From the NCBI GenBank assembly GCA_001314545.1, contig LIHN01000004.1:186001-250000 (forward strand): DNA of 64,000 nt, in the 5' to 3' direction. Every line of letters begins with the position of its first letter. Position 1 is the stretch's first letter. A model generated the notes under the pieces. That model was not told the DNA's origin. It did no database searches and saw only the letters and a list, made by a program, of their open reading frames with translations. The position numbers were made by a program, and so were the translations under genes. Positions 1-64,000 of this stretch are shown piece after piece. Origin of the DNA: Bacteroidetes bacterium HLUCCA01 (GTDB taxonomy: Bacteria; Bacteroidota; Rhodothermia; Balneolales; HLUCCA01).

Positions 1-2
1 AT

Positions 3-488
3 GCCTGGCTCAACTCAGAGCTTACCCGGCGGATGAATGATCTGGAAACCGAGTCGAATGACGAAAGCACCTTTCAGGAGCGAGAGGCTTATTTTCAAAG
101 CTTGCAGGAAAACATGCCTGATGAACGCAGGCTCCAACTGGTTGAACGGCTTGAATCCAGCACCTCAGCTACCTACTACCTGGTCTCGGTCATAACCGAT
201 ATGTACTTGTCGCTCATCGGGATAATGTCAGAATACATGGACGAAGAAAATAAAATTAAGGACGAACGCATGCCGGCTATCCGTACCAGTATCATGAATG
301 AACTTCTGCCTGTTTATTCCAATATCACCCTCGCAGTGAACCTGTACACCTACCGTGATGTTTCCGATGAAGACCTTGAAGCCTATGTATCGTTTTATGA
401 GTCGGATGCAGGCACCTGGTTTGCCGACATCTCCTACGAGGTTATTGATCATGTTTTGAACCAGGCAACATCCAAAATCAGTAACTGA
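3..488 (+). CDS. DUF2059-like protein, 5' end outside window
   Basis: The reading frame is open from base 3, with no stop before an internal ATG at 33, so the gene very probably begins upstream of the window. The visible 161 codons are mostly acidic and helical. The C-terminal part (…VSDEDLEAYVSFYESDAG…) resembles the helical DUF2059 domain, where an 'L..Y..FY.S..G' pattern is typical. Such proteins are usually exported, but any signal peptide would lie outside the window. No catalytic residues can be pointed to. The stop at 486-488 is followed one base later by the exonuclease III start, so the two genes are probably co-transcribed. The family call rests on a short motif and is moderate. Confidence 0.6.
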   Translation, partial: AWLNSELTRRMNDLETESNDESTFQEREAYFQSLQENMPDERRLQLVERLESSTSATYYLVSVITDMYLSLIGIMSEYMDEENKIKDERMPAIRTSIMNELLPVYSNITLAVNLYTYRDVSDEDLEAYVSFYESDAGTWFADISYEVIDHVLNQATSKISN

Positions 489-489
489 A

Positions 490-1260
490 TTGCTAAAAAT
501 TTCAAGCTATAACGTAAACGGTATACGGGCTGCCCAACGAAAGGGGCTGGCAGACTGGATTTTAGCTAGTCAACCGGATGTAATCTGTCTGCAGGAGATT
601 AAAGCCGATGAATCCCAGATTCCCGAAGAAATTAGCCACCTCGGGTACCACCAGATTTACCATCCGGCACAGAAAAAAGGTTATTCCGGAGTAGCCATTT
701 TAAGTAAAGCGGAACCGGAAGAAGTACACGTTGGCATGGGTTCGGAATGGGTTGATGCCGAAGGGCGTGTTGTAAGGGCCCGTATCAAAGGGGTGGATGT
801 GTTTTCCATTTATGCTCCCAGCGGTACGACGGGTGATGTCCGACAATCCCTGAAAATGCAGTTTCTCGAAGAATTTACGGCCTTTGTACAGGTGGCACAT
901 TCAACCGGGAAGCCGTTTGTTTTTTGCGGCGATTTCAATATTGCGCACACCGAAATCGATATTCATAATCCGGTGGCCAATAAGAAAACCTCCGGTTTTT
1001 TACCCGAGGAGCGAGCCTGGGTAAGTTTGATGCTTGATCAGCACGGACTTCGTGATGTTTATCGTGAGCACCATCCCGGAGTGGCTGATTTATATAGCTG
1101 GTGGACGTACAGAGCCGGAGCCAAGGGTAACAATAAGGGATGGCGTATTGATTACCACCTTGCCAATGATGCCCTCGCAGATGCGCGGATTGAAGCGGTT
1201 ATTGAGCGGGAGCTGAACTTGTCAGACCACGCGCCGGTAACCGTTACCTACGATATTTGA
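490..1260 (+). CDS. xth: exodeoxyribonuclease III (AP endonuclease family)
   Basis: This 256-residue protein belongs to the exonuclease III/AP endonuclease family, which incises DNA 5' to abasic sites and removes 3' blocks in base-excision repair. It opens with the β-strand motif ISSYNVNGIRAA, followed by the metal-binding glutamate in LQEIKAD (about residue 36). The central CGDFNIAHTEID motif and the C-terminal LSDHAPV motif carry the catalytic Asp and His. Length matches the family. The start is a TTG at 490, because no ATG lies between the preceding stop and the conserved first strand. It abuts the DUF2059-like gene, with a 1-bp gap. The gene converges on tyrA across about 165 bp. Confidence 0.93.
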   Translation: MLKISSYNVNGIRAAQRKGLADWILASQPDVICLQEIKADESQIPEEISHLGYHQIYHPAQKKGYSGVAILSKAEPEEVHVGMGSEWVDAEGRVVRARIKGVDVFSIYAPSGTTGDVRQSLKMQFLEEFTAFVQVAHSTGKPFVFCGDFNIAHTEIDIHNPVANKKTSGFLPEERAWVSLMLDQHGLRDVYREHHPGVADLYSWWTYRAGAKGNNKGWRIDYHLANDALADARIEAVIERELNLSDHAPVTVTYDI

Positions 1261-1424
1261 GGTACGGTATGAAACCCGCCCCGCAGGCTGTGTGGGTTTC
1301 CCGAAACGTTTCCCGAATCGTGGAAGGTACGTGCTGTCTGCTCAGAATGAAACCATGGCAACTTTTGGCATTGTGGTACGGCCTGTACCCGTTGCATCAG
1401 TAGCGTAGCCTGGCTGCTGTTTGC

Positions 1425-2558
1425 TTACGCGAAGCGGTCGGCCAGGCGGTTGATAAGATAGCTGCTTTCTTCCAGCGCCGTTTCGGCAAACTCACCGAAA
1501 AATCCGGTGATGTTTTCGAACTCTTCCACGAAGGCTTTTTTGTCGCCCTTCCGAACCATGTCGGCTAATCTGCTGTGGTGATCCATAAATTGGAGCAGCA
1601 GTTGACGCCGTTCTTCGTTGGCAAAAACAATATCAGCGTAGAGCTCCGCATCCTGGGCAAAGATTCGACCGGTCATCATGAGCTCTGCCCGGTAAATCGG
1701 TGAAGAAAAATGCAGGATTTCCTCCGGTTTAAGATCGAAATCTTTCATAAATGAGCCGTGGAGGAGGGCAACAAAGTGACGAAGACCCTGAACCATGTGC
1801 ATTACGCGGTCGTGCCGGTCGGGATCAACCTGAAGCAGGCGCATGCCCCATAGCTGAAATTGGTTGAGTACCCAGGTGCAGGCATCTTCATCGCGGCCGT
1901 GTGAGTAGATCATCAACTGCTTGGAGAGGTTCTGAAGGTCGGGGCCGTGCATGGGGTGAAGTCCTACAACCGGACCGGGGTGTGCATCTACCATCGCCCG
2001 AAGCGCGTCTTTCTTATTACTGGTAAAATCGGCTAAAACAGCGTAGTCTGGCATGAAGGGAGCGGCTTTTCGGATTACCGCCTGGGTCAGGTTGATGGGC
2101 ACCGAAACAATAACCAGATCAACGGCACGGAACAGGTCTTCTGCCCGGTGCCAGTCATTTTTGTCCAGTATCCGAACCTGATGTCCGCTGGCACTGAACA
2201 GGTTGCTGTATTGAACCCCCATTCCGCCGCCCCCGCCAATAATCAGTACGGTTTTGGAGGAAGCGGTGGCGCTTGGAAACTCGCTGGCCGATTGGCTGGC
2301 GCGCGATGAGCTCATAATCATACGCAGGAAGTCCTCGGCCCAATCCGGATCCATATCCCGCTTGATGGCCATTTCCCGGAACGACTGAATTTTATTCGCC
2401 TCTCTGCCGGCAACATAAATGGGCAGTTTTTTTTCGATTTTGGTGAGCAATACGCCCTTGACTACCTCACTGCGTTCACGGAGTAAATCCAGTATCTGTT
2501 CATCAATTTCGTCTATCCGTTCACGAAACACGGACAAAGATTGCTCAGATTTTGGCAT
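1425..2558 (-). CDS. tyrA: bifunctional chorismate mutase/prephenate dehydrogenase (T-protein)
   Basis: The predicted protein (377 aa) converts chorismate to prephenate and then to 4-hydroxyphenylpyruvate in tyrosine synthesis. Residues about 1-90 form an AroQ-type chorismate mutase (RERIDEIDEQILDLLRERSE; REANKIQSFREMA). A Rossmann domain follows with the NAD motif GGGGGMG, then a prephenate dehydrogenase domain with GLHPMHGPD, the LRHF segment and SSPIYRAELMMTGRIFAQ. The layout is that of enterobacterial T-protein. The ATG at 2558 is preferred over a TTG at 2600, because the extra 14 residues match nothing in the family. It is divergent from uvrB, whose ATG lies 82 bp away. The close resemblance to gamma-proteobacterial TyrA is unusual for this lineage. 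Confidence 0.92.
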   Translation of the reverse strand: MPKSEQSLSVFRERIDEIDEQILDLLRERSEVVKGVLLTKIEKKLPIYVAGREANKIQSFREMAIKRDMDPDWAEDFLRMIMSSSRASQSASEFPSATASSKTVLIIGGGGGMGVQYSNLFSASGHQVRILDKNDWHRAEDLFRAVDLVIVSVPINLTQAVIRKAAPFMPDYAVLADFTSNKKDALRAMVDAHPGPVVGLHPMHGPDLQNLSKQLMIYSHGRDEDACTWVLNQFQLWGMRLLQVDPDRHDRVMHMVQGLRHFVALLHGSFMKDFDLKPEEILHFSSPIYRAELMMTGRIFAQDAELYADIVFANEERRQLLLQFMDHHSRLADMVRKGDKKAFVEEFENITGFFGEFAETALEESSYLINRLADRFA

Positions 2559-2640
2559 GATTAGCGTTATTTTACTAGGGTGTAGAAACGATTTTGGCAA
2601 AGCGTCAAGTTACATAAAATCCCATTTCCAACCCCCGTTT

Positions 2641-4695
2641 ATGTCTGATTTTGAACTTATTTCCCCTTTCAAACCTGCCGGAGATCAACCCAGGGCTATC
2701 CAGGATCTCACGGCCGGCCTCCGCCGGGGTGATAAGCATCAAACCCTGCTGGGTATAACCGGATCCGGAAAAACCCGCACTATTGCCTCGGTAATTGAAC
2801 AGAACCGGAAGCCAACCCTCGTGATGAGCCATAACAAAACACTGGCTGCACAGCTTTACCGGGAACTGAGCGATTTTTTTCCCAATAACTGTGTGGAGTT
2901 TTTTATTTCGTATTACGACTACTACCAGCCGGAGGCCTACATCATTTCGCAGGACAAGTACATCGAAAAGGATCTGTCCATCAATGATGAAATCCAGCGA
3001 TTGCGGCTCAGGGCAACCAGCTCGCTGCTTTCCGGGCGGCAGGATGTCATCATTGTTTCATCGGTGAGCTGTATTTACGGAATCGGGAGTCCCAGTGAGT
3101 ATGCCAAACTCATCATCAATTTAAACAAGGGGATGAATATCCCCCGAAACACCCTGCTCTACGACCTGGTGGAACTCCATTACACCCGCAACGACCTCGA
3201 ATTCAAACGGGCGGTCTTCCGGGTTCGCGGCGATGTAGTGGATGTTTATCCCGCCTACAGTGAACAGGGGCTGCGTATAACCTTCTGGGGTGATGAAATT
3301 GAAGAGCTGGCGCTGATTGACCCCGATACGGGCAAAGTGCTGGAAAAAATCAATCAGTTTGTCATCTATCCCGCCTCGCATTACGTGACCAGTAAAGAGC
3401 GGCTTTCAGAGGCAATCAATCACATCCGGGATGAACTTGTCTGGCGACTGGATGTACTCCGTTCGGAAGATAAGTTTCTGGAGGCCCACCGCCTTGAGCA
3501 GCGCACGCACTTCGACCTGGATATGATCCAGGAAATCGGATACTGTTCCGGTATTGAAAATTACTCCCGTTATCTGGCCGGCAGAAAGCCCGGTGAGCGA
3601 CCGTACTGCCTGATGGATTATTTCCCGGAGGATTATCTGCTGGTCGTCGATGAAAGCCATCAGACGGTTCCGCAGATTGGGGCCATGTATGGCGGCGACC
3701 GGTCCAGGAAAATGGCACTGGTTGAGCATGGCTTCCGACTGCCGTCTGCCCTGGATAACCGTCCGCTTACCTTTGAAGAGTGGCAAACCATGATTAACCA
3801 GGTCATTTACGTCAGTGCCACCCCTTCCGACTTTGAAATGGAACAGTCCGAAGGGATCTTTGTAGAACAGATTATCCGTCCCACTGGACTCATGGAGCCG
3901 GAAATTGATGTTCGCCCCCTCGCCAATCAGATTGATGATCTCATTGAGGAAATTCGCCAGCGTATTGCCATGCAGCAACGTATTCTGGTACTGACCCTGA
4001 CCAAGCGAATGAGTGAAGAACTGGCCGAATACCTTAAAAACCTGGGGATTCGTGCCGCCTATATGCATAGCGAACTGGACGCCATTGAACGAATTGAGGT
4101 GCTATATCGCTACCGTCGGGGCGACTTTGACGTGCTTGTGGGGATTAACCTGCTACGGGAGGGCATCGACATACCTGAACTGGGTCTGGTGGGAATTCTG
4201 GATGCCGATAAAGAGGGGTTTCTGCGCTCGGAAACCTCGCTTATGCAGATTGCCGGTCGGGCTGCGCGGAACGTCAACGGCAAAGTCATCATGTATGCCG
4301 ATAAGATTACGCCCAGTATGAAAAAGGTTATCGATGAGACCAACCGCAGGCGGGAGTTGCAGCGAGAGTATAACAAAGAACATGGCATTACGCCTCAGAC
4401 GATATCCAAAGAGCTTAAACCTCTGGTGGATCCGCATTTGATATCCAATAAAGCCGTTAGTTTTGACGATGAATACTTGCAGGGAGGGCAGTCGATCGAG
4501 GTCATTCAGGCGGCCGATGACGGCATCCACTACAAGGCCAATCCGGCGATGAAAGAGGTGATTTTTGACAGTAAAGAGAAATTCCTCGACTATCTGCAGG
4601 AAGCCATGATGACGGCTGCCCGGAATCTTGAATTTGAAGAAGCCGCCCGAATTCGCGACCAGATTGAAAAACTGAAAAAGGAAATCAATGGCTAA
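2641..4695 (+). CDS. uvrB: excinuclease ABC subunit B
   Basis: UvrB (684 aa) is the damage-verifying helicase-like subunit of nucleotide excision repair; it is loaded by UvrA and recruits UvrC. Visible hallmarks are Walker A GITGSGKT at residues 38-45, the DNA-inserting β-hairpin around YYDYYQPEAY, the DEAD-type box VVDESH, helicase motifs VSATPSDFE and LLREGIDIPE, and motif VI QIAGRAARN. A UVR domain ends the protein (LEFEEAARIRDQIEKL). The frame stays open further upstream, but the ATG at 2641 begins the canonical F-x-L-x-x-x-F-x-P-x-G-D-Q-P N-terminus. The last 8 bp overlap the methyltransferase start at 4688, which suggests translational coupling. Confidence 0.98.
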   Translation: MSDFELISPFKPAGDQPRAIQDLTAGLRRGDKHQTLLGITGSGKTRTIASVIEQNRKPTLVMSHNKTLAAQLYRELSDFFPNNCVEFFISYYDYYQPEAYIISQDKYIEKDLSINDEIQRLRLRATSSLLSGRQDVIIVSSVSCIYGIGSPSEYAKLIINLNKGMNIPRNTLLYDLVELHYTRNDLEFKRAVFRVRGDVVDVYPAYSEQGLRITFWGDEIEELALIDPDTGKVLEKINQFVIYPASHYVTSKERLSEAINHIRDELVWRLDVLRSEDKFLEAHRLEQRTHFDLDMIQEIGYCSGIENYSRYLAGRKPGERPYCLMDYFPEDYLLVVDESHQTVPQIGAMYGGDRSRKMALVEHGFRLPSALDNRPLTFEEWQTMINQVIYVSATPSDFEMEQSEGIFVEQIIRPTGLMEPEIDVRPLANQIDDLIEEIRQRIAMQQRILVLTLTKRMSEELAEYLKNLGIRAAYMHSELDAIERIEVLYRYRRGDFDVLVGINLLREGIDIPELGLVGILDADKEGFLRSETSLMQIAGRAARNVNGKVIMYADKITPSMKKVIDETNRRRELQREYNKEHGITPQTISKELKPLVDPHLISNKAVSFDDEYLQGGQSIEVIQAADDGIHYKANPAMKEVIFDSKEKFLDYLQEAMMTAARNLEFEEAARIRDQIEKLKKEING

Positions 4696-5287
4696 AAAGA
4701 AGAAGGTAACGTCTAAGGAAAACCCCTCGGCTCTGGACCACACCGTGGCCTACGTGAAAAGTTTCATCAAAGACCGCAACGTGGCCTCGGTAACGCCCAC
4801 TTCTTCGCATGTTGTTAATCAGATCTGCGACCGGATGCGCTTTGACCGCGATCTGACTGTCATTGAGTACGGGGCCGGAACCGGAGTTTTTACCTTTGAA
4901 CTATTGAAAAGAATGACGCCGGGATCCAGGTTATTGGCTTTTGAAACCAACCCGGACCTGGCGGAACTTCTGGAAAAACATAATGATCTCCGCTTAGCGG
5001 TTTCTACTGAAAGTGCGGCCCGTGTATCGGAAGTGCGCAATGACATCGGTTTACCGGCAGCGGACTATATCTTGTCCGGAATCCCCTTTTCCTTCTTTGA
5101 CGCCGGTCTGCGCCGTGAAATTGTGCTGAAAACATACGACAATATCCGGCCTGAAGGTCGTTTCCTGGTTTATCAGGCCTCCTGGATGATGAAAGACCTG
5201 ATTGAAGAAATTTTTGGCAACATCGATACGGACTCCTACTTGCTGAACATTCCGCCCATGTTCCTTATGGATGCCATTCGCAATTAA
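4688..5287 (+). CDS. SAM-dependent methyltransferase (KsgA/PmtA-like fold)
   Basis: This is a 199-residue class I methyltransferase. After a lysine-rich N-terminus, VIEYGAGTGVFTFELL is motif I (SAM binding) and LLAFETNPDLAELL carries the acidic end of β2. DYILSGIPFSFF sits where motif IV lies and resembles the NxPF/xIPF motif of rRNA adenine dimethylases and phospholipid N-methyltransferases. It is shorter than KsgA (about 270 aa) and lacks that enzyme's C-terminal domain, so the substrate cannot be assigned; a lipid or an RNA base are both possible. It overlaps the end of uvrB by 8 bp, which implies co-expression but does not by itself indicate a repair role. Confidence 0.75.
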   Translation: MAKKKKVTSKENPSALDHTVAYVKSFIKDRNVASVTPTSSHVVNQICDRMRFDRDLTVIEYGAGTGVFTFELLKRMTPGSRLLAFETNPDLAELLEKHNDLRLAVSTESAARVSEVRNDIGLPAADYILSGIPFSFFDAGLRREIVLKTYDNIRPEGRFLVYQASWMMKDLIEEIFGNIDTDSYLLNIPPMFLMDAIRN

Positions 5288-5313
5288 AAAACCACGGAAA
5301 TTCGGTATTTTTA
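5284..5313 (+). promoter_or_regulatory. candidate metH promoter (Bacteroidota type)
   Basis: TATTTTTA at 5306-5313 matches seven of eight positions of the TAnnTTTG -7 box. A weak TTA lies 19 bases upstream at 5284-5286. Transcription would start near 5320, giving a leader of about 40 nt before the metH ATG. The -33 half is poor, so this is tentative. The 75-bp gap is too short to hold a cobalamin or SAM riboswitch. Confidence 0.3.
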
Positions 5314-5361
5314 GTGTTTTAACTAAACGTAACGGCACGCAGCTACCAGAATTTTAAGCGA

Positions 5362-8300
5362 ATGCAAAATAATCGTCATCCCATTGTCAGCGAACTGGAA
5401 AAACGTATTCTGGTTATCGATGGAGCGATGGGAACCATGATACAGTCGTACAACCTGACCGAAGCAGACTACCGGGGCGATCGATTCCGTGACCATGCCT
5501 CTGATCTGAAGGGAAACAACGATCTGCTGAGCCTGACACAGCCCGATATTATCCGCGAAATCCACACCAGTTTTCTGGAGTCCGGCGCCGATATCCTTGA
5601 GACCAACACCTTCAACGCGAATCCGATTTCGCTGGCCGACTACAATCAGGTTGAGCTCACCTACGAACTGAACGTTGCTTCCGCCCGACTTGCACGCGAG
5701 GCTGCCGATGCCATTACGGCGAACAATCCTGCTAAACCCCGTTTTGTGGCAGGAGCTATTGGTCCGACAAACCGGACGTTGTCGCTATCGCCTGATGTGA
5801 ACGACCCGGGTTACCGGGCAGTCACGTTTGATGAAGTAGCCGGTGCCTATCGGGAGCAAATCCGGGGACTCATTGATGGTGGCGTTGACCTCATATTGGT
5901 TGAAACCGTATTCGATACGCTTAATGCCAAGGCGGCCCTTTATGCCATTCAGGAGTCGGGCACCGATTTACCGGTAATGATATCGGGCACCATTGTGGAT
6001 GCCAGTGGCCGGACCCTATCCGGACAAACCACAGAAGCCTTCTGGATATCGGTTTCGCACATGCCTAATTTATTGAGTGTAGGCCTTAATTGTGCGTTGG
6101 GGTCCAAGCAGATGCGGCCATTTATTCAGGAACTTTCAAGGGTGGCAACCTGCTATGTGAGTCTTTATCCGAACGCCGGATTACCCAATGAATTTGGTGG
6201 ATACGACGAATCACCCGAGTTCATGGCCGAGCAGACGCGAGACTACGGACAATCAGGATTTCTGAATATTGTTGGAGGTTGTTGCGGAACCCGTCCGGAG
6301 CATATTAAGGCTATTGCCGAAAGTGTTGCCGATATGCCACCCCGGCAGTTACCGGATACCGAGCCCTATCTGCGCCTGAGCGGGCTGGAGCCTCTGGTTG
6401 TTCGTCCTGAAACGAACTTCATCAACGTTGGTGAGCGGACCAACGTAACCGGTTCCAAGGTTTTTGCCAATCTTATCCTTAACGACGACTTTGACGGAGC
6501 CCTCCGTGTAGCCCGGCAGCAAGTGGAAAACGGTGCGCAGATCATCGATATCAACATGGATGAGGGGATGCTCGACTCCCGGGCGGCTATGGTCCGCTTC
6601 CTGAACCTGCTTGCCGCTGAGCCGGACATAAGCAGGGTTCCCATCATGATTGACTCCTCGAAGTGGTCGGTACTGGAGGCCGGACTGAAGTGCATACAGG
6701 GTAAGTGTGTGGTCAACTCCATATCGCTTAAAGAAGGCGAAGAAGCCTTTATTCACCAGGCCCGCATCGTACGAAAATACGGGGCCGCGGTGATAGTAAT
6801 GGCTTTTGACGAGCAGGGTCAGGCCGATTCCTTTGAACGACGGATTGAAATTTGCCAGCGTGCCTACCACATCCTCACCGAGCAGATAGGCTTTCCGCCC
6901 CAGGACATCATTTTTGATCCGAATATCCTCACGGTTGCTACCGGCATTGAGGAGCACAACAACTACGCCGTTGATTTCATCAGGGCTACGGAATGGATAA
7001 AGGCCAATCTCTCTCTGGCTAAAGTCAGTGGTGGCGTCAGCAATATTTCGTTTTCGTTCCGTGGCAACAACACGGTACGTGAAGCCATGCATACAGCATT
7101 TCTGTACCATGCCATTCGTGCCGGACTCGATATGGGCATTGTAAATGCGGGTCAGATTGAAGTATATGACGAAATCGATCCCGAACTGCTTGAACTTGTT
7201 GAAGACGTATTACTTAATCGACGGAATGACGCAACCGAACGACTTATTGACTTCGCGGAGTCGGTCAAACAAACTGGCCGGGCCGAAGCGAAGGTAGATA
7301 CCTGGCGGAGTCTGCCTGTTAACGAACGGCTTGCCCATGCATTGGTTAAGGGCATTGTGGATCATATCGAGGCGGACACCGAAGAAGCCCGCCTGCTGGC
7401 CGATGAACCCCTCCATGTCATTGAAGGTCCTTTGATGGATGGCATGAACGTGGTTGGCGACCTGTTCGGAGCAGGAAAAATGTTTCTGCCGCAGGTTGTG
7501 AAAAGTGCCCGCGTAATGAAAAAGGCCGTTGCCTACCTCATTCCCTACATCGAAGCTGAAAAAGCCCGGAATAAAGATACCCGTCCGCAAGCCAAGGTGC
7601 TTCTGGCCACCGTCAAAGGTGATGTACATGACATCGGCAAGAACATTGTGGGTGTTGTGCTCGCCTGTAATAATTACGAGGTAATTGATCTGGGTGTAAT
7701 GGTGCCGCGCGATAAAATTATTGACGCAGCCAGAGAGCATAAGGTCGATGTCATCGGTCTAAGCGGCCTGATAACCCCATCGCTCGACGAAATGGTGGAT
7801 TTCGCCAGAGAAATGGAACGTCAGGGGCTGAAACTGCCGCTGCTTATCGGCGGGGCAACTACTTCACGGGTTCATACTGCCGTAAAAATTGCTCCTGAAT
7901 ACAGCGGAACCACGGTACATGTTCTGGATGCATCCCGCAGTGTCCCTGTGGTGAGCAAGCTGATTTCCGATGATACCCGCGAACGTTATGCGGCGGAGAT
8001 TCTCGCAGAATATGATCAGGTACGGGATGACCACAGCAGAAGAAAACAGACCCGTCGGATGATTCCCCTTGAAAAAGCCCGTGCAAACAGTCAAAAAATA
8101 GACTGGAATACCTTCCGGCCCGATGTACCGCTGAAGCCGGGACTCACCATAGTAGAAGACCTCCCTCTGGCAACGCTTCGCCCGTATATAGACTGGACGC
8201 CCTTTTTCATCACCTGGCAGCTGACTGGTAAATATCCGGCCATACTCGAAGATAAAACCATAGGTACCGAAGCCCGGAAGGTCTTTGACGATGCCAACCG

Positions 8301-9093
8301 TCTGCTGGATCGTGTGATTAACGAAAACGTACTCACTGCAAAAGGTGTATGCGGTATTTTTCCCGCAAACGCTGACGGGGATGACATCCATGTGTACACC
8401 GATGAATCACGAACATCCATTCGGACAACCCTTCACATGCTTCGGCAGCAGACGGAAAAAAGGGAAGGACAGCCAAACCGGTCGCTGGCCGATTACATTG
8501 CACCGGTCAGCAGCGGAAAAGACGATTATATAGGGGGATTTGCGGTAACTACGGGCCTTGGTATTGAGAAAATGCTAGACGAATTTGCCCGCGACCATGA
8601 CGACTACAGCGCTATCATGGTGAAAGCCCTGGCCGACCGCCTTGCTGAAGCCTTTGCGGAGTATTTGCATGAGCGGGTGCGAACGTCCATCTGGGGTTAC
8701 GCTCCCACGGAGAAGCTGACCAATGAGGCGTTAATCAGAGAAGGGTACAGGGGCATACGTCCGGCACCGGGCTATCCTGCCAACCCTGATCATAGTGAGA
8801 AACCCGCGCTGTTCGACCTGCTGAATGCCACTGAAATAACCGGCATTACGCTGACGGAGAGTATGGCCATGAATCCGGCCGCGTCAGTGTGCGGATTGTA
8901 TTTTGCACATCCGGAGGCCGCTTACTTCCGCCTGGGCGACATCGACCGGGACCAGGTCCGTGATTATCACATCCGAAAAGGGATGCCGTTGGATGAGCTG
9001 GAACGTTGGCTCTCACCTATTTTGGGATATGATGGTACGGCTGCCGCTTCGGTTGAGGGGGTAAAATGTGCATGCGGTGTGCCGCACGGGTAA
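5362..9093 (+). CDS. metH: methionine synthase, cobalamin-dependent
   Basis: This full-length MetH (1243 aa) transfers a methyl group from 5-methyl-tetrahydrofolate to homocysteine through cobalamin. The homocysteine domain carries the three zinc-ligand cysteines (C244 in GLNCALG, C307-C308 in [10 protein letters not shown]). The pterin domain starts near residue 350 with [13 protein letters not shown]. The helical cap is followed by the B12 domain with DVHDIGKN at about 754-761, whose His ligates cobalt. The C-terminal activation domain (about 900-1243) contains the SAM-binding [12 protein letters not shown] segment. All modules are present, so the enzyme should be reactivatable by SAM plus a flavodoxin or reductase. 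It needs B12, but no corrinoid genes lie in the window. Confidence 0.98.
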
Positions 9094-9376
9094 TAAGAAG
9101 TGTGCGCGTTTTATGTTGTTGCGTGCCAATAACCCAGCCTGTTGACAGGCAACTATTTACCGGTAGACCGGGCGGTTTTGTGCAAGAAAACGCGCCTGCA
9201 CAAATAATTTGTGATTTCGCCTGCCCACCGACCGGGTGATAGCAGATTACCATCCCGCAGCTGCCGATGGTTGCTGAGGGGAAGCATTGGAATAAAGTCG
9301 CAATAATTTTCGACTTTTTGTCCGATAAGCATTACTATACCCCTGCGCACGCACTTCCAACTTTATCCGGGATGCT

Positions 9377-9760
9377 ATGATATTTGCCGAAATAACGCAC
9401 GATATACGAGTAATAGTCAAACCTGTTTTTATTGAGCAGGAATCTGATCTGGTTACGGGCAGGTACGTCTTTTCCTACTATATCACCATCGAAAACATGG
9501 GCCTTGAATCGGTTCAGCTGATGCGCCGACAATGGTACATTAATGATTCCAACGGGGAAACGCATGAGGTGCACGGAGATGGTGTGGTTGGCAAGCAACC
9601 GCTTATCAAGCCGGGCTCATCGCACAGCTACAACAGCTACTGCGTATTGAAGTCCTTCGAGGGCAGCATGGAAGGGTACTATCTGATGCAGAAAGATGAC
9701 GGTAACACCCTGAAAGTTACGATTCCGCGATTTCTGCTGAAATCACATTTGATGAATTGA
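9377..9760 (+). CDS. apaG: ApaG/CorD family protein (DUF525)
   Basis: The 127-residue product is a single immunoglobulin-like ApaG domain. Characteristic stretches are YVFSYYITIENMG, LMRRQWYINDSNG, the glycine-rich EVHGDGVVGKQPLIKPG loop, and EGYYLMQ before the terminal β-strand (VTIPRF). The biochemical role of the family is not settled; it has been linked to divalent-cation handling and diadenosine polyphosphates, and the fold recurs in some F-box proteins. A GC-rich hairpin follows 28 bp after the stop. The 283 bp upstream, back to metH, contain no other convincing gene, so apaG probably has its own promoter there, though I could not identify one. Confidence 0.9.
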   Translation: MIFAEITHDIRVIVKPVFIEQESDLVTGRYVFSYYITIENMGLESVQLMRRQWYINDSNGETHEVHGDGVVGKQPLIKPGSSHSYNSYCVLKSFEGSMEGYYLMQKDDGNTLKVTIPRFLLKSHLMN

Positions 9761-9787
9761 AATCAGCGGTACGCTGCAATCCCCGGT

Positions 9788-9806
9788 CCGGGTATGCCCG
9801 GTTTTT
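9788..9806 (+). terminator. weak intrinsic terminator after apaG
   Basis: A 5-bp GC stem (CCGGG 9788-9792 with CCCGG 9797-9801, loop TATG) is followed by five T residues. It lies 28 bp downstream of the apaG stop. The T-run is short, so efficiency may be modest. Confidence 0.5.
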
Positions 9807-9810
9807 GAGC

Positions 9811-9846
9811 AAAAAAAAAGGATAGCACCGGTCAGATGCAATCCTT
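9811..9846 (-). terminator. intrinsic terminator for the glutathione-peroxidase gene
   Basis: Read on the minus strand, AAGGAT (9846-9841) pairs with ATCCTT (9823-9818), with an inner GCA/TGC pairing beyond one mismatch, followed by a run of nine T residues. It lies about 40 bp past the stop of the peroxidase gene. Together with the apaG hairpin it separates two convergent genes. Confidence 0.6.
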
Positions 9847-9887
9847 TGTAGTGGATGGTGATGGGATAAATATGAAAGGAATAACTG

Positions 9888-10439
9888 CTATTGCGCCAGT
9901 AAAGTTTCTAATGTTTGTAAAATTTCATCACTTTTTGGCGTGGTTCTGGAGCGAAATCTTCTTACAAGCTCTCCATCCTTATCAACAATGAATTTCTCAA
10001 AGTTCCAGTTGATATCACCGGTGAAATCCTGATTTTCAGCGGAGGTTAAATAGGAAAACAGGGGATGTTGTTGCGAGCCTTTGACTTCGGTGATGGAAAA
10101 CATCGGAAACTCAACACCGTAATTAGCCTGGCAGAACTGAGCAACCTCTTCTTCCGACTCAAACTCCTGCCCGGCAAAATTCCCGGATGGAAAACCAAGA
10201 ATTACCAGTCCGCGATCTTTGTATTCACTGTAAAGTGATTGTAAGTCTTCATACTGTCCGGTAAACCCGCATTTAGAAGCGGTATTGACAACCATGACTA
10301 CCTGGCCGGCATAGGCGGAGAGATCTACTTCGTTCCCCCGTATGTCTTGCACGGAAAAATCATGAAGATTATTGGCGGTGTCGGATGTTGGTGTTGCCAT
10401 GAATGCTAGTACAGTGAAAAGTGTTACAATGACTTTCAT
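9888..10439 (-). CDS. glutathione peroxidase family protein, exported, thioredoxin-type
   Basis: This 183-residue thiol peroxidase reduces hydroperoxides. The first 20 or so residues (KVIVTLFTVLAFMAT) look like a signal peptide, so the enzyme probably works in the periplasm. The peroxidatic cysteine is C57 in NTASKCGFTGQY. The usual FPCNQF motif reads FPSGNF here (residues 83-88), so the catalytic-tetrad Gln is replaced by Asn and the nearby Cys by Ser. C103 in QFCQANYG corresponds to the resolving cysteine of two-Cys, thioredoxin-dependent members. W145 and N146 of the tetrad (WNFEKF) are present. True glutathione dependence is therefore unlikely. It stands alone, divergent from the next gene. 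Confidence 0.92.
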   Translation of the reverse strand: MKVIVTLFTVLAFMATPTSDTANNLHDFSVQDIRGNEVDLSAYAGQVVMVVNTASKCGFTGQYEDLQSLYSEYKDRGLVILGFPSGNFAGQEFESEEEVAQFCQANYGVEFPMFSITEVKGSQQHPLFSYLTSAENQDFTGDINWNFEKFIVDKDGELVRRFRSRTTPKSDEILQTLETLLAQ

Positions 10440-10516
10440 ATATTCTGAGTCAGGTTTATGATTCGGTTACATACAAACAAATTATGCCAAAAAACGTTCC
10501 CTTTACCCTATTCTGT

Positions 10517-11245
10517 ATGTCGAAAGCATTCTATTGCCTGCTTTTAGCTGCCGGATTACTCCTGCCTGTGCAGGCTTCAGCACAGATGTTTTCGGTTCAG
10601 TCGCAACCCGACCGGATTACCATCCCTGAATCAAGCGTCTCTGCGGGTGTTTCTTTTGTAGACTTCCGTTATCGGGGTCCGGACGGACTGCTTGCCGCTG
10701 ATGAAGATTACTCTTTCAGTGCTCCCCTCGCACATGTCCGGCTGGATCTTGCTGCATTCAGCATTTATGGAATCTATGGCAGGGGGATTGGTCCCCGTGA
10801 TAATGTATTCTCTGAATTGGGTGCCTCCATCAACAGCGGATTTGTGGTACTGCCAGGTACTTCGCTGAACCTTATTATCCCGCTTTCCTTGTCAACGGAG
10901 TATGTCCTGGTGCGAAATCAACGTGTAATCAATAACACCGATGAATTCAGGCAAAACAATTTTGGTCTGAAAAGTGGCTTACAGATGAACGCACAGTTAT
11001 CACAACGCTCGCGATTCATGGTGGAGGCTACGGGCAGTTATGGATTTTCAATAACGGGTTATGGTTTGTCCAGCGGAAGCGCCAACGGGCTGGAACTGAC
11101 CAACCGGCTGTACTTCGACCGTATTTTCGGTCAGGTGGGTATTTTGCTGGGGTTTGATATCGAAACACGCCGTTACCGGCTGGAGGAAGATCGTTTCAAT
11201 TACCGCAGTGTTTATCAAAATGTAGTTCTGGGTATTACGTTCTAA
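10517..11245 (+). CDS. small outer-membrane β-barrel-like protein, function unknown
   Basis: This 242-residue predicted exported protein starts with a clear signal peptide (MSKAFYCLLLAAGLLLPVQA, cleavage about SAQ|M). An in-frame ATG at 10484 would add 11 residues before it and is less likely. The mature part shows alternating hydrophobic and polar residues, many Gly/Ser/Tyr, and ends in a β-strand finishing with Phe (NVVLGITF), as in outer-membrane barrels. I recognise no specific family. It is divergent from the peroxidase gene and no partner gene is evident. Confidence 0.6.
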   Translation: MSKAFYCLLLAAGLLLPVQASAQMFSVQSQPDRITIPESSVSAGVSFVDFRYRGPDGLLAADEDYSFSAPLAHVRLDLAAFSIYGIYGRGIGPRDNVFSELGASINSGFVVLPGTSLNLIIPLSLSTEYVLVRNQRVINNTDEFRQNNFGLKSGLQMNAQLSQRSRFMVEATGSYGFSITGYGLSSGSANGLELTNRLYFDRIFGQVGILLGFDIETRRYRLEEDRFNYRSVYQNVVLGITF

Positions 11246-11400
11246 ATAAGCTAACCGACAATTCCCGTGGGCCGGAGTTCGTGAAGGGAACGTTTAAACG
11301 GTGGGATGGAATCCATGATCAAACAGCGGGGCGGCAACCCTATGCCGGGCCGGCCGTTACATACCTGCTATTTTATCCGCACCAGCCGCACGGAAATGCC

Positions 11401-11408
11401 TATATTTG
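11401..11408 (+). promoter_or_regulatory. candidate -7 box upstream of small conserved gene
   Basis: TATATTTG is a perfect match to the Bacteroidota TAnnTTTG box, 22 bp ahead of the ATG at 11431. A T-rich stretch at 11371-11375 is further upstream than the usual 19-20 bases, so the -33 half is not convincing. Confidence 0.4.
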
Positions 11409-11430
11409 TAACAAATAACGATTTTCATCC

Positions 11431-11727
11431 ATGAAACCCGAAAAGCTTTTACTGGAATTTGAGGAAATTATCGCTCAGATGGGGTATCGCCTGCGTAAAG
11501 AGCGCGGAAATTTCAGGGGTGCAAACTGCGTGCTCGATGGTGACAAACTTATCGTGCTCAACAAAAACCAGCCCGCCGAGGTACACCTCGGACTCCTTGC
11601 ACGCTTTATAGAAGAGCATAACCACGACGATTTCTTCATTAAGCCGGCAGTCAGGAAAGAACTGGAGAAAATCTGGAACCTGCAGTCGCCCAGGAAAGAT
11701 CCGGAGCTGGAATTTAACGACGAATAA
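11431..11727 (+). CDS. conserved small protein of unknown function
   Basis: The 98-residue product is cytoplasmic, with no signal peptide or membrane segment, and is rich in charged residues. It contains an N-terminal helix (LLLEFEEIIAQMGYRLRKE), a β-hairpin (GANCVLDGDKLIVLNK), and a helix of the form HLGLLARFIEEHNHDD. Similar short proteins recur in Bacteroidota genomes, but I know of no assigned function. It ends 5 bp before the MBL-fold hydrolase ATG, so the two are likely one transcription unit behind the TATATTTG box. Confidence 0.65.
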   Translation: MKPEKLLLEFEEIIAQMGYRLRKERGNFRGANCVLDGDKLIVLNKNQPAEVHLGLLARFIEEHNHDDFFIKPAVRKELEKIWNLQSPRKDPELEFNDE

Positions 11728-11732
11728 TCTTG

Positions 11733-12494
11733 ATGAAGCTAACCTTTTTAGGAACCGGTACATCCATGGGAGTTCCCGTAGCAGGCGGCTTCGGCAACGA
11801 GCATCCCAGCGGAGATGCGCGAGACATACGCTGGCGTACCTCGGCATGGGTTCAAACCGATGAAACCTCCATTCTGATTGATGCGGGACCGGAATTCAGG
11901 CTTCAGTCGCTGCGCAGCGGGATGCGCCGTATCGATTTACTGCTTATAACGCATGAACACACCGATCATATTGCCGGGCTGGATGACCTTCGCCCGTTCA
12001 ATTATGTGCAGAAGCAGACCATCCCCGTTGTGACAACCCCCAGCTGCAGAAGTTCAATTATCAGGCGGTTTGAGTATATGTTTGGTCCCGACAAAACACC
12101 GGGTTCAGTCAATATTGATATAAAAACATCTTCGCAACCGTTTCAGTTTAACGATTGTACCATTACACCATTACCGGTAATGCACGGAACTCTTGAGGTG
12201 TACGGATACCGGATAAACAACCTCTCTTACGTCACCGATGCCAACTATATATCAGACGAGACCCTTTCTCTCATAAAGGGGTCCAGTGTTTTGGTGCTCA
12301 ATGCATTGCGATGGGAGCCCGATCACCCTACGCATTTCACTGTACCGCAGGCAGTGGCATTGGCGGAACGCATCGGAATTCCCGAGGTGTACTTTGTTCA
12401 CATGAATTCAGAAGTGCGCCATGCTGCCATCCAGGAAAAACTCCCTCCGCACATTAAACTGGCCTTCGACCAGCAGGTAGTGAACATCCCCTGA
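11733..12494 (+). CDS. MBL-fold metallo-hydrolase (PhnP-like)
   Basis: This 253-residue metallo-β-lactamase-fold hydrolase begins KLTFLGTGTSMGVP, the typical first strand of the PhnP/RNase Z branch. The metal site is THEHTDH, with later metal-ligand histidines in PVMHGT and YFVHMNSEVRH. PhnP-type enzymes cleave cyclic phosphodiesters, while related proteins act on tRNA or lipoate derivatives; without phn genes nearby the substrate is uncertain. The ATG at 11733 is used rather than the TTG three bases earlier. It is co-directional with the 98-aa gene and converges with manC. Confidence 0.85.
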   Translation: MKLTFLGTGTSMGVPVAGGFGNEHPSGDARDIRWRTSAWVQTDETSILIDAGPEFRLQSLRSGMRRIDLLLITHEHTDHIAGLDDLRPFNYVQKQTIPVVTTPSCRSSIIRRFEYMFGPDKTPGSVNIDIKTSSQPFQFNDCTITPLPVMHGTLEVYGYRINNLSYVTDANYISDETLSLIKGSSVLVLNALRWEPDHPTHFTVPQAVALAERIGIPEVYFVHMNSEVRHAAIQEKLPPHIKLAFDQQVVNIP

Positions 12495-12541
12495 AATTCA
12501 GCCATACGGTCTGCTCAGTCGGTCCTGCGAGGGGCTCGCTG

Positions 12542-13618
12542 TTACTTGAACGTACTTAAATCAAGTTCATCCAGCTGATCCACCACCGATTTCACCTCCT
12601 GGGCCTTATCCAGCCGGCAGACCAGCAGCGTGTCTTCCGTTTCCACAACGGCAACCCCCTGAAGCCCTACTACAGCAACTACCTTATCGCTGTGCATACG
12701 GACCATGCAGTTTTCCGAGCTCTGATAAATGACGTTCTTATCGGCTGCCACGTTACCATTTTCGGCTTTCTCACCCAGCTCGTAGACCGCCATCCAGCTG
12801 CCCACATCGCTCCATCCAAATTCACCGGGCACTACAAAAACAGTTTCAGCCTTTTCCATAATGCCGTAATCAATGGAGATGGACATTACCCCGTGGTAGA
12901 AGGTGTTTATCGCTTTGGTCAGGTCGCGGTCGGACGCGGCGTCAAAGGCTTCAATTTCGCGGTGAATAGCCGGCAGATGGGTATAAAACTGATCCAGAAT
13001 TGTTCTGGCCGACCAGATGAACATGCCGCTGTTCCACAGGAAGTCACCCGATTCCAAAAAGCTGACAGCGGTTTTGAGATCCGGTTTTTCGGCAAATGTT
13101 TTTACTTCATGAACGGGGTTTGTGCCATCAAAGGAGGGTTTTTCATTCATCTGGATGTAGCCGTAACCCGTTTCCGGCCGATGTGGTGTGATACCGATGG
13201 TGACCAGGTTAGGTCCGGCCTCGGCAACCTCAACACCCGCCTGCAAAATACCCCTGAATTTTTCGGGTTTGGTAATGTAGTGATCGGCCGGAAGCACAAT
13301 CATGGTTGCATCCGGGTCGCGCTTATTCAGAATGGCTGCAGCAATGGCAACACAGGGAGCGGTATTACGGGCAACAGGTTCACCAATAATGTTTTCAGCG
13401 GGTATATCGGGCAGCTGCTCTTTAACCAGGGAGATGTAGCTGTCATTGGTTACCACCAGAATACGCTCAGGCGGAATCATCGGCGCTATTCGGTCAACAG
13501 TTTCCTGAATCATGGATCGTTTTCCGATTAGATTCAAAAATTGTTTAGGCTTACTCTTTCTGCTGCTGGGCCAGAACCGGGATCCTACGCCACCGGCCAT
13601 AATAACTGCGTATTGCAT
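12542..13618 (-). CDS. manC: mannose-1-phosphate guanylyltransferase
   Basis: The 358-residue enzyme makes GDP-mannose from mannose-1-phosphate and GTP, feeding glycan and capsule synthesis. The nucleotide-binding loop is MAGGVGSRFWPSSR followed by PKQF (residues 8-27). Also seen are VARNTAPCVAIAAA, VLPADHYI, FAEKP and the FLWNSGMFIW segment of type II nucleotidyltransferases. It has the length of the short single-function form, without the C-terminal phosphomannose isomerase cupin. It lies downstream of the two-component pair on the same strand with a 53-bp gap, so read-through expression is possible. Confidence 0.93.
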   Translation of the reverse strand: MQYAVIMAGGVGSRFWPSSRKSKPKQFLNLIGKRSMIQETVDRIAPMIPPERILVVTNDSYISLVKEQLPDIPAENIIGEPVARNTAPCVAIAAAILNKRDPDATMIVLPADHYITKPEKFRGILQAGVEVAEAGPNLVTIGITPHRPETGYGYIQMNEKPSFDGTNPVHEVKTFAEKPDLKTAVSFLESGDFLWNSGMFIWSARTILDQFYTHLPAIHREIEAFDAASDRDLTKAINTFYHGVMSISIDYGIMEKAETVFVVPGEFGWSDVGSWMAVYELGEKAENGNVAADKNVIYQSSENCMVRMHSDKVVAVVGLQGVAVVETEDTLLVCRLDKAQEVKSVVDQLDELDLSTFK

Positions 13619-13671
13619 GGTCTCTCGTTTTAAGTGGTAATTGCGAAGCAGATAAAGGTAGGCATTTTGGC

Positions 13672-14775
13672 TCAGATATGCTGAACTATGGCATCCCGCA
13701 GAAACTCAAATCGCTCTGGATTGGAAACCTGCATGGTAAAACTGAACGTAGTTCCCTCGTTTGGAACACTCTCTATAAACAGTTTCTCATTATGCGCCTC
13801 AATGATGTGCTTGACAATAGACAGTCCGAGACCGGTACCGCCCTTCTCCCTCGACCTGGATTTATCAATCCGGAAAAAACGTTCGGTTACCCTTGGTATG
13901 TCTTCAGCGGCAATACCCAAACCGGTGTCGGTCACGTAAATTAGCACCCGAGCACGATTGGGCTTGTATGGCTTGACGCCCACGGTCACGGATCCTCCGG
14001 TCCGGTTGTATTTGATTGCGTTTTCAATCAGGTTGACCAATACCTGTTTAATCTGATTCCGGTCGGCAATTACTTTCAGTTCATCCATTACCGGAACAAA
14101 CTTCAGGGTGATGTTATCTTCGGCAGCAGTGGGTGCCAGCGAGTCAACTACGTCGGCGATGGTTGAATTAAGCGGAATTTTCTGCAATTCACTTTGCAGT
14201 TCACCGGTTTCCAGCTTGGAAATCTCCATCAGGTCTTTGGTCAGTATCATCAGGCGATTCACGTTGTTCAACGCTTTGGACAGAAACTGCCGGTTTACGC
14301 GCGGATCTTCAAGGGCCCCGTCAAGCAGCGTTTCCAAAAACCCCTGAACTGCAAAAATGGGGGTTTTGAGTTCATGGGAGATATCGCCGATAAACTCTTT
14401 TCGATAATTCTCCAGTCGATTAAGCCGTTGAATTTCCAGCTCAACCTTCCCGGTCATGTACAGAATCTGTTTAATAAGGCGATCCAGTTCATCACGGTCG
14501 AGCTGGTTAAGTTCCGGATGCTCCTGAAAGTTTTTATCAGCAACCGCCTCCAGCAATTCGCTCATACGCTCGAATCGGGCTTTGATGAACGCACGTGAAC
14601 TGAAATAGGTAATGAAAAGTAAGCCCACCGACGTAATAAAGGCATACTGCATGGATTCACGCAGCGGCAGGTGAACATTCAGCACGGCCGTAAATACAAA
14701 AAAAGCCCCCATACTTACGGTGAAGGCTAATTTGAAAGACAGGTGGAAGTACGATTTGATGGGCGTCTGGATCAT
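13672..14775 (-). CDS. sensor histidine kinase, PhoR-like
   Basis: This 367-residue membrane histidine kinase has two membrane segments near the N-terminus (about residues 13-33 and 42-58) with almost no periplasmic loop, then a dimerisation domain with H134 in FIGDISHELKTPI. The ATPase domain carries the N box (VLVNLIENAIKYN), G1 (DTGLGI) and G2 (GTGLGLSI). It overlaps its response regulator by 4 bp (14772-14775), the usual coupling of a pair. PhoR-like kinases often sense phosphate through Pst/PhoU, but no pst or pho genes are visible, so the stimulus is open. The lack of a sensor loop suggests detection in the membrane or through a partner. Confidence 0.92.
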   Translation of the reverse strand: MIQTPIKSYFHLSFKLAFTVSMGAFFVFTAVLNVHLPLRESMQYAFITSVGLLFITYFSSRAFIKARFERMSELLEAVADKNFQEHPELNQLDRDELDRLIKQILYMTGKVELEIQRLNRLENYRKEFIGDISHELKTPIFAVQGFLETLLDGALEDPRVNRQFLSKALNNVNRLMILTKDLMEISKLETGELQSELQKIPLNSTIADVVDSLAPTAAEDNITLKFVPVMDELKVIADRNQIKQVLVNLIENAIKYNRTGGSVTVGVKPYKPNRARVLIYVTDTGLGIAAEDIPRVTERFFRIDKSRSREKGGTGLGLSIVKHIIEAHNEKLFIESVPNEGTTFSFTMQVSNPERFEFLRDAIVQHI

Positions 14776-15449
14776 TCCCGGAACCGGTAACCTACTCCTT
14801 TTATGGTTTCAATGTAGTGATCGCCCAGTTTTTCGCGGATTTTGCGGATGTGTACATCCACAGTACGGTCAATTACATAGATATTACTCCCCCAAACTTC
14901 GTTCAGGAGTGTCTGGCGATCAAGAACTTTGCCTGGTCGACCGGCAAGGTAGGAAAGCAGCTCAAATTCCTTTCTTGGGAGCTGAAATTCCTGCTCTCCC
15001 CGTACTACTACATAGCGGCTGCGGTCGATACGCAGGTCGGATGCATGCACAACCACCTCGGCTTCACTGGTTTTTCCGGCACGTCGAAGTACGGTTTTAA
15101 TGCGTGACAACAGTTTGGCTGTAGAAATAGGCTTGGAGAGGAAGTCGTCAGCGCCCAGCTCAAGACCTTCCAGCTCTGTCTTTTCGTCGCCCCTTGCGGT
15201 AAGAAAAACCACGGGCTTACTGCGGAGATCACGGTCGGCTTTGAGCTGATTGATGGTTTCGATGCCGTTCATTTTGGGCATCATCACATCCAGCAGTATC
15301 AGGTCCGGAGGGGTTTTTCTGGCGATGTTGAGTGCTTCCTGGCCGTTTTCTGCACGCAGAACCCGGTAGCCTTCTTTCTGCAGGTTGTATTCGATGAGAT
15401 CCAGGAGATCTACTTCGTCATCGACTACAAGAATGGTTTCTTTCGACAA
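14772..15449 (-). CDS. DNA-binding response regulator, OmpR/PhoB family
   Basis: The 225-residue regulator has a receiver domain with the acidic pocket (VVDDE), phosphoacceptor D54 in LLDVMMP, and K106 in FLSKP. It is followed by a winged-helix domain (LPRKEFELLSYLAGRPGKV … VDVHIRKIREKLG … TIKGVGYRF). It should bind direct-repeat promoters when phosphorylated by the kinase encoded immediately downstream. The family resemblance is to PhoB. A 104-bp gap separates it from ruvA upstream on the same strand, leaving room for its own promoter. Confidence 0.94.
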   Translation of the reverse strand: MSKETILVVDDEVDLLDLIEYNLQKEGYRVLRAENGQEALNIARKTPPDLILLDVMMPKMNGIETINQLKADRDLRSKPVVFLTARGDEKTELEGLELGADDFLSKPISTAKLLSRIKTVLRRAGKTSEAEVVVHASDLRIDRSRYVVVRGEQEFQLPRKEFELLSYLAGRPGKVLDRQTLLNEVWGSNIYVIDRTVDVHIRKIREKLGDHYIETIKGVGYRFRE

Positions 15450-15553
15450 AACTTCTCGGGGTTTGAGGTCTTGTAACGTGTTATGATAATATTACGAAGT
15501 GTTTTCCCGGTTCGAAAGCCGCCCGCATTAAATAATTATTACCGGAATTACGG

Positions 15554-16162
15554 TTAGGGCTTGTATAAAAGTTGCAGAGCCGCGCGAACAACATCACCGG
15601 TTTCGGCCCCGGTTTTCTGGTCGGCTTCGGCTTTTTGCACCGCTTTTACGGCGTCATCGGTTTTAAAACCAAGTGCCTCGAGCGCTGAAATAGCCTCCGT
15701 ATGTGGACTTGCCGGAAATCCGGGGGTTCCCGGAGTATTGCCGCTTCCGGTGGACGGACCGGAAGTTACTTTGTCTTTCAGCTCCAGAACCAGTCGTTCA
15801 GCGGTTTTTTTGCCGATTCCGGGGGTGCGTGCCAGCATGGGCGCGTCTTGCCGTGCGATACATCCGGCGATGTCGCGGGCCGGCATGCCACTGAGAATGG
15901 TAAGCGCCAGCCTCGGGCCTACGCCCTTGACTTTGATGAGCATTTCAAACAACGACATTTCGGTGCTGTCAAGAAAGCCGAATAAGCGTTGTTCGCTTTC
16001 GGTCATGTGGTGATAGGTGAGCAGTCGAATCCCGGAACCGGTTTGGGGCAGGCTCGCGAATGTCTGTGTGCTTATTCCGGCTTCATAGCCAACACCGGAC
16101 ACATCGATTATCGCTTTATTGGGTTGTTTTTCAGCTAAAATTCCCTGCAGGAATACAATCAT
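15554..16162 (-). CDS. ruvA: Holliday junction DNA helicase subunit RuvA
   Basis: RuvA (202 aa) binds four-way junctions as a tetramer and loads the RuvB motor. The N-terminal OB-fold (MIVFLQGILAEKQPNKAIID) is followed by paired helix-hairpin-helix motifs (VKGVGPRLALTIL and TPGIGKKTAERLVLEL). The C-terminal RuvB-binding domain (AISALEALGFKTDDAVKAV) comes after a Gly/Ser/Pro linker. Length fits the family. It lies 48 bp downstream of ruvC. No ruvB is in the window. Confidence 0.95.
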   Translation of the reverse strand: MIVFLQGILAEKQPNKAIIDVSGVGYEAGISTQTFASLPQTGSGIRLLTYHHMTESEQRLFGFLDSTEMSLFEMLIKVKGVGPRLALTILSGMPARDIAGCIARQDAPMLARTPGIGKKTAERLVLELKDKVTSGPSTGSGNTPGTPGFPASPHTEAISALEALGFKTDDAVKAVQKAEADQKTGAETGDVVRAALQLLYKP

Positions 16163-16209
16163 GGTTTTTCCGAGGCTAAATGGTGAAGCAGTAGACGGAC
16201 GGGCGGGTA

Positions 16210-16803
16210 TTATCCCTGGTCAGAGGACTTCAGCCGGTCCGGGTTTTGGGCGATGAAAGCCGACCAGTTGTCGCGTGCGTTGTTCTGGTGCGACTTTCGG
16301 GAAGACTTCAAAGCCTCCCGGTTGGGTGCATTGTTTCGCGTCAGGTGGCACCAGGCCACAGCCAGCGCGTCGGTTGCATCGGCCGGGAATTTTTGCCCGT
16401 TCAGGCCCAGAATGCGGTCCAGCATGTAGGCTACCTGTTCTTTACTGGCGTTGCCGTTGCCGGTAATCGACTTCTTGACCATTTTAGGGTAATATTCTTC
16501 GATATTCACTCCGGCATTGACGGCGGCCATGATGGCGGCCGCCTGGGCGCGACCAAGTTTAAGCAAGGCCAGCGGATCTTTACCATAGAGCGGCGTTTCG
16601 ACGGCACAGCTATCCGGACTGAATCGCTCGATGAGTACGGTAACCTGCATGTATATGGATTGCAGGCGGTCAACGTGTGATTCCAGGTGGCCCACCTTTA
16701 TCACGTCGCAGTACAGGGTTTCATACCGGTTTCCATCCTGTCGCAACACCGAAATACCGGTGTTGCGCGAGCCGGGATCAATACCAAGTACTACGGATGC
16801 CAT
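16210..16803 (-). CDS. ruvC: Holliday junction resolvase RuvC
   Basis: RuvC (197 aa) cuts Holliday junctions symmetrically. The RNase H-like fold starts at MASVVLGIDPGSRNTG with catalytic D9, and the further acidic residues are in CAVETPLYG and DATDALAVAWCH. The frame is open for 16 codons upstream, but the ATG at 16803 begins exactly at the conserved first strand and sits 1 bp after the fabI stop. The tail beyond the core is basic and somewhat longer than in E. coli. Transcription is probably fabI-ruvC-ruvA. Confidence 0.94.
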   Translation of the reverse strand: MASVVLGIDPGSRNTGISVLRQDGNRYETLYCDVIKVGHLESHVDRLQSIYMQVTVLIERFSPDSCAVETPLYGKDPLALLKLGRAQAAAIMAAVNAGVNIEEYYPKMVKKSITGNGNASKEQVAYMLDRILGLNGQKFPADATDALAVAWCHLTRNNAPNREALKSSRKSHQNNARDNWSAFIAQNPDRLKSSDQG

Positions 16804-16804
16804 G

Positions 16805-17653
16805 TCAGGACAGACCGTCGTCCTGGCTGTACATGCGTGCCAGGTCTGCAATCAGTTCTTCGCTGATTCCATTGGTTGAGAAACCGCCGTCATGGTAGAG
16901 GTTCTGCATGGTGACCATGCGGGTCAGGTCAGAGAACAGGGTAACGCAATAATCGGCGCAGTCGTCTGCCGAGGGGTTTCCCAGCGGTGAGAGTTTCTCG
17001 GCGAAAAGATACATTCCGTCGAAACCTTTGATACCGGAACCGGCCGAGGTCATGGTTGGACCCTGAGAAACGGTGTTTACGCGTATCTTCTTGTCACCCA
17101 GCCTGCTGCCATAATTTCTTGCAATACTTTCGAGCAGGGCTTTTGCGTCATTCATGTCGCTGTACTTGGAGAAAATGCGTTGTGCCCCGATATAGGAAAG
17201 AGCAACAACGCTGCCCCCATCGTTTACCATATCGTGAACTTCGGTGGCGTAGTGCAGTATTTTGTGCAGGGAGATTGCCGAAATATCCAGCGATTGCTGG
17301 AAGAAGCGGTAGTCAAGATCGGTGTATTCTTTCTTTTTGCGGATGTTGGGCGACATTCCGATGGCGTGCAGGATGAAATCGATTTTACCGTACTTTTCCC
17401 TGACCGCGGTCATGAGTTTGTCAACTTCCTCTTCGCTGGACACATCGCAGGGGATGACGGGGGCGCCGGTAGCCTGGGAAAGTGCATCCAGCTGGCCGAG
17501 CCGGAGGGCGATGGGGGCGTTGGACAGGGCGAACTCGGCCCCTTCACGATGGCAGGCCAGGGCTACGCGCCAGGCAATGCTCCGCTCATCCAGTGCCCCG
17601 AAAATAATGCCCTTTTTGCCCTTGAGCAGGCCATATCCTTGTGAAGAACTCAT
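16805..17653 (-). CDS. fabI: enoyl-[acyl-carrier-protein] reductase (FabI type)
   Basis: The 282-residue short-chain reductase performs the last step of fatty-acid elongation with NADH or NADPH. Its Rossmann start is GKKGIIFGALDERSIAW, the FabI-type variant. HAIGMSPN and the active site LSYIGAQR…Y-x6-K (YSDMNDAK) follow. The substrate-loop region (GPTMTSAGSGIKGFDGM) is intact. The ATG at 17653 has an AGGAG 8-9 bases upstream, which is why I take it over the longer open frame to 17719. It heads a probable operon with ruvC and ruvA. Confidence 0.93.
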   Translation of the reverse strand: MSSSQGYGLLKGKKGIIFGALDERSIAWRVALACHREGAEFALSNAPIALRLGQLDALSQATGAPVIPCDVSSEEEVDKLMTAVREKYGKIDFILHAIGMSPNIRKKKEYTDLDYRFFQQSLDISAISLHKILHYATEVHDMVNDGGSVVALSYIGAQRIFSKYSDMNDAKALLESIARNYGSRLGDKKIRVNTVSQGPTMTSAGSGIKGFDGMYLFAEKLSPLGNPSADDCADYCVTLFSDLTRMVTMQNLYHDGGFSTNGISEELIADLARMYSQDDGLS

Positions 17654-17787
17654 AATATAAACTCCTGTAGTTAGTTCCTGAATCTGTCGGCTGACAGGTA
17701 AAAAATGTACAACAAACAAGAATACCGATACTTTCGGAATTAATCTACCAAAGGCAGTCTTCCGGTCGCCGGACGGAAAACAAAATG

Positions 17788-17818
17788 TTGATAAATGGTG
17801 AATTTCTCTCTATTTTTA
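17788..17818 (+). promoter_or_regulatory. candidate promoter of the ffh-rplS operon
   Basis: TTG (17788-17790) is separated by 20 bases from TATTTTTA (17811-17818), close to the Bacteroidota TTTG/TAnnTTTG layout. The start of transcription would be near 17825, about 37 nt before the ffh ATG. The same TTG-N20-TATTTTTA arrangement occurs upstream of rho. Confidence 0.5.
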
Positions 17819-17861
17819 TAGACTTTGCATGCAATTTCCACTGTAATTCCAAACCCAGATC

Positions 17862-19205
17862 ATGTTTGACGATTTATCCGGCAAGCTAGGATCCGTATTC
17901 AAGTCGCTTTCGGGGCAGTCTACGATCACCGAGGTCAATATCGCTGAGACCATACGGGAGATACGTCGTGCACTGCTGGATGCCGATGTGAATTATGAGG
18001 TTGCGCGTGAATTCACCCGAAAAGTGAAGCTGGAAGCTGAAGGGCAGGGGGTTCTGACCAGTGTATCGCCCGGGCAACAGTTCACCAAGATTGTCTATGA
18101 CGAGCTCATTTTTACCCTGGGCGGAACCAAAGACGAGCTCCGCATGGCCAACGTGCCGCCTACGGTCATTTTGATTGCAGGTCTGCAGGGTTCCGGAAAA
18201 ACGACATTTGCAGGGAAACTGGCGAAGTTTCTCAAAGACAAGAAGCACAATCCCATGCTTGCCGCTGCCGATGTATACCGTCCGGCCGCCATCGAGCAGC
18301 TCAAGACACTGGCATCCCAGATTGATGTGCCGGTGTACTCCATCGAGGAGAAAGACGCGCTTCGTGTAGCCAAAGAGGCGTTAAATGCCGCACGTAAGCA
18401 GGCCTGTGATGTGCTGATTGTAGATACCGCCGGTCGTTTGCATGTTGACGCGGACATGATGGACGAGGTGGCTGCCATCAAAGAGGCCATCAAGCCGAAT
18501 GAGACCTTGTTTGTGGTCGACTCCATGACCGGGCAGGATGCGGTAAATACAGCGCGCGAGTTTAATACCCGCATTGATTTTGACGGTGTTGTGCTGACCA
18601 AACTGGATGGTGACACCCGTGGTGGTGCGGCGTTATCCATCAAGCAGGTGGTTGAAAAGCCCATTAAGTTTGTATCAACCGGTGAGAAGCTGGATGCACT
18701 CCAGGAGTTTTATCCGGACCGTATGGCCCAGCGGATTCTTGGAATGGGTGATGTGGTGTCACTCGTTGAGAAAGCCCAGCAACAGTTTGATGAAGATGAA
18801 GCCAAGAAGCTGCAGTCTAAAATCCGCAGCGACAGCTTCAACCTGGAAGATTTTTACAAGCAGATGCAGCAGGTCAAGAAAATGGGATCTATGCAGGACC
18901 TGGTAAACATGATTCCGGGGGCCAGTAATGCACTGAAGAATGTTGAAGTGAGCGATGATGCCCTCAAACCTATTGAGGCCATTATCAATTCGATGACCGT
19001 TGAGGAGCGTCGAAATCCCGCTATCCTGAATGGCAGCCGTCGCAGACGGATTGCAAAAGGAGCCGGGACGGAAGTTCGGAATGTGAACGACTTGATGCGT
19101 CAGTTCGAACAGATGAAGAAAATGATGAAAAAAATGTCCGGAATGGGGGGCATGGGCCGAGCTATGCAAGGCCTGAAAAACCTGAAACCAGGTCGCATGC
19201 GTTAA
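17862..19205 (+). CDS. ffh: signal recognition particle protein Ffh
   Basis: Ffh (447 aa) is the GTPase of the bacterial SRP, which delivers nascent membrane proteins to FtsY. The N domain (residues about 1-90) precedes the G domain with its P-loop GLQGSGKTT (107-115), the AADVYRPAA insertion-box region, DTAGR, and TKLDGD. The methionine-rich M domain ends the protein (MKKMMKKMSGMGGMGR), as expected for binding signal peptides and SRP RNA. It opens the ffh-rpsP-rimM-trmD-rplS run, a widely conserved order. No SRP RNA gene was recognised nearby. Confidence 0.97.
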   Translation: MFDDLSGKLGSVFKSLSGQSTITEVNIAETIREIRRALLDADVNYEVAREFTRKVKLEAEGQGVLTSVSPGQQFTKIVYDELIFTLGGTKDELRMANVPPTVILIAGLQGSGKTTFAGKLAKFLKDKKHNPMLAAADVYRPAAIEQLKTLASQIDVPVYSIEEKDALRVAKEALNAARKQACDVLIVDTAGRLHVDADMMDEVAAIKEAIKPNETLFVVDSMTGQDAVNTAREFNTRIDFDGVVLTKLDGDTRGGAALSIKQVVEKPIKFVSTGEKLDALQEFYPDRMAQRILGMGDVVSLVEKAQQQFDEDEAKKLQSKIRSDSFNLEDFYKQMQQVKKMGSMQDLVNMIPGASNALKNVEVSDDALKPIEAIINSMTVEERRNPAILNGSRRRRIAKGAGTEVRNVNDLMRQFEQMKKMMKKMSGMGGMGRAMQGLKNLKPGRMR

Positions 19206-19256
19206 GCATGTTGCCCATTCGAATTAACAAAATAAACGTTGTATTAGGAGAAAATC

Positions 19257-19967
19257 TTGGTAAAGATAAGATTACAAAGACACGGCAGGAAGCGACTTCC
19301 TTATTACCACATCGTTGTAGCCGATAGTCGAGCTCGACGTGACGGCCGTATCATTGAGGATCTGGGACGTTACAGTCCGACCGAGCAACCAGTAATGGTT
19401 AAACTGGACACGGCACGTGTTGTTCATTGGATCAACAAAGGTGCGCAGCCCACTGATACTGTTCGCAGTATCCTCAAAAAAGAAGGAATTATGCTCCGGA
19501 TGCATCTGATGCGCTGGGGTAAAACCGAAGATGAAATTGAAACTGCAGTTGCTGAGTTCAAAACAGCACGTGCCGGCAAAACAGACAAGTCTGTGGCCAG
19601 TTCCTCTTCTACAGCGGAGCGTAAAGCCCGACTGAAGAAAGAAGAAGAGGCTTTTGTCAAGGCGCAGGCTGCTGCCAGGGCCGAAGCTGAGAAAAAAGCC
19701 GCTGAACAGGCTGCCGCCAAGGCTGAAGCAGAGAAAAAAGCTGCCGAAGAGGCTGCTGCTGCGGAAGCGGAAGCTCAAAAGGCCGCTGCCGAGTCGGAAG
19801 CGCCTGCTGAAGAAGCTGCTCCGGTTGCTGAAGAAGCCGCCGCCGAAGAAGCACCCGCTGAAGCGCCCGCCGAGGATGCTGCTGCAGAGGAAGCCCCGGC
19901 TGAAGAGCCCGCTACTCCTGCAGATGATGCACCTGCTGCTGAAGAAGAAGACAAAAAAGACGCCTGA
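19257..19967 (+). CDS. rpsP: 30S ribosomal protein S16 with long Ala/Glu/Lys tail
   Basis: The first 80 or so residues are a normal S16 ([30 protein letters not shown]), an assembly protein of the small subunit. The rest, to residue 236, is an added tail: a helical linker, then about 100 residues made almost only of Ala, Glu, Lys and Pro, ending in [15 protein letters not shown]. coli S16 has 82 residues; extended forms are known in Bacteroidota, but this one is long. The start is TTG at 19257, supported by TAGGAG 7 bases upstream. The tail DNA is repetitive (GCTGAAGAA-type units) and may vary in length between strains. Confidence 0.96.
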
Positions 19968-20010
19968 TTTCAGGTTGCCGGAAACGGTTACGCTTTAACG
20001 ACCCAAACCT

Positions 20011-20529
20011 ATGGAAAGCCAGTTTGTTTCTGTCGGACGAATCGTCAGGGCACACGGAACCGCAGGTGAAGTGGTGCTCGCACCCGAATTTGACGACGTT
20101 GAAGCCTACACCGGTCTGGATCTTCTTTATGTGCGAAGCAGGCATCAGTACGTGCCCGTAAGGGCAGTGGCCATCAAGCCGGTGCGTAAGGGCGACCGGC
20201 TATCGTTCTTTGTCAAATTTGATCATATAGCAAACCGAACCGAAGCAGAATCGCTTAGGGACACTGAGGTATTCGTTCCTGAAGATGCCCTGCCGGATGT
20301 TGAAATACCTCTGGCAGATGTCTTGTATGGGTTCAGCGTTATTTCAGACCAGGGTGAACTATACGGAAATGTTCTGGATGTACTGGATAACCCTGCACAT
20401 CCGCTTCTGCAGATTAAAAATGCAGCGGGTGTTTTCCTGGTTCCTTATGTGGAAGCTTTCATATTGGAAGTTGATGCAGGGGCCCAACGGATAATAACTA
20501 CGGACCTTTCCGCATTTACCTCGCTTTAA
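20011..20529 (+). CDS. rimM: ribosome maturation factor RimM
   Basis: RimM (172 aa) assists processing of 16S rRNA and assembly of the 30S head, and binds S19. The N-terminal β-barrel begins FVSVGRIVRAHGTAGEVVL, the family signature. The PRC-like C-terminal domain contains DVLYGFSVISDQGELYGNV and the FLVPYVEAFI strand. It lies 43 bp after rpsP and 2 bp before trmD, its usual position. Confidence 0.94.
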   Translation: MESQFVSVGRIVRAHGTAGEVVLAPEFDDVEAYTGLDLLYVRSRHQYVPVRAVAIKPVRKGDRLSFFVKFDHIANRTEAESLRDTEVFVPEDALPDVEIPLADVLYGFSVISDQGELYGNVLDVLDNPAHPLLQIKNAAGVFLVPYVEAFILEVDAGAQRIITTDLSAFTSL

Positions 20530-20531
20530 GT

Positions 20532-21227
20532 ATGATTCGCATCGATGTAATATCAGCAGTACCCGACCTTCTGCACAGTCCGATGGAACACAGTATGGTA
20601 CAGAAGGCACGGGACGGCGGGTTTCTGGAGGTAGTTGTGCATGACCTGCGTAACTATACCCTGGATAAGCACAATAAAATTGATGACTACCCTTACGGGG
20701 GAGCATCGGGAATGGTGCTGACAGCCCAGCCGATATTCAGCTGTATCCGTCAGCTGCAGGCTGAACGCACGTATGATGAAGTCATTTTCATGGCACCGGA
20801 CGGAGTTCGGTTTAACCAGAAAATGGCTAATACCCTTTCGTTGAAGGGGAACCTCATTTTGCTTTGCGGACATTACAAAGGTGTTGACCAACGGGTTCGT
20901 GATGCTTTGATAACACTGGAAATCAGTCTGGGTGATTTCGTACTGTCGGGTGGTGAAATACCTGCACTGGCGGTAATCGATTCCATCGCACGGCTTATTC
21001 CCGGAGTACTTGGTGATGCAGAAAGTGCTCTGGAAGATTCCTTCCAGGAAGAACTACTCGGTCCGCCCGTATATACCCGTCCGCCTGATTTTGAAGGGAT
21101 GACGGTTCCGGAGGTGCTGAAATCAGGGAATCATGCCAGAATAAAACAGTGGGAGTATGATCAATCGGTTGAGCGGACAAAAGAACGACGCCCCGACCTT
21201 TACAAGAAATTTTTAAACGAACACTAA
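20532..21227 (+). CDS. trmD: tRNA (guanine-N1)-methyltransferase TrmD
   Basis: TrmD (231 aa) methylates G37 of tRNAs and so protects against frameshifting. It is a SPOUT enzyme. The N-terminal strand is IRIDVISAVPDLL. YPYGGASGMVL and the trefoil-knot SAM site (LCGHYKGVDQRV; EISLGDFVLSGGE) are intact. The C-terminal helical part (GNHARIKQWEYDQSVERTKE) is the tRNA-binding domain. It follows rimM by 2 bp and precedes rplS by 29 bp. Confidence 0.97.
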   Translation: MIRIDVISAVPDLLHSPMEHSMVQKARDGGFLEVVVHDLRNYTLDKHNKIDDYPYGGASGMVLTAQPIFSCIRQLQAERTYDEVIFMAPDGVRFNQKMANTLSLKGNLILLCGHYKGVDQRVRDALITLEISLGDFVLSGGEIPALAVIDSIARLIPGVLGDAESALEDSFQEELLGPPVYTRPPDFEGMTVPEVLKSGNHARIKQWEYDQSVERTKERRPDLYKKFLNEH

Positions 21228-21256
21228 CCGCCTTAATGGGCTAATCGGTTAAAGCA

Positions 21257-21604
21257 ATGAACAAGTTAGATTTAGTAGAACAAACACAGGTTAACACCGA
21301 AGTTCAGCAAGTGAATCCAGGTGACACCGTGAATATCCACTACCGTGTACGTGAGGGAGAAAAAGAGCGTATTCAGCAGTATGAGGGCGTTGTTATCAAC
21401 GTTCGAGGCTCTGGTGCCAACAAGACGTTTACCGTCCGTAAAATCTCCAATAACGTAGGCGTAGAGCGTATTTTCCCGTATTACTCGCCATTTATCGCCA
21501 AGCTTGAGATTAAGAAACGCGGTAAAATCCGTCGTGCCAAGCTGTTCTATCTGCGTGAGCTCCGTGGTAAGGCTGCACGTCTGAAAGATAAAGCCCGCCC
21601 CTGA
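21257..21604 (+). CDS. rplS: 50S ribosomal protein L19
   Basis: L19 (115 aa) sits at the subunit interface. Diagnostic segments are [48 protein letters not shown] and [20 protein letters not shown]. The length is normal. It ends the operon, and a strong intrinsic terminator begins 24 bp after its stop. Confidence 0.97.
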
Positions 21605-21627
21605 TCCCAAGATTTCCTGATACAACA

Positions 21628-21661
21628 AAGGCCGGTTGCTTGTGTGCAACCGGCCTTTTTG
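21628..21661 (+). terminator. intrinsic terminator of the ribosomal operon
   Basis: A perfect 12-bp stem (21628-21639 with 21646-21657, core GGCCGGTTGC/GCAACCGGCC) with a 6-base loop leads into a T-run at 21656-21660. It is the most convincing terminator in the window. Confidence 0.9.
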
Positions 21662-21696
21662 GTTTGGTTCAAGGCCATTGGGGTCTATACCGCCCG

Positions 21697-21860
21697 GGTT
21701 AACGCCTTTGGTATTAAATACGGCTGGATAAACCTACCGTCCGGTTAGATTCAATCGGGGGTAATACTGCCTTGGTTAATGCCATTGGTATTAAATATGG
21801 CTGGATAAACCTACCGTCCGGTTAAGTGCGATCGGGGTAACGCCATATGCGTTAATGCCA
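21697..21860 (+). repeat. imperfect 77-bp tandem repeat
   Basis: The segment at 21697-21750 recurs at 21774-21827, with about 50 of 54 bases identical, a period of 77 bp. A degraded third start (GTTAATGCCATTGG) appears at 21851. Further GCCATTGG copies lie at 21673 and 21857. The period is not a multiple of three and no plausible protein is encoded. It fills most of the 339-bp gap between the convergent rplS and mrp genes, in which I see no gene. Confidence 0.75.
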
Positions 21861-21943
21861 TTGGAAACCAATCCACCCGGATAATCCCAACAGGTCGATT
21901 CCTGGTGGTCTGCACCATGTTGTTCAATACCGAAGGAAATCCC

Positions 21944-23059
21944 TCAGCGAATCTTAATTTTGATCGGCTCGCTGGTCTCCCCTTTGGCGCTTTTCTTATC
22001 AACTTCTTCGACAACCCGCCGGGCTATGGCTGAAAACACCTGTGCTGAGGGTGTCTCCCCGGGGTTACGTGTTGCAACGGGTACTCCCTCATCGCCACCC
22101 TCGCGAACAATCTGCTCGATGGGGACTTCGCCAAGGAACGGCACATTCTGGGCAGCAGCCAGGTTGCGGGCACCATCCCGGCCGAAAATATAGTATTTGT
22201 TCCCGGGCAGTTCGGGGGGAGTGAAATAGGCCATATTCTCAACGATTCCCAGCACCGGTACATTGACTTTCCTGAACATAGCTACACCTTTTCGGGCATC
22301 ATCCAGGGCTACATCCTGTGGAGTGGATACAATAACGGCACCTGCCAGGGGCACAGTCTGAACAATGGTTAACTGTATGTCACCGGTTCCCGGAGGCAGA
22401 TCCATAATCAGGTAGTCCAGGTCGCCCCAGACAACTTCCGTCAGAAACTGCTTGACCGCACTGGAAACCATCGGACCACGCCAGACCACCGCATCGTCCT
22501 GATCAACGAGGAAACCCATTGATAGCAGCTTGACCCCGTATTTCTCCAGGGGAATCAGTTTTCGTCGGGTGTTGATGTTGGGACGCTCACCACGCAGCTG
22601 AAACATGGTGGGTATGGACGGACCATAGATATCCGTATCAACCAGCCCCACCCGATGACCGGCATTGGCAAGTGATACGGCCAGGTTGGCCGCAACGGTC
22701 GACTTCCCGACGCCACCTTTGCCGGACGCCACGGCGATTATGTGTTTTACACCAGCCAGCAGATCTTCAGGCTCAGCAGGTGCCTGGGGTGCCGGCTTCG
22801 GTGTATCCCCGGTTTTTTTCTGCACATCGATGTCAAGAACAGCGTCTTTATCAACCTTTTCGCGAATTACGGTTTCACATTTGGCAAGGATTGGTTTGGT
22901 GTAGGTGTCTTGCGTGTCGGGCAGATAAAGGGTGAAAGAAATAAACTTGTCTTGTATAACCAGGTCGTCAACCAGGTTTTGAGTTACAATATCAATACCA
23001 ATATGCGGGTCGATGACACCCTGAAGAGCGTTGATTACCTGCGATTTGGAGATAGCCAT
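21944..23059 (-). CDS. mrp: Mrp/ApbC-type P-loop ATPase (Fe-S cluster carrier family)
   Basis: This 371-residue protein has an N-terminal MIP18/DUF59 domain (residues about 1-85: VINALQGVIDPHIGIDIV), a Pro/Ala linker, and a ParA/NBP35-type ATPase with deviant Walker A ASGKGGVGKST (111-121). Further motifs are GLVDTDIYGPSIP and DLPPGTGDIQLT. The family carries and delivers iron-sulfur clusters. The usual CxxC after VENMAYF is absent; the segment reads FTPPELPGNKYYIFG. This form is familiar from Bacteroidota and raises the question of how a cluster would be held. The gene is monocistronic and converges with rplS. Confidence 0.93.
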   Translation of the reverse strand: MAISKSQVINALQGVIDPHIGIDIVTQNLVDDLVIQDKFISFTLYLPDTQDTYTKPILAKCETVIREKVDKDAVLDIDVQKKTGDTPKPAPQAPAEPEDLLAGVKHIIAVASGKGGVGKSTVAANLAVSLANAGHRVGLVDTDIYGPSIPTMFQLRGERPNINTRRKLIPLEKYGVKLLSMGFLVDQDDAVVWRGPMVSSAVKQFLTEVVWGDLDYLIMDLPPGTGDIQLTIVQTVPLAGAVIVSTPQDVALDDARKGVAMFRKVNVPVLGIVENMAYFTPPELPGNKYYIFGRDGARNLAAAQNVPFLGEVPIEQIVREGGDEGVPVATRNPGETPSAQVFSAIARRVVEEVDKKSAKGETSEPIKIKIR

Positions 23060-23241
23060 GAAGTAATTGGGTTAGTTGTGGAAGGAGGGCCGACCGCCTG
23101 CGCTGAGCGGGCAACAGGAAGCAGATATTCATCGGCGCACATCCATTTAATCTTATGCATGAAAATACAAAGAATATGCGCGAAACACAGGTTTAGCATG
23201 AACATCACATATATACTGCACATAATTCTGCGGTATTTTAA

Positions 23242-23265
23242 GTAACTTGCTATTCAGTAAGTTAC
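23242..23265. promoter_or_regulatory. inverted repeat upstream of cupin gene
   Basis: GTAACTT (23242-23248) and AAGTTAC (23259-23265) form a perfect 7-bp inverted repeat with a 10-base spacer, 25 bp before the cupin GTG. It could be an operator or a small hairpin. Nothing in the sequence distinguishes the two. Confidence 0.3.
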
Positions 23266-23290
23266 CATCCAGAGAATAACGATATAAACG

Positions 23291-23665
23291 GTGTCTGATT
23301 CATTTACCATACAACGAAATCCGGTTCGGATACCTGTGCCGGGCAATAAACTCATTGAAGAGTACCTCGGACTCGCCTCTACCGGTCATGAAGCGGTTTC
23401 GGTTGCTCACATGATAGCCCCGCCGGGCTGGTCGGAGCCACCGCAGACGCCCCGGTTTGCCGAGATTACCATTATGGTGCGAGGTTCTATGCAAATCACA
23501 CTGGATGGGGATGTGCACCTTCTGCACGCAGGTGAAGTAATTCACTGCAAACCCGGTGTTACCGTGCAGTACAGCAATCCGTTTGATGAGGAAAATGAAT
23601 ATTGGGCCGTGTGTTTACCGGCTTTTTCCCCGGATGCTGCCGGACGTGATGAGCAGGCAGATTAA
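23291..23665 (+). CDS. cupin-domain protein
   Basis: The 124-residue product is a single cupin barrel. Typical features are FAEITIMVRGSMQITLDGD (motif 1 region), LHAGEVIHCKPG (turn between motifs), and VQYSNPFDEENEYWAV (motif 2 region). The metal-ligand histidines of classical cupins are only partly present: the ligand histidines of motif 1 are missing and motif 1 shows only E. Metal binding is therefore uncertain. The start is a GTG, the first start after the upstream inverted repeat. It stands 49 bp before gcvT on the same strand. No substrate can be proposed. Confidence 0.75.
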   Translation: MSDSFTIQRNPVRIPVPGNKLIEEYLGLASTGHEAVSVAHMIAPPGWSEPPQTPRFAEITIMVRGSMQITLDGDVHLLHAGEVIHCKPGVTVQYSNPFDEENEYWAVCLPAFSPDAAGRDEQAD

Positions 23666-23714
23666 CACCGGTAAACGATATTAGCAGCCCTCATTTTTAA
23701 AAGCAGACGAAACA

Positions 23715-24821
23715 ATGTCAGAGTTAAAAAGAACACCTTTTTTTGAAGTCCATGAGGCAGCCGGTGCCCGTCTTATAGATTTTGGCGGATTTGAGATGCC
23801 GGTGCAGTACCGTGGTATACTCAAAGAACATGAAGCAGTCCGATCGGCTGCCGGTATGTTCGATGTTTCTCATATGGGCGAAATTATGGTCAGCGGGACA
23901 AAATCGCCGGACCTTATTCAATATGCGACCATAAATGATGTTTCGAAGCTTGTTCCGGGAAAGATTCAGTACTCTGCCATGTGCTATGACGATGGCGGCA
24001 TTGTAGACGATCTGCTGGTGTACATGCTGTCTGAGGATGCCTATATGCTGGTAGTGAATGCCTCCAACAAAGACAAAGACTTAGCTTGGCTGCTCCGGCT
24101 TAATGAGCAGTTTGGAGCCGATATTGAGGATGTTTCTGATTCGATGTGCCTGCTGGCAGTACAGGGTCCGGCAACGGAAGCTATACTGCAGCAACTCACG
24201 GATGTCAACCTTGCTGAAATCGGGTTCTATACATTCAAAACGGGTAAGCTGGCAGACACCTCCATGATTATATCAGCTACGGGTTATACAGGTGAACGCG
24301 GTTTCGAACTGTATTTTTACACGAGCGGAAACAGCCCGACAGCGGTGTGGAATGCAATTATACAGGCTGGACGTTTGCACGATCTGATGCCGGCAGGTCT
24401 GGGTGCGCGCGATACGTTGCGCCTGGAAATGGGGTATGCTTTGTATGGCAACGATATAAGCGCTGAAACGAATCCTCTTGAAGCGGGACTGGGATGGATA
24501 ACCAAGTCGGCGAAAGGTGATTTTGCGGGCAAAAAAGCCATCGAAACAGTTAGAGAAGCCGGGATAAGTCGAACGTTAACCGGATTCACCACCATTGATA
24601 AACGTGCCATTCCCCGCAGTCACTACGCCATTACTACCCCGGATGGCGAAAAAATTGGTGAAGTGACCAGCGGCGGAAAGTCGCCTTCGCTCGGAGTGGG
24701 TATCGGCATGGGCTACATCCAAAAGAACTACGCACAGCCGGGTACAACAATATGTATTGAGGTGCGTGGTACATTATATGAAGCCATAACACAGCGACCG
24801 CCATTTTTGAAAAAAAAGTAA
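23715..24821 (+). CDS. gcvT: aminomethyltransferase (glycine cleavage T protein)
   Basis: GcvT (368 aa) moves the methylene group from the lipoyl arm of GcvH to tetrahydrofolate. The N-terminus (TPFFEVHEAAGARLIDFGGFEMPVQY, positions about 6-31) and MFDVSHMGEI are classic. YTGERGFELYF, AGLGARDTLRLEMGYALYG and the C-terminal EVTSGGKSPSLG are also present. The length is standard. The gcvH and gcvP genes are not in the window. It may be co-transcribed with comB, 6 bp downstream. Confidence 0.96.
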   Translation: MSELKRTPFFEVHEAAGARLIDFGGFEMPVQYRGILKEHEAVRSAAGMFDVSHMGEIMVSGTKSPDLIQYATINDVSKLVPGKIQYSAMCYDDGGIVDDLLVYMLSEDAYMLVVNASNKDKDLAWLLRLNEQFGADIEDVSDSMCLLAVQGPATEAILQQLTDVNLAEIGFYTFKTGKLADTSMIISATGYTGERGFELYFYTSGNSPTAVWNAIIQAGRLHDLMPAGLGARDTLRLEMGYALYGNDISAETNPLEAGLGWITKSAKGDFAGKKAIETVREAGISRTLTGFTTIDKRAIPRSHYAITTPDGEKIGEVTSGGKSPSLGVGIGMGYIQKNYAQPGTTICIEVRGTLYEAITQRPPFLKKK

Positions 24822-24827
24822 TCGATT

Positions 24828-25550
24828 ATGAAACGGGATATTGACGTTTATACAACCTTGCTTTCACTGTCTGAAGATGAAGTCAGGGGAAAAACAGTCA
24901 TCGTAATAGATGTACTCAGGGCCAGCTCCACCATTATAACAGCCATGCATCGTGGAGCACGCAGTGTTATTGCGGTGGAGGATATGGGTGAGGCCAGTCG
25001 TATTGCCCAGAACCTTGATCCAACCCGCAGGCTGTTGTGCGGAGAGCGGGACGGCAAGCTGATTGAAGGGTATGATCTGGGTAATTCCCCCAGTGAGTAC
25101 ACCGATGAGTTGGTGGCAGACAAGACGCTCATTTTTACCACGACCAACGGTACGAAAGCCATCGCACGCTCCTCTCTGGCCGATCGCGTTATTATTGCAG
25201 GTTTTCTGAACGCAGATGCCGTTGCCGATGCCGTCAAGCAGGCGGAAGGTGAGGTCATTATGGTGTGCGCCGGCTGGAAGGGTCGCCTCTCGCTTGAGGA
25301 CGTGCTGTGCGCAGGATACATCGTCAATTCGTTTTATGACGGGCAACTGCCGGAAACCGCCAAGGACGGAGCCAAGGTTGCAATGGGATTGTTTGAGCGG
25401 TTTTCTGACCGCTTGTACGAGGTGGTTGCTGCTACCAATCATGCCAAACGATTACAGGAAATGGGATATGCCGAAGATATTGGTTATTGTTGTGCATTGA
25501 ATACGGTCAATATTGTCCCAGAAGTTGTAGAAGGCGTTATAAAGATCTGA
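24828..25550 (+). CDS. comB: ComB-family 2-phosphosulfolactate phosphatase
   Basis: This 240-residue protein matches the ComB family, which removes phosphate from 2-phosphosulfolactate. Family stretches are VIVIDVLRASSTIITAMHRG, LLCGERDGKLIEGYDLGNSP, TTTNGTKA, VCAGWKGRLSLEDVLCAG and YCCALNTVNIVP. In archaea the pathway leads to coenzyme M. In bacteria sulfolactate serves other ends, and sulfonolipids are known in relatives such as Salinibacter, but no other sulfonate gene is visible here. The gene sits 6 bp after gcvT and 1 bp before ftsK, so it is probably part of one transcript. Confidence 0.9.
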   Translation: MKRDIDVYTTLLSLSEDEVRGKTVIVIDVLRASSTIITAMHRGARSVIAVEDMGEASRIAQNLDPTRRLLCGERDGKLIEGYDLGNSPSEYTDELVADKTLIFTTTNGTKAIARSSLADRVIIAGFLNADAVADAVKQAEGEVIMVCAGWKGRLSLEDVLCAGYIVNSFYDGQLPETAKDGAKVAMGLFERFSDRLYEVVAATNHAKRLQEMGYAEDIGYCCALNTVNIVPEVVEGVIKI

Positions 25551-25551
25551 T

Positions 25552-28233
25552 ATGCCGCGAAAAAAAATTACTCCGGACTCACCCGCGTCGTCAGAGCCGA
25601 AGGTTGCTTCCGGCCGGAAGGTGGAAATTACCGGCATCCTGCTCATGGTGGTTGCGGTGCTTATTGCCATTAGCATCCTCAGCTATGAAAGCTTTGATTT
25701 TGCCGTAATTGCCGATTCCGATGTCAGGTCGGTTCTGAGCCCGGATGCCCAGCTGAATGCGCGTATCGGCAATCATCTTGGTGTGCTTGGGGCCTACCTA
25801 TCTCATTATCTGGTGTATGGACTGTTCGGTTTTTCCAGTATCGTTATCCCATTGATTCTATTTCAGTTTGGCTGGCATACGTTCAGACATAAATGGCTGG
25901 GTGACCTGCAATGGTCTGCTGTTTTATCGGTCAGCGGTATGATTCTGGCAGCGGCATTTTTGGGGTGGATTACGATTGTATTTGACCTGGATAACGACGC
26001 ACTCAGTGGTATGGCCGGTCTGGGAATTGCAAGTTTTATGCTCAACCTGACCGGCAAAGCCGGTTCTGTGATATTATTAACGTCATTTCTGCTGATACTG
26101 GCCCTGCTGTTCATTGATCGTGATATTCAGGCCAGCATTGACCGGTTCCGGGACTGGATTGCCCGCGTACGGGCGTGGCTGGAGGATTTCAGCGCAAAGC
26201 GTCAGGAGGCGCGTGCATTGAAGGCTGCTGAGCGGGAGGCAGTACGCGAACAACGTGAGGCAGAACGTCGGGAGCGTGCATCGGCCCGTGAGCTGAATAA
26301 GGCAGAGCAGGCAGAGCATGAAGGAGCGGGCCGGGCGGATGGTACTCCGGCCGGTACGGCAGCCACGGCCTTAAAAGGGGGCACATCGACGTTAGCCGGT
26401 AAAACGGGAACGGTCGTTGACGGGGTATCGGGAGGCGGACACTCGGACGCAGACCGCAGGGATGCAGACGTACCGGCAGAAGTGGCTGAAGCCGGCCCGG
26501 CAGCAATGACTCCGGAAGAACGCATCAAAGAATCTACCCGTCGTGACCGTGAGCGAAGGGCAGAAAGCGAAGCGGAGTGGACGGGGAAGACCATGCCTGA
26601 CCGGGCTGTACTGGAAAATGAGAAGGCTCCAACGGTGTCTCCATCCAGCGATGATGACCTGGAAATTACGGTCTCGGTTGGAGAGGAAGAGGAGCAGGCC
26701 CGTGCCCGTGACCTTGAAAAAGCCCAGAAGGAACACGATATACCGGTTATTAAATACAAATTTCCAACCATTGACCTGCTCGACTCGCCGCCGGCTGAGG
26801 GAAATGAGGTAGACTTTGATGAGATTAATGAAAATAAACTCATCATCCTCGATAAATTAAAAAGACACGGTATTGAAATACTTGGCATAGAAGCAGTTGT
26901 TGGTCCTACTGTCACGCTTTATGAGCTTCAGCCTGCCCCGGATGTAAAGATCAGCAAGATTGAGAGCTATGCGAACGATCTGAAAATGGCCATGGCCACC
27001 CACGGACTTCGCATCATTGCACCCATCCCAGGGAAATCGGCCGTTGGAATCGAGGTTCCGAACCGCAAACGTGAGACCGTATTTATAAAACAGCTGATCA
27101 ATACGAAGAAATTTGTTGAAACCAGGATGCATTTGCCGGTTGCTTTTGGGAAGACCATTGAAAACGAGGTGTATATGGTTGACCTCACGGCCATGCCCCA
27201 CCTGCTCATTGCCGGGGCAACGGGTTCTGGTAAATCGGTCGGTATCAACACCATTATCACCTGTTTGTTGTACAAGTGCCACCCGGAAAACCTGAAATTT
27301 GTCCTGGTGGACCCCAAGAAAATTGAACTGGCTCTGTATCAGTACCTGAAGCGACATTTCCTGGCGACGTTGCCGGATGCCGAAGAACCCATAATAACCG
27401 ATACCAGTAAGGTTATGGAGGCCTTGTCCAGCGTGGTCAAGGAAATGGATGAGCGGTACGACTTGCTGAAAATGGCCATGGTACGCGATTTGCGCGCCTA
27501 CAACGAGAAATTCAAGGCTGGTCAGCTGGAAACGGATCTGGGACACAAGCATCTGCCCTATATCGTGGTTATCATTGACGAGCTGGCTGATCTGATGATG
27601 ACAGCCGGAAAAGCCATTGAGGAACCCATCGCACGGATAGCCCAGCTGGCCCGCGCTGTGGGCATTCACCTGGTGGTAGCCACGCAACGGCCCAGCGTCA
27701 ACGTGATTACAGGAACCATAAAGGCCAACTTTCCCGTACGTATTGCCTACCAGGTAGCATCAAAAATTGATTCGCGTACCATTCTGGATACCATGGGGGC
27801 CGACCAGCTCGTTGGTAGAGGAGACATGTTGATATCACACGGAGGACGGATGGTTCGTGTGCAGAACGCCTTTGTCTCCACCGAAGAAGTTGAGCGGATA
27901 AACGCCTTTATCGGCAACCAGTTAGGGTATAACAATCCTTATATACTTCCTCAGGTAGAAGACCCGGATGCGCATGACTCGGGCATCCCCGAACTGGATG
28001 ATCGGGATGATCTGTTCGAGGAGGCCGCCAAGGTGGTTGTTTTGCACCAGCAGGGTTCCGTTTCGTTGATTCAACGCAAGTTGAAACTGGGCTACAACAG
28101 GGCCGGGCGAATTATTGATCAGTTGTTCGCTGCCGGCATTGTGGGACCGTACCAGGGCAGTACGGCGCGTGAAGTCCTAATTGCCGATGAGGATGAACTT
28201 TATGAACACTTACGGAATCTCGACCTTGATTAA
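25552..28233 (+). CDS. ftsK: DNA translocase FtsK/SpoIIIE
   Basis: FtsK (893 aa) pumps chromosomal DNA through the division septum and activates XerCD at dif. The N-terminus has about four membrane segments (residues 23-190). A low-complexity, charged linker (about 215-390, rich in Ala, Arg, Glu) follows. The motor has Walker A GATGSGKSVG (about 555-564), Walker B VVIIDELADLMM and RPSVNVITGTIKANFPVRIA. The C-terminal winged-helix γ domain (from about residue 824: SVSLIQRKLKLGYNRAGRII) reads KOPS-type polar sequences. It starts 1 bp after comB and overlaps the lolA-like gene. Confidence 0.97.
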   Translation: MPRKKITPDSPASSEPKVASGRKVEITGILLMVVAVLIAISILSYESFDFAVIADSDVRSVLSPDAQLNARIGNHLGVLGAYLSHYLVYGLFGFSSIVIPLILFQFGWHTFRHKWLGDLQWSAVLSVSGMILAAAFLGWITIVFDLDNDALSGMAGLGIASFMLNLTGKAGSVILLTSFLLILALLFIDRDIQASIDRFRDWIARVRAWLEDFSAKRQEARALKAAEREAVREQREAERRERASARELNKAEQAEHEGAGRADGTPAGTAATALKGGTSTLAGKTGTVVDGVSGGGHSDADRRDADVPAEVAEAGPAAMTPEERIKESTRRDRERRAESEAEWTGKTMPDRAVLENEKAPTVSPSSDDDLEITVSVGEEEEQARARDLEKAQKEHDIPVIKYKFPTIDLLDSPPAEGNEVDFDEINENKLIILDKLKRHGIEILGIEAVVGPTVTLYELQPAPDVKISKIESYANDLKMAMATHGLRIIAPIPGKSAVGIEVPNRKRETVFIKQLINTKKFVETRMHLPVAFGKTIENEVYMVDLTAMPHLLIAGATGSGKSVGINTIITCLLYKCHPENLKFVLVDPKKIELALYQYLKRHFLATLPDAEEPIITDTSKVMEALSSVVKEMDERYDLLKMAMVRDLRAYNEKFKAGQLETDLGHKHLPYIVVIIDELADLMMTAGKAIEEPIARIAQLARAVGIHLVVATQRPSVNVITGTIKANFPVRIAYQVASKIDSRTILDTMGADQLVGRGDMLISHGGRMVRVQNAFVSTEEVERINAFIGNQLGYNNPYILPQVEDPDAHDSGIPELDDRDDLFEEAAKVVVLHQQGSVSLIQRKLKLGYNRAGRIIDQLFAAGIVGPYQGSTAREVLIADEDELYEHLRNLDLD

Positions 28234-28852
28234 GCCGGTGCTCACACTGGTATTGCTGCTGCTGCTTCCCATGGAAGAAGTCCGCGCAGCTGATCCGGCA
28301 CAGGAATCGCAGGCACTGGAGCAGTTACGACAACGGTTTGCAGGCGATGTGATGTTTCGCGCTGAGCTCAGCCATCATTTTACCGATGCGTTCACCGAGG
28401 AGGTGACCGATACCTATGGTACAATCTGGTTTGGCCGAGATCGCTATCGCATCGAAACGCCCGATCAGATTATCGTTGTGAACGGTACGGTTTCACGTGT
28501 CTTGAATATCCGCCAAAACCGCCTGATCATCAGCAACTATGACGCAGCCGAGGATGAGTTTGCTCCGTCGCGCTTTTTTACCCCCGGTGAGGTCAGCTAC
28601 CAGAGTGAAGATTTTACCGCACCAGACGGTACCCATCGCATTGAAATTACCTCCGATGATCCCTTTGAACTATTTCAGCAGGTGACGATACGCCTGTCTC
28701 GTGAGGGGAATCCGGTTCAGATTGATGCCGTTGATCAGATGGACAATCGCATCCGGACGATGTTCCGTTTCGGTCGGTTCCTCGACCTTGATTTGCAGCA
28801 GTTTGCTCTGGACCCACCTGAGGGCGCTGAAATCATCGATTTGCGCGAATAG
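28202..28852 (+). CDS. lolA: LolA-like outer-membrane lipoprotein carrier
   Basis: The product (216 aa from the ATG at 28202) has a signal peptide (GISTLIKPVLTLVLLLLLPM … VRAAD) and a LolA/LolB-fold body. FRAELSHHFTDAFTEEVTDT, GTIWFGRDRYRIETPDQIIV, and the helix plus strand DPFELFQQVTIRLSREGNPV are typical. LolA shuttles lipoproteins across the periplasm. Several in-frame starts exist (28181 TTG, 28187, 28193, 28202 ATG); the last is closest to the signal peptide. The start overlaps ftsK by 32 bp. The ftsK-lolA order recurs in Bacteroidota. A LolC/E-type permease gene lies at 47.2 kb. Confidence 0.83.
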   Translation: MNTYGISTLIKPVLTLVLLLLLPMEEVRAADPAQESQALEQLRQRFAGDVMFRAELSHHFTDAFTEEVTDTYGTIWFGRDRYRIETPDQIIVVNGTVSRVLNIRQNRLIISNYDAAEDEFAPSRFFTPGEVSYQSEDFTAPDGTHRIEITSDDPFELFQQVTIRLSREGNPVQIDAVDQMDNRIRTMFRFGRFLDLDLQQFALDPPEGAEIIDLRE

Positions 28853-28860
28853 TCGCCGGC

Positions 28861-29910
28861 ATGAAAAAAATTCTTCATCTCTTAGCGGGTGTTCTGGTAG
28901 CAGCACTTTTTATCTGGCTGAGTCTCAGAGATGCCGATTTGAGCGAACTGGCCCGACAGCTGGGCGGTATCCGTTATGGCTGGCTGTTGCCATTTCTGGG
29001 CATTGTGCTTTTGGGCAACTACCTGCGTGCTGAGCGGTGGAAGATGGTACTGGATGACGAATCGGGACTTTCCCATTCCCGTTTACAGCTGTTTACCGGG
29101 TTGATGTACGGTCTTACGGCCAATGTTGTGGTGCCCCGGGCCGGTGAGTTTCTACGGGCCCTGTATGTATCCAGGCACACCGGTATGGAAACCTCAAGGC
29201 TGTTTGGAACCATTGTGCTGGAGCGGGTACTAGACATGCTCATGATGCTGATTATGCTGCTGGTTACCGTGATTCTGCTGATAACAGATTCCCGCCTGCT
29301 AGAGCAGGTTTTCGGTCGGGAAGGTGCAGCCTACATCGGTTTACTTACCTCCGCAACCGGACTAACCGTGATAGGTCTGACCATTCTTACCGGTTTTGGG
29401 CTGCTTTGGTACCTTAGGGTGCGGGCAGACAAGAACCCTGACAAAAAAACCGAGGCGGCGGATGAATCGAAGATAACCTCTCTGATCAAGGGTTTTCTAC
29501 GAGGCGTTGTGGCAGTCAGAAATCTGAAAAACTGGCCGCTGTTTGTTGTTTATACCATTCTGATATGGCTGGGATATGTGGCCATGTCGTTGCTGCCGTT
29601 TTATGCCTTTGACTTTCACATAACCTACGACTTCGGTTGGATTCAGGCTTTTGTAATTACCGTTGTTGGAGCCGTTGGGGTGACCCTGCCGTCTCCAGGC
29701 GGAATCGGGACCTACCATTATCTGGTTCAGCAGGGACTTTTTTACCTGTACGGTGTCCCGATGATGACGGCGCTCGGTTATGCTACCGTGAACCACCTGG
29801 CTAATCTGTTCGGAATTCTGCTCATAGCCGCGGGTTTATTTGTTGTTAACCAACGGTTGATTGTCGGCAAACCGGGCACAAAAATACCTTTTTCGGAGCT
29901 CTTTCGTTGA
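28861..29910 (+). CDS. flippase-like integral membrane protein (lysylphosphatidylglycerol synthase TM family)
   Basis: The 349-residue polytopic protein has about eight membrane segments and the family signatures NYLRAERWKMVL, GLTANVVVPRAGEFLRALYV and the C-terminal TLPSPGGIGTYHYL. It corresponds to the membrane half of MprF (UPF0104/AglD_N group) without the aminoacyl-transferase domain, so it may flip a lipid or lipid-linked sugar rather than lysinylate one. It starts 8 bp after the lolA-like gene. The substrate is unknown. Confidence 0.85.
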   Translation: MKKILHLLAGVLVAALFIWLSLRDADLSELARQLGGIRYGWLLPFLGIVLLGNYLRAERWKMVLDDESGLSHSRLQLFTGLMYGLTANVVVPRAGEFLRALYVSRHTGMETSRLFGTIVLERVLDMLMMLIMLLVTVILLITDSRLLEQVFGREGAAYIGLLTSATGLTVIGLTILTGFGLLWYLRVRADKNPDKKTEAADESKITSLIKGFLRGVVAVRNLKNWPLFVVYTILIWLGYVAMSLLPFYAFDFHITYDFGWIQAFVITVVGAVGVTLPSPGGIGTYHYLVQQGLFYLYGVPMMTALGYATVNHLANLFGILLIAAGLFVVNQRLIVGKPGTKIPFSELFR

Positions 29911-29963
29911 CAGAGTCAGGTGATAAAGAACCGCCAAGAATCCTTATCTTACACACTTGTACT

Positions 29964-31724
29964 ATGTTCACTTTTTCACAACCATTTCTGTCCAGCCCGT
30001 TGAAACACCTTCTGACAGTTAGTCTGTTCCTTTTGGTGCCCGGCATCTTGTCGGCGCAGGACGCCTCTCCGTCTACCTTGCTGCCAGACATTGATCCGCA
30101 GGATATTGAAATCCGGGGCGACTTCGAGGTTCGTTTTCCGGGCATCCGCAGACAGCCGATCCTGGGCTTTAACCCGCGTCCACGGGTATTTCAGATAGAT
30201 CCTGATCGTTTGCCGTTTCTTGAGACCCCCGAGCAGGTAGTGACCAGCCTGCCTGTAAGCGATCTGGAACGACCCTCACCTCCTGTTTACACGTTTTATC
30301 GGCATCCGGACCGCTTTCGGCTATGGAGTACCACCGGTATCGGCAACTACATGGCCCCCGAGGCCGATGTGTACCTGGAAGTCCCACTTTCGGAAAAAAC
30401 TACGGCCGCAGCCTCGGTCAACCACTTTTCTTCTGCCGATTATCTTGATTCAGCGGACGGACAAACCAGTTCATTCCGGAATCTGCATGGCGACCTGAAC
30501 CTGGTTCACTATGCCGGAGAACGATCACGATGGCAACTTAACCTGAATGGACGGTCTGACCGGAATCATCTACCCGTAACCAGCATCGCTCAGGCAGACC
30601 CTGCTGCTGATCCGCTCATTTCCCGACCAGACAACAACATAGGTGTGCTAGGTGCGCAACTCGCCTATCGCAACACCCGGAATGCGCGTAGCTACACAGA
30701 TTTAAAAGCCGAATATTCAAGCTTTAATGCAGAAACCGGTGGCGTTGCAGGGCTTGCAGCCTCCTCGGCGGATGTAAACAGTTTCAAAGAGCAGCTGTTG
30801 GTGACCGCCGTTGAACAAGTCTGGACCGGATCCCGGCCGGGCAACACGATGTCGGTATCAGCCGGTGCAAGCTACGGTATGACCGAATTGGCTATTGGGA
30901 GCGAGGGTAACTGGCTGCTGGCCAACCTCGGTACCACCTTTCGCACCCGAATCGGCTATCAGCTCAGCGTTGAAGCCGGCGGACGGGCCTACTACGGTTC
31001 AGACGAAGTCAAGGATCAGCAAGTACTCCTCTATCCAGAAATCCGTTTGCAGTACCGTTTAAGTGATCTGATTACACTTCGTGGTGTGCTGGAAGGTGTT
31101 GTTCAAAATCAGGGTATTCACGGAATATCCCGGGTTAATCGACGGCTGTTTATGTACACCTCCCCGGAAAATGAACGCGGTGTCCGGTTCAGCGGGTCGG
31201 CCGAATACGAGGCAATGGACGGACTGAAGGTGCAAAGTACACTTTCCTACGGTCGATATACCCGGATGGGCGCTTTTGCCCTGCAGCCGGGTACGGACAA
31301 CTTGCTTACACAGGTGTACCTGGATGGAGGCTCGGTTATTCGCTGGGAAACCAGCACCTGGTACGATTTGCAGCCCGAGCGTATTCAGGCTTACGGTGGG
31401 TTTTACGTTCAGTCCGTTACCGACCGCAACGGTGAACGTGTTGCATTCAGAGAAAATATTGGGCTCAGGTTAGGGGGTGTTTACAGATTTACCGATCAGC
31501 TCCGGGTACACGCCTGGTCCGATTACACCGGTTCACGTCGTGTAGCTCCGGGACGTTCAGAAAATGGTTACCTGCTTCTGGGCGTAAAAGCCGATGTATG
31601 GGCCTCCAAAGACATCGGAGCTTACATCAAAATTACCAACATGTTAAACCAGTCGTACGCAACCTGGACAGGCTATGATGAACTGCCGGCTCAGGTATTT
31701 GGCGGCATTATGATAAAGCTATAA
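29964..31724 (+). CDS. TonB-receptor-like outer-membrane β-barrel without plug
   Basis: The 586-residue exported protein begins with a signal peptide (LKHLLTVSLFLLVPGILSAQ; the longer TTG start at 29907 adds 19 unlikely residues). After a proline-rich stretch of about 100 residues, the body is a run of amphipathic β-strands with Tyr/Trp/Gly turns, like the barrel of TonB-dependent receptors (YQLSVEAGGRAYYGSDE; IRLQYRLSDLITLRGVLEG; GAYIKITNMLNQSYATW). I see no plug domain or TonB box. It precedes two HU-type genes by 2 bp and is in the same direction as the TonB trio, so a shared envelope role is plausible but unproven. Confidence 0.75.
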   Translation: MFTFSQPFLSSPLKHLLTVSLFLLVPGILSAQDASPSTLLPDIDPQDIEIRGDFEVRFPGIRRQPILGFNPRPRVFQIDPDRLPFLETPEQVVTSLPVSDLERPSPPVYTFYRHPDRFRLWSTTGIGNYMAPEADVYLEVPLSEKTTAAASVNHFSSADYLDSADGQTSSFRNLHGDLNLVHYAGERSRWQLNLNGRSDRNHLPVTSIAQADPAADPLISRPDNNIGVLGAQLAYRNTRNARSYTDLKAEYSSFNAETGGVAGLAASSADVNSFKEQLLVTAVEQVWTGSRPGNTMSVSAGASYGMTELAIGSEGNWLLANLGTTFRTRIGYQLSVEAGGRAYYGSDEVKDQQVLLYPEIRLQYRLSDLITLRGVLEGVVQNQGIHGISRVNRRLFMYTSPENERGVRFSGSAEYEAMDGLKVQSTLSYGRYTRMGAFALQPGTDNLLTQVYLDGGSVIRWETSTWYDLQPERIQAYGGFYVQSVTDRNGERVAFRENIGLRLGGVYRFTDQLRVHAWSDYTGSRRVAPGRSENGYLLLGVKADVWASKDIGAYIKITNMLNQSYATWTGYDELPAQVFGGIMIKL

Positions 31725-31726
31725 CT

Positions 31727-31927
31727 ATGGACAGGGTCTTCGAAAAAGCATTCACTGCAGTCATCCGTGAACAGATAATCCAGAACAACCCCGTTTCCCT
31801 GGATGGACTGGGTACATTCAGTCTCAAACATATCAGGCAGGCTACATCCCGCACCGAAGACGGAACACCTGTGGTTACGCCTCCAAAAGATGTGATTGTA
31901 TTCAAGCAGGCCGGGGAAAGCGCATGA
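31727..31927 (+). CDS. small HU-fold protein
   Basis: This 66-residue product looks like the N-terminal two-thirds of an HU/IHF subunit: a helical start (VFEKAFTAVIREQIIQNN) then the GLGTFSLKHIRQA β-strand, where HU proteins carry G-F-G-x-F. The DNA-bending arms are very short. HU-like modules of this type occur in Bacteroidota proteins tied to the cell envelope. It lies 2 bp after the barrel gene and overlaps the next gene by 4 bp (31924-31927). A DNA-binding role cannot be assumed. Confidence 0.7.
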   Translation: MDRVFEKAFTAVIREQIIQNNPVSLDGLGTFSLKHIRQATSRTEDGTPVVTPPKDVIVFKQAGESA

Positions 31928-33903
31928 AAAACACACACAAAAAATTTCTGAGTCTGCTGGCTGCTGAAATCGGGCAGGACGAAAAAATCACCTCCATCCA
32001 CCTGAACGGACTCATATCCGAAATTATCAATACCGTTGAAGAGGGCCGCTCTTATACCATCACAGGCTTCGGAACCTTTCTCAAAGATGGTCCCGAACTG
32101 CTCTTTGAGCCGGATTCCCGCCTTGCCGCCGAAATAAACTACAACTATGAGGGAATGGTCCCCATCGATGTAAATGAAGCAAAATCGGTTGTAGACGATG
32201 AGCCCGTTGAAAAGCCTTCAAGGCCAACCCGAAAGACGGATACCCTCATTGTAGACGAAGAGGTAGCCGGCGAGGAAGATCCTTTCGGGTTGCCGGATGA
32301 GGAAGCCGCAACGCCGTCGGTTCTGCTGAGCGGAGCTGATGAAGACGAAGAGAGGACTCAGACTAAGGTCGCGCAGACGGATGGCACCGATTCGGTTGAT
32401 GAAATAGATCCATTTGAAACGGATACAGCTGCTGAGAGCGGAGATACCGGATTGACTTCCTCTGACCAGGCTGATGTAAACGACCCATTTGAAACGGATG
32501 CAGCTGCTGAGAGCGGAGATATTGGATTGACTTCCTCTGACCAGGCTGATGTAAACGATCCATTTGAAACGGATGCAGCTGCTGAGAGCGGAGATACCGG
32601 ATTGACTTCTTCTGACCAGGCTGATGAGCCGGAAGGTCTTTCTGATTCTGCCGTGACGGACTCCCCCGGTCCCGTCAAAAAGGGAATTGTGTTTGAGTTT
32701 GATGAGGAAGCCGGTGTACTTGAATCCGGTGATGAGAACATAGAGGCCGTTCAGGATACCGCAGCGGACGAGGCAGCCGATGCGATTCCTTCAGCCCCCG
32801 GGTCTGATGATGCCGGCCGGGAGGATGATTCGACCCGAAAGGGACCACTTACCGGCGACCTTTCCGGGTCGGATTTGAGTGATCTGGATGATATACTCGG
32901 TAGCGAAAACCCAGCCAATTTGGACGATTCCGATGACCTGATTGGTTCTGCAGGTTTGGACGAGGAAGAAACACTTGCAGATGCAGCGGCTTCCAAAACC
33001 GTATCAAAGCCGGAGCCGGTAATTAAAGTGGGTAATATTGCCGGAAAACGGACACCGGGTGCCGAATCCGGTGTGAAAGCTGCATCCGGCGGTCAGGAAG
33101 GTGAGGAAAGCAGTGCACCGGCCAAAACCAGACCGCTTCCGGGTGATCGCAAAAACGGACAGTCTTCAACAACGCTTATAGCCGCTGCTGTGGCACTGGT
33201 TGCTGTTATATTCGGAGTCTGGTGGTTTTTCCTGCGCGATTCTGGTGCAGATGTCGCGGCATCGGCACCGGTTGCGGTCACTACACCACCTGCCCGACAA
33301 AATGAAACGGCTGTAAATGACGGAGCTGCGGAATCGGAGTCGGCCGGGGAACAGGATGAAGGTGAGCCGATGCAGGTGTCCGCGGAAAACCCGGATCAAG
33401 ACGGTGCTGCTATGCAGGCTGGAACAGGCGTTTCAGGCGACATTACATCCTCAACGGAGCAAAATACAGGCGCAGTATCAACAACCGGGGATGTTGCCGA
33501 AGATAATGCACTGGGTCAGGCAGAAACCAATCCGGCCGCCGCCGATGTTACCGACTGGCAGCAACCCCGGCCGGTGGGATCGCCGGTTGATTCTGATGAC
33601 AATCTTTCCGATCAGCAGGGTGAGGTTTCCCCGTTCGGTTTGCGTGGAACCGCCCAGCCCATGAATGGCCGTGTTTTCTCCATCGTAGTACACTCGCTTC
33701 CCAACCGAATTGACGGTAATGCTCAGTGCGATGAAATAGCCCGGCTTCGACTGCGTTGTGTAGTTGTGGAAGCTACCGTAAACGGCCGGATTACCTACCG
33801 GGTAGGAATCGGTCAGTTTGAAACCTATGCCGAAGCCCGTGAGCGTGTAAGCGAACTGCCGGAACCCTATCGCAGTCGAAATTTCCCCGCCAGAATTAAC
33901 TGA
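31924..33903 (+). CDS. HU-like, membrane-anchored SPOR-domain protein
   Basis: The 659-residue protein has a cytoplasmic HU-like domain (residues 1-90: LSLLAAEIGQDEKITSIHLN … TITGFGTFLKDG). A very acidic linker follows, including three tandem 25-residue repeats (DPFETD…SSDQADVN). A single membrane span lies at about 415-437 (LIAAAVALVAVIFGVWWFFL), then a second acidic linker, and a C-terminal SPOR domain (about 582-658: VFSIVVHSLPNRIDG … YRVGIGQFETYAEAR). SPOR domains bind denuded peptidoglycan at division sites, so the protein could link an inner HU module to the septal wall. It overlaps the small HU gene by 4 bp and stands just before the ExbB/TolQ trio. Confidence 0.85.
   Translation: MKNTHKKFLSLLAAEIGQDEKITSIHLNGLISEIINTVEEGRSYTITGFGTFLKDGPELLFEPDSRLAAEINYNYEGMVPIDVNEAKSVVDDEPVEKPSRPTRKTDTLIVDEEVAGEEDPFGLPDEEAATPSVLLSGADEDEERTQTKVAQTDGTDSVDEIDPFETDTAAESGDTGLTSSDQADVNDPFETDAAAESGDIGLTSSDQADVNDPFETDAAAESGDTGLTSSDQADEPEGLSDSAVTDSPGPVKKGIVFEFDEEAGVLESGDENIEAVQDTAADEAADAIPSAPGSDDAGREDDSTRKGPLTGDLSGSDLSDLDDILGSENPANLDDSDDLIGSAGLDEEETLADAAASKTVSKPEPVIKVGNIAGKRTPGAESGVKAASGGQEGEESSAPAKTRPLPGDRKNGQSSTTLIAAAVALVAVIFGVWWFFLRDSGADVAASAPVAVTTPPARQNETAVNDGAAESESAGEQDEGEPMQVSAENPDQDGAAMQAGTGVSGDITSSTEQNTGAVSTTGDVAEDNALGQAETNPAAADVTDWQQPRPVGSPVDSDDNLSDQQGEVSPFGLRGTAQPMNGRVFSIVVHSLPNRIDGNAQCDEIARLRLRCVVVEATVNGRITYRVGIGQFETYAEARERVSELPEPYRSRNFPARIN
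32407..32631 (+). repeat. three in-frame 75-bp tandem repeats
   Basis: Units at 32407-32481, 32482-32556 and 32557-32631 encode DPFETD[T/A]AAESGD[T/I]GLTSSDQAD plus VN, VN or EP. DNA identity between units is very high, which points to recent duplication in the linker of the SPOR protein. The unit is a multiple of three, so copy changes keep the frame. Confidence 0.92.
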
Positions 33904-33969
33904 TAACTAGCTCATCGCTATACCAAACCAACGTATCCATCCTTCAGGAACCCCAATTACAGCGATTTT

Positions 33970-34695
33970 ATGAATCTACCCGTTTTGCTACTACTTCAAA
34001 GTGGAATCGCACAAGCTGACACCACCCAGTTTGCCGACGACCCGGAAACCACCATACGCCTGTTTGAAATCCTGATTGAGGGTGGTGTGGTCATGATACC
34101 CATCGCGTTGTTATGGATTCTGGCCATTTATGTAATTGCTGAACGATGGCGATTTTTAAACAACGCCCGCATCAACAATGATGAGTTTCTGGGCAATGTT
34201 GAAGCCATGCTCCGGCAGGGTGAGACGCGTCAGGCCATGCTCTACTGCGACCAGATGGACAAACCCCTGTCACGCATTCTCAAGCAGGGTATAAGTCGGC
34301 TGGGCAGGCCATTAACCGATATCGAAGAAGCCATAAAAAACGCCGGCAAAAAAGAAACCTACCGGCTCGAAAATCGCATGGACTGGCTGGCAACCGTGGC
34401 GGGTGTTGCGCCTTTGCTCGGGTTTTTGGGTACGGTAACCGGCATGATATCAGCCTTTATGCAAATTCAGAATCTTCAGGGAAATGTGAACCCGAGCGTA
34501 TTGGCCGGTGGTATCTGGGAAGCATTGATTACCACAGCCTTCGGTCTTTTTGTCGGGATTATCGCCTTCGGGTTTTATAACTATCTGCTTAACAAGATCA
34601 ACCGCATGATTTTCGGACTGGAGGTCTCCTCCACGGAATTTATGGAGTTACTGCAGAAGCCCGCCGCCCGTAAACCCTCAGAACCCAAACCATGA
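33970..34695 (+). CDS. MotA/TolQ/ExbB proton channel family protein
   Basis: The 241-residue inner-membrane protein forms, with ExbD/TolR, a proton-driven stator that energises outer-membrane processes. Three membrane helices are visible: GGVVMIPIALLWILAIYVIA near residue 36-58, then the pair LATVAGVAPLLGFLGTVTGM and TTAFGLFVGIIAFGFYNYLL. GLLGTVTGMI-type residues in helix 2 are intact. Its stop overlaps the next start by 4 bp (34692-34695). The family includes TolQ and ExbB; the TonB gene two positions on favours an ExbB role. Confidence 0.93.
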   Translation: MNLPVLLLLQSGIAQADTTQFADDPETTIRLFEILIEGGVVMIPIALLWILAIYVIAERWRFLNNARINNDEFLGNVEAMLRQGETRQAMLYCDQMDKPLSRILKQGISRLGRPLTDIEEAIKNAGKKETYRLENRMDWLATVAGVAPLLGFLGTVTGMISAFMQIQNLQGNVNPSVLAGGIWEALITTAFGLFVGIIAFGFYNYLLNKINRMIFGLEVSSTEFMELLQKPAARKPSEPKP

Positions 34696-35102
34696 ACTTC
34701 CGTGACGATCAGGAAAAGCGAAAGCCTTTAGCGCTGTTTACGCAGTCGTCACTGACTGACATCGTGCTGCTGCTGCTGATTTTCTTTCTGCTTACCTCGT
34801 CCTTTGTGACGAACTTCGCCATACGGGTCAACGTACCCCAGGCCGATTCACAGACCACCACCGAGCGCCGTCATATCAGCGTTACGGTGACGGCCGAGGG
34901 TACGTACTACGTGGCCGGCGACCTTACACCGCGGGCCCAGTTATCCACCAAAATTCGCGAAGAATACCGCGATAACCCTCAGTCCACATTGGTACTCCGC
35001 GCCGATAAAGACGCCAAAGTTGACGATGCGGTCCGTGTGATGAACATTGCCAAAGCGTTGAACCTGAACATCATGATGGCAACGGAGATGGGGTCTCAAT
35101 AA
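34692..35102 (+). CDS. ExbD/TolR family biopolymer transport protein
   Basis: The 136-residue protein has one membrane helix (TDIVLLLLIFFLLTSSFV, about residues 17-35) carrying the critical Asp of the family (SLTDIVLLLLIFF). A periplasmic domain (VNVPQADSQ … LVLRADKDAKVDDAVRVMNIA) follows. It pairs with the upstream channel subunit, with a 4-bp overlap, and with the TonB protein 4 bp downstream. Confidence 0.94.
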   Translation: MNFRDDQEKRKPLALFTQSSLTDIVLLLLIFFLLTSSFVTNFAIRVNVPQADSQTTTERRHISVTVTAEGTYYVAGDLTPRAQLSTKIREEYRDNPQSTLVLRADKDAKVDDAVRVMNIAKALNLNIMMATEMGSQ

Positions 35103-35106
35103 GTGT

Positions 35107-35925
35107 ATGAAAACAAAACTCACAGATGAAGAACGCTTCGGCCTCGTATTTACCTCGTTGGTAAATGTGGTCATCATCATCCTTACGTTGCTGATTTATG
35201 CCGGCAATGTGGACGATGAGCGGTCGGCATTTATTGAGGTAACCCTGGGTGAGTTCAGTGACGGAACGGTAGCACAGTTCAATGAAGAGCGCAACCCAAA
35301 TGTAGCCACCCGACCTAATCCGTCCCGCGAGGAAACTCCCGAACCCGATCCGGAACCTGACCCCACCGAGCAGCCGGAACAGCAGCAACAGGAGGATGCC
35401 AAGGAAGTAAACCTGCCTGAGCAGGAAGAAGAGGTCCGGGAGGAAGTAGTCACCACCCCGGATACCGAGATTGTAGACCCTACGGTCACCCAGGAAGAAA
35501 TTATCAGTCCGGAAACCCCACCGGTCAGGCAGCAGGCCGAACCCGATGAAACCGAGCAGGAAGGGGAGGAAACCAGCGGTGATATCCGCGGTATACGCGG
35601 TCGGGTAGATGCCGACCAGGGAACAGGACTGGACCCGGTGCGTTCGGCTCCTTATCAGCTGGAGTGGGAGGGCGATGTTCAACGTTCACCTCTCGTTCAG
35701 CCGTTACCCAGTTACACAGTTGAAGTGGAAGCCGTGATTACAATTCGCTTTGAAGTGCGACCAGACGGCTCCGTTGGCATGATTCAGCCCCTTCGCCGGA
35801 TGAATCCGGAATTGGAGGCAGAAGTGGTACGAACGCTGCGGGGGTGGAGGTTTTCCAGACTGCCTGACAGTATGCCCCAGGAGAGCCAGTTTGGCGTGAT
35901 TACCTTCCGTTTTGTACTCAATTAG
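35107..35925 (+). CDS. TonB-family energy transducer
   Basis: The 272-residue protein has one N-terminal membrane anchor (FTSLVNVVIIILTLLIYAG, about residues 15-33) and a long Pro/Glu-rich spacer (about 60-180; PEPDPEPDPTEQPEQ). A C-terminal TonB fold ends it (VEAVITIRFEVRPDGSVG … VVRTLRGWRFSRLP). This is the standard TonB plan. With the two genes before it, it makes a complete ExbB-ExbD-TonB set. The signature TonB motif SSGxxxxD is not obvious, as in many short TonB relatives. It converges with the sugar dehydrogenase. Confidence 0.88.
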   Translation: MKTKLTDEERFGLVFTSLVNVVIIILTLLIYAGNVDDERSAFIEVTLGEFSDGTVAQFNEERNPNVATRPNPSREETPEPDPEPDPTEQPEQQQQEDAKEVNLPEQEEEVREEVVTTPDTEIVDPTVTQEEIISPETPPVRQQAEPDETEQEGEETSGDIRGIRGRVDADQGTGLDPVRSAPYQLEWEGDVQRSPLVQPLPSYTVEVEAVITIRFEVRPDGSVGMIQPLRRMNPELEAEVVRTLRGWRFSRLPDSMPQESQFGVITFRFVLN

Positions 35926-35950
35926 GGGCAAGCGAAGCATATCCATCCAA

Positions 35951-37144
35951 CTACTCCGGCAAAATCCGGTAAACGCTTCCGTTGTCGGTTGAGAAATAGA
36001 TGTATCCATCCGGAGCCTGCCGGACATCGCGGACCCGACCAATTGCTTCAAAAAGGCGCTCTTCATGTACTACGCGCTCACCGTCAAGGGCGGAACGATG
36101 CAGGTACTGAAAACTCAGTGACCCGATAAACAGGTTGTCTTCCCACTCCGGATACCGGTCGCCGGTGATATAAGCCATACCCGATGGACCGATAGAAGGC
36201 GTCCAGTAATGCAGGGGCTGTTCCATGCCCACCCGTGCTGTATCTTCGGTTATGATGGTACCGTTGTAGTTAATTCCATAGGTAATTTCAGGCCAGCCGT
36301 AGTTCAGACCGGCTCGCATGATATTCAGCTCATCCCCTCCGCGCGGACCGTGTTCGTGGCTCCAGAGTTCTCCGGTTTTGGGGTGCAGTATCATACCTTG
36401 CGGATTACGGTTGCCATAGGTGAAAATTTCATCGAAAGCTTCATCGTTACCCACAAACGGATTGTCTTCGGGTATACGACCATCATCGTGGAGCCGGTAT
36501 ACTTTGCCGCCGTAATGATCCAGCTGCTGGGCTGTATTCATCACACCACGGTCGCCGATGGTGAAGAACATATAACCGTTGTTGTCAAACACGATGCGGT
36601 TGCCGAAGTGATGCCGGGCGTTTGAAGCGGGCTCTTCCTGAAAAAGGATTTCCTGATCGGTTAAGGTGCTGCCTTCGGCGTCAAGCCGGGCACGCATGAC
36701 CTCTACATAGCCTTGTCCATCGGCAGTGCGGGCGGAGTAACTCAGGTAGATCCAGCCGTTGTCTTCGTAGTCCGGATGAACGACCACATCCAGTAATCCG
36801 CCCTGGTTGACGGCATAAATTTCGGGTAATCCGGCAACAGGCTCCGGTTGAACCTGTCCGTCACGAACCAGCCGAAGGTTTCCTGCCCGTTCGGTCAGTA
36901 AAACGGACCCGTCCGGAAGAAAAGCCATACCCCAGATAATCCCCAGGCCGCTGACGACCTCGTCGAGGCGGACATTCATGGCCTCAGTTTCGATAATTTC
37001 ACCCGCATTGACCGGAACGGCAAAGTAGTGACCCGGCTCAACCGGCGGTGTTGCAGCTGGGTTGGTTTCAGAGTGTGTAGCCTCAGCACACGATAGGGTT
37101 CCGACGCTGAGGATGAGGGTAAGTAACAGGTACGACTTTTTCAT
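35951..37144 (-). CDS. PQQ-dependent sugar dehydrogenase-like lipoprotein
   Basis: The 397-residue protein has a lipoprotein signal (KKSYLLLTLILSVGTLSC, lipobox ending at about C19) and a six-bladed propeller of the soluble glucose/sorbosone dehydrogenase family. Markers are GLGIIWGMAFLPDGSVLLTE, GGLLDVVVHPDY, RHHFGNRIVFD (with the family His), YGNRNPQGMILHP, HEHGPRGGDELN and WTPSIGPSGMAYI. Relatives oxidise aldoses using PQQ and pass electrons to the respiratory chain. No pqq synthesis genes are in the window. It converges with the TonB gene (25 bp apart). Confidence 0.9.
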   Translation of the reverse strand: MKKSYLLLTLILSVGTLSCAEATHSETNPAATPPVEPGHYFAVPVNAGEIIETEAMNVRLDEVVSGLGIIWGMAFLPDGSVLLTERAGNLRLVRDGQVQPEPVAGLPEIYAVNQGGLLDVVVHPDYEDNGWIYLSYSARTADGQGYVEVMRARLDAEGSTLTDQEILFQEEPASNARHHFGNRIVFDNNGYMFFTIGDRGVMNTAQQLDHYGGKVYRLHDDGRIPEDNPFVGNDEAFDEIFTYGNRNPQGMILHPKTGELWSHEHGPRGGDELNIMRAGLNYGWPEITYGINYNGTIITEDTARVGMEQPLHYWTPSIGPSGMAYITGDRYPEWEDNLFIGSLSFQYLHRSALDGERVVHEERLFEAIGRVRDVRQAPDGYIYFSTDNGSVYRILPE

Positions 37145-37544
37145 AAGGCTTTATTGTAATTTAATGTAGCACAGTATGTTGTGTGTGTAATTGCATTCTG
37201 AGTACCAGTCCTTTCACAATGAAACCGGGCCGGGATTATCAGGTCTGGTTTATCAGGAATGGCAATTCCAATGTTTCCGACAAATCACCTAACCGCAGAT
37301 TCGGCACAGGCGTTCTGTGGACGATGCTGGCGAAACCAAAGTGAAAACAGGTATTTAAAGTCAGGTTTAGCGCCCATAATACGCAATTGTAATCTATAAC
37401 TTTGCATGGTAAAGCGTTGGAAAATGATGTAAACACCAATCGCGCGGGCAAAAAAAAGCCGACCTCCGAAGAGGACGGCTTTATCGAATTTAGAACCTGA
37501 TTAGAGGTGTTATTTCAAACCTGTTTACGCAGGTCGCGGGTAAT
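37145..37544. other. 400-bp intergenic region
   Basis: No convincing gene lies here. It holds the leader of the sugar dehydrogenase (right side of that minus-strand gene), a stray TAACTTTG box at 37397-37404, and the glgP terminator at 37451-37485. No tRNA-like fold or long repeat was seen. Confidence 0.6.
37451..37485 (-). terminator. intrinsic terminator of glgP
   Basis: On the minus strand the stem AAAGCCG/CGGCTTT with an inner CCTC/GAGG pairing and a CGAA-type tetraloop (37455-37482) is followed by seven T residues. It lies about 60 bp beyond the glgP stop. Confidence 0.75.
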
Positions 37545-40013
37545 TCAGGAGTGTCTGAACCCTTTGATTCCCCAGATTTCACTGGCGTAATCGGATATGG
37601 TGCGATCGGAGGAAAATTTCCCGATACGTGCCACATTGTGAATGGCCATTTTGAACCAGGCGTCCTGATTACGGTACAGTGCTTCTACCGCTTTTTGCGA
37701 TTGAGCATAAGCATCATAGTCGGCCATGAGCATGTAGTAGTCGCCCCCATCGAGCAATGTATTGTAGATGGGTGCGAAAAGATTGGATTGGCCCGGTGAG
37801 AAGAATCCATCCCGAATCTGGTCAACTATCTGACGCAGCTCCGCACTGGCATGATAGTGATCCCACGGGTTGTAGCCACGCTGACGGATTTCATCAATTT
37901 CTTCCACCTTCAGACCGAAGATGAAGATATTCTCATCACCAACTTCCTCCCGGATTTCTACGTTGGCGCCATCCAGTGTGCCAATGGTAATGGCACCATT
38001 CAGGGCGAACTTCATATTTCCGGTACCGGAAGCTTCCATTCCGGCGGTAGAAATCTGTTCCGACAAGTCGGCTGCCGGGATGATTTTCTCGGCGAGGGAT
38101 ACGCTGTAGTTCGGCAGAAATACCATTTTCAGTTTATCACCCACCTCGGGATCGTTATTGATCACCTCTGCGGCGCTGTTTATGAATTTGATAAACAGTT
38201 TGGCCATGGCGTAACCCGGAGCAGCCTTTCCGGCAAAGATGACCGTCCGCGGTGTGAAGGGAGCGTCAGGATTGGCTTTGATCCGGTTGTACAGTGCGAT
38301 GGTATGCATCGCCAGCAGCAGCTGTCGTTTGTACTCATGGATTCGTTTGATCTGCACATCAAAGATGGAGTCCGGATTGATATCCACATCCATTTCTTTT
38401 TTGATGTATTCCGCCAGTTGCAGCTTGTTTTCCCGCTTGATAGCCGCAAACTTTTTGACAAAGGTTTTATTGGTAGCCAGCTTGTCAATGTTTTTCAGCT
38501 CACTGAGTTTGGTTACCCAACTCTCACCAATTTTGTCGGTAATAGCATCGGCCAGCTTCGGATTACATTGCCGCAACCATCGACGGGGTGTGATCCCGTT
38601 GGTTTTATTGGTGAATTTCTCCGGCATCATTTCGTAGAAATCGCGGAAAATGGTTTTGGTAATCAGCGAGGAGTGGAGCGCCGCCACGCCGTTAACCTTA
38701 TGCGATCCCACAATGCCGAGGTTGGCCATCTGTACCGAGGGTTGTTCGCCTTCTGAAATAATGCTCATTCTGCGCACGCGGTTTACATCGTCACCGAAGG
38801 TTTCGTGAACCTCATCCAGGAATCGTCGGTTAATTTCATAGATGATCTGCAGATGTCGAGGCAGCATATTTCTGAGCAGGGTGACCGGCCAGCGTTCCAG
38901 TGCCTCAGGCAGAATCGTGTGGTTGGTGTAGGCGATGGTTTGTGTTGTCACGTTCCAGGCTGTATCCCAGTCGAGCCCCTCTTCATCCATCAGTATGCGC
39001 ATCAGCTCCGGCACCGCCAGATTGGGGTGGGTGTCATTACACTGAATGGCCACTTTCTCGTGGAAACGCGACATGTCCGTGTGATTTTTCTTGTAACGAC
39101 GGATGATGTCTTGCAGGGAGGATGTTACCAAAAAGTATTCCTGCTTAAGACGAAGCTCTTGTCCTACAAATACTTTGTCATTCGGATAGAGTACCCGCGA
39201 AATATTTTCGTGCAGCTGCATATCGCGCACAGCGTTGATATACTCGCCCTGATTGAAGCTGCTCAGATCCAGGGATTTCGGCGATGCAGCCTTCCATAAC
39301 CGGAGGTTGTTTACCACGTCGTTTTTGAAACCCGGCACCGGCATATCGTAGGCCACGGCCATGACTTTCTGGGTGTTTTCCAGGCGGAAACGAAGGTTGC
39401 CGTTTTCATCATGGTACGGAACGGACTGTCCGTAGAAGTGCACCGGATACATGGTGTGAGGGCGGACTACATCCCAGGGATTACCGAATCGCAGCCAGGT
39501 GTCAGGTCGTTCAACCTGATATCCGTCAATTACTTTCTGGAGGAATATTCCATAATCGTAGCGGATTCCGTAGCCATATCCGGGTATACCCAGGGTTGCC
39601 ATGGAGTCCAGAAAACAGGCTGCCAGCCGACCCAGACCGCCGTTACCCAGTGCGGCGTCGGTTTCTACTTCACGAAGCTCGTCATAGTCGATGCCCACCT
39701 CGGCCAATACCTGCCGTACCTCGTCCTGAATTCCAAGGTTGATCAGCGCATTGTCCAGCATGCGACCAATCAGAAACTCCATCGATATGTAGTAGACTCT
39801 CTTTTCGTCGTGTTCATAATATTTTTGCTGCGTGTCCAGCCAGCGGTCGTGCAGGCGGTCCAGAATAGTCAGTACCACACTTCGGTACTGGTCCCACTGC
39901 GTTTTTGAATGTTCATCTTTGGCCAGCGTGTATCGCAGGTGCTCTAAAATCCCTTCCTTGATGGATGCTATATCCATTCCCTTACGAGGCTCAAGCTTTG
40001 AAACCTTTCCCAT
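37545..40013 (-). CDS. glgP: glycogen phosphorylase
   Basis: This 822-residue GT35 enzyme releases glucose-1-phosphate from glycogen or maltodextrin. The N-terminal part shows YYISMEFLIGR, ALGNGGLGRLAACFLDS and GYGYGIRYDYGIF. The C-terminal half has the pyridoxal-phosphate site EASGTGNMKFALNG with its lysine, and GTLDGANVEI. The length equals that of MalP/GlgP enzymes. A palindromic LacI-type site begins about 30-40 bp upstream of its ATG, and a terminator follows, so it is probably a single regulated transcript. It complements the glgB-malQ pair 8 kb away. Confidence 0.97.
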   Translation of the reverse strand: MGKVSKLEPRKGMDIASIKEGILEHLRYTLAKDEHSKTQWDQYRSVVLTILDRLHDRWLDTQQKYYEHDEKRVYYISMEFLIGRMLDNALINLGIQDEVRQVLAEVGIDYDELREVETDAALGNGGLGRLAACFLDSMATLGIPGYGYGIRYDYGIFLQKVIDGYQVERPDTWLRFGNPWDVVRPHTMYPVHFYGQSVPYHDENGNLRFRLENTQKVMAVAYDMPVPGFKNDVVNNLRLWKAASPKSLDLSSFNQGEYINAVRDMQLHENISRVLYPNDKVFVGQELRLKQEYFLVTSSLQDIIRRYKKNHTDMSRFHEKVAIQCNDTHPNLAVPELMRILMDEEGLDWDTAWNVTTQTIAYTNHTILPEALERWPVTLLRNMLPRHLQIIYEINRRFLDEVHETFGDDVNRVRRMSIISEGEQPSVQMANLGIVGSHKVNGVAALHSSLITKTIFRDFYEMMPEKFTNKTNGITPRRWLRQCNPKLADAITDKIGESWVTKLSELKNIDKLATNKTFVKKFAAIKRENKLQLAEYIKKEMDVDINPDSIFDVQIKRIHEYKRQLLLAMHTIALYNRIKANPDAPFTPRTVIFAGKAAPGYAMAKLFIKFINSAAEVINNDPEVGDKLKMVFLPNYSVSLAEKIIPAADLSEQISTAGMEASGTGNMKFALNGAITIGTLDGANVEIREEVGDENIFIFGLKVEEIDEIRQRGYNPWDHYHASAELRQIVDQIRDGFFSPGQSNLFAPIYNTLLDGGDYYMLMADYDAYAQSQKAVEALYRNQDAWFKMAIHNVARIGKFSSDRTISDYASEIWGIKGFRHS

Positions 40014-40043
40014 ACAAATTTTTAATTATTTAATAATAAATGA

Positions 40044-40067
40044 CTTACGTGAATGTAAGCGCTTACG
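40044..40067. promoter_or_regulatory. LacI/GalR-type operator upstream of glgP
   Basis: GTAAGCGCTTAC at 40055-40066 is a perfect 12-bp palindrome with the central CG step typical of LacI-family operators. A third half-site (CTTAC at 40044-40048) pairs with GTAAG (40055-40059) over a 6-base gap. It lies 42 bp upstream of the glgP start on the minus strand. The regulator gene is not in the window. Confidence 0.6.
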
Positions 40068-40092
40068 TTTTCAGTAAAATACGAAAAAACCG

Positions 40093-40968
40093 TTAGCTTT
40101 TGCGCAGAATCCGACGGTCGGGCTGAAACATCGGACCGGTGAGGTTGGCCTGATATCCTTCCTGTTTGAGGTATTCAAAGGCTTCGACAGCGACAAATTC
40201 GTGGTTGAACAGTCCGTAAACGGACGACCCGCTTCCGCTCATGGCCGCGTACAGGGCGCCCATTTCATACATCTGGTCTTTGAGCATCCCGGTAAAGGGA
40301 TGAATTTCGATAACGGGTGGTTCCAGGTCATTCACCAGGAAGGTACTCCATTCCTCGGCGGGGTACTCGGTCAGTACGCGGCGCACATCCAGCGACGCAT
40401 CCTGATAGGGTTGACAGAACCGGTAGGCCTCGGCGGTGCTGCTTTCAAAGCCCGGGTAAACGGTAACGATGTGCATATCCGGCTGAAGGTCTGTGAATTC
40501 AAGCTGGTCGCCGATGCCCTCAGCCAGTGCTGTTCTGCCATGAACGAAAATGGGGACGTCGGCGCCGAGCCGTACTCCGAGGGTGGCCAGCTCGTCATCG
40601 TTCATCTCCAGTTCTTCAATGGTATTGATCATATGCAGCATGAGGGCGGCATTGCTGCTTCCCCCGCCAAGTCCGGCACCCATCGGGATCATTTTGCTTA
40701 ATTGAATATGGTAATTAAGCGACCGCCCGGCTTCGGCTTCCATCAACCGAACGGCTTTCATGATCAGGTTGTCATCACCGGTACCGAGTTCCTTGTTGCT
40801 GCAGCGGAAGAGGGTTTCATGGGAGGCGCTCACCTGCAGCTTGTCATACCAGTTAATGAACACAAAGCCGGTCTGAAGGGCGTGATACCCGTTGGGGTAT
40901 CGCTGTGTGATGCGTAGTCCGAGGTTGATTTTGGCGTAGGATTTCGCGATGTAGGTAGGTTGGTTCAT
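40093..40968 (-). CDS. ispE: 4-diphosphocytidyl-2-C-methyl-D-erythritol kinase
   Basis: IspE (291 aa) phosphorylates CDP-methylerythritol in the MEP isoprenoid pathway. The N-terminus (SYAKINLGLRITQRYPNGYH) and the GHMP-kinase ATP loop PMGAGLGGGSSNAAL are diagnostic. LGADVPIFVHGRTALAEGIG and the C-terminal AAMSGSGSSVYGLF complete the active site. The start overlaps the end of the nucleotidyltransferase gene by 4 bp (40965-40968), so the two are translated together. No other isp gene is present. Confidence 0.96.
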   Translation of the reverse strand: MNQPTYIAKSYAKINLGLRITQRYPNGYHALQTGFVFINWYDKLQVSASHETLFRCSNKELGTGDDNLIMKAVRLMEAEAGRSLNYHIQLSKMIPMGAGLGGGSSNAALMLHMINTIEELEMNDDELATLGVRLGADVPIFVHGRTALAEGIGDQLEFTDLQPDMHIVTVYPGFESSTAEAYRFCQPYQDASLDVRRVLTEYPAEEWSTFLVNDLEPPVIEIHPFTGMLKDQMYEMGALYAAMSGSGSSVYGLFNHEFVAVEAFEYLKQEGYQANLTGPMFQPDRRILRKS

Positions 40969-42380
40969 TGGCGGAGGACCTGGTCTTTGATGCGGTACAT
41001 ATAGCTGAGGGCAGCTTCGTATTCGTTGGGAATTTCTCCATCCAGAATGGCTTCCTCGATGGCTTTCTTGATTTTCCCAACGTCAGGACCGGCTTTCAGT
41101 CCGAGTTTTTCCATGATTTCATCGCCGCGCACCGGGGGTTGCCAGTTGCGAAGTTTGTCTTGCGCTTCCACCTCTTTCATGCGTTCGGTTACATGATCAA
41201 AATTGCGCAGGAATCGTTTGACCTTGGCGTCGTTTTTGCTGGTGATATCGGCCCGGCACAGGGTCATAAGGTCGTCAATATCCTCACCGGCTTCAAACAG
41301 CAACCGTCGGATAGCACTGTCGGTTACTTCTTCGCTGACCAGGGCGATGGGTCGCAGGTGGAGGCGGACCAGCTTGCGGACGTATTTCATGCGTTCGTCA
41401 AGGGGAAGGCATAAACGGGCAAATATGCGCTTGGTCCAGCTGGCGCCGAGGGCGTCGTGCCCATGGAAGGTCCACCCGGTACCGGGCACAAAGCGCTGGG
41501 TGGGCGGTTTGGCAATATCGTGCATGATGGCCGCCCATCGCAGCCAGAGCTTGTCAGAAACACGTGCTACATTGTCCAGCACTTCCAGGGTGTGCCAGAA
41601 GTTGTCTTTATGGCGAATGTTATTGATTACTTTAACCCCGTGGAGGTCGCACAGTTCCGGAAAAAACTGTTGCAGAAGCCCGGTTTCGAAGAGAATGCGG
41701 AAGCCGGTGGAAGGCATGGGGGCAGCTGCAATTTTATTCAGCTCATCGGTGATACGTTCCTGAGAGATTATTTGAAGACGGTCTGCCATTGTTTGCATGG
41801 CTTCGAGGGTTTTTTCTTCAATATCAAACCCGAGCTGGGTGCTGAACCGTGCGGCCCGCATCATTCGCAGCGGGTCATCATCGAAGGTTTCCTGCGGGTC
41901 CAGCGGTGTACGGATGATGCGATTGCGCATATCCTGCACGCCGCCAAAGGGGTCGAGCAGGGCACCGTAATTTTCGGAATTGAGCGACCACGACAGGGCA
42001 TTGATGGTGAAATCCCGGCGGCGCTGATCGTCTTCGAGGGTTCCGTCTTCCACAATCGGTTTGCGGGAATCCCGTTGATAACTTTCCCGCCGGGCTCCTA
42101 CAAACTCCAGGTCGATGCCGTTCCAGCGGATATGGGCCGTGCCGAATTGTTTGAAAACACTCAGATGATCGGTTTCAAGTGCCCGGGCTACTTCTTCGGC
42201 CAATGCAATGCCCGACCCTACGGTCACAAAATCAATATCGGGCTGCTCTTTGAGATGGAGCCGGTTCAGGTAATAATCACGCACGTACCCTCCCACCACA
42301 TACACGGGTTGCTTTATGCGCCCGGCAGCATCCGAAACAAGCCTGAAAAGTTCTTCGTGTTGGGGGTCGAGTCCGATCAA
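40965..42380 (-). CDS. cca: tRNA nucleotidyltransferase/poly(A) polymerase with HD domain
   Basis: This 471-residue class II nucleotidyltransferase shows the head motif PVYVVGGYVRDYYL and the metal site as PDIDFVT. RRRDFTINALSW and DPLRMMRAARFSTQLGF continue the core. An HD domain follows (MHDIAKPPTQRF; GHDALGASW). This layout fits an enzyme adding CCA to tRNA, or only part of it in split systems. The start at 42380 is a TTG, placed 4 codons before the conserved region; no upstream ATG exists in this frame. It is the first gene of the pair with ispE. Confidence 0.92.
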   Translation of the reverse strand: MIGLDPQHEELFRLVSDAAGRIKQPVYVVGGYVRDYYLNRLHLKEQPDIDFVTVGSGIALAEEVARALETDHLSVFKQFGTAHIRWNGIDLEFVGARRESYQRDSRKPIVEDGTLEDDQRRRDFTINALSWSLNSENYGALLDPFGGVQDMRNRIIRTPLDPQETFDDDPLRMMRAARFSTQLGFDIEEKTLEAMQTMADRLQIISQERITDELNKIAAAPMPSTGFRILFETGLLQQFFPELCDLHGVKVINNIRHKDNFWHTLEVLDNVARVSDKLWLRWAAIMHDIAKPPTQRFVPGTGWTFHGHDALGASWTKRIFARLCLPLDERMKYVRKLVRLHLRPIALVSEEVTDSAIRRLLFEAGEDIDDLMTLCRADITSKNDAKVKRFLRNFDHVTERMKEVEAQDKLRNWQPPVRGDEIMEKLGLKAGPDVGKIKKAIEEAILDGEIPNEYEAALSYMYRIKDQVLRQ

Positions 42381-42548
42381 AACAAATGGTATTTTAAGAG
42401 TTGCAGCACAGTAACGCGATCATGTGTTCATGAAAGCGGGGCTGACGGATGCACAAAATACGAGGATTGCGGTTGCCGTTCAGCCGCTCTTCCCAAAAAA
42501 GTCCGGCCAACAACAGCAGGTCACAGCAGTAAACGGGTGTAAACAGGG

Positions 42549-42556
42549 TACTTTTG
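42549..42556 (+). promoter_or_regulatory. candidate -7 box for the cation transporter gene
   Basis: TACTTTTG matches TAnnTTTG exactly, 23 bp ahead of the ATG at 42579. No TTTG-like -33 element lies at the expected distance, so support is partial. Confidence 0.4.
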
Positions 42557-42578
42557 CCCGGTCGCCTTCATGTAATTT

Positions 42579-43511
42579 ATGGTTTCAAATACCGTAAAAA
42601 ACGCCATACGCATAAGTTTTGCGGTATCGGTCGTCTCATTTCTGATCAAATTTACCGGGTACCTGGTTACCGGGTCTAACGCCGTATTGTCTGATATGGC
42701 CGAGTCTGTGGTACACCTGCTGGCGGTGGGTTTTTCCATGTATGGTGTTTACCTGAGTATGAAACCACCCGACGAAGAGCACCCTTATGGCCATGAACGC
42801 ATCGAGTTTCTGGCCGTAGGTGCGGAAGGGTCTGTCATTATCATAGCCGGGGTTACCATTATTTACCAATCGATCCGACACATGGTTCTGGGTTTGCAGC
42901 CCGAAAACCTGGAAGAAGGAATCATGGTAGTTGCTGCAGCTGGTTTGGTCAATCTGGCCCTTGGGACGTACCTGATGTACACGGGTAAATCCAGTAAAAA
43001 CAACATAATAATTGGCAATGCACGCCATACCTTAACCGATGTATGGACCAGTGGCGGGGTCATTCTGACGCTGGTTCTGATTCGGTGGACGAATTTTACC
43101 CTGCTGGATTCGCTGGTAGCTATAGCTGTGGCCTTCTACATCATGTATGAAGGTTACAACCTGGTACGGTTCGCCTATCGGGGAATAATGGACGAGCGCG
43201 ATGAAGACCAGGATCGTCGTATACGGGAGGTACTTGAAAACCGGCTTCCGTCCGAGATCAGGAGCTGGCACGGGTTGCGGCACCGTACGGCGGGAAGGAC
43301 TACCTGGGTAGAATTGCACGTTCTGTTTGATAAGGATATACGGCTGGAGGAGGCCCATGATGTGGGTACCGAGCTGGAGCGGCGTATTATGACCTCGGTG
43401 GAGGGCGATGCCGTTGTAACGCTGCACCTTGAGCCGGAACAGACCCATGAGGATGCCCACGAAAAATTGAAGGGTACCTACGAAAATAATGCCATCGACA
43501 AGATGATGTAG
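42579..43511 (+). CDS. cation diffusion facilitator family transporter
   Basis: The 310-residue inner-membrane protein has six membrane helices followed by a cytoplasmic ferredoxin-like domain. CDF signatures are SNAVLSDMAESVVHLLAVG (helix 2, metal-site residues), HPYGHERIEFLAVGAEG, and GNARHTLTDVWTSGGVILTL (helix 5), with the paired His/Asp residues of the Zn/Fe/Mn exchange site. The cytoplasmic domain ends in VVTLHLEPE. It exports divalent metals in exchange for protons. Ion choice cannot be read safely. A universal stress protein gene follows. Confidence 0.93.
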   Translation: MVSNTVKNAIRISFAVSVVSFLIKFTGYLVTGSNAVLSDMAESVVHLLAVGFSMYGVYLSMKPPDEEHPYGHERIEFLAVGAEGSVIIIAGVTIIYQSIRHMVLGLQPENLEEGIMVVAAAGLVNLALGTYLMYTGKSSKNNIIIGNARHTLTDVWTSGGVILTLVLIRWTNFTLLDSLVAIAVAFYIMYEGYNLVRFAYRGIMDERDEDQDRRIREVLENRLPSEIRSWHGLRHRTAGRTTWVELHVLFDKDIRLEEAHDVGTELERRIMTSVEGDAVVTLHLEPEQTHEDAHEKLKGTYENNAIDKMM

Positions 43512-43591
43512 ACCGTCGCGGACCGCCAACATCGATTTAACTCAGAACCGCACTCCTGCAGTAACGCAGCGTGCCAACATCTAAACAGGTT

Positions 43592-44017
43592 ATGGACTTA
43601 CCGCAAAACTGGCTTATTGCCACCGATGGATCTAAATATGCAACCATGTCGGTTGAATATGCCGCCCGACTGTATGCGTGTATGTCGCCCAGGCCGAATG
43701 TGCTGTTACTGAATATCATTCCGGATCCTCGACGAAAGGGGGCGGTTGATCATGAAACCGAGGCGGGTAGCAGGCGGGTACTGGCTGAATCCCGTCAGTT
43801 TTTTCTGGACCTGGCCGGATCCGATGAAACTGTTTCAACCATGGTTGGCATCGGTGAGCCCAGACAGATAATTGTTGAGACGGTTAAAGCCAACAAAATT
43901 GATCACCTGATTATGGGCGGTGCTGATTATCAGTGGCGGATTACGGATTTGCTCAGCGGCGGGGTTACAAACTACATTATTGAGCATGTGAGTTGCGTGA
44001 TTACACTGATAAAATAG
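43592..44017 (+). CDS. universal stress protein (UspA domain)
   Basis: The product (141 aa from the ATG at 43592; a GTG at 43571 would add 7) is a single Usp domain. It starts NWLIATDGSKYATMSVEYAARL, the usual first strand and helix, and has VLLLNIIPDPRR and a C-terminal HLIMGGADYQW … INYIIEHVSCVITLIK-like end (actual TNYIIEHVSCVITL). The ATP-binding G-x2-G-x9-G pattern near the C-terminus is only partial. It is 80 bp after the CDF gene and may share its transcript. Confidence 0.85.
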   Translation: MDLPQNWLIATDGSKYATMSVEYAARLYACMSPRPNVLLLNIIPDPRRKGAVDHETEAGSRRVLAESRQFFLDLAGSDETVSTMVGIGEPRQIIVETVKANKIDHLIMGGADYQWRITDLLSGGVTNYIIEHVSCVITLIK

Positions 44018-44205
44018 GGATTGTGCAGTCCGAAGCGGTGCGTGTTTGTACCAGATACCAATGATTTGACTAGAGCACAATGCGCGCCGTTGCACCAGAT
44101 GCACAGACCCAGCTGGCACACCCATCGATTGACGGGTGTCAGAGGGTAGAGGCAGTACCGCCCGACAAGGGTGCAGGCTGAAGCGGCACCCCCATCTCGA
44201 CCGGC

Positions 44206-45207
44206 TTATCCTTTCACTACGCTGTGATCGCCAATATGGGCTTCACCGCTAAAATGCTGAACCTCTGCATCGAAACCAACGGTTGCCCCATTCAGGTCTG
44301 ACTCCGTTACGGTAGCGCGATCCAGCACAATGGAATTGCGGATTTTTGAACCTTTGATTACCGCTCCGGCGCCGATGCTTGCATCAGGGCCAATTACTGA
44401 ACCTTCAATTTGGACACCCTCGCCGATGTAAACGGGTTGGATGATTTCAGTGCCGGGAAATTTGCCGGCATCAACCTGCTGATTTTCTTTTGCTACAATC
44501 ACATTGCTGGTCTCCAGCCAGGCCGGAATGGTTCCGCAATCCAGCCATTCGTCAACGCTGGCGGATTTGAACACTTTGCCTTCCTTGAGCAGGGCATCAA
44601 TCGCATCGGTCAATTGATATTCATTGCCATGTCCGGTGATGTTATGATCGATGAGGCGTTGTATGTGGTCGTGCAGCCCTTTACCGTCTTTGAAATAATA
44701 GACGCCGATGATGGCCATGTTGGAGATCGGTTCGGAAGGCTTTTCAACAAAACCGGTAATCCGACCGGACTCGTCCTGAACGGCAACGCCGAACCTCGAG
44801 GGGTCTTCCACTTCTTTCAGCCAGATGACGCTGTCTGCGTTGTCAACGGTAACCTTGGTAGGCGTATCAAACAGGGTATCAGCAAAAACGATAATTACTT
44901 CACCATCCAGCTTTTCGGCGGCGCAGAAAACAGCATGGGCGGTTCCTCTGGCCACGTCCTGTTTGTAGAAACTGGCTGCAGCACCCTGGCGGGCACTGAT
45001 TTCCGTGAGGTTTTTCTTTACATCATCGCCGAAATCGCCCAGAATGAAAACGATTTCTTCGATGCTGCGGTCAATGGTTCGGGCAAAAGTCTCTACAATG
45101 CGCTCAACGATGGTGGTTCCGGCAACCGGGAGGAGCGGTTTCGGTGTAGTGTGGGAGTGTGGTCGCAACCGGGTTCCCTTTCCGGCCATGGGAATAATTA
45201 ACTTCAT
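44206..45207 (-). CDS. sugar-phosphate nucleotidyltransferase with β-helix tail
   Basis: The 333-residue protein starts with the nucleotidyltransferase loop MAGKGTRLRPHSHTTPKPLLPV. It contains FADTLFD in place of the usual metal-binding Asp region and GFVEKPSEP, and ends in a left-handed β-helix of hexapeptide repeats (VIGPDASIGAGAVIKGSKIRN). It resembles glucose-1-phosphate thymidylyl- or uridylyltransferases and archaeal GlmU-like enzymes, so the exact sugar and nucleotide are open. It is divergent from the Mur ligase gene. Confidence 0.88.
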   Translation of the reverse strand: MKLIIPMAGKGTRLRPHSHTTPKPLLPVAGTTIVERIVETFARTIDRSIEEIVFILGDFGDDVKKNLTEISARQGAAASFYKQDVARGTAHAVFCAAEKLDGEVIIVFADTLFDTPTKVTVDNADSVIWLKEVEDPSRFGVAVQDESGRITGFVEKPSEPISNMAIIGVYYFKDGKGLHDHIQRLIDHNITGHGNEYQLTDAIDALLKEGKVFKSASVDEWLDCGTIPAWLETSNVIVAKENQQVDAGKFPGTEIIQPVYIGEGVQIEGSVIGPDASIGAGAVIKGSKIRNSIVLDRATVTESDLNGATVGFDAEVQHFSGEAHIGDHSVVKG

Positions 45208-45263
45208 CCTGTTGGTATCTCTTGTGTTAGGGTTTCATACTCGGCTAAAGATAGAGGAACTTG

Positions 45264-45271
45264 CTATATTT
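45264..45271 (+). promoter_or_regulatory. candidate -7 box for the Mur ligase gene
   Basis: TATATTTA matches seven of eight positions of TAnnTTTG. It falls inside the first codons of the longest open frame (which opens at 45261), so if used, the real start must be further downstream, consistent with the TTG at 45387. No clear -33 element was found. Confidence 0.35.
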
Positions 45272-45386
45272 ACCGAATCATGCGCATAATTTCGAGCAGT
45301 TGTGCGTTGGTCTGGGAGTAAATCAGGCTCCGTTCTCATTGCGCAAAAGCTGCATCGGATCATCCATCATTAAAACCTGCTTTCCG

Positions 45387-47027
45387 TTGGCTACCTACCT
45401 GCTGTTTATTCAAGTTCTGCTGTTTTTGCTAAGTGTGGTAATGCTGCGACATCTGTACTGGCGCACACGCTTTTTCGTGCACATGTTCCAGCAATCCGGC
45501 TACAAGCTCAACGAATTCTGGCTGTGGATGAAGGATCACTGGAATTCGCATGTGCTCAACGGAACCCACGCGCTCACCAATATACTGTTGTTGCTTTTCG
45601 TGGTGTTTATAGGGCATTGGTTCACCCCAACGGCTCCCGCTGTAATTATTTCGGTGTATCTGATGATCTGGTTCTGGCCGGTCGACCTGTACCGGCGTCA
45701 GGAGAAGAAGCCCCTGGCTTATACAGCCCGGGTTCAGCGGCTTCTGATACCCGTGACCCTGCTGGTTATCTTGTTTCCGGTTTTGGGTGCGCTCGCTGCT
45801 CAGCTGCTCAAAGGAATGCTTCCTGACGTCTACATGCTGGCTTTCGGGTGGGTTTTCGGGGTAATCATGGTTCCGTTTTGGGTATTGTTGGCCGGATTTC
45901 TGACCAAACCCATTGAAAAGTACATCCAAAAAGGATTTATCCGGTCGGCCCAACAAAAACTGGCTTCCATGCCCGGACTCACCGTCATCGGTATCACCGG
46001 CAGTTATGGCAAAACCAGCACCAAATTTGCCCTGGCCTCCATGCTGTCTGAGCGATTTTCCGTTTGTTTTACTCCCGGAAGCTTCAATACCCCGATGGGT
46101 ATCTGCAAGGTCATCAATAACGATCTGCAGGCCCACCATCAGGTACTTATTCTGGAGATGGGCGCACGATACCCCGGCAATATTGCCGAACTCTGTGAAA
46201 TTGCCCATCCCAACATCGCCATACTTACAATTATTGGGAAGGCGCACCTGGAAACATTTGGTTCGCAAGAAGTTATTGCAAAAACAAAAGGCGAGTTGAT
46301 ACAGTCTTTGCACCCCGGGGAACTGGCTGTGGTCAACGCCGATGACCATCGTGTAATGGCTCAGGCCGCCCGGCGCAACGATATATCGGTTATAGGAGCC
46401 GGTTTGCAGCAGGGCGATTTCACGGCAACGGATATTCGGTACGATGCCAGCGGTTGCTCGTTTACGGTCTGCCACAAGGACGGCAGGCAGGTACCGGTCC
46501 GTACCGGACTACTGGGTCAGCACAACGTGTACAACATCCTGTTTGGCTTCGCCGTGGGCGATCACCTCGGACTTCGCCTGGAAACCCTGGCCCTGGCCGT
46601 ATCCCGCATGGAGCCGGTTGAACACCGGTTGCAGCTCAAACAAACCGCTACCTACACGGTCATTGATGACGCATTCAACTCCAATCCGGTCGGCGCGCGT
46701 AACGCTATTGATGTACTTGCCGGTTTTCAGGGCGGCAAACGCGTTCTGGTCACACCGGGAATGGTTGAACTGGGCGACATCGAAGAGGAGGAAAATTTCA
46801 TGCTGGGTGAGCATATCGGAACATCGGGTATCGAGCAGGTTATTCTGGTAGGGCAAAAGCAGACGAAACCCATTCAGGACGGATTGCGGTCGGCGGGGTA
46901 TCCCGAAGAAAAAACCTTGATTGTCAAGTCGCTCTTCGAGGCCAATGCCTGGCTGCAGCAGCATCTGACCAAGGGCGATGTAGTCCTGTATGAAAACGAC
47001 CTGCCTGATATGTACGTGGAGGACTAA
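45387..47027 (+). CDS. membrane-anchored Mur ligase (MurF-like)
   Basis: The product has 546 residues from a TTG at 45387; the frame is open from 45261, but no ATG exists before the second hydrophobic block. About 170 N-terminal residues carry four to five membrane helices (YLLFIQVLLFLLSVVML; LTNILLLLFVVFIGHWF; LLVILFPVLGALAAQLL; FGVIMVPFWVLLAGFL). The rest is an ATP-dependent Mur ligase: P-loop GITGSYGKTSTK, LEMGARYPGNI, GLLGQHNVYN and DDAFNSNPVGA, closest to MurF, which adds D-Ala-D-Ala. Standard MurF is soluble and lacks the membrane part, so this may be a paralogue acting on another wall or envelope precursor. Confidence 0.82.
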   Translation: MATYLLFIQVLLFLLSVVMLRHLYWRTRFFVHMFQQSGYKLNEFWLWMKDHWNSHVLNGTHALTNILLLLFVVFIGHWFTPTAPAVIISVYLMIWFWPVDLYRRQEKKPLAYTARVQRLLIPVTLLVILFPVLGALAAQLLKGMLPDVYMLAFGWVFGVIMVPFWVLLAGFLTKPIEKYIQKGFIRSAQQKLASMPGLTVIGITGSYGKTSTKFALASMLSERFSVCFTPGSFNTPMGICKVINNDLQAHHQVLILEMGARYPGNIAELCEIAHPNIAILTIIGKAHLETFGSQEVIAKTKGELIQSLHPGELAVVNADDHRVMAQAARRNDISVIGAGLQQGDFTATDIRYDASGCSFTVCHKDGRQVPVRTGLLGQHNVYNILFGFAVGDHLGLRLETLALAVSRMEPVEHRLQLKQTATYTVIDDAFNSNPVGARNAIDVLAGFQGGKRVLVTPGMVELGDIEEEENFMLGEHIGTSGIEQVILVGQKQTKPIQDGLRSAGYPEEKTLIVKSLFEANAWLQQHLTKGDVVLYENDLPDMYVED

Positions 47028-47212
47028 CCGAAATTCCCGTAAACCGGTTGGCACACCATTTGGCGGACCTATGTCGGACGCCGGAAATTCCGGGTGCTGC
47101 CGGGAGCGATTCCGATTAAGCGAACCATGAGGCGGCATCATATCCTGCGTACAGTTGCCTATGGTCGGGGCGAAAACCGGTTGCTGCCGGGAGCGGAGCG
47201 TTACCGTGGGCG

Positions 47213-48445
47213 CTATTCGTACCGTAAGACCTGGCTGGGAATCAGCGAAGCGGCTCTTCGGGCCGGATACCAGCTTGCCAGCAGGCATAGCACCAGGGAG
47301 CCCGCCACAACAAGGGTCACATCCACAGCATTTATCGAAACCGGATAGGCACTGATAATAAACGATTCGGCTCCGGCAAGCTGCACAAGCCCCCAGGTCT
47401 GCTGCGCCCAGCTGACGGCCAGTCCTGCAAGGCCGCCGATGCCGCACCCGATCAAGCCAACCAGCATACCTTGTCGAAGGAAAATCCGCTGAATTTGCAC
47501 AGGTGTGTACCCGAACGACATAAGCACGCCGATATCCCGACTTTTTTGGATGACAATCATCGTCAGCGACCCGACGATGTTCAGCACAGCTACTCCCACA
47601 ATCAGCATCAGAATGAAGTACGCGCTCCATTTTTCGATGTTCATTACATCGTAGAGGGGTTTTTGCAGGTCATACCAGGTGCTGACCCTGAAATCATCGC
47701 CAAGGGCAGTCTGCAACCGATCCCGCACAGCATCGGCATCGTCAATATTGTGCAGGCGTATGTCATATCCGCTGATCTGACCACGCAGATTATACATACG
47801 TTGTGCTGCTTCAAGATCTATGAATACCACCGATCCCTCAAAAACTTCACGAAGGTAGAAGCTGCCGCGGACATCAAAGGTGTAGAAACGCGGTCCGGCA
47901 AACTGTGTAAGGGACCGTTGAATACCCTCCGCAGTGAGCAGCGACAGGCGGTCGCCCGGGCCGATACCCAGCTGGCCGGTGAGTTGGTTGCCAACAATAA
48001 TACCCGGCCGGCCCTGCTGTACGCTCAGATTGTGTTCACCCTCTAGCAACGCCTGATCCATATCAATAAGTTGAAAGTACGTCTCCGGCTGAACGCCGCG
48101 CACCTCCACCACTTTGTCGGTCCTGCCCCGGTGTGCCAGCAGCGCCTTGCCTTCCATGAAAGGGGAGTACAGGCGGATTTCCGGAATGTCAGCCAACAGC
48201 TCGCTGGTGCTGTCACCGGGCGTGAAAAGTCGCTGCGAGGCAGCCTCAACCCGGATATCCGGGTCGTAACTGAGCAACAGTCCCTTAATCAGGTCGAAAA
48301 AGCCGTTGAAAACGGATAAAACGATGATTAAAAGTGCGGTTCCCACGGTAATTCCGGCTATACTGATGGTAGTAAGCACGGAGATCAGCGATACGTGCTT
48401 GCGCGAAAACAGATAGCGGGAGGCAATGAGTTGAACGGGATTCAT
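47213..48445 (-). CDS. ABC transporter permease, LolC/LolE family
   Basis: The 410-residue inner-membrane protein has the MacB/LolC layout: one helix near the N-terminus (LISVLTTISIAGITVGTALLI region), a large periplasmic domain, then three C-terminal helices (FILMLIVGVAVLNIVGSLTM; GMLVGLIGCGIGGLAGLAVS; VTLVVAGSLVLCLLASWYPA). The N-terminus IASRYLFSRKHVSLIS is typical of lipoprotein-releasing permeases. It would need a LolD-type ATPase, which is not adjacent. It could hand lipoproteins to the LolA-like protein encoded at 28.2 kb. It is divergent from glgB. Confidence 0.88.
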   Translation of the reverse strand: MNPVQLIASRYLFSRKHVSLISVLTTISIAGITVGTALLIIVLSVFNGFFDLIKGLLLSYDPDIRVEAASQRLFTPGDSTSELLADIPEIRLYSPFMEGKALLAHRGRTDKVVEVRGVQPETYFQLIDMDQALLEGEHNLSVQQGRPGIIVGNQLTGQLGIGPGDRLSLLTAEGIQRSLTQFAGPRFYTFDVRGSFYLREVFEGSVVFIDLEAAQRMYNLRGQISGYDIRLHNIDDADAVRDRLQTALGDDFRVSTWYDLQKPLYDVMNIEKWSAYFILMLIVGVAVLNIVGSLTMIVIQKSRDIGVLMSFGYTPVQIQRIFLRQGMLVGLIGCGIGGLAGLAVSWAQQTWGLVQLAGAESFIISAYPVSINAVDVTLVVAGSLVLCLLASWYPARRAASLIPSQVLRYE

Positions 48446-48553
48446 AATTCAAAATACGGAAATTCTCCGGCCTGCATCAGAGCAGGTCGACCGCTAGCGA
48501 TGTTTCTTTAAAATTTCCTATTTTAGATTTCCACTTAAATTAAAGGTGATACG

Positions 48554-50749
48554 GTGAAAAAAAGTGTTTTAGACCAGGCGCAAACAGACGCCATTTCAAG
48601 GGGAGACCATGACAATCCATTCGCAGTACTGGGGTTACACGTTCTGGATGATAATGGCGGCGTAGTTGTCAGGACCCTGCAGCCCTACTCGGAAAAAGTT
48701 GAGGTCGTCAATGAAAAAACCGGCAAAGCGTATGAAATGAACCGGATTTCAGAGGCCGGATTGTATGAATTACACCTGAAAACTACCCAAAAAGCTTTCC
48801 CCTACCATTACGTGATGCACTGGCCCGGCCAGGACCCCATCGTCCGACACGATCCCTACAATTATGGTACGCTCATCAGTGATTTCGACCTGCAGATCTG
48901 GGGCGAGGGAAACCATAGCCACGCCTACAACTTCATGGGTGCCCATGTTAAGGAAACAGGCGGTGTACGGGGTACGCATTTCGTGGTTTGTGCCCCCTCG
49001 GCCAAACGCGTCAGCGTAATTGGTCCGTTCAACGGGTGGGACGGTCGTACGCACGTGATGCGACGATACTACGACCAGGGCATCTGGGAAATTTTCATCC
49101 CCGGCGTTGAAGAGGGAGCGTATTATAAGTTCGAAATCGCCTCCCATAACACCACCTTGCCGCTGAAAAAAGCTGATCCCTATGCTTTTTACTCCGAACT
49201 TCGTCCCGGAACGGCCTCCATTGTAACCAATATCGAAGATTATGGCTGGAACGATGCCGACTGGTTGGCAGAGCGAACCCAGGGCTTTGATCAGCCGCTC
49301 TCTGTGTATGAACTGCATGCGGGAAGCTGGAAGAAAAAAGAGAACGGCGATTTTCTCACCTACCGTGAGCTGGCCGCTGATTTGATTCCCTATGTCAAAG
49401 ATATGGGCTTCACCCACATCGAACTGATGCCTGTGGCCGAGCATCCCTACGACCCTTCCTGGGGTTATCAGATCACCGGATACTTCGCGCCCACCAGCCG
49501 TTTCGGCACCCCTCATGATTTCATGTTCTTTGTGGATCAGTGCCACCAGGCCGGCATCGGGGTGCTGCTGGACTGGGTTCCGGCGCACTTCACCAAAGAC
49601 GACCATGGTCTGCGCTATTTTGACGGTACCCATCTGTACGAGCATGCCGATCCCCGCAAGGGCGAACACAAAGACTGGGGTACCAATATTTTCAACTTTG
49701 GACGCACGGAGGTCCTAAATTTCCTGATTTCCAATGCCGTGTACTGGCTGGATAAGTACCACATCGACGGCCTGCGGGTAGACGCGGTGGCTTCCATGCT
49801 GTATCTGGACTACTCTCGGAACGAGGGAGAGTGGATTCCCAATCAGTTTGGGGGTCGTGAAAATCTCGAGGCAATTCACTTTCTGAAAAAATTCAATGAA
49901 GTGGTACACGCCGAGTTTGAAGGTGTTGTAACCATGGCCGAAGAGTCGACCAGCTGGCCGATGGTATCCCGTCCTACCTATCTGGGCGGACTCGGTTTCG
50001 ATTACAAGTGGAACATGGGCTGGATGAACGATATCCTCAGGTACATGGAGGTAGATCCAATATTCAGGAAGTACCACCACAATGAGCTGACATTCTCCAT
50101 GATTTACGCCTTCACCGAGAATTTCATCCTGCCCTTCTCCCATGACGAAGTGGTACACATGAAAAAAAGCATGCTTTCCAAGATGCCGGGCGACACCTGG
50201 CAGAAGTTTGCCAACCTTCGCCTGCTTTATGCCTACCTGTATGCGCATCCCGGAAAGAAATTGCTGTTTATGGGCAGTGAATTTGGTCAATGGGGAGAAT
50301 GGAATGCCGAAAAACAACTGGACTGGCCCCTGCTTGACTTTGATACCCACGGGGGATTGCGAACCTTGATTTCAGATTTGAATACACTTTACCGCGAGGA
50401 ACCTTCCTTGCATCAGGTCGATTTCGACTGGAAAGGTTTCCGCTGGATTAATGCCGCTGATTACGAAAAAAGCATGCTCAGTTTCATCCGTTACAGTGAA
50501 GAGCAGGATGATTACCTGGTGTTTGTGTTCAATTTTACACCTGAGGTATACCGTGACTATGTAATTGGCGTTCCCGAAGTAACTCATTTTAGCGTTATCT
50601 TTAACAGTGACTCGGAGTATTACGGTGGAAGTAATGTGGATGTGCCCAATACTCAGTCGCAGGCCGGTGACTGGAATGGCCTCCCAGCCAACATGGGCAT
50701 TACCGTACCCCCGCTTGGGTGTGTCATTTACAAGCCGGTGAAAGACTAG
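48554..50749 (+). CDS. glgB: 1,4-α-glucan branching enzyme
   Basis: GlgB (731 aa, GH13) creates α-1,6 branches in glycogen. Two N-terminal β-sandwich modules come first ([19 protein letters not shown]48 segment [20 protein letters not shown]). The (β/α)8 catalytic domain has [19 protein letters not shown] (nucleophile Asp), VTMAEEST (acid Glu) and [10 protein letters not shown] (third Asp). The start is GTG at 48554, supported by AAAGGTGA about 5-12 bases upstream. It is followed by malQ after 24 bp, forming a glycogen unit. Confidence 0.97.
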
Positions 50750-50773
50750 AACAGAAAACAGACCGAAGACATT

Positions 50774-52324
50774 ATGAAATTCAGACGCGCGTGTGGCACT
50801 CTGGTGCATCCCACTTCATTCCCATCCGCCTATGGAATCGGCGATTTAGGTCCGGCAGCGTACCGTTTTATTGATTTCCTGGAAGGTACCCACCAGAGTA
50901 TCTGGCAGGTGCTGCCGCTGGGCCCGACCGGTTACGGCAACTCTCCGTATGCCAGTTATTCAGCATTTGCAGGGAACCACTATCTCATTTCACCGGATAT
51001 ACTGGTAAGCAAGGGGCTTATTGACGCCAGTGAGGCTGAGGCCATACGCACACCGGTTACTACCCGGGTAGACTATGAGCGCGCGTACGCAGTCAAAGAG
51101 GCTGTGTTCAAAAAGGCCAGTGCACGCTTTTACGGACAGCTTAACGGCACCCCGAATGCCGATTTTGAAGCGTTCAAGAAAAACAATGCGTACTGGCTGG
51201 ACGATTATACCCTGTTCATCGCCGCTCTGGAGGCCAACGGTCGTCAGCCATGGAACACCTGGGACAAAGGCCTCGCCCAGCGCAGGAAAAAGTCGATGGC
51301 CGACTGGCGCAAGAAGCTCTCCGATCATATTGACTACCATTACTGGCTGCAGTTTGAGTTTTTCACGCAGTGGATGGCCCTGAAGGAGTATGCCAACAGC
51401 AAGGATATTCACGTAGTAGGCGACATCCCCATCTTTGTAGACCACAACAGCAGCGATGTCTGGTCGCACCCGGGTTATTTCGAGGTAGACAAAGACGGAA
51501 ACCGTCTGCTGGTGGCCGGTGTGCCGCCCGATTATTTCAGCGCCACCGGTCAGCTCTGGGGTAATCCGCTGTACAAATGGAAGGCACTGGAAAAAGACAA
51601 CTTCTCCTGGTGGGTTGAACGGTTCCGTCAGATGTTCGTGATGTACGATGCCATCCGCGTTGATCACTTCCGCGGGTTTGATGCCTACTGGGAGGTTCAG
51701 GCCGACGCAGAAACCGCGATTAACGGTCGATGGGTGAAGGGGCCGGGCCGCAAGTTGTTTGACACCATTCTCCATGAGCTAGGTGATCTGCCGATTATAG
51801 CCGAAGATCTGGGTGTAATAACACCGGAAGTAGTGGAGCTTCGGGATGGGTTCGGTTTTCCCGGCATGAAGATTCTGCAGTTTGCCATGTCCGGTGATCC
51901 GGCCAACAGTTTTTTACCGCATAACTTTGACACCAGCAACTGTGTGGTTTACACCGGAACCCATGATAACGACACTACCCGTGGTTGGTATGCCAAGGCA
52001 CCGCAAACCGAGCAACACTGGGCCCGTGAGTACACCCGCTCTGACGGCAGTCAGATTCACTTGGAAATGATTCGACTCGGAATTATGAGTGCGGCAGATA
52101 TGGCCATTTTCCCGCTTCAGGACTTTATGGGGCTGGAAACGGAGCATCGAATGAATCTGCCGGGCACTACCGTTGACAACTGGATCTGGCGCTATACTGA
52201 CGGCATGCTGGCTCGTGTCGATGCGGCCTACCTCAGGCATATGGTCGGTATATCGAATCGGAATACCAGGGCTCGGCAAACCGATACCAATATTGTGGAG
52301 CTTGAGACTGAACAGGCAAATTGA
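50774..52324 (+). CDS. malQ: 4-α-glucanotransferase (amylomaltase)
   Basis: MalQ (516 aa, GH77) transfers glucan segments between maltodextrins and releases glucose. Features are the N-terminal YGIGDLGPAAYRFIDFL and WQVLPLGPTGYGNSPYASYS, the nucleophile region IRVDHFRGFDAYWEV, IIAEDLGVITPEV with the acid Glu, and TGTHDNDTTRGW. It is the short bacterial form without extra starch-binding modules. It overlaps nothing, sits 24 bp behind glgB, and ends before a strong terminator. Confidence 0.97.
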   Translation: MKFRRACGTLVHPTSFPSAYGIGDLGPAAYRFIDFLEGTHQSIWQVLPLGPTGYGNSPYASYSAFAGNHYLISPDILVSKGLIDASEAEAIRTPVTTRVDYERAYAVKEAVFKKASARFYGQLNGTPNADFEAFKKNNAYWLDDYTLFIAALEANGRQPWNTWDKGLAQRRKKSMADWRKKLSDHIDYHYWLQFEFFTQWMALKEYANSKDIHVVGDIPIFVDHNSSDVWSHPGYFEVDKDGNRLLVAGVPPDYFSATGQLWGNPLYKWKALEKDNFSWWVERFRQMFVMYDAIRVDHFRGFDAYWEVQADAETAINGRWVKGPGRKLFDTILHELGDLPIIAEDLGVITPEVVELRDGFGFPGMKILQFAMSGDPANSFLPHNFDTSNCVVYTGTHDNDTTRGWYAKAPQTEQHWAREYTRSDGSQIHLEMIRLGIMSAADMAIFPLQDFMGLETEHRMNLPGTTVDNWIWRYTDGMLARVDAAYLRHMVGISNRNTRARQTDTNIVELETEQAN

Positions 52325-52327
52325 GCG

Positions 52328-52358
52328 TTTAGAAACTCAGCAAATATTCGTATTTTTG
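52328..52358 (+). promoter_or_regulatory. promoter-like element between malQ and its terminator
   Basis: TTTA (52328-52331), 19 bases, then TATTTTTG (52351-52358) is one of the best fits in the window to the Bacteroidota promoter layout. A start would be near 52365, just ahead of the hairpin at 52379-52411. It may drive the GT5-like gene through an attenuator, or a very short RNA. Confidence 0.4.
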
Positions 52359-52378
52359 GATTCTAATCCTTGTTTTTT

Positions 52379-52411
52379 AATCGGATGGCGGTCGGTCATC
52401 CGATTTTTTTT
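52379..52411 (+). terminator. intrinsic terminator after glgB-malQ
   Basis: The arms AATCGGATG (52379-52387) and CATCCGATT (52397-52405) form a perfect 9-bp stem with a 9-base loop, followed by a T-run reaching 52411. It is 55 bp beyond the malQ stop. Confidence 0.85.
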
Positions 52412-52501
52412 GTCCTTCCGGTTACGGTCATTTACTGTTCAGGCTTGCAGGGTATTTTCTGAACCGGACGGCAGACAAGATGTAAATCCTAATCGATTAT
52501 C

Positions 52502-53302
52502 ATGAAAATACTTTACGCTGCAGCTGAGATATCTCCATTTGCACGATTAACCAACACAGCTGATTTACTGCGTTTTTTACCGGCTTCTCTGCAGGATAAA
52601 GGATTTGAAATTCGGATACTTTTGCCGAAGTACGGTTCTATCAGTGATCGCAGAAACCGTCTCCATGAAGTAATCCGGTTGTCAGGTATCCAGGTGACCA
52701 TGGACGACAAGGTTGAGTCTATGAAAATCAAGGTGGCCAGCATCCCGAATGCGAAACTGCAGGTTTACTTTCTTGACAACGACACCTATTTCAAGCGTAA
52801 GGCCCTTTTTAACGACCCGAAAACCGATCAGCCTTTTGATGACAACGTTGAGCGGCTCGTGTTTTACAACAAGGGCATCCTGGAAACCGTTAAAAAACTG
52901 GGCTGGGCGCCCGATATTATTCACTGTCACGACTGGGCTGCAGGTCTTATTCCCGTACTTGTGAAGTCCGTTTACAAAGACGAAGACAATTTTAAGAACA
53001 CCCGCATCGTTTACAACCTTCATAATCCAGCCAGTCACGGCACGTTTGATGACGAAATTTTCCGTTATCTGGGCACCGATGAAAGCTTCAACAAAGATTC
53101 TGTTAAAACAGACGGTCGGGTAGACCCCATTCGTGCCGGCCTGACCTATGCAGACTTCGTTGTAACCGGTAATGACATGCGCGATGAAATTCAAAACCAG
53201 TATGCTGACCTGAATCTGAGTCCGGAGAAGATTCAGGGGTCACCGTCTGATATTTCAGCCAAGTTTGCCGATTACTACAAACGGATCACCGAAGAAGCGT
53301 AA
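52502..53302 (+). CDS. GT5 glycogen/starch synthase-like protein, N-terminal domain only
   Basis: This 266-residue protein resembles only the first Rossmann domain of GlgA. It has KILYAAAEISPFA, PDIIHCHDWAAGLIPVL, and the strand TRIVYNLHNPASHG (TVHN-like in true synthases). The ADP-glucose motif K-T-G-G-L is replaced by R15-L-T-N-T, and the second domain, which holds the donor, is missing. Similar short GT5 proteins occur in Bacteroidota, so it is not a fresh truncation. Catalytic synthesis of glycogen seems unlikely. It follows the malQ terminator and leads into the lipoprotein gene 22 bp on. Confidence 0.82.
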   Translation: MKILYAAAEISPFARLTNTADLLRFLPASLQDKGFEIRILLPKYGSISDRRNRLHEVIRLSGIQVTMDDKVESMKIKVASIPNAKLQVYFLDNDTYFKRKALFNDPKTDQPFDDNVERLVFYNKGILETVKKLGWAPDIIHCHDWAAGLIPVLVKSVYKDEDNFKNTRIVYNLHNPASHGTFDDEIFRYLGTDESFNKDSVKTDGRVDPIRAGLTYADFVVTGNDMRDEIQNQYADLNLSPEKIQGSPSDISAKFADYYKRITEEA

Positions 53303-53324
53303 CCTTTAAACACAAATTTTCCCT

Positions 53325-54518
53325 TTGACACGCCTTCAAAACTCCTTCCCGCCTTTGGGAGCCTTCCTCTTGTCGCTCGTTCTGCTGTCAGCCTGTGAGG
53401 AAAGCGGTATCGTTGGTTCATCTTTTGTATCAACAGACCCATCGCTGCAATCAGACACCCTGTTGCTTCCCTCCATTGAAACCGAGCAATTGGTCACTTT
53501 CTCCGGCAATAAATCCAATCTGGCTGCCGGTATATTCGATGACGCACTTTTCGGACAAATATCGGCAACGGCCCTGGTAAATCCCGGAATTTTTCTGGGT
53601 TCTGACACCGTATTTGCCGATGCTTCCTTTAATCTTGTACTGCAGCGAAGCCAGATTTACGGGGATACCACGGCCACGAATGTATATGAGCTCTATGAGC
53701 TTACCCGAAGGTGGAGCGGCAATGTCTGGAAATCCGACTCCATTCCGCCGGTAGACGCTGCGCCGTTGCTGACTTTTGAAACCAGCGCAGCCGACTCCAT
53801 CAGTATTCCCCTGCCGGCTTCCTGGTCAGACCGGTACCGAAGCTTTCTGGACTCTACGTCGACCGACCGGGAGGAAGCCTACCGCGATGCCATGTTCGGC
53901 TTTGCCATTGTTCCGGTAAGCGGAGGGCGTGTAGAATACTTCCCTGTAACCGATGCCTTCCTGAATATTCAGAATCCGGGCGAACAGGGTGAGGACGATC
54001 CCGCACCCATTACAACCGGTTTGCTGCAACGTGCCATCAGCTACACAACAACCGTTCCTGCCGAACTGGAGAGTGAAACCCGCCTGCGGGTCATGAACGA
54101 TTTTTCCAGCACCGCCAGGCTAACCATCCGCTTGAATCCGGATGAACTCCCCGATGGGCTAATTTCCCGGGCTGAAGTTGTGCTCTATGATGATGCGGGT
54201 CAGCTGGAAGCCACCCTGAGGCCCAACGAAATCCGTTACCGCACCGGATCGCTCCGGCTCTTCGAAATCGAAGATGACCAGAAGGAGTTCTACATTACGA
54301 ACAATCCTATCAGCCTTATTCAACGCGAGGAAGACGGCAGGTATCGTATCGGGCTGACTTCCTACCTCAATGGAGCCATCCGTGACGGACAGGAAGAAAT
54401 CATACTCTACTTTACTTCTGATGACGACAACGGGATTATCAGTCCAAACCTTTTTATCAATGCCGGGGACCCGGAAAGGGCACCCAAACTGGTAATTACA
54501 ACCATTAACCCGAGCTGA
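53325..54518 (+). CDS. DUF4270-like lipoprotein
   Basis: The 397-residue exported lipoprotein starts at a TTG, with signal NSFPPLGAFLLSLVLLSAC (lipobox at about C24). The mature part is rich in β-structure (SIETEQLVTFSGNKSNLAAG; DDALFGQISATALVNPG; VYELYELTRRW). The last third (LTIRLNPDELPDGLISRAEV; FYITNNPISLIQREEDG) fits the DUF4270 family, which is often encoded next to GlgA-like genes in Bacteroidota. Its function is unknown. The neighbour 5 bp later is a barrel protein. Confidence 0.72.
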   Translation: MTRLQNSFPPLGAFLLSLVLLSACEESGIVGSSFVSTDPSLQSDTLLLPSIETEQLVTFSGNKSNLAAGIFDDALFGQISATALVNPGIFLGSDTVFADASFNLVLQRSQIYGDTTATNVYELYELTRRWSGNVWKSDSIPPVDAAPLLTFETSAADSISIPLPASWSDRYRSFLDSTSTDREEAYRDAMFGFAIVPVSGGRVEYFPVTDAFLNIQNPGEQGEDDPAPITTGLLQRAISYTTTVPAELESETRLRVMNDFSSTARLTIRLNPDELPDGLISRAEVVLYDDAGQLEATLRPNEIRYRTGSLRLFEIEDDQKEFYITNNPISLIQREEDGRYRIGLTSYLNGAIRDGQEEIILYFTSDDDNGIISPNLFINAGDPERAPKLVITTINPS

Positions 54519-54523
54519 GCATC

Positions 54524-55810
54524 ATGAAAAAAGCAATTTTTCTGAGTCTGATATGCGTATTTGCGGCGGGAGTCAGCGGGGTAACGGGACAAGACCGCTA
54601 TCAAAGCGGCTCATCGTATTCAGCACTTGCAAGCGGATTTCCGGTCGATTTTCGGTCGTCTCAGGGAGCAGGTATGGGGGTTTCCGGAGTATCCATTTCC
54701 AACCGCCTGGTCACCAATCTTTCGAATCCGGCTCTGTGGCACAATACCTATTTCACGCTGGCCAGCGGAGGGTTGTCCTTCAGTATGCACGATGCACGTG
54801 ATGAATTTGGTTCGGCTGTGAACAACCATGTTGCCATCGATCATTTTCAGCTTCAGGTACCCATCTACCGCGAAAGATTGGGAGTATCTGTAGCCTTGTA
54901 TCCTGAAACGGCCAGCCGCTTCTCTGCCATCAATCAGTTTTCGGTACCACCGGCAACCGTTGGTGCAGATACCGTCAATTATACTACGTTCTATCGCGGT
55001 GAAGGCGGATTAAACCGCTTTGAGGCTGGATTCGGCTATAAACTTAGCGAGAACTTCGCTGTAGGATATGCCGCATCGGTAGTGTTTGGCACGCAACGGA
55101 CCGCGACGGATATCACGTTTTCCACACCCGGCTACCAGCCGGCCGCCTTTGAAACCCGAATTTCATCGCTTGGTTACGGGCATCGCCTCGGCTTCTATGG
55201 CCAGTATCTGGGTATAACCAGTAGCAGTGACGGCATCGCCTTCGGTATTACGGCCAGCCTGCCCGTTGATATGGGGGGCAAGCGGGAGATCAATACCGTC
55301 ACCGGTAATACGTTGACAGTGGTAGAAGGTGAAGATGAAGGTCCGCAAGGCAATTTGCTTCTTCCGATGGAGCTGAATACGGGTCTTACGGTGTACTTCA
55401 ATCGCTATGCCATGCTCACCGGTGAAGTCCTGATGCAAAACTGGTCTGATTATCAAAATTTTGCAGGTCAAACCGAGGATTTTTTAAAAGACCGGCTTAA
55501 ATTAGGCGCTGGTTTTGAATATGCAGCGTTTCGCAGACCGGAAAGCTCCCTTTTTACTCGCCTGGGTTACCGTGCCGGAGTTTCCTATGACGCCGGGCAC
55601 CTTGAGCTCAACGACAAGCAGATTCAAACCCTTTTGTTTTCAGCTGGCCTGGCCATTCCCTCACCTGTTTCAGGTTCGTCTGTTGCCATCAACTTTGAGT
55701 ATGGTTTCAGAGGTACCACATCGCATGAACTGGTTAGAGAAAGAATATTCGGAATTCGGTTAACGTTCAATTTAACAGAGATGATGTTCCTGCAACGTCG
55801 TCTGCAGTGA
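54524..55810 (+). CDS. outer-membrane β-barrel protein (FadL/OmpP1-like pattern)
   Basis: The 428-residue exported protein has a signal peptide (KKAIFLSLICVFAAGVSG). The N-terminal pattern SSYSALASGFPVDFRSSQGA, then GMGVSGVSISNRLVTNLSNP, matches barrels of the FadL/OmpP1-like group seen in Bacteroidota. Many amphipathic strands follow, and the C-terminus is IFGIRLTFNLTEMMFLQRRLQ. The substrate is unknown. It lies 5 bp after the DUF4270-like gene and 25 bp before a TPR gene, so the three are probably one unit with the GT5-like gene. Confidence 0.68.
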   Translation: MKKAIFLSLICVFAAGVSGVTGQDRYQSGSSYSALASGFPVDFRSSQGAGMGVSGVSISNRLVTNLSNPALWHNTYFTLASGGLSFSMHDARDEFGSAVNNHVAIDHFQLQVPIYRERLGVSVALYPETASRFSAINQFSVPPATVGADTVNYTTFYRGEGGLNRFEAGFGYKLSENFAVGYAASVVFGTQRTATDITFSTPGYQPAAFETRISSLGYGHRLGFYGQYLGITSSSDGIAFGITASLPVDMGGKREINTVTGNTLTVVEGEDEGPQGNLLLPMELNTGLTVYFNRYAMLTGEVLMQNWSDYQNFAGQTEDFLKDRLKLGAGFEYAAFRRPESSLFTRLGYRAGVSYDAGHLELNDKQIQTLLFSAGLAIPSPVSGSSVAINFEYGFRGTTSHELVRERIFGIRLTFNLTEMMFLQRRLQ

Positions 55811-55835
55811 TACACATTCACATAGATCTAAGGTC

Positions 55836-57176
55836 ATGAAAAAATTACTCTTTACCATAATGCTTCTGCTTGCAATTGCTACAGGGATGCAGGCACAGCA
55901 GACTGAAAATACCGAAATACCTCCTGCTCCCTGGGGACTCAGCCCCATTGAGGTGCTTTCCCTTTTCGGTACGTACTATACCAATGACGACTGGGATAAT
56001 GCCCTGCGGTTTGGCCGGTGGTTGATTATTGCCCATCCCAAGGAAATGGAACTTCCCGGAAATGCCCGATATCGTGCGGACAGAAACTTCCAGCGTATGA
56101 TTGCGGTCTACAACGAAATCGGCAGCCAGCAAAATGATCCGGTATTGCGTGAAGCCTACGTCGACTCGGCCAGAGCTTTATACATACAGGCCCTGGATAT
56201 ATTTACCGACGAGGAAATCGACCGGTACCGATGGGTGTTTGACTATGGCAGGTTCCTGCAGACCAACCGGTCTATAGAAGGCAATGATATGCTAGCTGTA
56301 GAGCAGTATCTCACGCTCTACGAAAAAGATCCGAACCGGCTGGTAACGGAAGCCAACGGATACTACATTCAGTTTATCGTAGATCAGTATGTGCGGAATG
56401 ATATGCGCGATGAGGCCATCGACCTGATGGCGGAAACCGAAGAAATGGCTGGTCCTGAAACCATTAATTTCTACGGTACGGTCCGGGACAGACTGTTCAG
56501 TAATCCTGATGAACGGATTGAGTACCTGCTGACTATGGGTGAGACGCTGGACGATCTTGACATGGAAATTCTGGTTGAATTGTTCGATTTATACAAGAAA
56601 GTTGAGAACCGCGATAAGGTCAACGAGCTGGCGGTCAAGCTGTATGAGCGAGATCCCAACTATGAAAATACCATTCGGATGGCCGATATGGCGGCCGACG
56701 ATGCCAACTATCGCCGCGTTATTGAACTTTTGCAGGAAGCGCTGACCAAAACTGAAGACCCGGTAGAGCGAAGAGAAGCAACACTTCGCATTTCAGATAA
56801 CTATCTCAATCTGGACAACCTGCAGCGAGCCCGTGAGTTTGCCCGTCAGGCCGCCAGCATTGATAATACCTGGGGACAACCCTATCTGAAAATAGCGGAT
56901 ATCTACGCACGCTCGGTATCGCAATGTGCCGGCGGTGCCATCGCCAGAGAAGACAAAGTAGTGTACTATCTGGTACTTGACTATCTGGATCGTGCCCGTT
57001 CTGTGGACGCCTCTACCGCCCAGGCCGTGCAGCGGCAGTACCGAACCTATCAGAATGTGTTGCCATCAGCTGAAGAGAAATTCTTCATGAACTGGGAGGC
57101 CGGTGATCCAATTCGTGTGAATGGTTCATTGAAAGAATGCTACGGCTGGATCAATGAAAACACCACGATCCGCTAA
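55836..57176 (+). CDS. exported tetratricopeptide-repeat protein
   Basis: The 446-residue protein has a signal peptide (KKLLFTIMLLLAIATGMQA, cleavage before QQ). It is almost wholly α-helical, with TPR-like pairs (NDDWDNALRFGRWLIIAHP; IEGNDMLAVEQYLTLYEKDP; NLQRAREFARQAASI). A conserved end (LPSAEEKFFMNWEAGDPIRV … CYGWINENTTIR) resembles secreted TPR proteins of Bacteroidota. Such proteins scaffold envelope complexes. It is last in the GT5/DUF4270/barrel/TPR run. Its partners are unknown. Confidence 0.78.
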   Translation: MKKLLFTIMLLLAIATGMQAQQTENTEIPPAPWGLSPIEVLSLFGTYYTNDDWDNALRFGRWLIIAHPKEMELPGNARYRADRNFQRMIAVYNEIGSQQNDPVLREAYVDSARALYIQALDIFTDEEIDRYRWVFDYGRFLQTNRSIEGNDMLAVEQYLTLYEKDPNRLVTEANGYYIQFIVDQYVRNDMRDEAIDLMAETEEMAGPETINFYGTVRDRLFSNPDERIEYLLTMGETLDDLDMEILVELFDLYKKVENRDKVNELAVKLYERDPNYENTIRMADMAADDANYRRVIELLQEALTKTEDPVERREATLRISDNYLNLDNLQRAREFARQAASIDNTWGQPYLKIADIYARSVSQCAGGAIAREDKVVYYLVLDYLDRARSVDASTAQAVQRQYRTYQNVLPSAEEKFFMNWEAGDPIRVNGSLKECYGWINENTTIR

Positions 57177-57199
57177 TTTCGCCTGACGCTTATCTCCTC

Positions 57200-57247
57200 T
57201 TGAATTAACCGTTTCTGAGCAGTATTTTTACACTCAGAAACGGTTAA
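57200..57247 (+). promoter_or_regulatory. rho promoter inside a 15-bp inverted repeat
   Basis: TTG (57200-57202), 20 bases, and TATTTTTA (57223-57230) form a promoter like that of ffh. A perfect 15-bp inverted repeat (57205-57219 and 57233-57247) flanks the -7 box, which fills the 13-base spacer. No T-run follows, so a terminator is unlikely. The predicted start (about 57237) lies in the right arm. A leader of about 200 nt reaches the rho ATG. Confidence 0.5.
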
Positions 57248-57440
57248 ACTTATTCCTGCCTCTGGCGCTTGTTTGTATAGCCGCACTACACGTTGTACCT
57301 GGCTGGGCACCAGCACTACTCCTCCCCGCAACGAGTCTTATAAAAGCTACAAAAAGTATTCACCACTCCGTCGTTGCGCACTCCGCTTACGCAAGATGTA
57401 TATGAAGAAGAATACGAATACGATTTAAAACCAATCTTTA

Positions 57441-58682
57441 ATGAATCAGCCTCGCGATAATCGCAAAAAGCGAAACTTCAAAAAGAAGAATAAAAAAAGA
57501 GGGAAAAATCAGCCGCAGCAAAAACAAAAACCTGCGGCTAAGGGACCTGAATTTTTAAACAATCAGCATGTTCAGCCTGCCGGTCGTTATTCCGGTATTA
57601 TTGAAATCAATGAAAAAGGCTATGGATTTATCCGCAGGCTGGACTATGAATTCAGTAAGACCAAAAACGATCCTTTCCTCTTTCCTGAAGAAGTGCGCTT
57701 CAACAATTTGAAAACCGGCCTGGGAATACAGGGCGAAATGGAACGCGATCAAAAAGGCAATTTTCATGTTGCCACCATCGACGGTCTGATGGACGGCCCT
57801 CTGGAAAACTGGACTCAGGCCCGTCGTTTCGAACTGCAGACCCCCATTATGCCCGTTAAGCATATGCGGCTTGGGTTCAATCCTGATGATGTGGAAATGC
57901 GCGTGGTTGACCTCATCGCACCCATTGGTTTCGGTCAGCGGGCACTGATTGTGGCGCCTCCCAGAACCGGTAAAACCGTGCTGCTCAAAAAAATGGCCCA
58001 CAGTATTGATGAACACTACCCAGACGTGCACCTCGCCGTACTGCTGGTGGATGAGCGACCGGAGGAAGTCACTGATTTCATGCGAACAACCAAAGGTCGT
58101 GTTTTTGCCTCCTCCAACGACCGTAATACCGAAAGTCACGTCCGTATATCTGAAATGGCGCTGGGCTATGTGAAGCGGATGGCCGAAATGGGCGAGGACG
58201 CTGTATTGCTGGTTGACTCGCTCACACGAATGGGTCGGGCCTACAACGCGGCTCAGACCGGCTCAGGCAGGACAATGTCCGGAGGTCTGGATATCCGCGC
58301 CCTCGAAATCCCCAAAAAAATCTTCGGATCTGCCCGAAAAATTGAAGGCGGAGGCTCGCTGACCATCATTGCTACCGCCCTGGTTGAAACCAATTCCCGG
58401 ATGGACGATCTGATTTTTGAAGAGTTCAAAGGAACAGGGAACATGGAGCTGGTATTGGATCGTGAGCTTGCCAACGACCGTGTGTTTCCTGCAATCAACA
58501 TTGCCGCTTCCGGCACCAGGAACGAGCACAAATTTATTCAGGGCTCCATGGACGAGCGGAACATGGTACGCCGGTACCTGCTGAAAAAATCGCCAAGGGA
58601 GTCGATGGTGAGTCTGCTGCAGGTTCTCAAACGAACGGACAGCAATGAAGAGCTGCTCAATCAGATCGCCGCATACGGGTGA
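57441..58682 (+). CDS. rho: transcription termination factor Rho
   Basis: Rho (413 aa) is the hexameric RNA helicase that ends transcripts. After a highly basic N-terminal tail (residues 1-40; KKRNFKKKNKKRGK) comes the RNA-binding OB domain (GRYSGIIEINEKGYGFIRR). The motor has Walker A PPRTGKTVLL (about 173-182), LLVDERPEEVTDF (Walker B region), VLLVDSLTRMGRAYN, and the R loop. FIQGSMDERNMVRRYLLKK-type residues form the C-terminus. The length is standard and the gene is complete. The promoter region upstream is unusual. Confidence 0.97.
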   Translation: MNQPRDNRKKRNFKKKNKKRGKNQPQQKQKPAAKGPEFLNNQHVQPAGRYSGIIEINEKGYGFIRRLDYEFSKTKNDPFLFPEEVRFNNLKTGLGIQGEMERDQKGNFHVATIDGLMDGPLENWTQARRFELQTPIMPVKHMRLGFNPDDVEMRVVDLIAPIGFGQRALIVAPPRTGKTVLLKKMAHSIDEHYPDVHLAVLLVDERPEEVTDFMRTTKGRVFASSNDRNTESHVRISEMALGYVKRMAEMGEDAVLLVDSLTRMGRAYNAAQTGSGRTMSGGLDIRALEIPKKIFGSARKIEGGGSLTIIATALVETNSRMDDLIFEEFKGTGNMELVLDRELANDRVFPAINIAASGTRNEHKFIQGSMDERNMVRRYLLKKSPRESMVSLLQVLKRTDSNEELLNQIAAYG

Positions 58683-58696
58683 TGAGCTTCATCTCT

Positions 58697-58774
58697 GCGC
58701 CCACCCGGTGCCCTGGTTTGATTAGTTCGGGTTGTGTCATGCTTTGAAATTCGCCCCCGCGCCCACCCGGTGCC
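58697..58774. repeat. paired 16-bp direct repeat downstream of rho
   Basis: GCGCCCACCCGGTGCC occurs at 58697-58712 and again at 58759-58774, 62 bp apart, in the 236-bp gap between the convergent rho and lptB genes. No gene or clear terminator was recognised in this gap. Confidence 0.55.
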
Positions 58775-58918
58775 ATCACACCGATGTGGCTGTAAGAGTA
58801 CGGCTACCAAGGCCTGGTTTCCTGAGGCAGACTACGAAAGGGGACTTGTAAGAAGCCCGTAAAAGATATCATGCAGCGGCCGTAGTAACAATCCAGCCGT
58901 GCTGACGCTCTGGTTGTG

Positions 58919-59644
58919 CTACCGATCCAGACGGAACTGTGAGCCCAGATACAGCCTTCGTGCCTCCTCGTCCTGCTCCAATTCCTCACCGGTACCCTCC
59001 TTGAGGATTTTCCCTTCGAACATGAGATAGGCACGATCGGTAATGGCCAGGGTTTCGTGCACATTATGGTCGGTGATCAGAATGCCGATATTCCGTTGCT
59101 GCAGCATCTTCACAATGCTCTGGATGTCCTCCACTGCGATGGGATCAACGCCCGCAAACGGTTCATCCAACAGGATGAATTTCGGATTGGTAATCATCGC
59201 ACGTGCAATCTCGGTCCGCCGCCTTTCCCCGCCAGAAAGGCTGTAGCCCTTATTGCTCACGACTTTCTGTAAGTTGAATTCCTCAATCAGCCGGTCAGCC
59301 CGCTCGTGGATTTCCTTGCCCGGGATGGAGAAAAATTGCAGTACACTTTCCAGGTTTTCGCGGACAGTCAGGTTCCGGAACACACTGGCTTCCTGGGCGA
59401 GGTACCCGATACCCAGTCGGGCTCGTTTGTACATGGGTTTTCGTGTAAGCTGCTCCTCGTCCAGATAAATGTGACCACTTTCAGGGCGAATAATTCCAAC
59501 AAACATATAGAATGTAGTGGTCTTTCCGGCACCATTCGGACCCAGCAGTCCCACGATCTCGCCCTGTTTCACGTTTATGGAAACCTCATTCACGACGGTT
59601 CGCTTTCGGTAGCGTTTAACCAGATGATCGCAATGTAGTTTCAT
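58919..59644 (-). CDS. lptB: LPS export ABC transporter ATP-binding protein
   Basis: LptB (241 aa) powers LptB2FG, which pulls lipopolysaccharide from the inner membrane. Motifs are Walker [12 protein letters not shown] (about 33-43), the Q-loop [15 protein letters not shown] (an LptB hallmark), signature LSGGERRR, and Walker [17 protein letters not shown] with HNVHET as the switch. The length and sequence are typical. Transcription runs away from rho's convergent end. The lptA, lptC and permease genes are not in the window. Confidence 0.95.
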
Positions 59645-59838
59645 AGTTAAGCGAATAGGGGGACGGTTACAACGGAAGTTCTGCAGCTATAAACGCAGGT
59701 TTGGCGCGTGTAATTGCAGTATAAATCCGTTTTATATGGCGACGCAGCAGGACTGATCTATCTTCTGACTACGGTTTGCTACGCTGGCGGAACCGTTTAT
59801 TATGCGTCGATGTATTTCGTTTTGTATGTCGGCGTTTG

Positions 59839-60528
59839 TCAAAAAGACTGCAGCACCGATTCAAATACGTACTTCCCGTCGGCAGATCCCAACAAGGTCT
59901 CCATGGCCCGTTCCGGGTGCGGCATCATGCCCACCACATTCCGGGCTGCGTTGCAGATACCTGCGATGTTTCCGACGGCACCATTCGGATTCGATTCCCG
60001 CGTCGGGTTCCCGTCGGCATCCACGTACCGAAAGACAATCTGATTCTGGTCTTCCAGCTGGGCGAGTGTGGTTTCATCTGCATAGTAGTTCCCCTCGCCG
60101 TGGGCTACCGGTATGTGCAGCAAGGTATCTTTGGGAATGGCCGACGTAAACGGGGTATCAAAAGCCTCGGTTTTCAAGTACACCTGCTTGCAGGTGAAGC
60201 GGAGCTGCTCGTTGTGAAGCATGGCGCCCGGAAGCAGTCCCGATTCCAGCAGAATCTGAAAACCGTTGCAGATACCAATTACCGGTCCGCCCTTTGCAGC
60301 GAAGTCGCTCACGGCCTGCATTACCGGTGAGAAACGGGCGATGGCGCCGGAGCGCAGATAGTCGCCGTAGGAAAATCCACCGGGAACCACAATTCCGTCA
60401 ACCTTGCCAAGATCGGTTTCTTTGTGAAAAATGAAGCGTGTATCCACGCCCATGATGTGCTTGAGGGCGTGATAGGCATCATGATCGCAATTGGAACCCG
60501 GGAAGACGATAACACCAAACGTTGGCAT
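59839..60528 (-). CDS. purQ: phosphoribosylformylglycinamidine synthase, glutaminase subunit
   Basis: PurQ (229 aa) supplies ammonia from glutamine for the fourth step of purine synthesis. The class I glutaminase fold shows [17 protein letters not shown], the nucleophile in [17 protein letters not shown], and the His/Glu pair in [11 protein letters not shown]. It lies 3 bp after purS and forms the PurLQS complex with it. The purL gene is elsewhere. Confidence 0.96.
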
Positions 60529-60531
60529 AAC

Positions 60532-60783
60532 TTAATTGGTTTTGGTGAGTGTTATGACGAAATCTTCCATGACCTCGTTGGCAAGCAATTTTTCACAGCT
60601 TTCGCGGGCTATCTGTTCGGCCTCGGTTTCAGATGCGGCGTCTACAAAAAGTTCGATGTACTTACCGATGCGCACATCCTGGATGGCATGGTAGCCAAGC
60701 TGGTGGAGTGCTTCGCGTGCCGCTTTGCCCTTGGGGTCCAGAATGGATTTACGCAGGGTTACGTTGATTTCAGCTTTGAACAT
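60532..60783 (-). CDS. purS: phosphoribosylformylglycinamidine synthase subunit PurS
   Basis: PurS (83 aa from the ATG at 60783) bridges PurL and PurQ. Family stretches are FKAEINVTLRKSILDPKGKA, LHQLGYHAIQDVRIGKYIEL, and CEKLLANEVMEDFVI. The frame is open 21 codons further up, but PurS proteins start with M-x-x-x-I/V-x-V exactly here. It is translated just before purQ. Confidence 0.95.
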   Translation of the reverse strand: MFKAEINVTLRKSILDPKGKAAREALHQLGYHAIQDVRIGKYIELFVDAASETEAEQIARESCEKLLANEVMEDFVITLTKTN

Positions 60784-61002
60784 GGCGGAGGAGGATGGTT
60801 TTTGGTTCCGGGTACGTCGGAAAATACGGTAATTACCGTTCTGCATCCATACGGATTAATGCAGGAGCGTGTGATAACAGAGCCGGGATGCGTGCAATGA
60901 TTGCCGGGTGTCTGCCAACATATGATGATGCTGCCACAGGGTTTCGGTGATTGGTGGACTATGTCACCGGATTGGCCCTGGTCTGAACCGGGGAAACGGT
61001 AT

Positions 61003-61944
61003 TCAACGAATCAAAGAGGCGATTTCAGCGGCAACATCGTCGGGAGCCCGACGGGTGACATCGATAACACGCGCGGCTTTCCAGCGTTTGAACCAGGTTA
61101 CCTGTCGTTTTGCGTACCTACGTGTACTGGTCAGCATTTTTTCACGCATGGTTTCCAGGTCATACTCACCGCGCAGATGGGCAATGACTTCTTTATAGCC
61201 AACCGTTTGGAGGGCCTGTTCCTCACCGGTATAACCCATATCCAGGATAGATCGCGTTTCTTTGAGCAACCCATCCTGCAACATGGTGTTTATTCGTTGT
61301 TCAATTTGGTCGACTAAGTAGGCGCGGTTGCAGGTTAGTACAACAAGCAGGGTATCTTCAGGCAAACTGGAAAATCCCGCCTCCGAATGAAACGAACTGA
61401 ACGGCTTGCCCGTCTGCAGGTAGACATCCAGGGCACGAAATACCCGGTGCGGATTATACCCCTCCACGCGCTGCCGGTAAGCCGGGTCGACCCGCTCCAG
61501 CCACTCCAGCATAAACTCCTCTCCGTTTTCCTGCTCCTGATGCCTGAGTTTGATAAGATTGGGCGCGCAGGCCTGGGGGGCCTCATCCAGCGGCCAGACT
61601 ACCGACTGAATGTGCAGCGTGCTGCCTCCTACGTACACGGGAAGTCGGTTTTCCCTGCGGATTTCATCCTCCCAGTGTCGGGCTCGTTCCGCAAAACGCG
61701 CGGCGGTATCGTTTTCATGAAGCTCCAGCTCCGAAATGTTATAATGCCGGACGCCCTGCATTTCATGGGGCAACACCTTACCGGTTCCAATGTCGAGATG
61801 CCGATAACATTGGCGGGAATCGGCCGAAATAATACTCATCGGGATTACCTGAGCCAGATGCAGTGATACGGTAGACTTCCCGATGGCGGTTGGTCCGGCA
61901 ATCAGCATGCGCTTCAAAGAGACCGGGTGTTTTTGCGGGTTCAT
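61003..61944 (-). CDS. miaA: tRNA dimethylallyltransferase
   Basis: MiaA (313 aa) attaches a dimethylallyl group to A37 of tRNAs that read UNN codons. The P-loop is AGPTAIGKSTVSLHLA. IISADSRQCYRHLDIGTGK, VRHYNISE, VYVGGSTLHIQSVVWPLD and the C-terminal RRYAKRQVTWFKRW are diagnostic. It starts 33 bp from an octanucleotide repeat tract that could influence its promoter. It is a single gene, divergent from the aminotransferase. Confidence 0.96.
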   Translation of the reverse strand: MNPQKHPVSLKRMLIAGPTAIGKSTVSLHLAQVIPMSIISADSRQCYRHLDIGTGKVLPHEMQGVRHYNISELELHENDTAARFAERARHWEDEIRRENRLPVYVGGSTLHIQSVVWPLDEAPQACAPNLIKLRHQEQENGEEFMLEWLERVDPAYRQRVEGYNPHRVFRALDVYLQTGKPFSSFHSEAGFSSLPEDTLLVVLTCNRAYLVDQIEQRINTMLQDGLLKETRSILDMGYTGEEQALQTVGYKEVIAHLRGEYDLETMREKMLTSTRRYAKRQVTWFKRWKAARVIDVTRRAPDDVAAEIASLIR

Positions 61945-61976
61945 TGGCGTTATTAACCTTGAAATGCTTATTTTTT

Positions 61977-62063
61977 CACAGCGTCACAGCGTCACAGCGT
62001 CACAGCGTCACAGCGTCACAGCGTCACAGCGTCACAGCGTCACAGCGTCACAGCGTCACAGCG
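61977..62063. repeat. octanucleotide tandem repeat, about 11 copies
   Basis: CACAGCGT is repeated perfectly ten times, plus seven of eight bases of an eleventh copy (87 bp). The tract lies in the divergent region between miaA (33 bp from its ATG) and the aminotransferase (123 bp from its ATG). Perfect short repeats of this type change copy number by slippage. There are no unique spacers, so it is not a CRISPR array. Confidence 0.97.
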
Positions 62064-62185
62064 ATTATGCTCTGACAACGTACGGAATGCGGGCGCAGAC
62101 ATAATGCCGGTCCTCGTCGGCGTGCCGATAGCCCTCTGCTCAGGTGAGCTGCTGCACAATGTACCCAAAATCAGGAATCTCTACC

Positions 62186-63658
62186 ATGTCCGATCGACAG
62201 GATACCTCCACCCCCGAAACGATGAACGCTGCTGCCTCTCCAGCCGGCTGCGATCACGGTCCGAACCAGCTCAATTCGCACGATGACCTGTTTTTCGAGG
62301 AGCTTCGCAGGAAGGAGTTTGGCATTCTGGACGAACAACAACAGGTCTACCTCGACTACACCGGGGGTAATCTGTACCCGGTTTCGGTGGTCAAAAAGCA
62401 TCAGGACCAGTTACTCAGCAATGTATTGGGCAACCCCCACTCCACCAATCCCACCTCGCAGCTGGCCACCCAGCTGGTGGAAGAAACCCGGCGTAAAGTC
62501 ATCGATTTTTTCAATGCGGAAGACTACGTTTGCATCTTCACCCAGAACGCGTCGGGTGCGCTGAAGGTAGTTGGCGAGAGTTACCCCTTTGGCGCCGGCA
62601 GTACGTTGATTCTCCTGGGCGACAACCACAACTCGGTGAACGGCATCCGTGAGTACTGTAACCAGAAAGGCGGCACCACACGGTATGTGCAGGTGCAGTA
62701 CGAGGACCTCAAAATCAACGATGAGCTGCTGCAGACTGCATTGGAGCAGGCCCCGAAGGGCGATGCCAACCTGTTCGCATTCCCGGGTCAGAGCAACGTA
62801 TCGGGTGTGAAACATGATCTGGGCTGGATACAGCGAGCCCAGGACCTCGGCTTTGACGTCCTGCTGGACGCTGCGGCGTTTGTCCCCTCCACCCGATTGG
62901 ACCTGCAGCAGGTCCGGCCCGACTTCGTGTCGGTATCCTTTTATAAGATCTTCGGCTATCCCACCGGCATCGGGGCCCTGCTTGTCCATAAAGACAAATT
63001 CGATAAACTGAACAAGCCCTGGTTTGCCGGCGGCACGGTCACCCTGGTGTCCGTAGCCGAGCAAAAACAATTCCTGGCCCGTGGGCACGAACGATTTGAA
63101 GACGGGACGCTCAGTTACAACATGCTGCCCGCCGTGAAAATCGGGCTGGATTTCATCGAATCCATTGGCATTGACCGCATCAATGCCCGGGTCCGCCGTC
63201 TTATTGAGTACATCTGCACGCAGCTGAAGTCGGTCAAACACAGCAATGGAAATCCCATCGTACGGGTATTCGGTCCGCAGAATTTTGATGAGCGGGGAGG
63301 GAATATCATCATGAACTTCTTCGACATAGACGGAAACCTCATCCCCTTTGAGCGCGTGGAGGAATTGGCCAACAAGCGCAAGATTTCCATCCGCACCGGG
63401 TGTTTCTGCAATCCCGGCATCGATGAAATCAACAACTGCATTACCACCGAGGAGATTGCGAAGTATTTTATGAGTCGTGATTCCGGCAATTTTCACGACA
63501 TGATCACTTTTCTGGGCAAGATGCGTGGCGCAACCCGGCTTTCCGTTGGTCTGGCTACCAGCAAGCACGACCTGGACTGCTTCATCGGGTTTGTCACGGA
63601 ACTACGCGACCATTCCGTCAACTCTCTGCCCGCTTCTACGGCCTTGCCGCACTGTTGA
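62186..63658 (+). CDS. class V-fold PLP-dependent aminotransferase (MOCOS/cysteine-desulfurase-like)
   Basis: The 490-residue enzyme has a PLP lysine at about K255 (SFYKIFGYPTG). QQVYLDYTGGNLYPVSVVK is the N-terminal strand, with FTQNASGALKVVGE, GDNHNSVNGIREY and SIRTGCFCNPG (a Cys near the C-terminus, as in MOCOS and SufS relatives). The fold and motifs resemble the aminotransferase half of molybdenum-cofactor sulfurases more than simple NifS, but the MOSC domain is missing. The ATG at 62186 follows an AGGAA about 8 bases upstream. It lies downstream of the octanucleotide tract. The substrate is unknown. Confidence 0.82.
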   Translation: MSDRQDTSTPETMNAAASPAGCDHGPNQLNSHDDLFFEELRRKEFGILDEQQQVYLDYTGGNLYPVSVVKKHQDQLLSNVLGNPHSTNPTSQLATQLVEETRRKVIDFFNAEDYVCIFTQNASGALKVVGESYPFGAGSTLILLGDNHNSVNGIREYCNQKGGTTRYVQVQYEDLKINDELLQTALEQAPKGDANLFAFPGQSNVSGVKHDLGWIQRAQDLGFDVLLDAAAFVPSTRLDLQQVRPDFVSVSFYKIFGYPTGIGALLVHKDKFDKLNKPWFAGGTVTLVSVAEQKQFLARGHERFEDGTLSYNMLPAVKIGLDFIESIGIDRINARVRRLIEYICTQLKSVKHSNGNPIVRVFGPQNFDERGGNIIMNFFDIDGNLIPFERVEELANKRKISIRTGCFCNPGIDEINNCITTEEIAKYFMSRDSGNFHDMITFLGKMRGATRLSVGLATSKHDLDCFIGFVTELRDHSVNSLPASTALPHC

Positions 63659-63739
63659 GGAGGGTGAACAGACAGGTAAGTCTAACCTGCGTTACATAAC
63701 GATGTCAATATCAGGAACAAATTTCCCAGAAAATTGTCG

Positions 63740-63770
63740 TTTGAAAAAAACACCTGTTGTTATAACTTTA
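63740..63770 (+). promoter_or_regulatory. promoter of the AbrB-type antitoxin gene
   Basis: TTTG (63740-63743), 19 bases, TAACTTTA (63763-63770) is the best complete match in the window to the Bacteroidota promoter. A start near 63777 would give a leader of about 23 nt to the ATG at 63800. Confidence 0.55.
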
Positions 63771-63799
63771 GTTTAACAATAGGTTCTTAATTGAGTGAA

Positions 63800-64000
63800 A
63801 TGGAAGCAAAAATCAGAAATATTGGAAACAGTCTCGGAATTATTCTGCCCAAAGAGTTAACAGACGCCTTGCATCTGCGAAGCGGTGATAAGCTCACGAT
63901 TGTGAAAAAAGGAAATACAATCGAGATATCTCAACAAGACACCGATTTTGCAGAATGGGCGGAGGCATACCGTGAGCTGAATGCCAGTTACAAGGATGTG
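63800..64000 (+). CDS. AbrB/MazE-type antitoxin, 3' end outside window
   Basis: The 67 visible codons encode a swapped-hairpin AbrB domain (EAKIRNIGNSLGIILPKEL; LRSGDKLTIVKKGNTIEI), followed by an acidic tail (DFAEWAEAYRELNAS). This matches antitoxins whose tail wraps a toxin. In similar two-gene units the partner is often a Doc-type (Fic fold) toxin, but it would lie beyond the window, so that is inference. The ATG at 63800 is chosen; an in-frame TTG at 63791 would add three residues. It is the only plausible toxin-antitoxin element here. Confidence 0.75.
   Translation, partial: MEAKIRNIGNSLGIILPKELTDALHLRSGDKLTIVKKGNTIEISQQDTDFAEWAEAYRELNASYKDV

Follow-up and report, generated by a model that had tools for sequence, protein, structure and literature searches.

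A perfect 11-copy octanucleotide repeat between miaA and a divergent aminotransferase gene in Bacteroidetes bacterium HLUCCA01

The repeat and its surroundings

In the analyzed stretch of the HLUCCA01 genome (64,000 nucleotides, hereafter the window), miaA, encoding tRNA dimethylallyltransferase, and an aminotransferase gene are transcribed divergently, and the space between their starts holds a tandem array of an eight-nucleotide unit (Table 1). The miaA product passes the TIGR00174 equivalog cut-off (240 bits vs. 149). The aminotransferase resembles SufS-type cysteine desulfurases, yet scores below all NCBIfam cut-offs. From reading them by eye, we take the ORFs that follow miaA on its strand to be homologues of purS, purQ, and lptB; their order is retained in two relatives of the same genus, G002 and G001. 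The gap of about 220 bp between miaA and the purS-like ORF was searched for promoter-like and terminator-like sites, and none were found.

Table 1. Features of the miaA–aminotransferase intergenic region and its flanking genes (window coordinates)
Feature	Position	Strand	Support
miaA, tRNA dimethylallyltransferase, 313 aa	61003..61944	-	TIGR00174; PF01715, E 9e-68
miaA-proximal spacer, contains AAAATAAGCATTTCA common to a same-genus relative	61945..61975	-	alignment with the relative (L039)
perfect tandem array, 11.0 copies of TCACAGCG (minus strand: CGCTGTGA)	61976..62063		TRF, period 8, score 176, 100% matches
aminotransferase-proximal spacer	62064..62185	+	good alignment with the relative is limited to the ~45 bp next to the gene
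divergent class-V aminotransferase / cysteine-desulfurase-like protein, 490 aa	62186..63658	+	PF00266, E 8e-42

All eleven units, as counted in one assembly, are identical, and among the short-unit arrays that TRF found in the window, this one has the highest score. The perfect period-8 stretch is 88 bp long, while the longest one in 100 Markov-1 simulations of the window was 19 bp; therefore, the tract is real, a short tandem repeat of head-to-tail units beyond chance expectation. This confirms the original prediction of eleven perfect 8-bp copies next to the miaA start and upstream of the divergent aminotransferase, with two corrections. The predicted start at 61977 describes the same array in another phase, and the distance to the miaA ATG is 31 bp, not 33 bp. 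On the other side, 122 bp separate the tract from the aminotransferase ATG.

The length of the tract exceeds the k-mer sizes common in short-read assembly, and hence an assembler may miscount the copies. It is, however, very improbable that an existing array was misjoined or given a wrong copy number in this way, as both of its flanks run into the gene pair that is syntenic in a relative.

The tract lies outside the reading frames of both genes, and in-frame stops block read-through from it into either of them. A frame switch of miaA is excluded, as the first stop upstream of its ATG is at plus-strand coordinate 61986, within the tract; for the aminotransferase, the same is excluded by a stop at 62129, between the tract and the ATG. 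Two small plus-strand ORFs that would encode the repeat (61883–62104 and 61890–62075) extend into miaA on the antisense strand and are unsupported. We also rejected an RNA hairpin, since the intergenic region folds worse than its shuffled versions (z 2.9), and a single-strand DNA fold, as neither strand does better than shuffles.

Relatives and other repeats

Only one relative, G002 of the same genus, has the same divergent miaA/aminotransferase pair, its miaA being 79% identical; in G001, a different gene is located upstream of miaA. In the alignment of the intergenic regions of HLUCCA01 and G002 (locus L039), stretches at both gene ends are conserved and the array is absent. The block AAAATAAGCATTTCA, common to both genomes and adjacent to miaA, starts exactly where the array ends. 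In G002, a promoter-like sequence TTGCAA-N18-TAAAAT ends within this block, and the array occupies the place of its −35-like half. The miaA-proximal spacer may possibly comprise a −10 region and a leader.

More broadly, we compared 30 miaA loci, and none of the 29 others had a notable 8-bp array upstream of the gene; the 2.1-copy octamer upstream of miaA at L016 is at the noise level. The word CACAGCGT, repeated exactly three times, was found in one of 129 genomes of the order, HLUCCA01 itself (0/128 others), and YACAGCGT in triplicate in one of 394 sampled genomes of the phylum, again HLUCCA01 (0/393 others). The latter result gives no support to the idea that the octamer is common in Bacteroidota. 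Looser octamer arrays of the ACA type are present in 15 of the 394 genomes, including HLUCCA01, and those examined are mostly intergenic. A search of plasmid and phage records yielded no match to the tract. In one phage contig (L123:2241–2422), the same octamer (TGACGCTG) is repeated 22.8 times, and TGACGATG variants are present at either end. We treat this as a coincidence, because a permuted octamer also matched three viral contigs (three other octamers matched none).

The abundance of repeats in general was estimated in samples of three genomes. Tandem arrays with the TRF score of at least 100 numbered 21 in 804 kb of the HLUCCA01 genome (26 per Mb), 10 in 348 kb of G002 (29 per Mb), and two in 400 kb of the more distant relative G025 (5 per Mb). 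Thus, the HLUCCA01 sample is rich in tandem arrays, and these have many different periods. Long-period examples in the window are a 75-bp direct repeat at 32410–32626 (2.9 copies, 95% alike), located within a crude ORF call, and a 77-bp intergenic repeat at 21697–21884 (2.5 copies, 80% alike), an example of the numerous long-period arrays in this genome. Elsewhere in the genome (L047:8798–8985), 16.2 copies of the 12-bp unit GCGCTCACGGCT also lie within a crude ORF call. The tract near miaA is the sole period-8 array listed by TRF in the 0.8 Mb sample, and in the first 404 kb no other unit of at most 8 bp has more than three perfect copies.

The unit itself is not dispersed. Counted as a word on its own, the octamer is found 20 times in 0.8 Mb of this genome, with 17 occurrences expected; no matches of 1.5 copies were found outside the tract in this sample, and the three-unit word, allowing for up to three mismatches in 24, occurs at no other place in the genome. 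The lack of enrichment argues against a dispersed regulatory motif, and there is no sign of a regulon based on this word. The units could still form an operator or an iteron-like array of regulator binding sites, given their intergenic position and regular 8-bp spacing. This, however, seems improbable: in addition to the lack of enrichment, sites spaced by 8 bp do not share the same helical face, and the perfect identity of the units, together with their absence from the relative, indicates youth rather than function.

Short arrays in this order often accompany genes of four-helix-bundle proteins (23S rRNA IVP, PF05635): among 23 tested loci, arrays of 7–8 bp units were present upstream in nine and downstream in ten, several of them being inverted. 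In G025, a comparable octamer, TTCAGGAG (8.9 copies), adjoins such a gene. Hence, the tract might be an orphaned arm belonging to an element with a PF05635 gene at its core. We give this explanation hardly any credence, as the tract has no PF05635 gene within a few hundred base pairs, or anywhere in the window, TRF detected no inverted partner array in the window, and the unit is not found elsewhere in the genome. Moreover, in other genomes only one locus with an ACA-type octamer array contains such a gene.

The PF05635 loci have several features of their own. In the Balneolales relatives (L127–L156), where these genes are scattered through the genomes, 7–8 bp arrays flank the gene on both sides in seven of 23 cases, compared to the background array rate of 0.013 per 400 bp in G025. 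At several loci the flanking arrays are reverse complements of each other, as at L139 (1448–1481 vs. 1949–2042, 30 bp exact), and the genes are placed as if within a hairpin-forming unit. The sole PF05635 copy found in the HLUCCA01 genome, on contig C13 (L142, G000:C13:15835–16095), is broken by two stops.

Origin of the tract and its possible effect on miaA

The best account of these observations, to which we assign a probability of about 60%, is that the tract is a recent 8-bp microsatellite that has grown by slippage in one lineage, and has nil or modest effect on either gene. It is favored by the identity of the copies, the array-free relative, and the absence of the repeat from the other miaA loci and from the other genomes of the order and the phylum. 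The lack of octamer enrichment, the many other arrays in the genome, the absence of folding, and the in-frame stops also agree with it. What counts against it is that the only such short-unit array in the sampled sequence happens to lie in the most sensitive kind of location, flanked by the starts of two divergent genes. Replication slippage in this non-coding DNA would account for the growth of the array, and since its units are perfect, the length of the tract is probably variable within the species.

The original prediction went further, suggesting that changes in the tract length turn miaA expression up or down. Its premises, the intergenic position between divergent starts and a perfect, slippage-prone octamer, have held. 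The proposed switching of miaA remains a hypothesis, and the one relative sharing this gene pair lacks the tract. Still, it is possible, although unlikely, that the tract regulates expression as a contingency locus, with the copy number tuning miaA, and perhaps the divergent gene as well, via the spacing of promoter-distal sites or, with a promoter on the far side of the tract, via the 5′ leader. In addition to its position between the two starts, the tract is placed where the relative has a promoter-like sequence, and repeats with such effects have precedents in other bacteria, considered below. The idea is of interest because the dose of MiaA affects frameshifting and the proteome in Escherichia coli (PMC9303304). 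On the other hand, the tract is not conserved, and a scan of the region for sigma-70-like promoters detected no minus-strand site; matches to the Bacteroidota-type promoter TAnnTTTG were also absent from the region.

Moreover, the arrangement of the units would itself buffer a core promoter. If the conserved −10-like block is the core of the miaA promoter, the nearest three perfect units would always provide the same upstream DNA, and the gain or loss of units would shift only the distance to the sequence beyond the tract. As the units are perfect and flush with the block, the −35/−10 neighborhood would then be independent of the copy number, down to approximately three units. If, instead, the miaA promoter is situated beyond the tract, the array would be a part of the leader, resembling in this the clbR tract described below.

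In its strongest form, the regulatory explanation becomes a slippage-driven rheostat, in which the octamer copy number would set the dose of MiaA and thereby the level of i6A37 and the decoding of UNN codons proteome-wide, in subpopulations of cells. We regard this as quite unlikely. If, however, the tract did vary in length and alter the MiaA dose, then a single contingency tract would influence translation as a whole, and not just one surface protein. We know of no example of this kind, and a literature search for a contingency tract acting on global translation found none. At present, the tract is a clear, testable, and ordinary lineage-specific repeat, and a candidate marker for strain typing.

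Comparison with known repeat systems

Heptamer direct repeats TAACTGA, which can occupy as many as 169 places in one genome, have been described in Beggiatoaceae, Cyanobacteria, and some Bacteroidetes (PMC4679880). Like the octamer, they are short direct repeats located between genes and close to start codons, and Bacteroidetes are among their hosts. However, their sequence is different, and they are dispersed, whereas the octamer array is found at one place only. In Mycobacterium tuberculosis, the copy number of tandem repeats in the promoters of dop, lpdA, and cysG has been proposed to tune expression (PMC12817950). These repeats are also located upstream of genes, specifically in promoter regions, but they differ from the octamer, and their variation is seen within populations.

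In Neisseria meningitidis, changes in the length of the tetrameric TAAA tract at the nadA promoter alter the spacing of operators (PMC2791445). The tract described here similarly lies upstream of a promoter, in this case a candidate one, and its length would alter only the spacing of distal elements. Unlike it, the nadA tract consists of tetramers, its operators and repressor are known, and the controlled gene is a virulence gene.

A further parallel is the octanucleotide VNTR (ACAGATAC, 2–20 copies) of the E. coli pks island, situated in the 5′ UTR within the divergent clbR–clbB intergenic region, where 20 copies yield approximately twofold the reporter signal of five copies (PMC7364221). While variation among isolates and the reporter effect have been measured for clbR–clbB, the tract near miaA is known from the sequence of one genome; the units are unrelated in sequence, and miaA is a housekeeping tRNA-modification gene. 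The architecture is nevertheless shared, with perfect tandem copies of an 8-bp unit between divergent genes, near one of the start codons. The octamer tract is a new instance of a well-known type of repeat, private to this genome.
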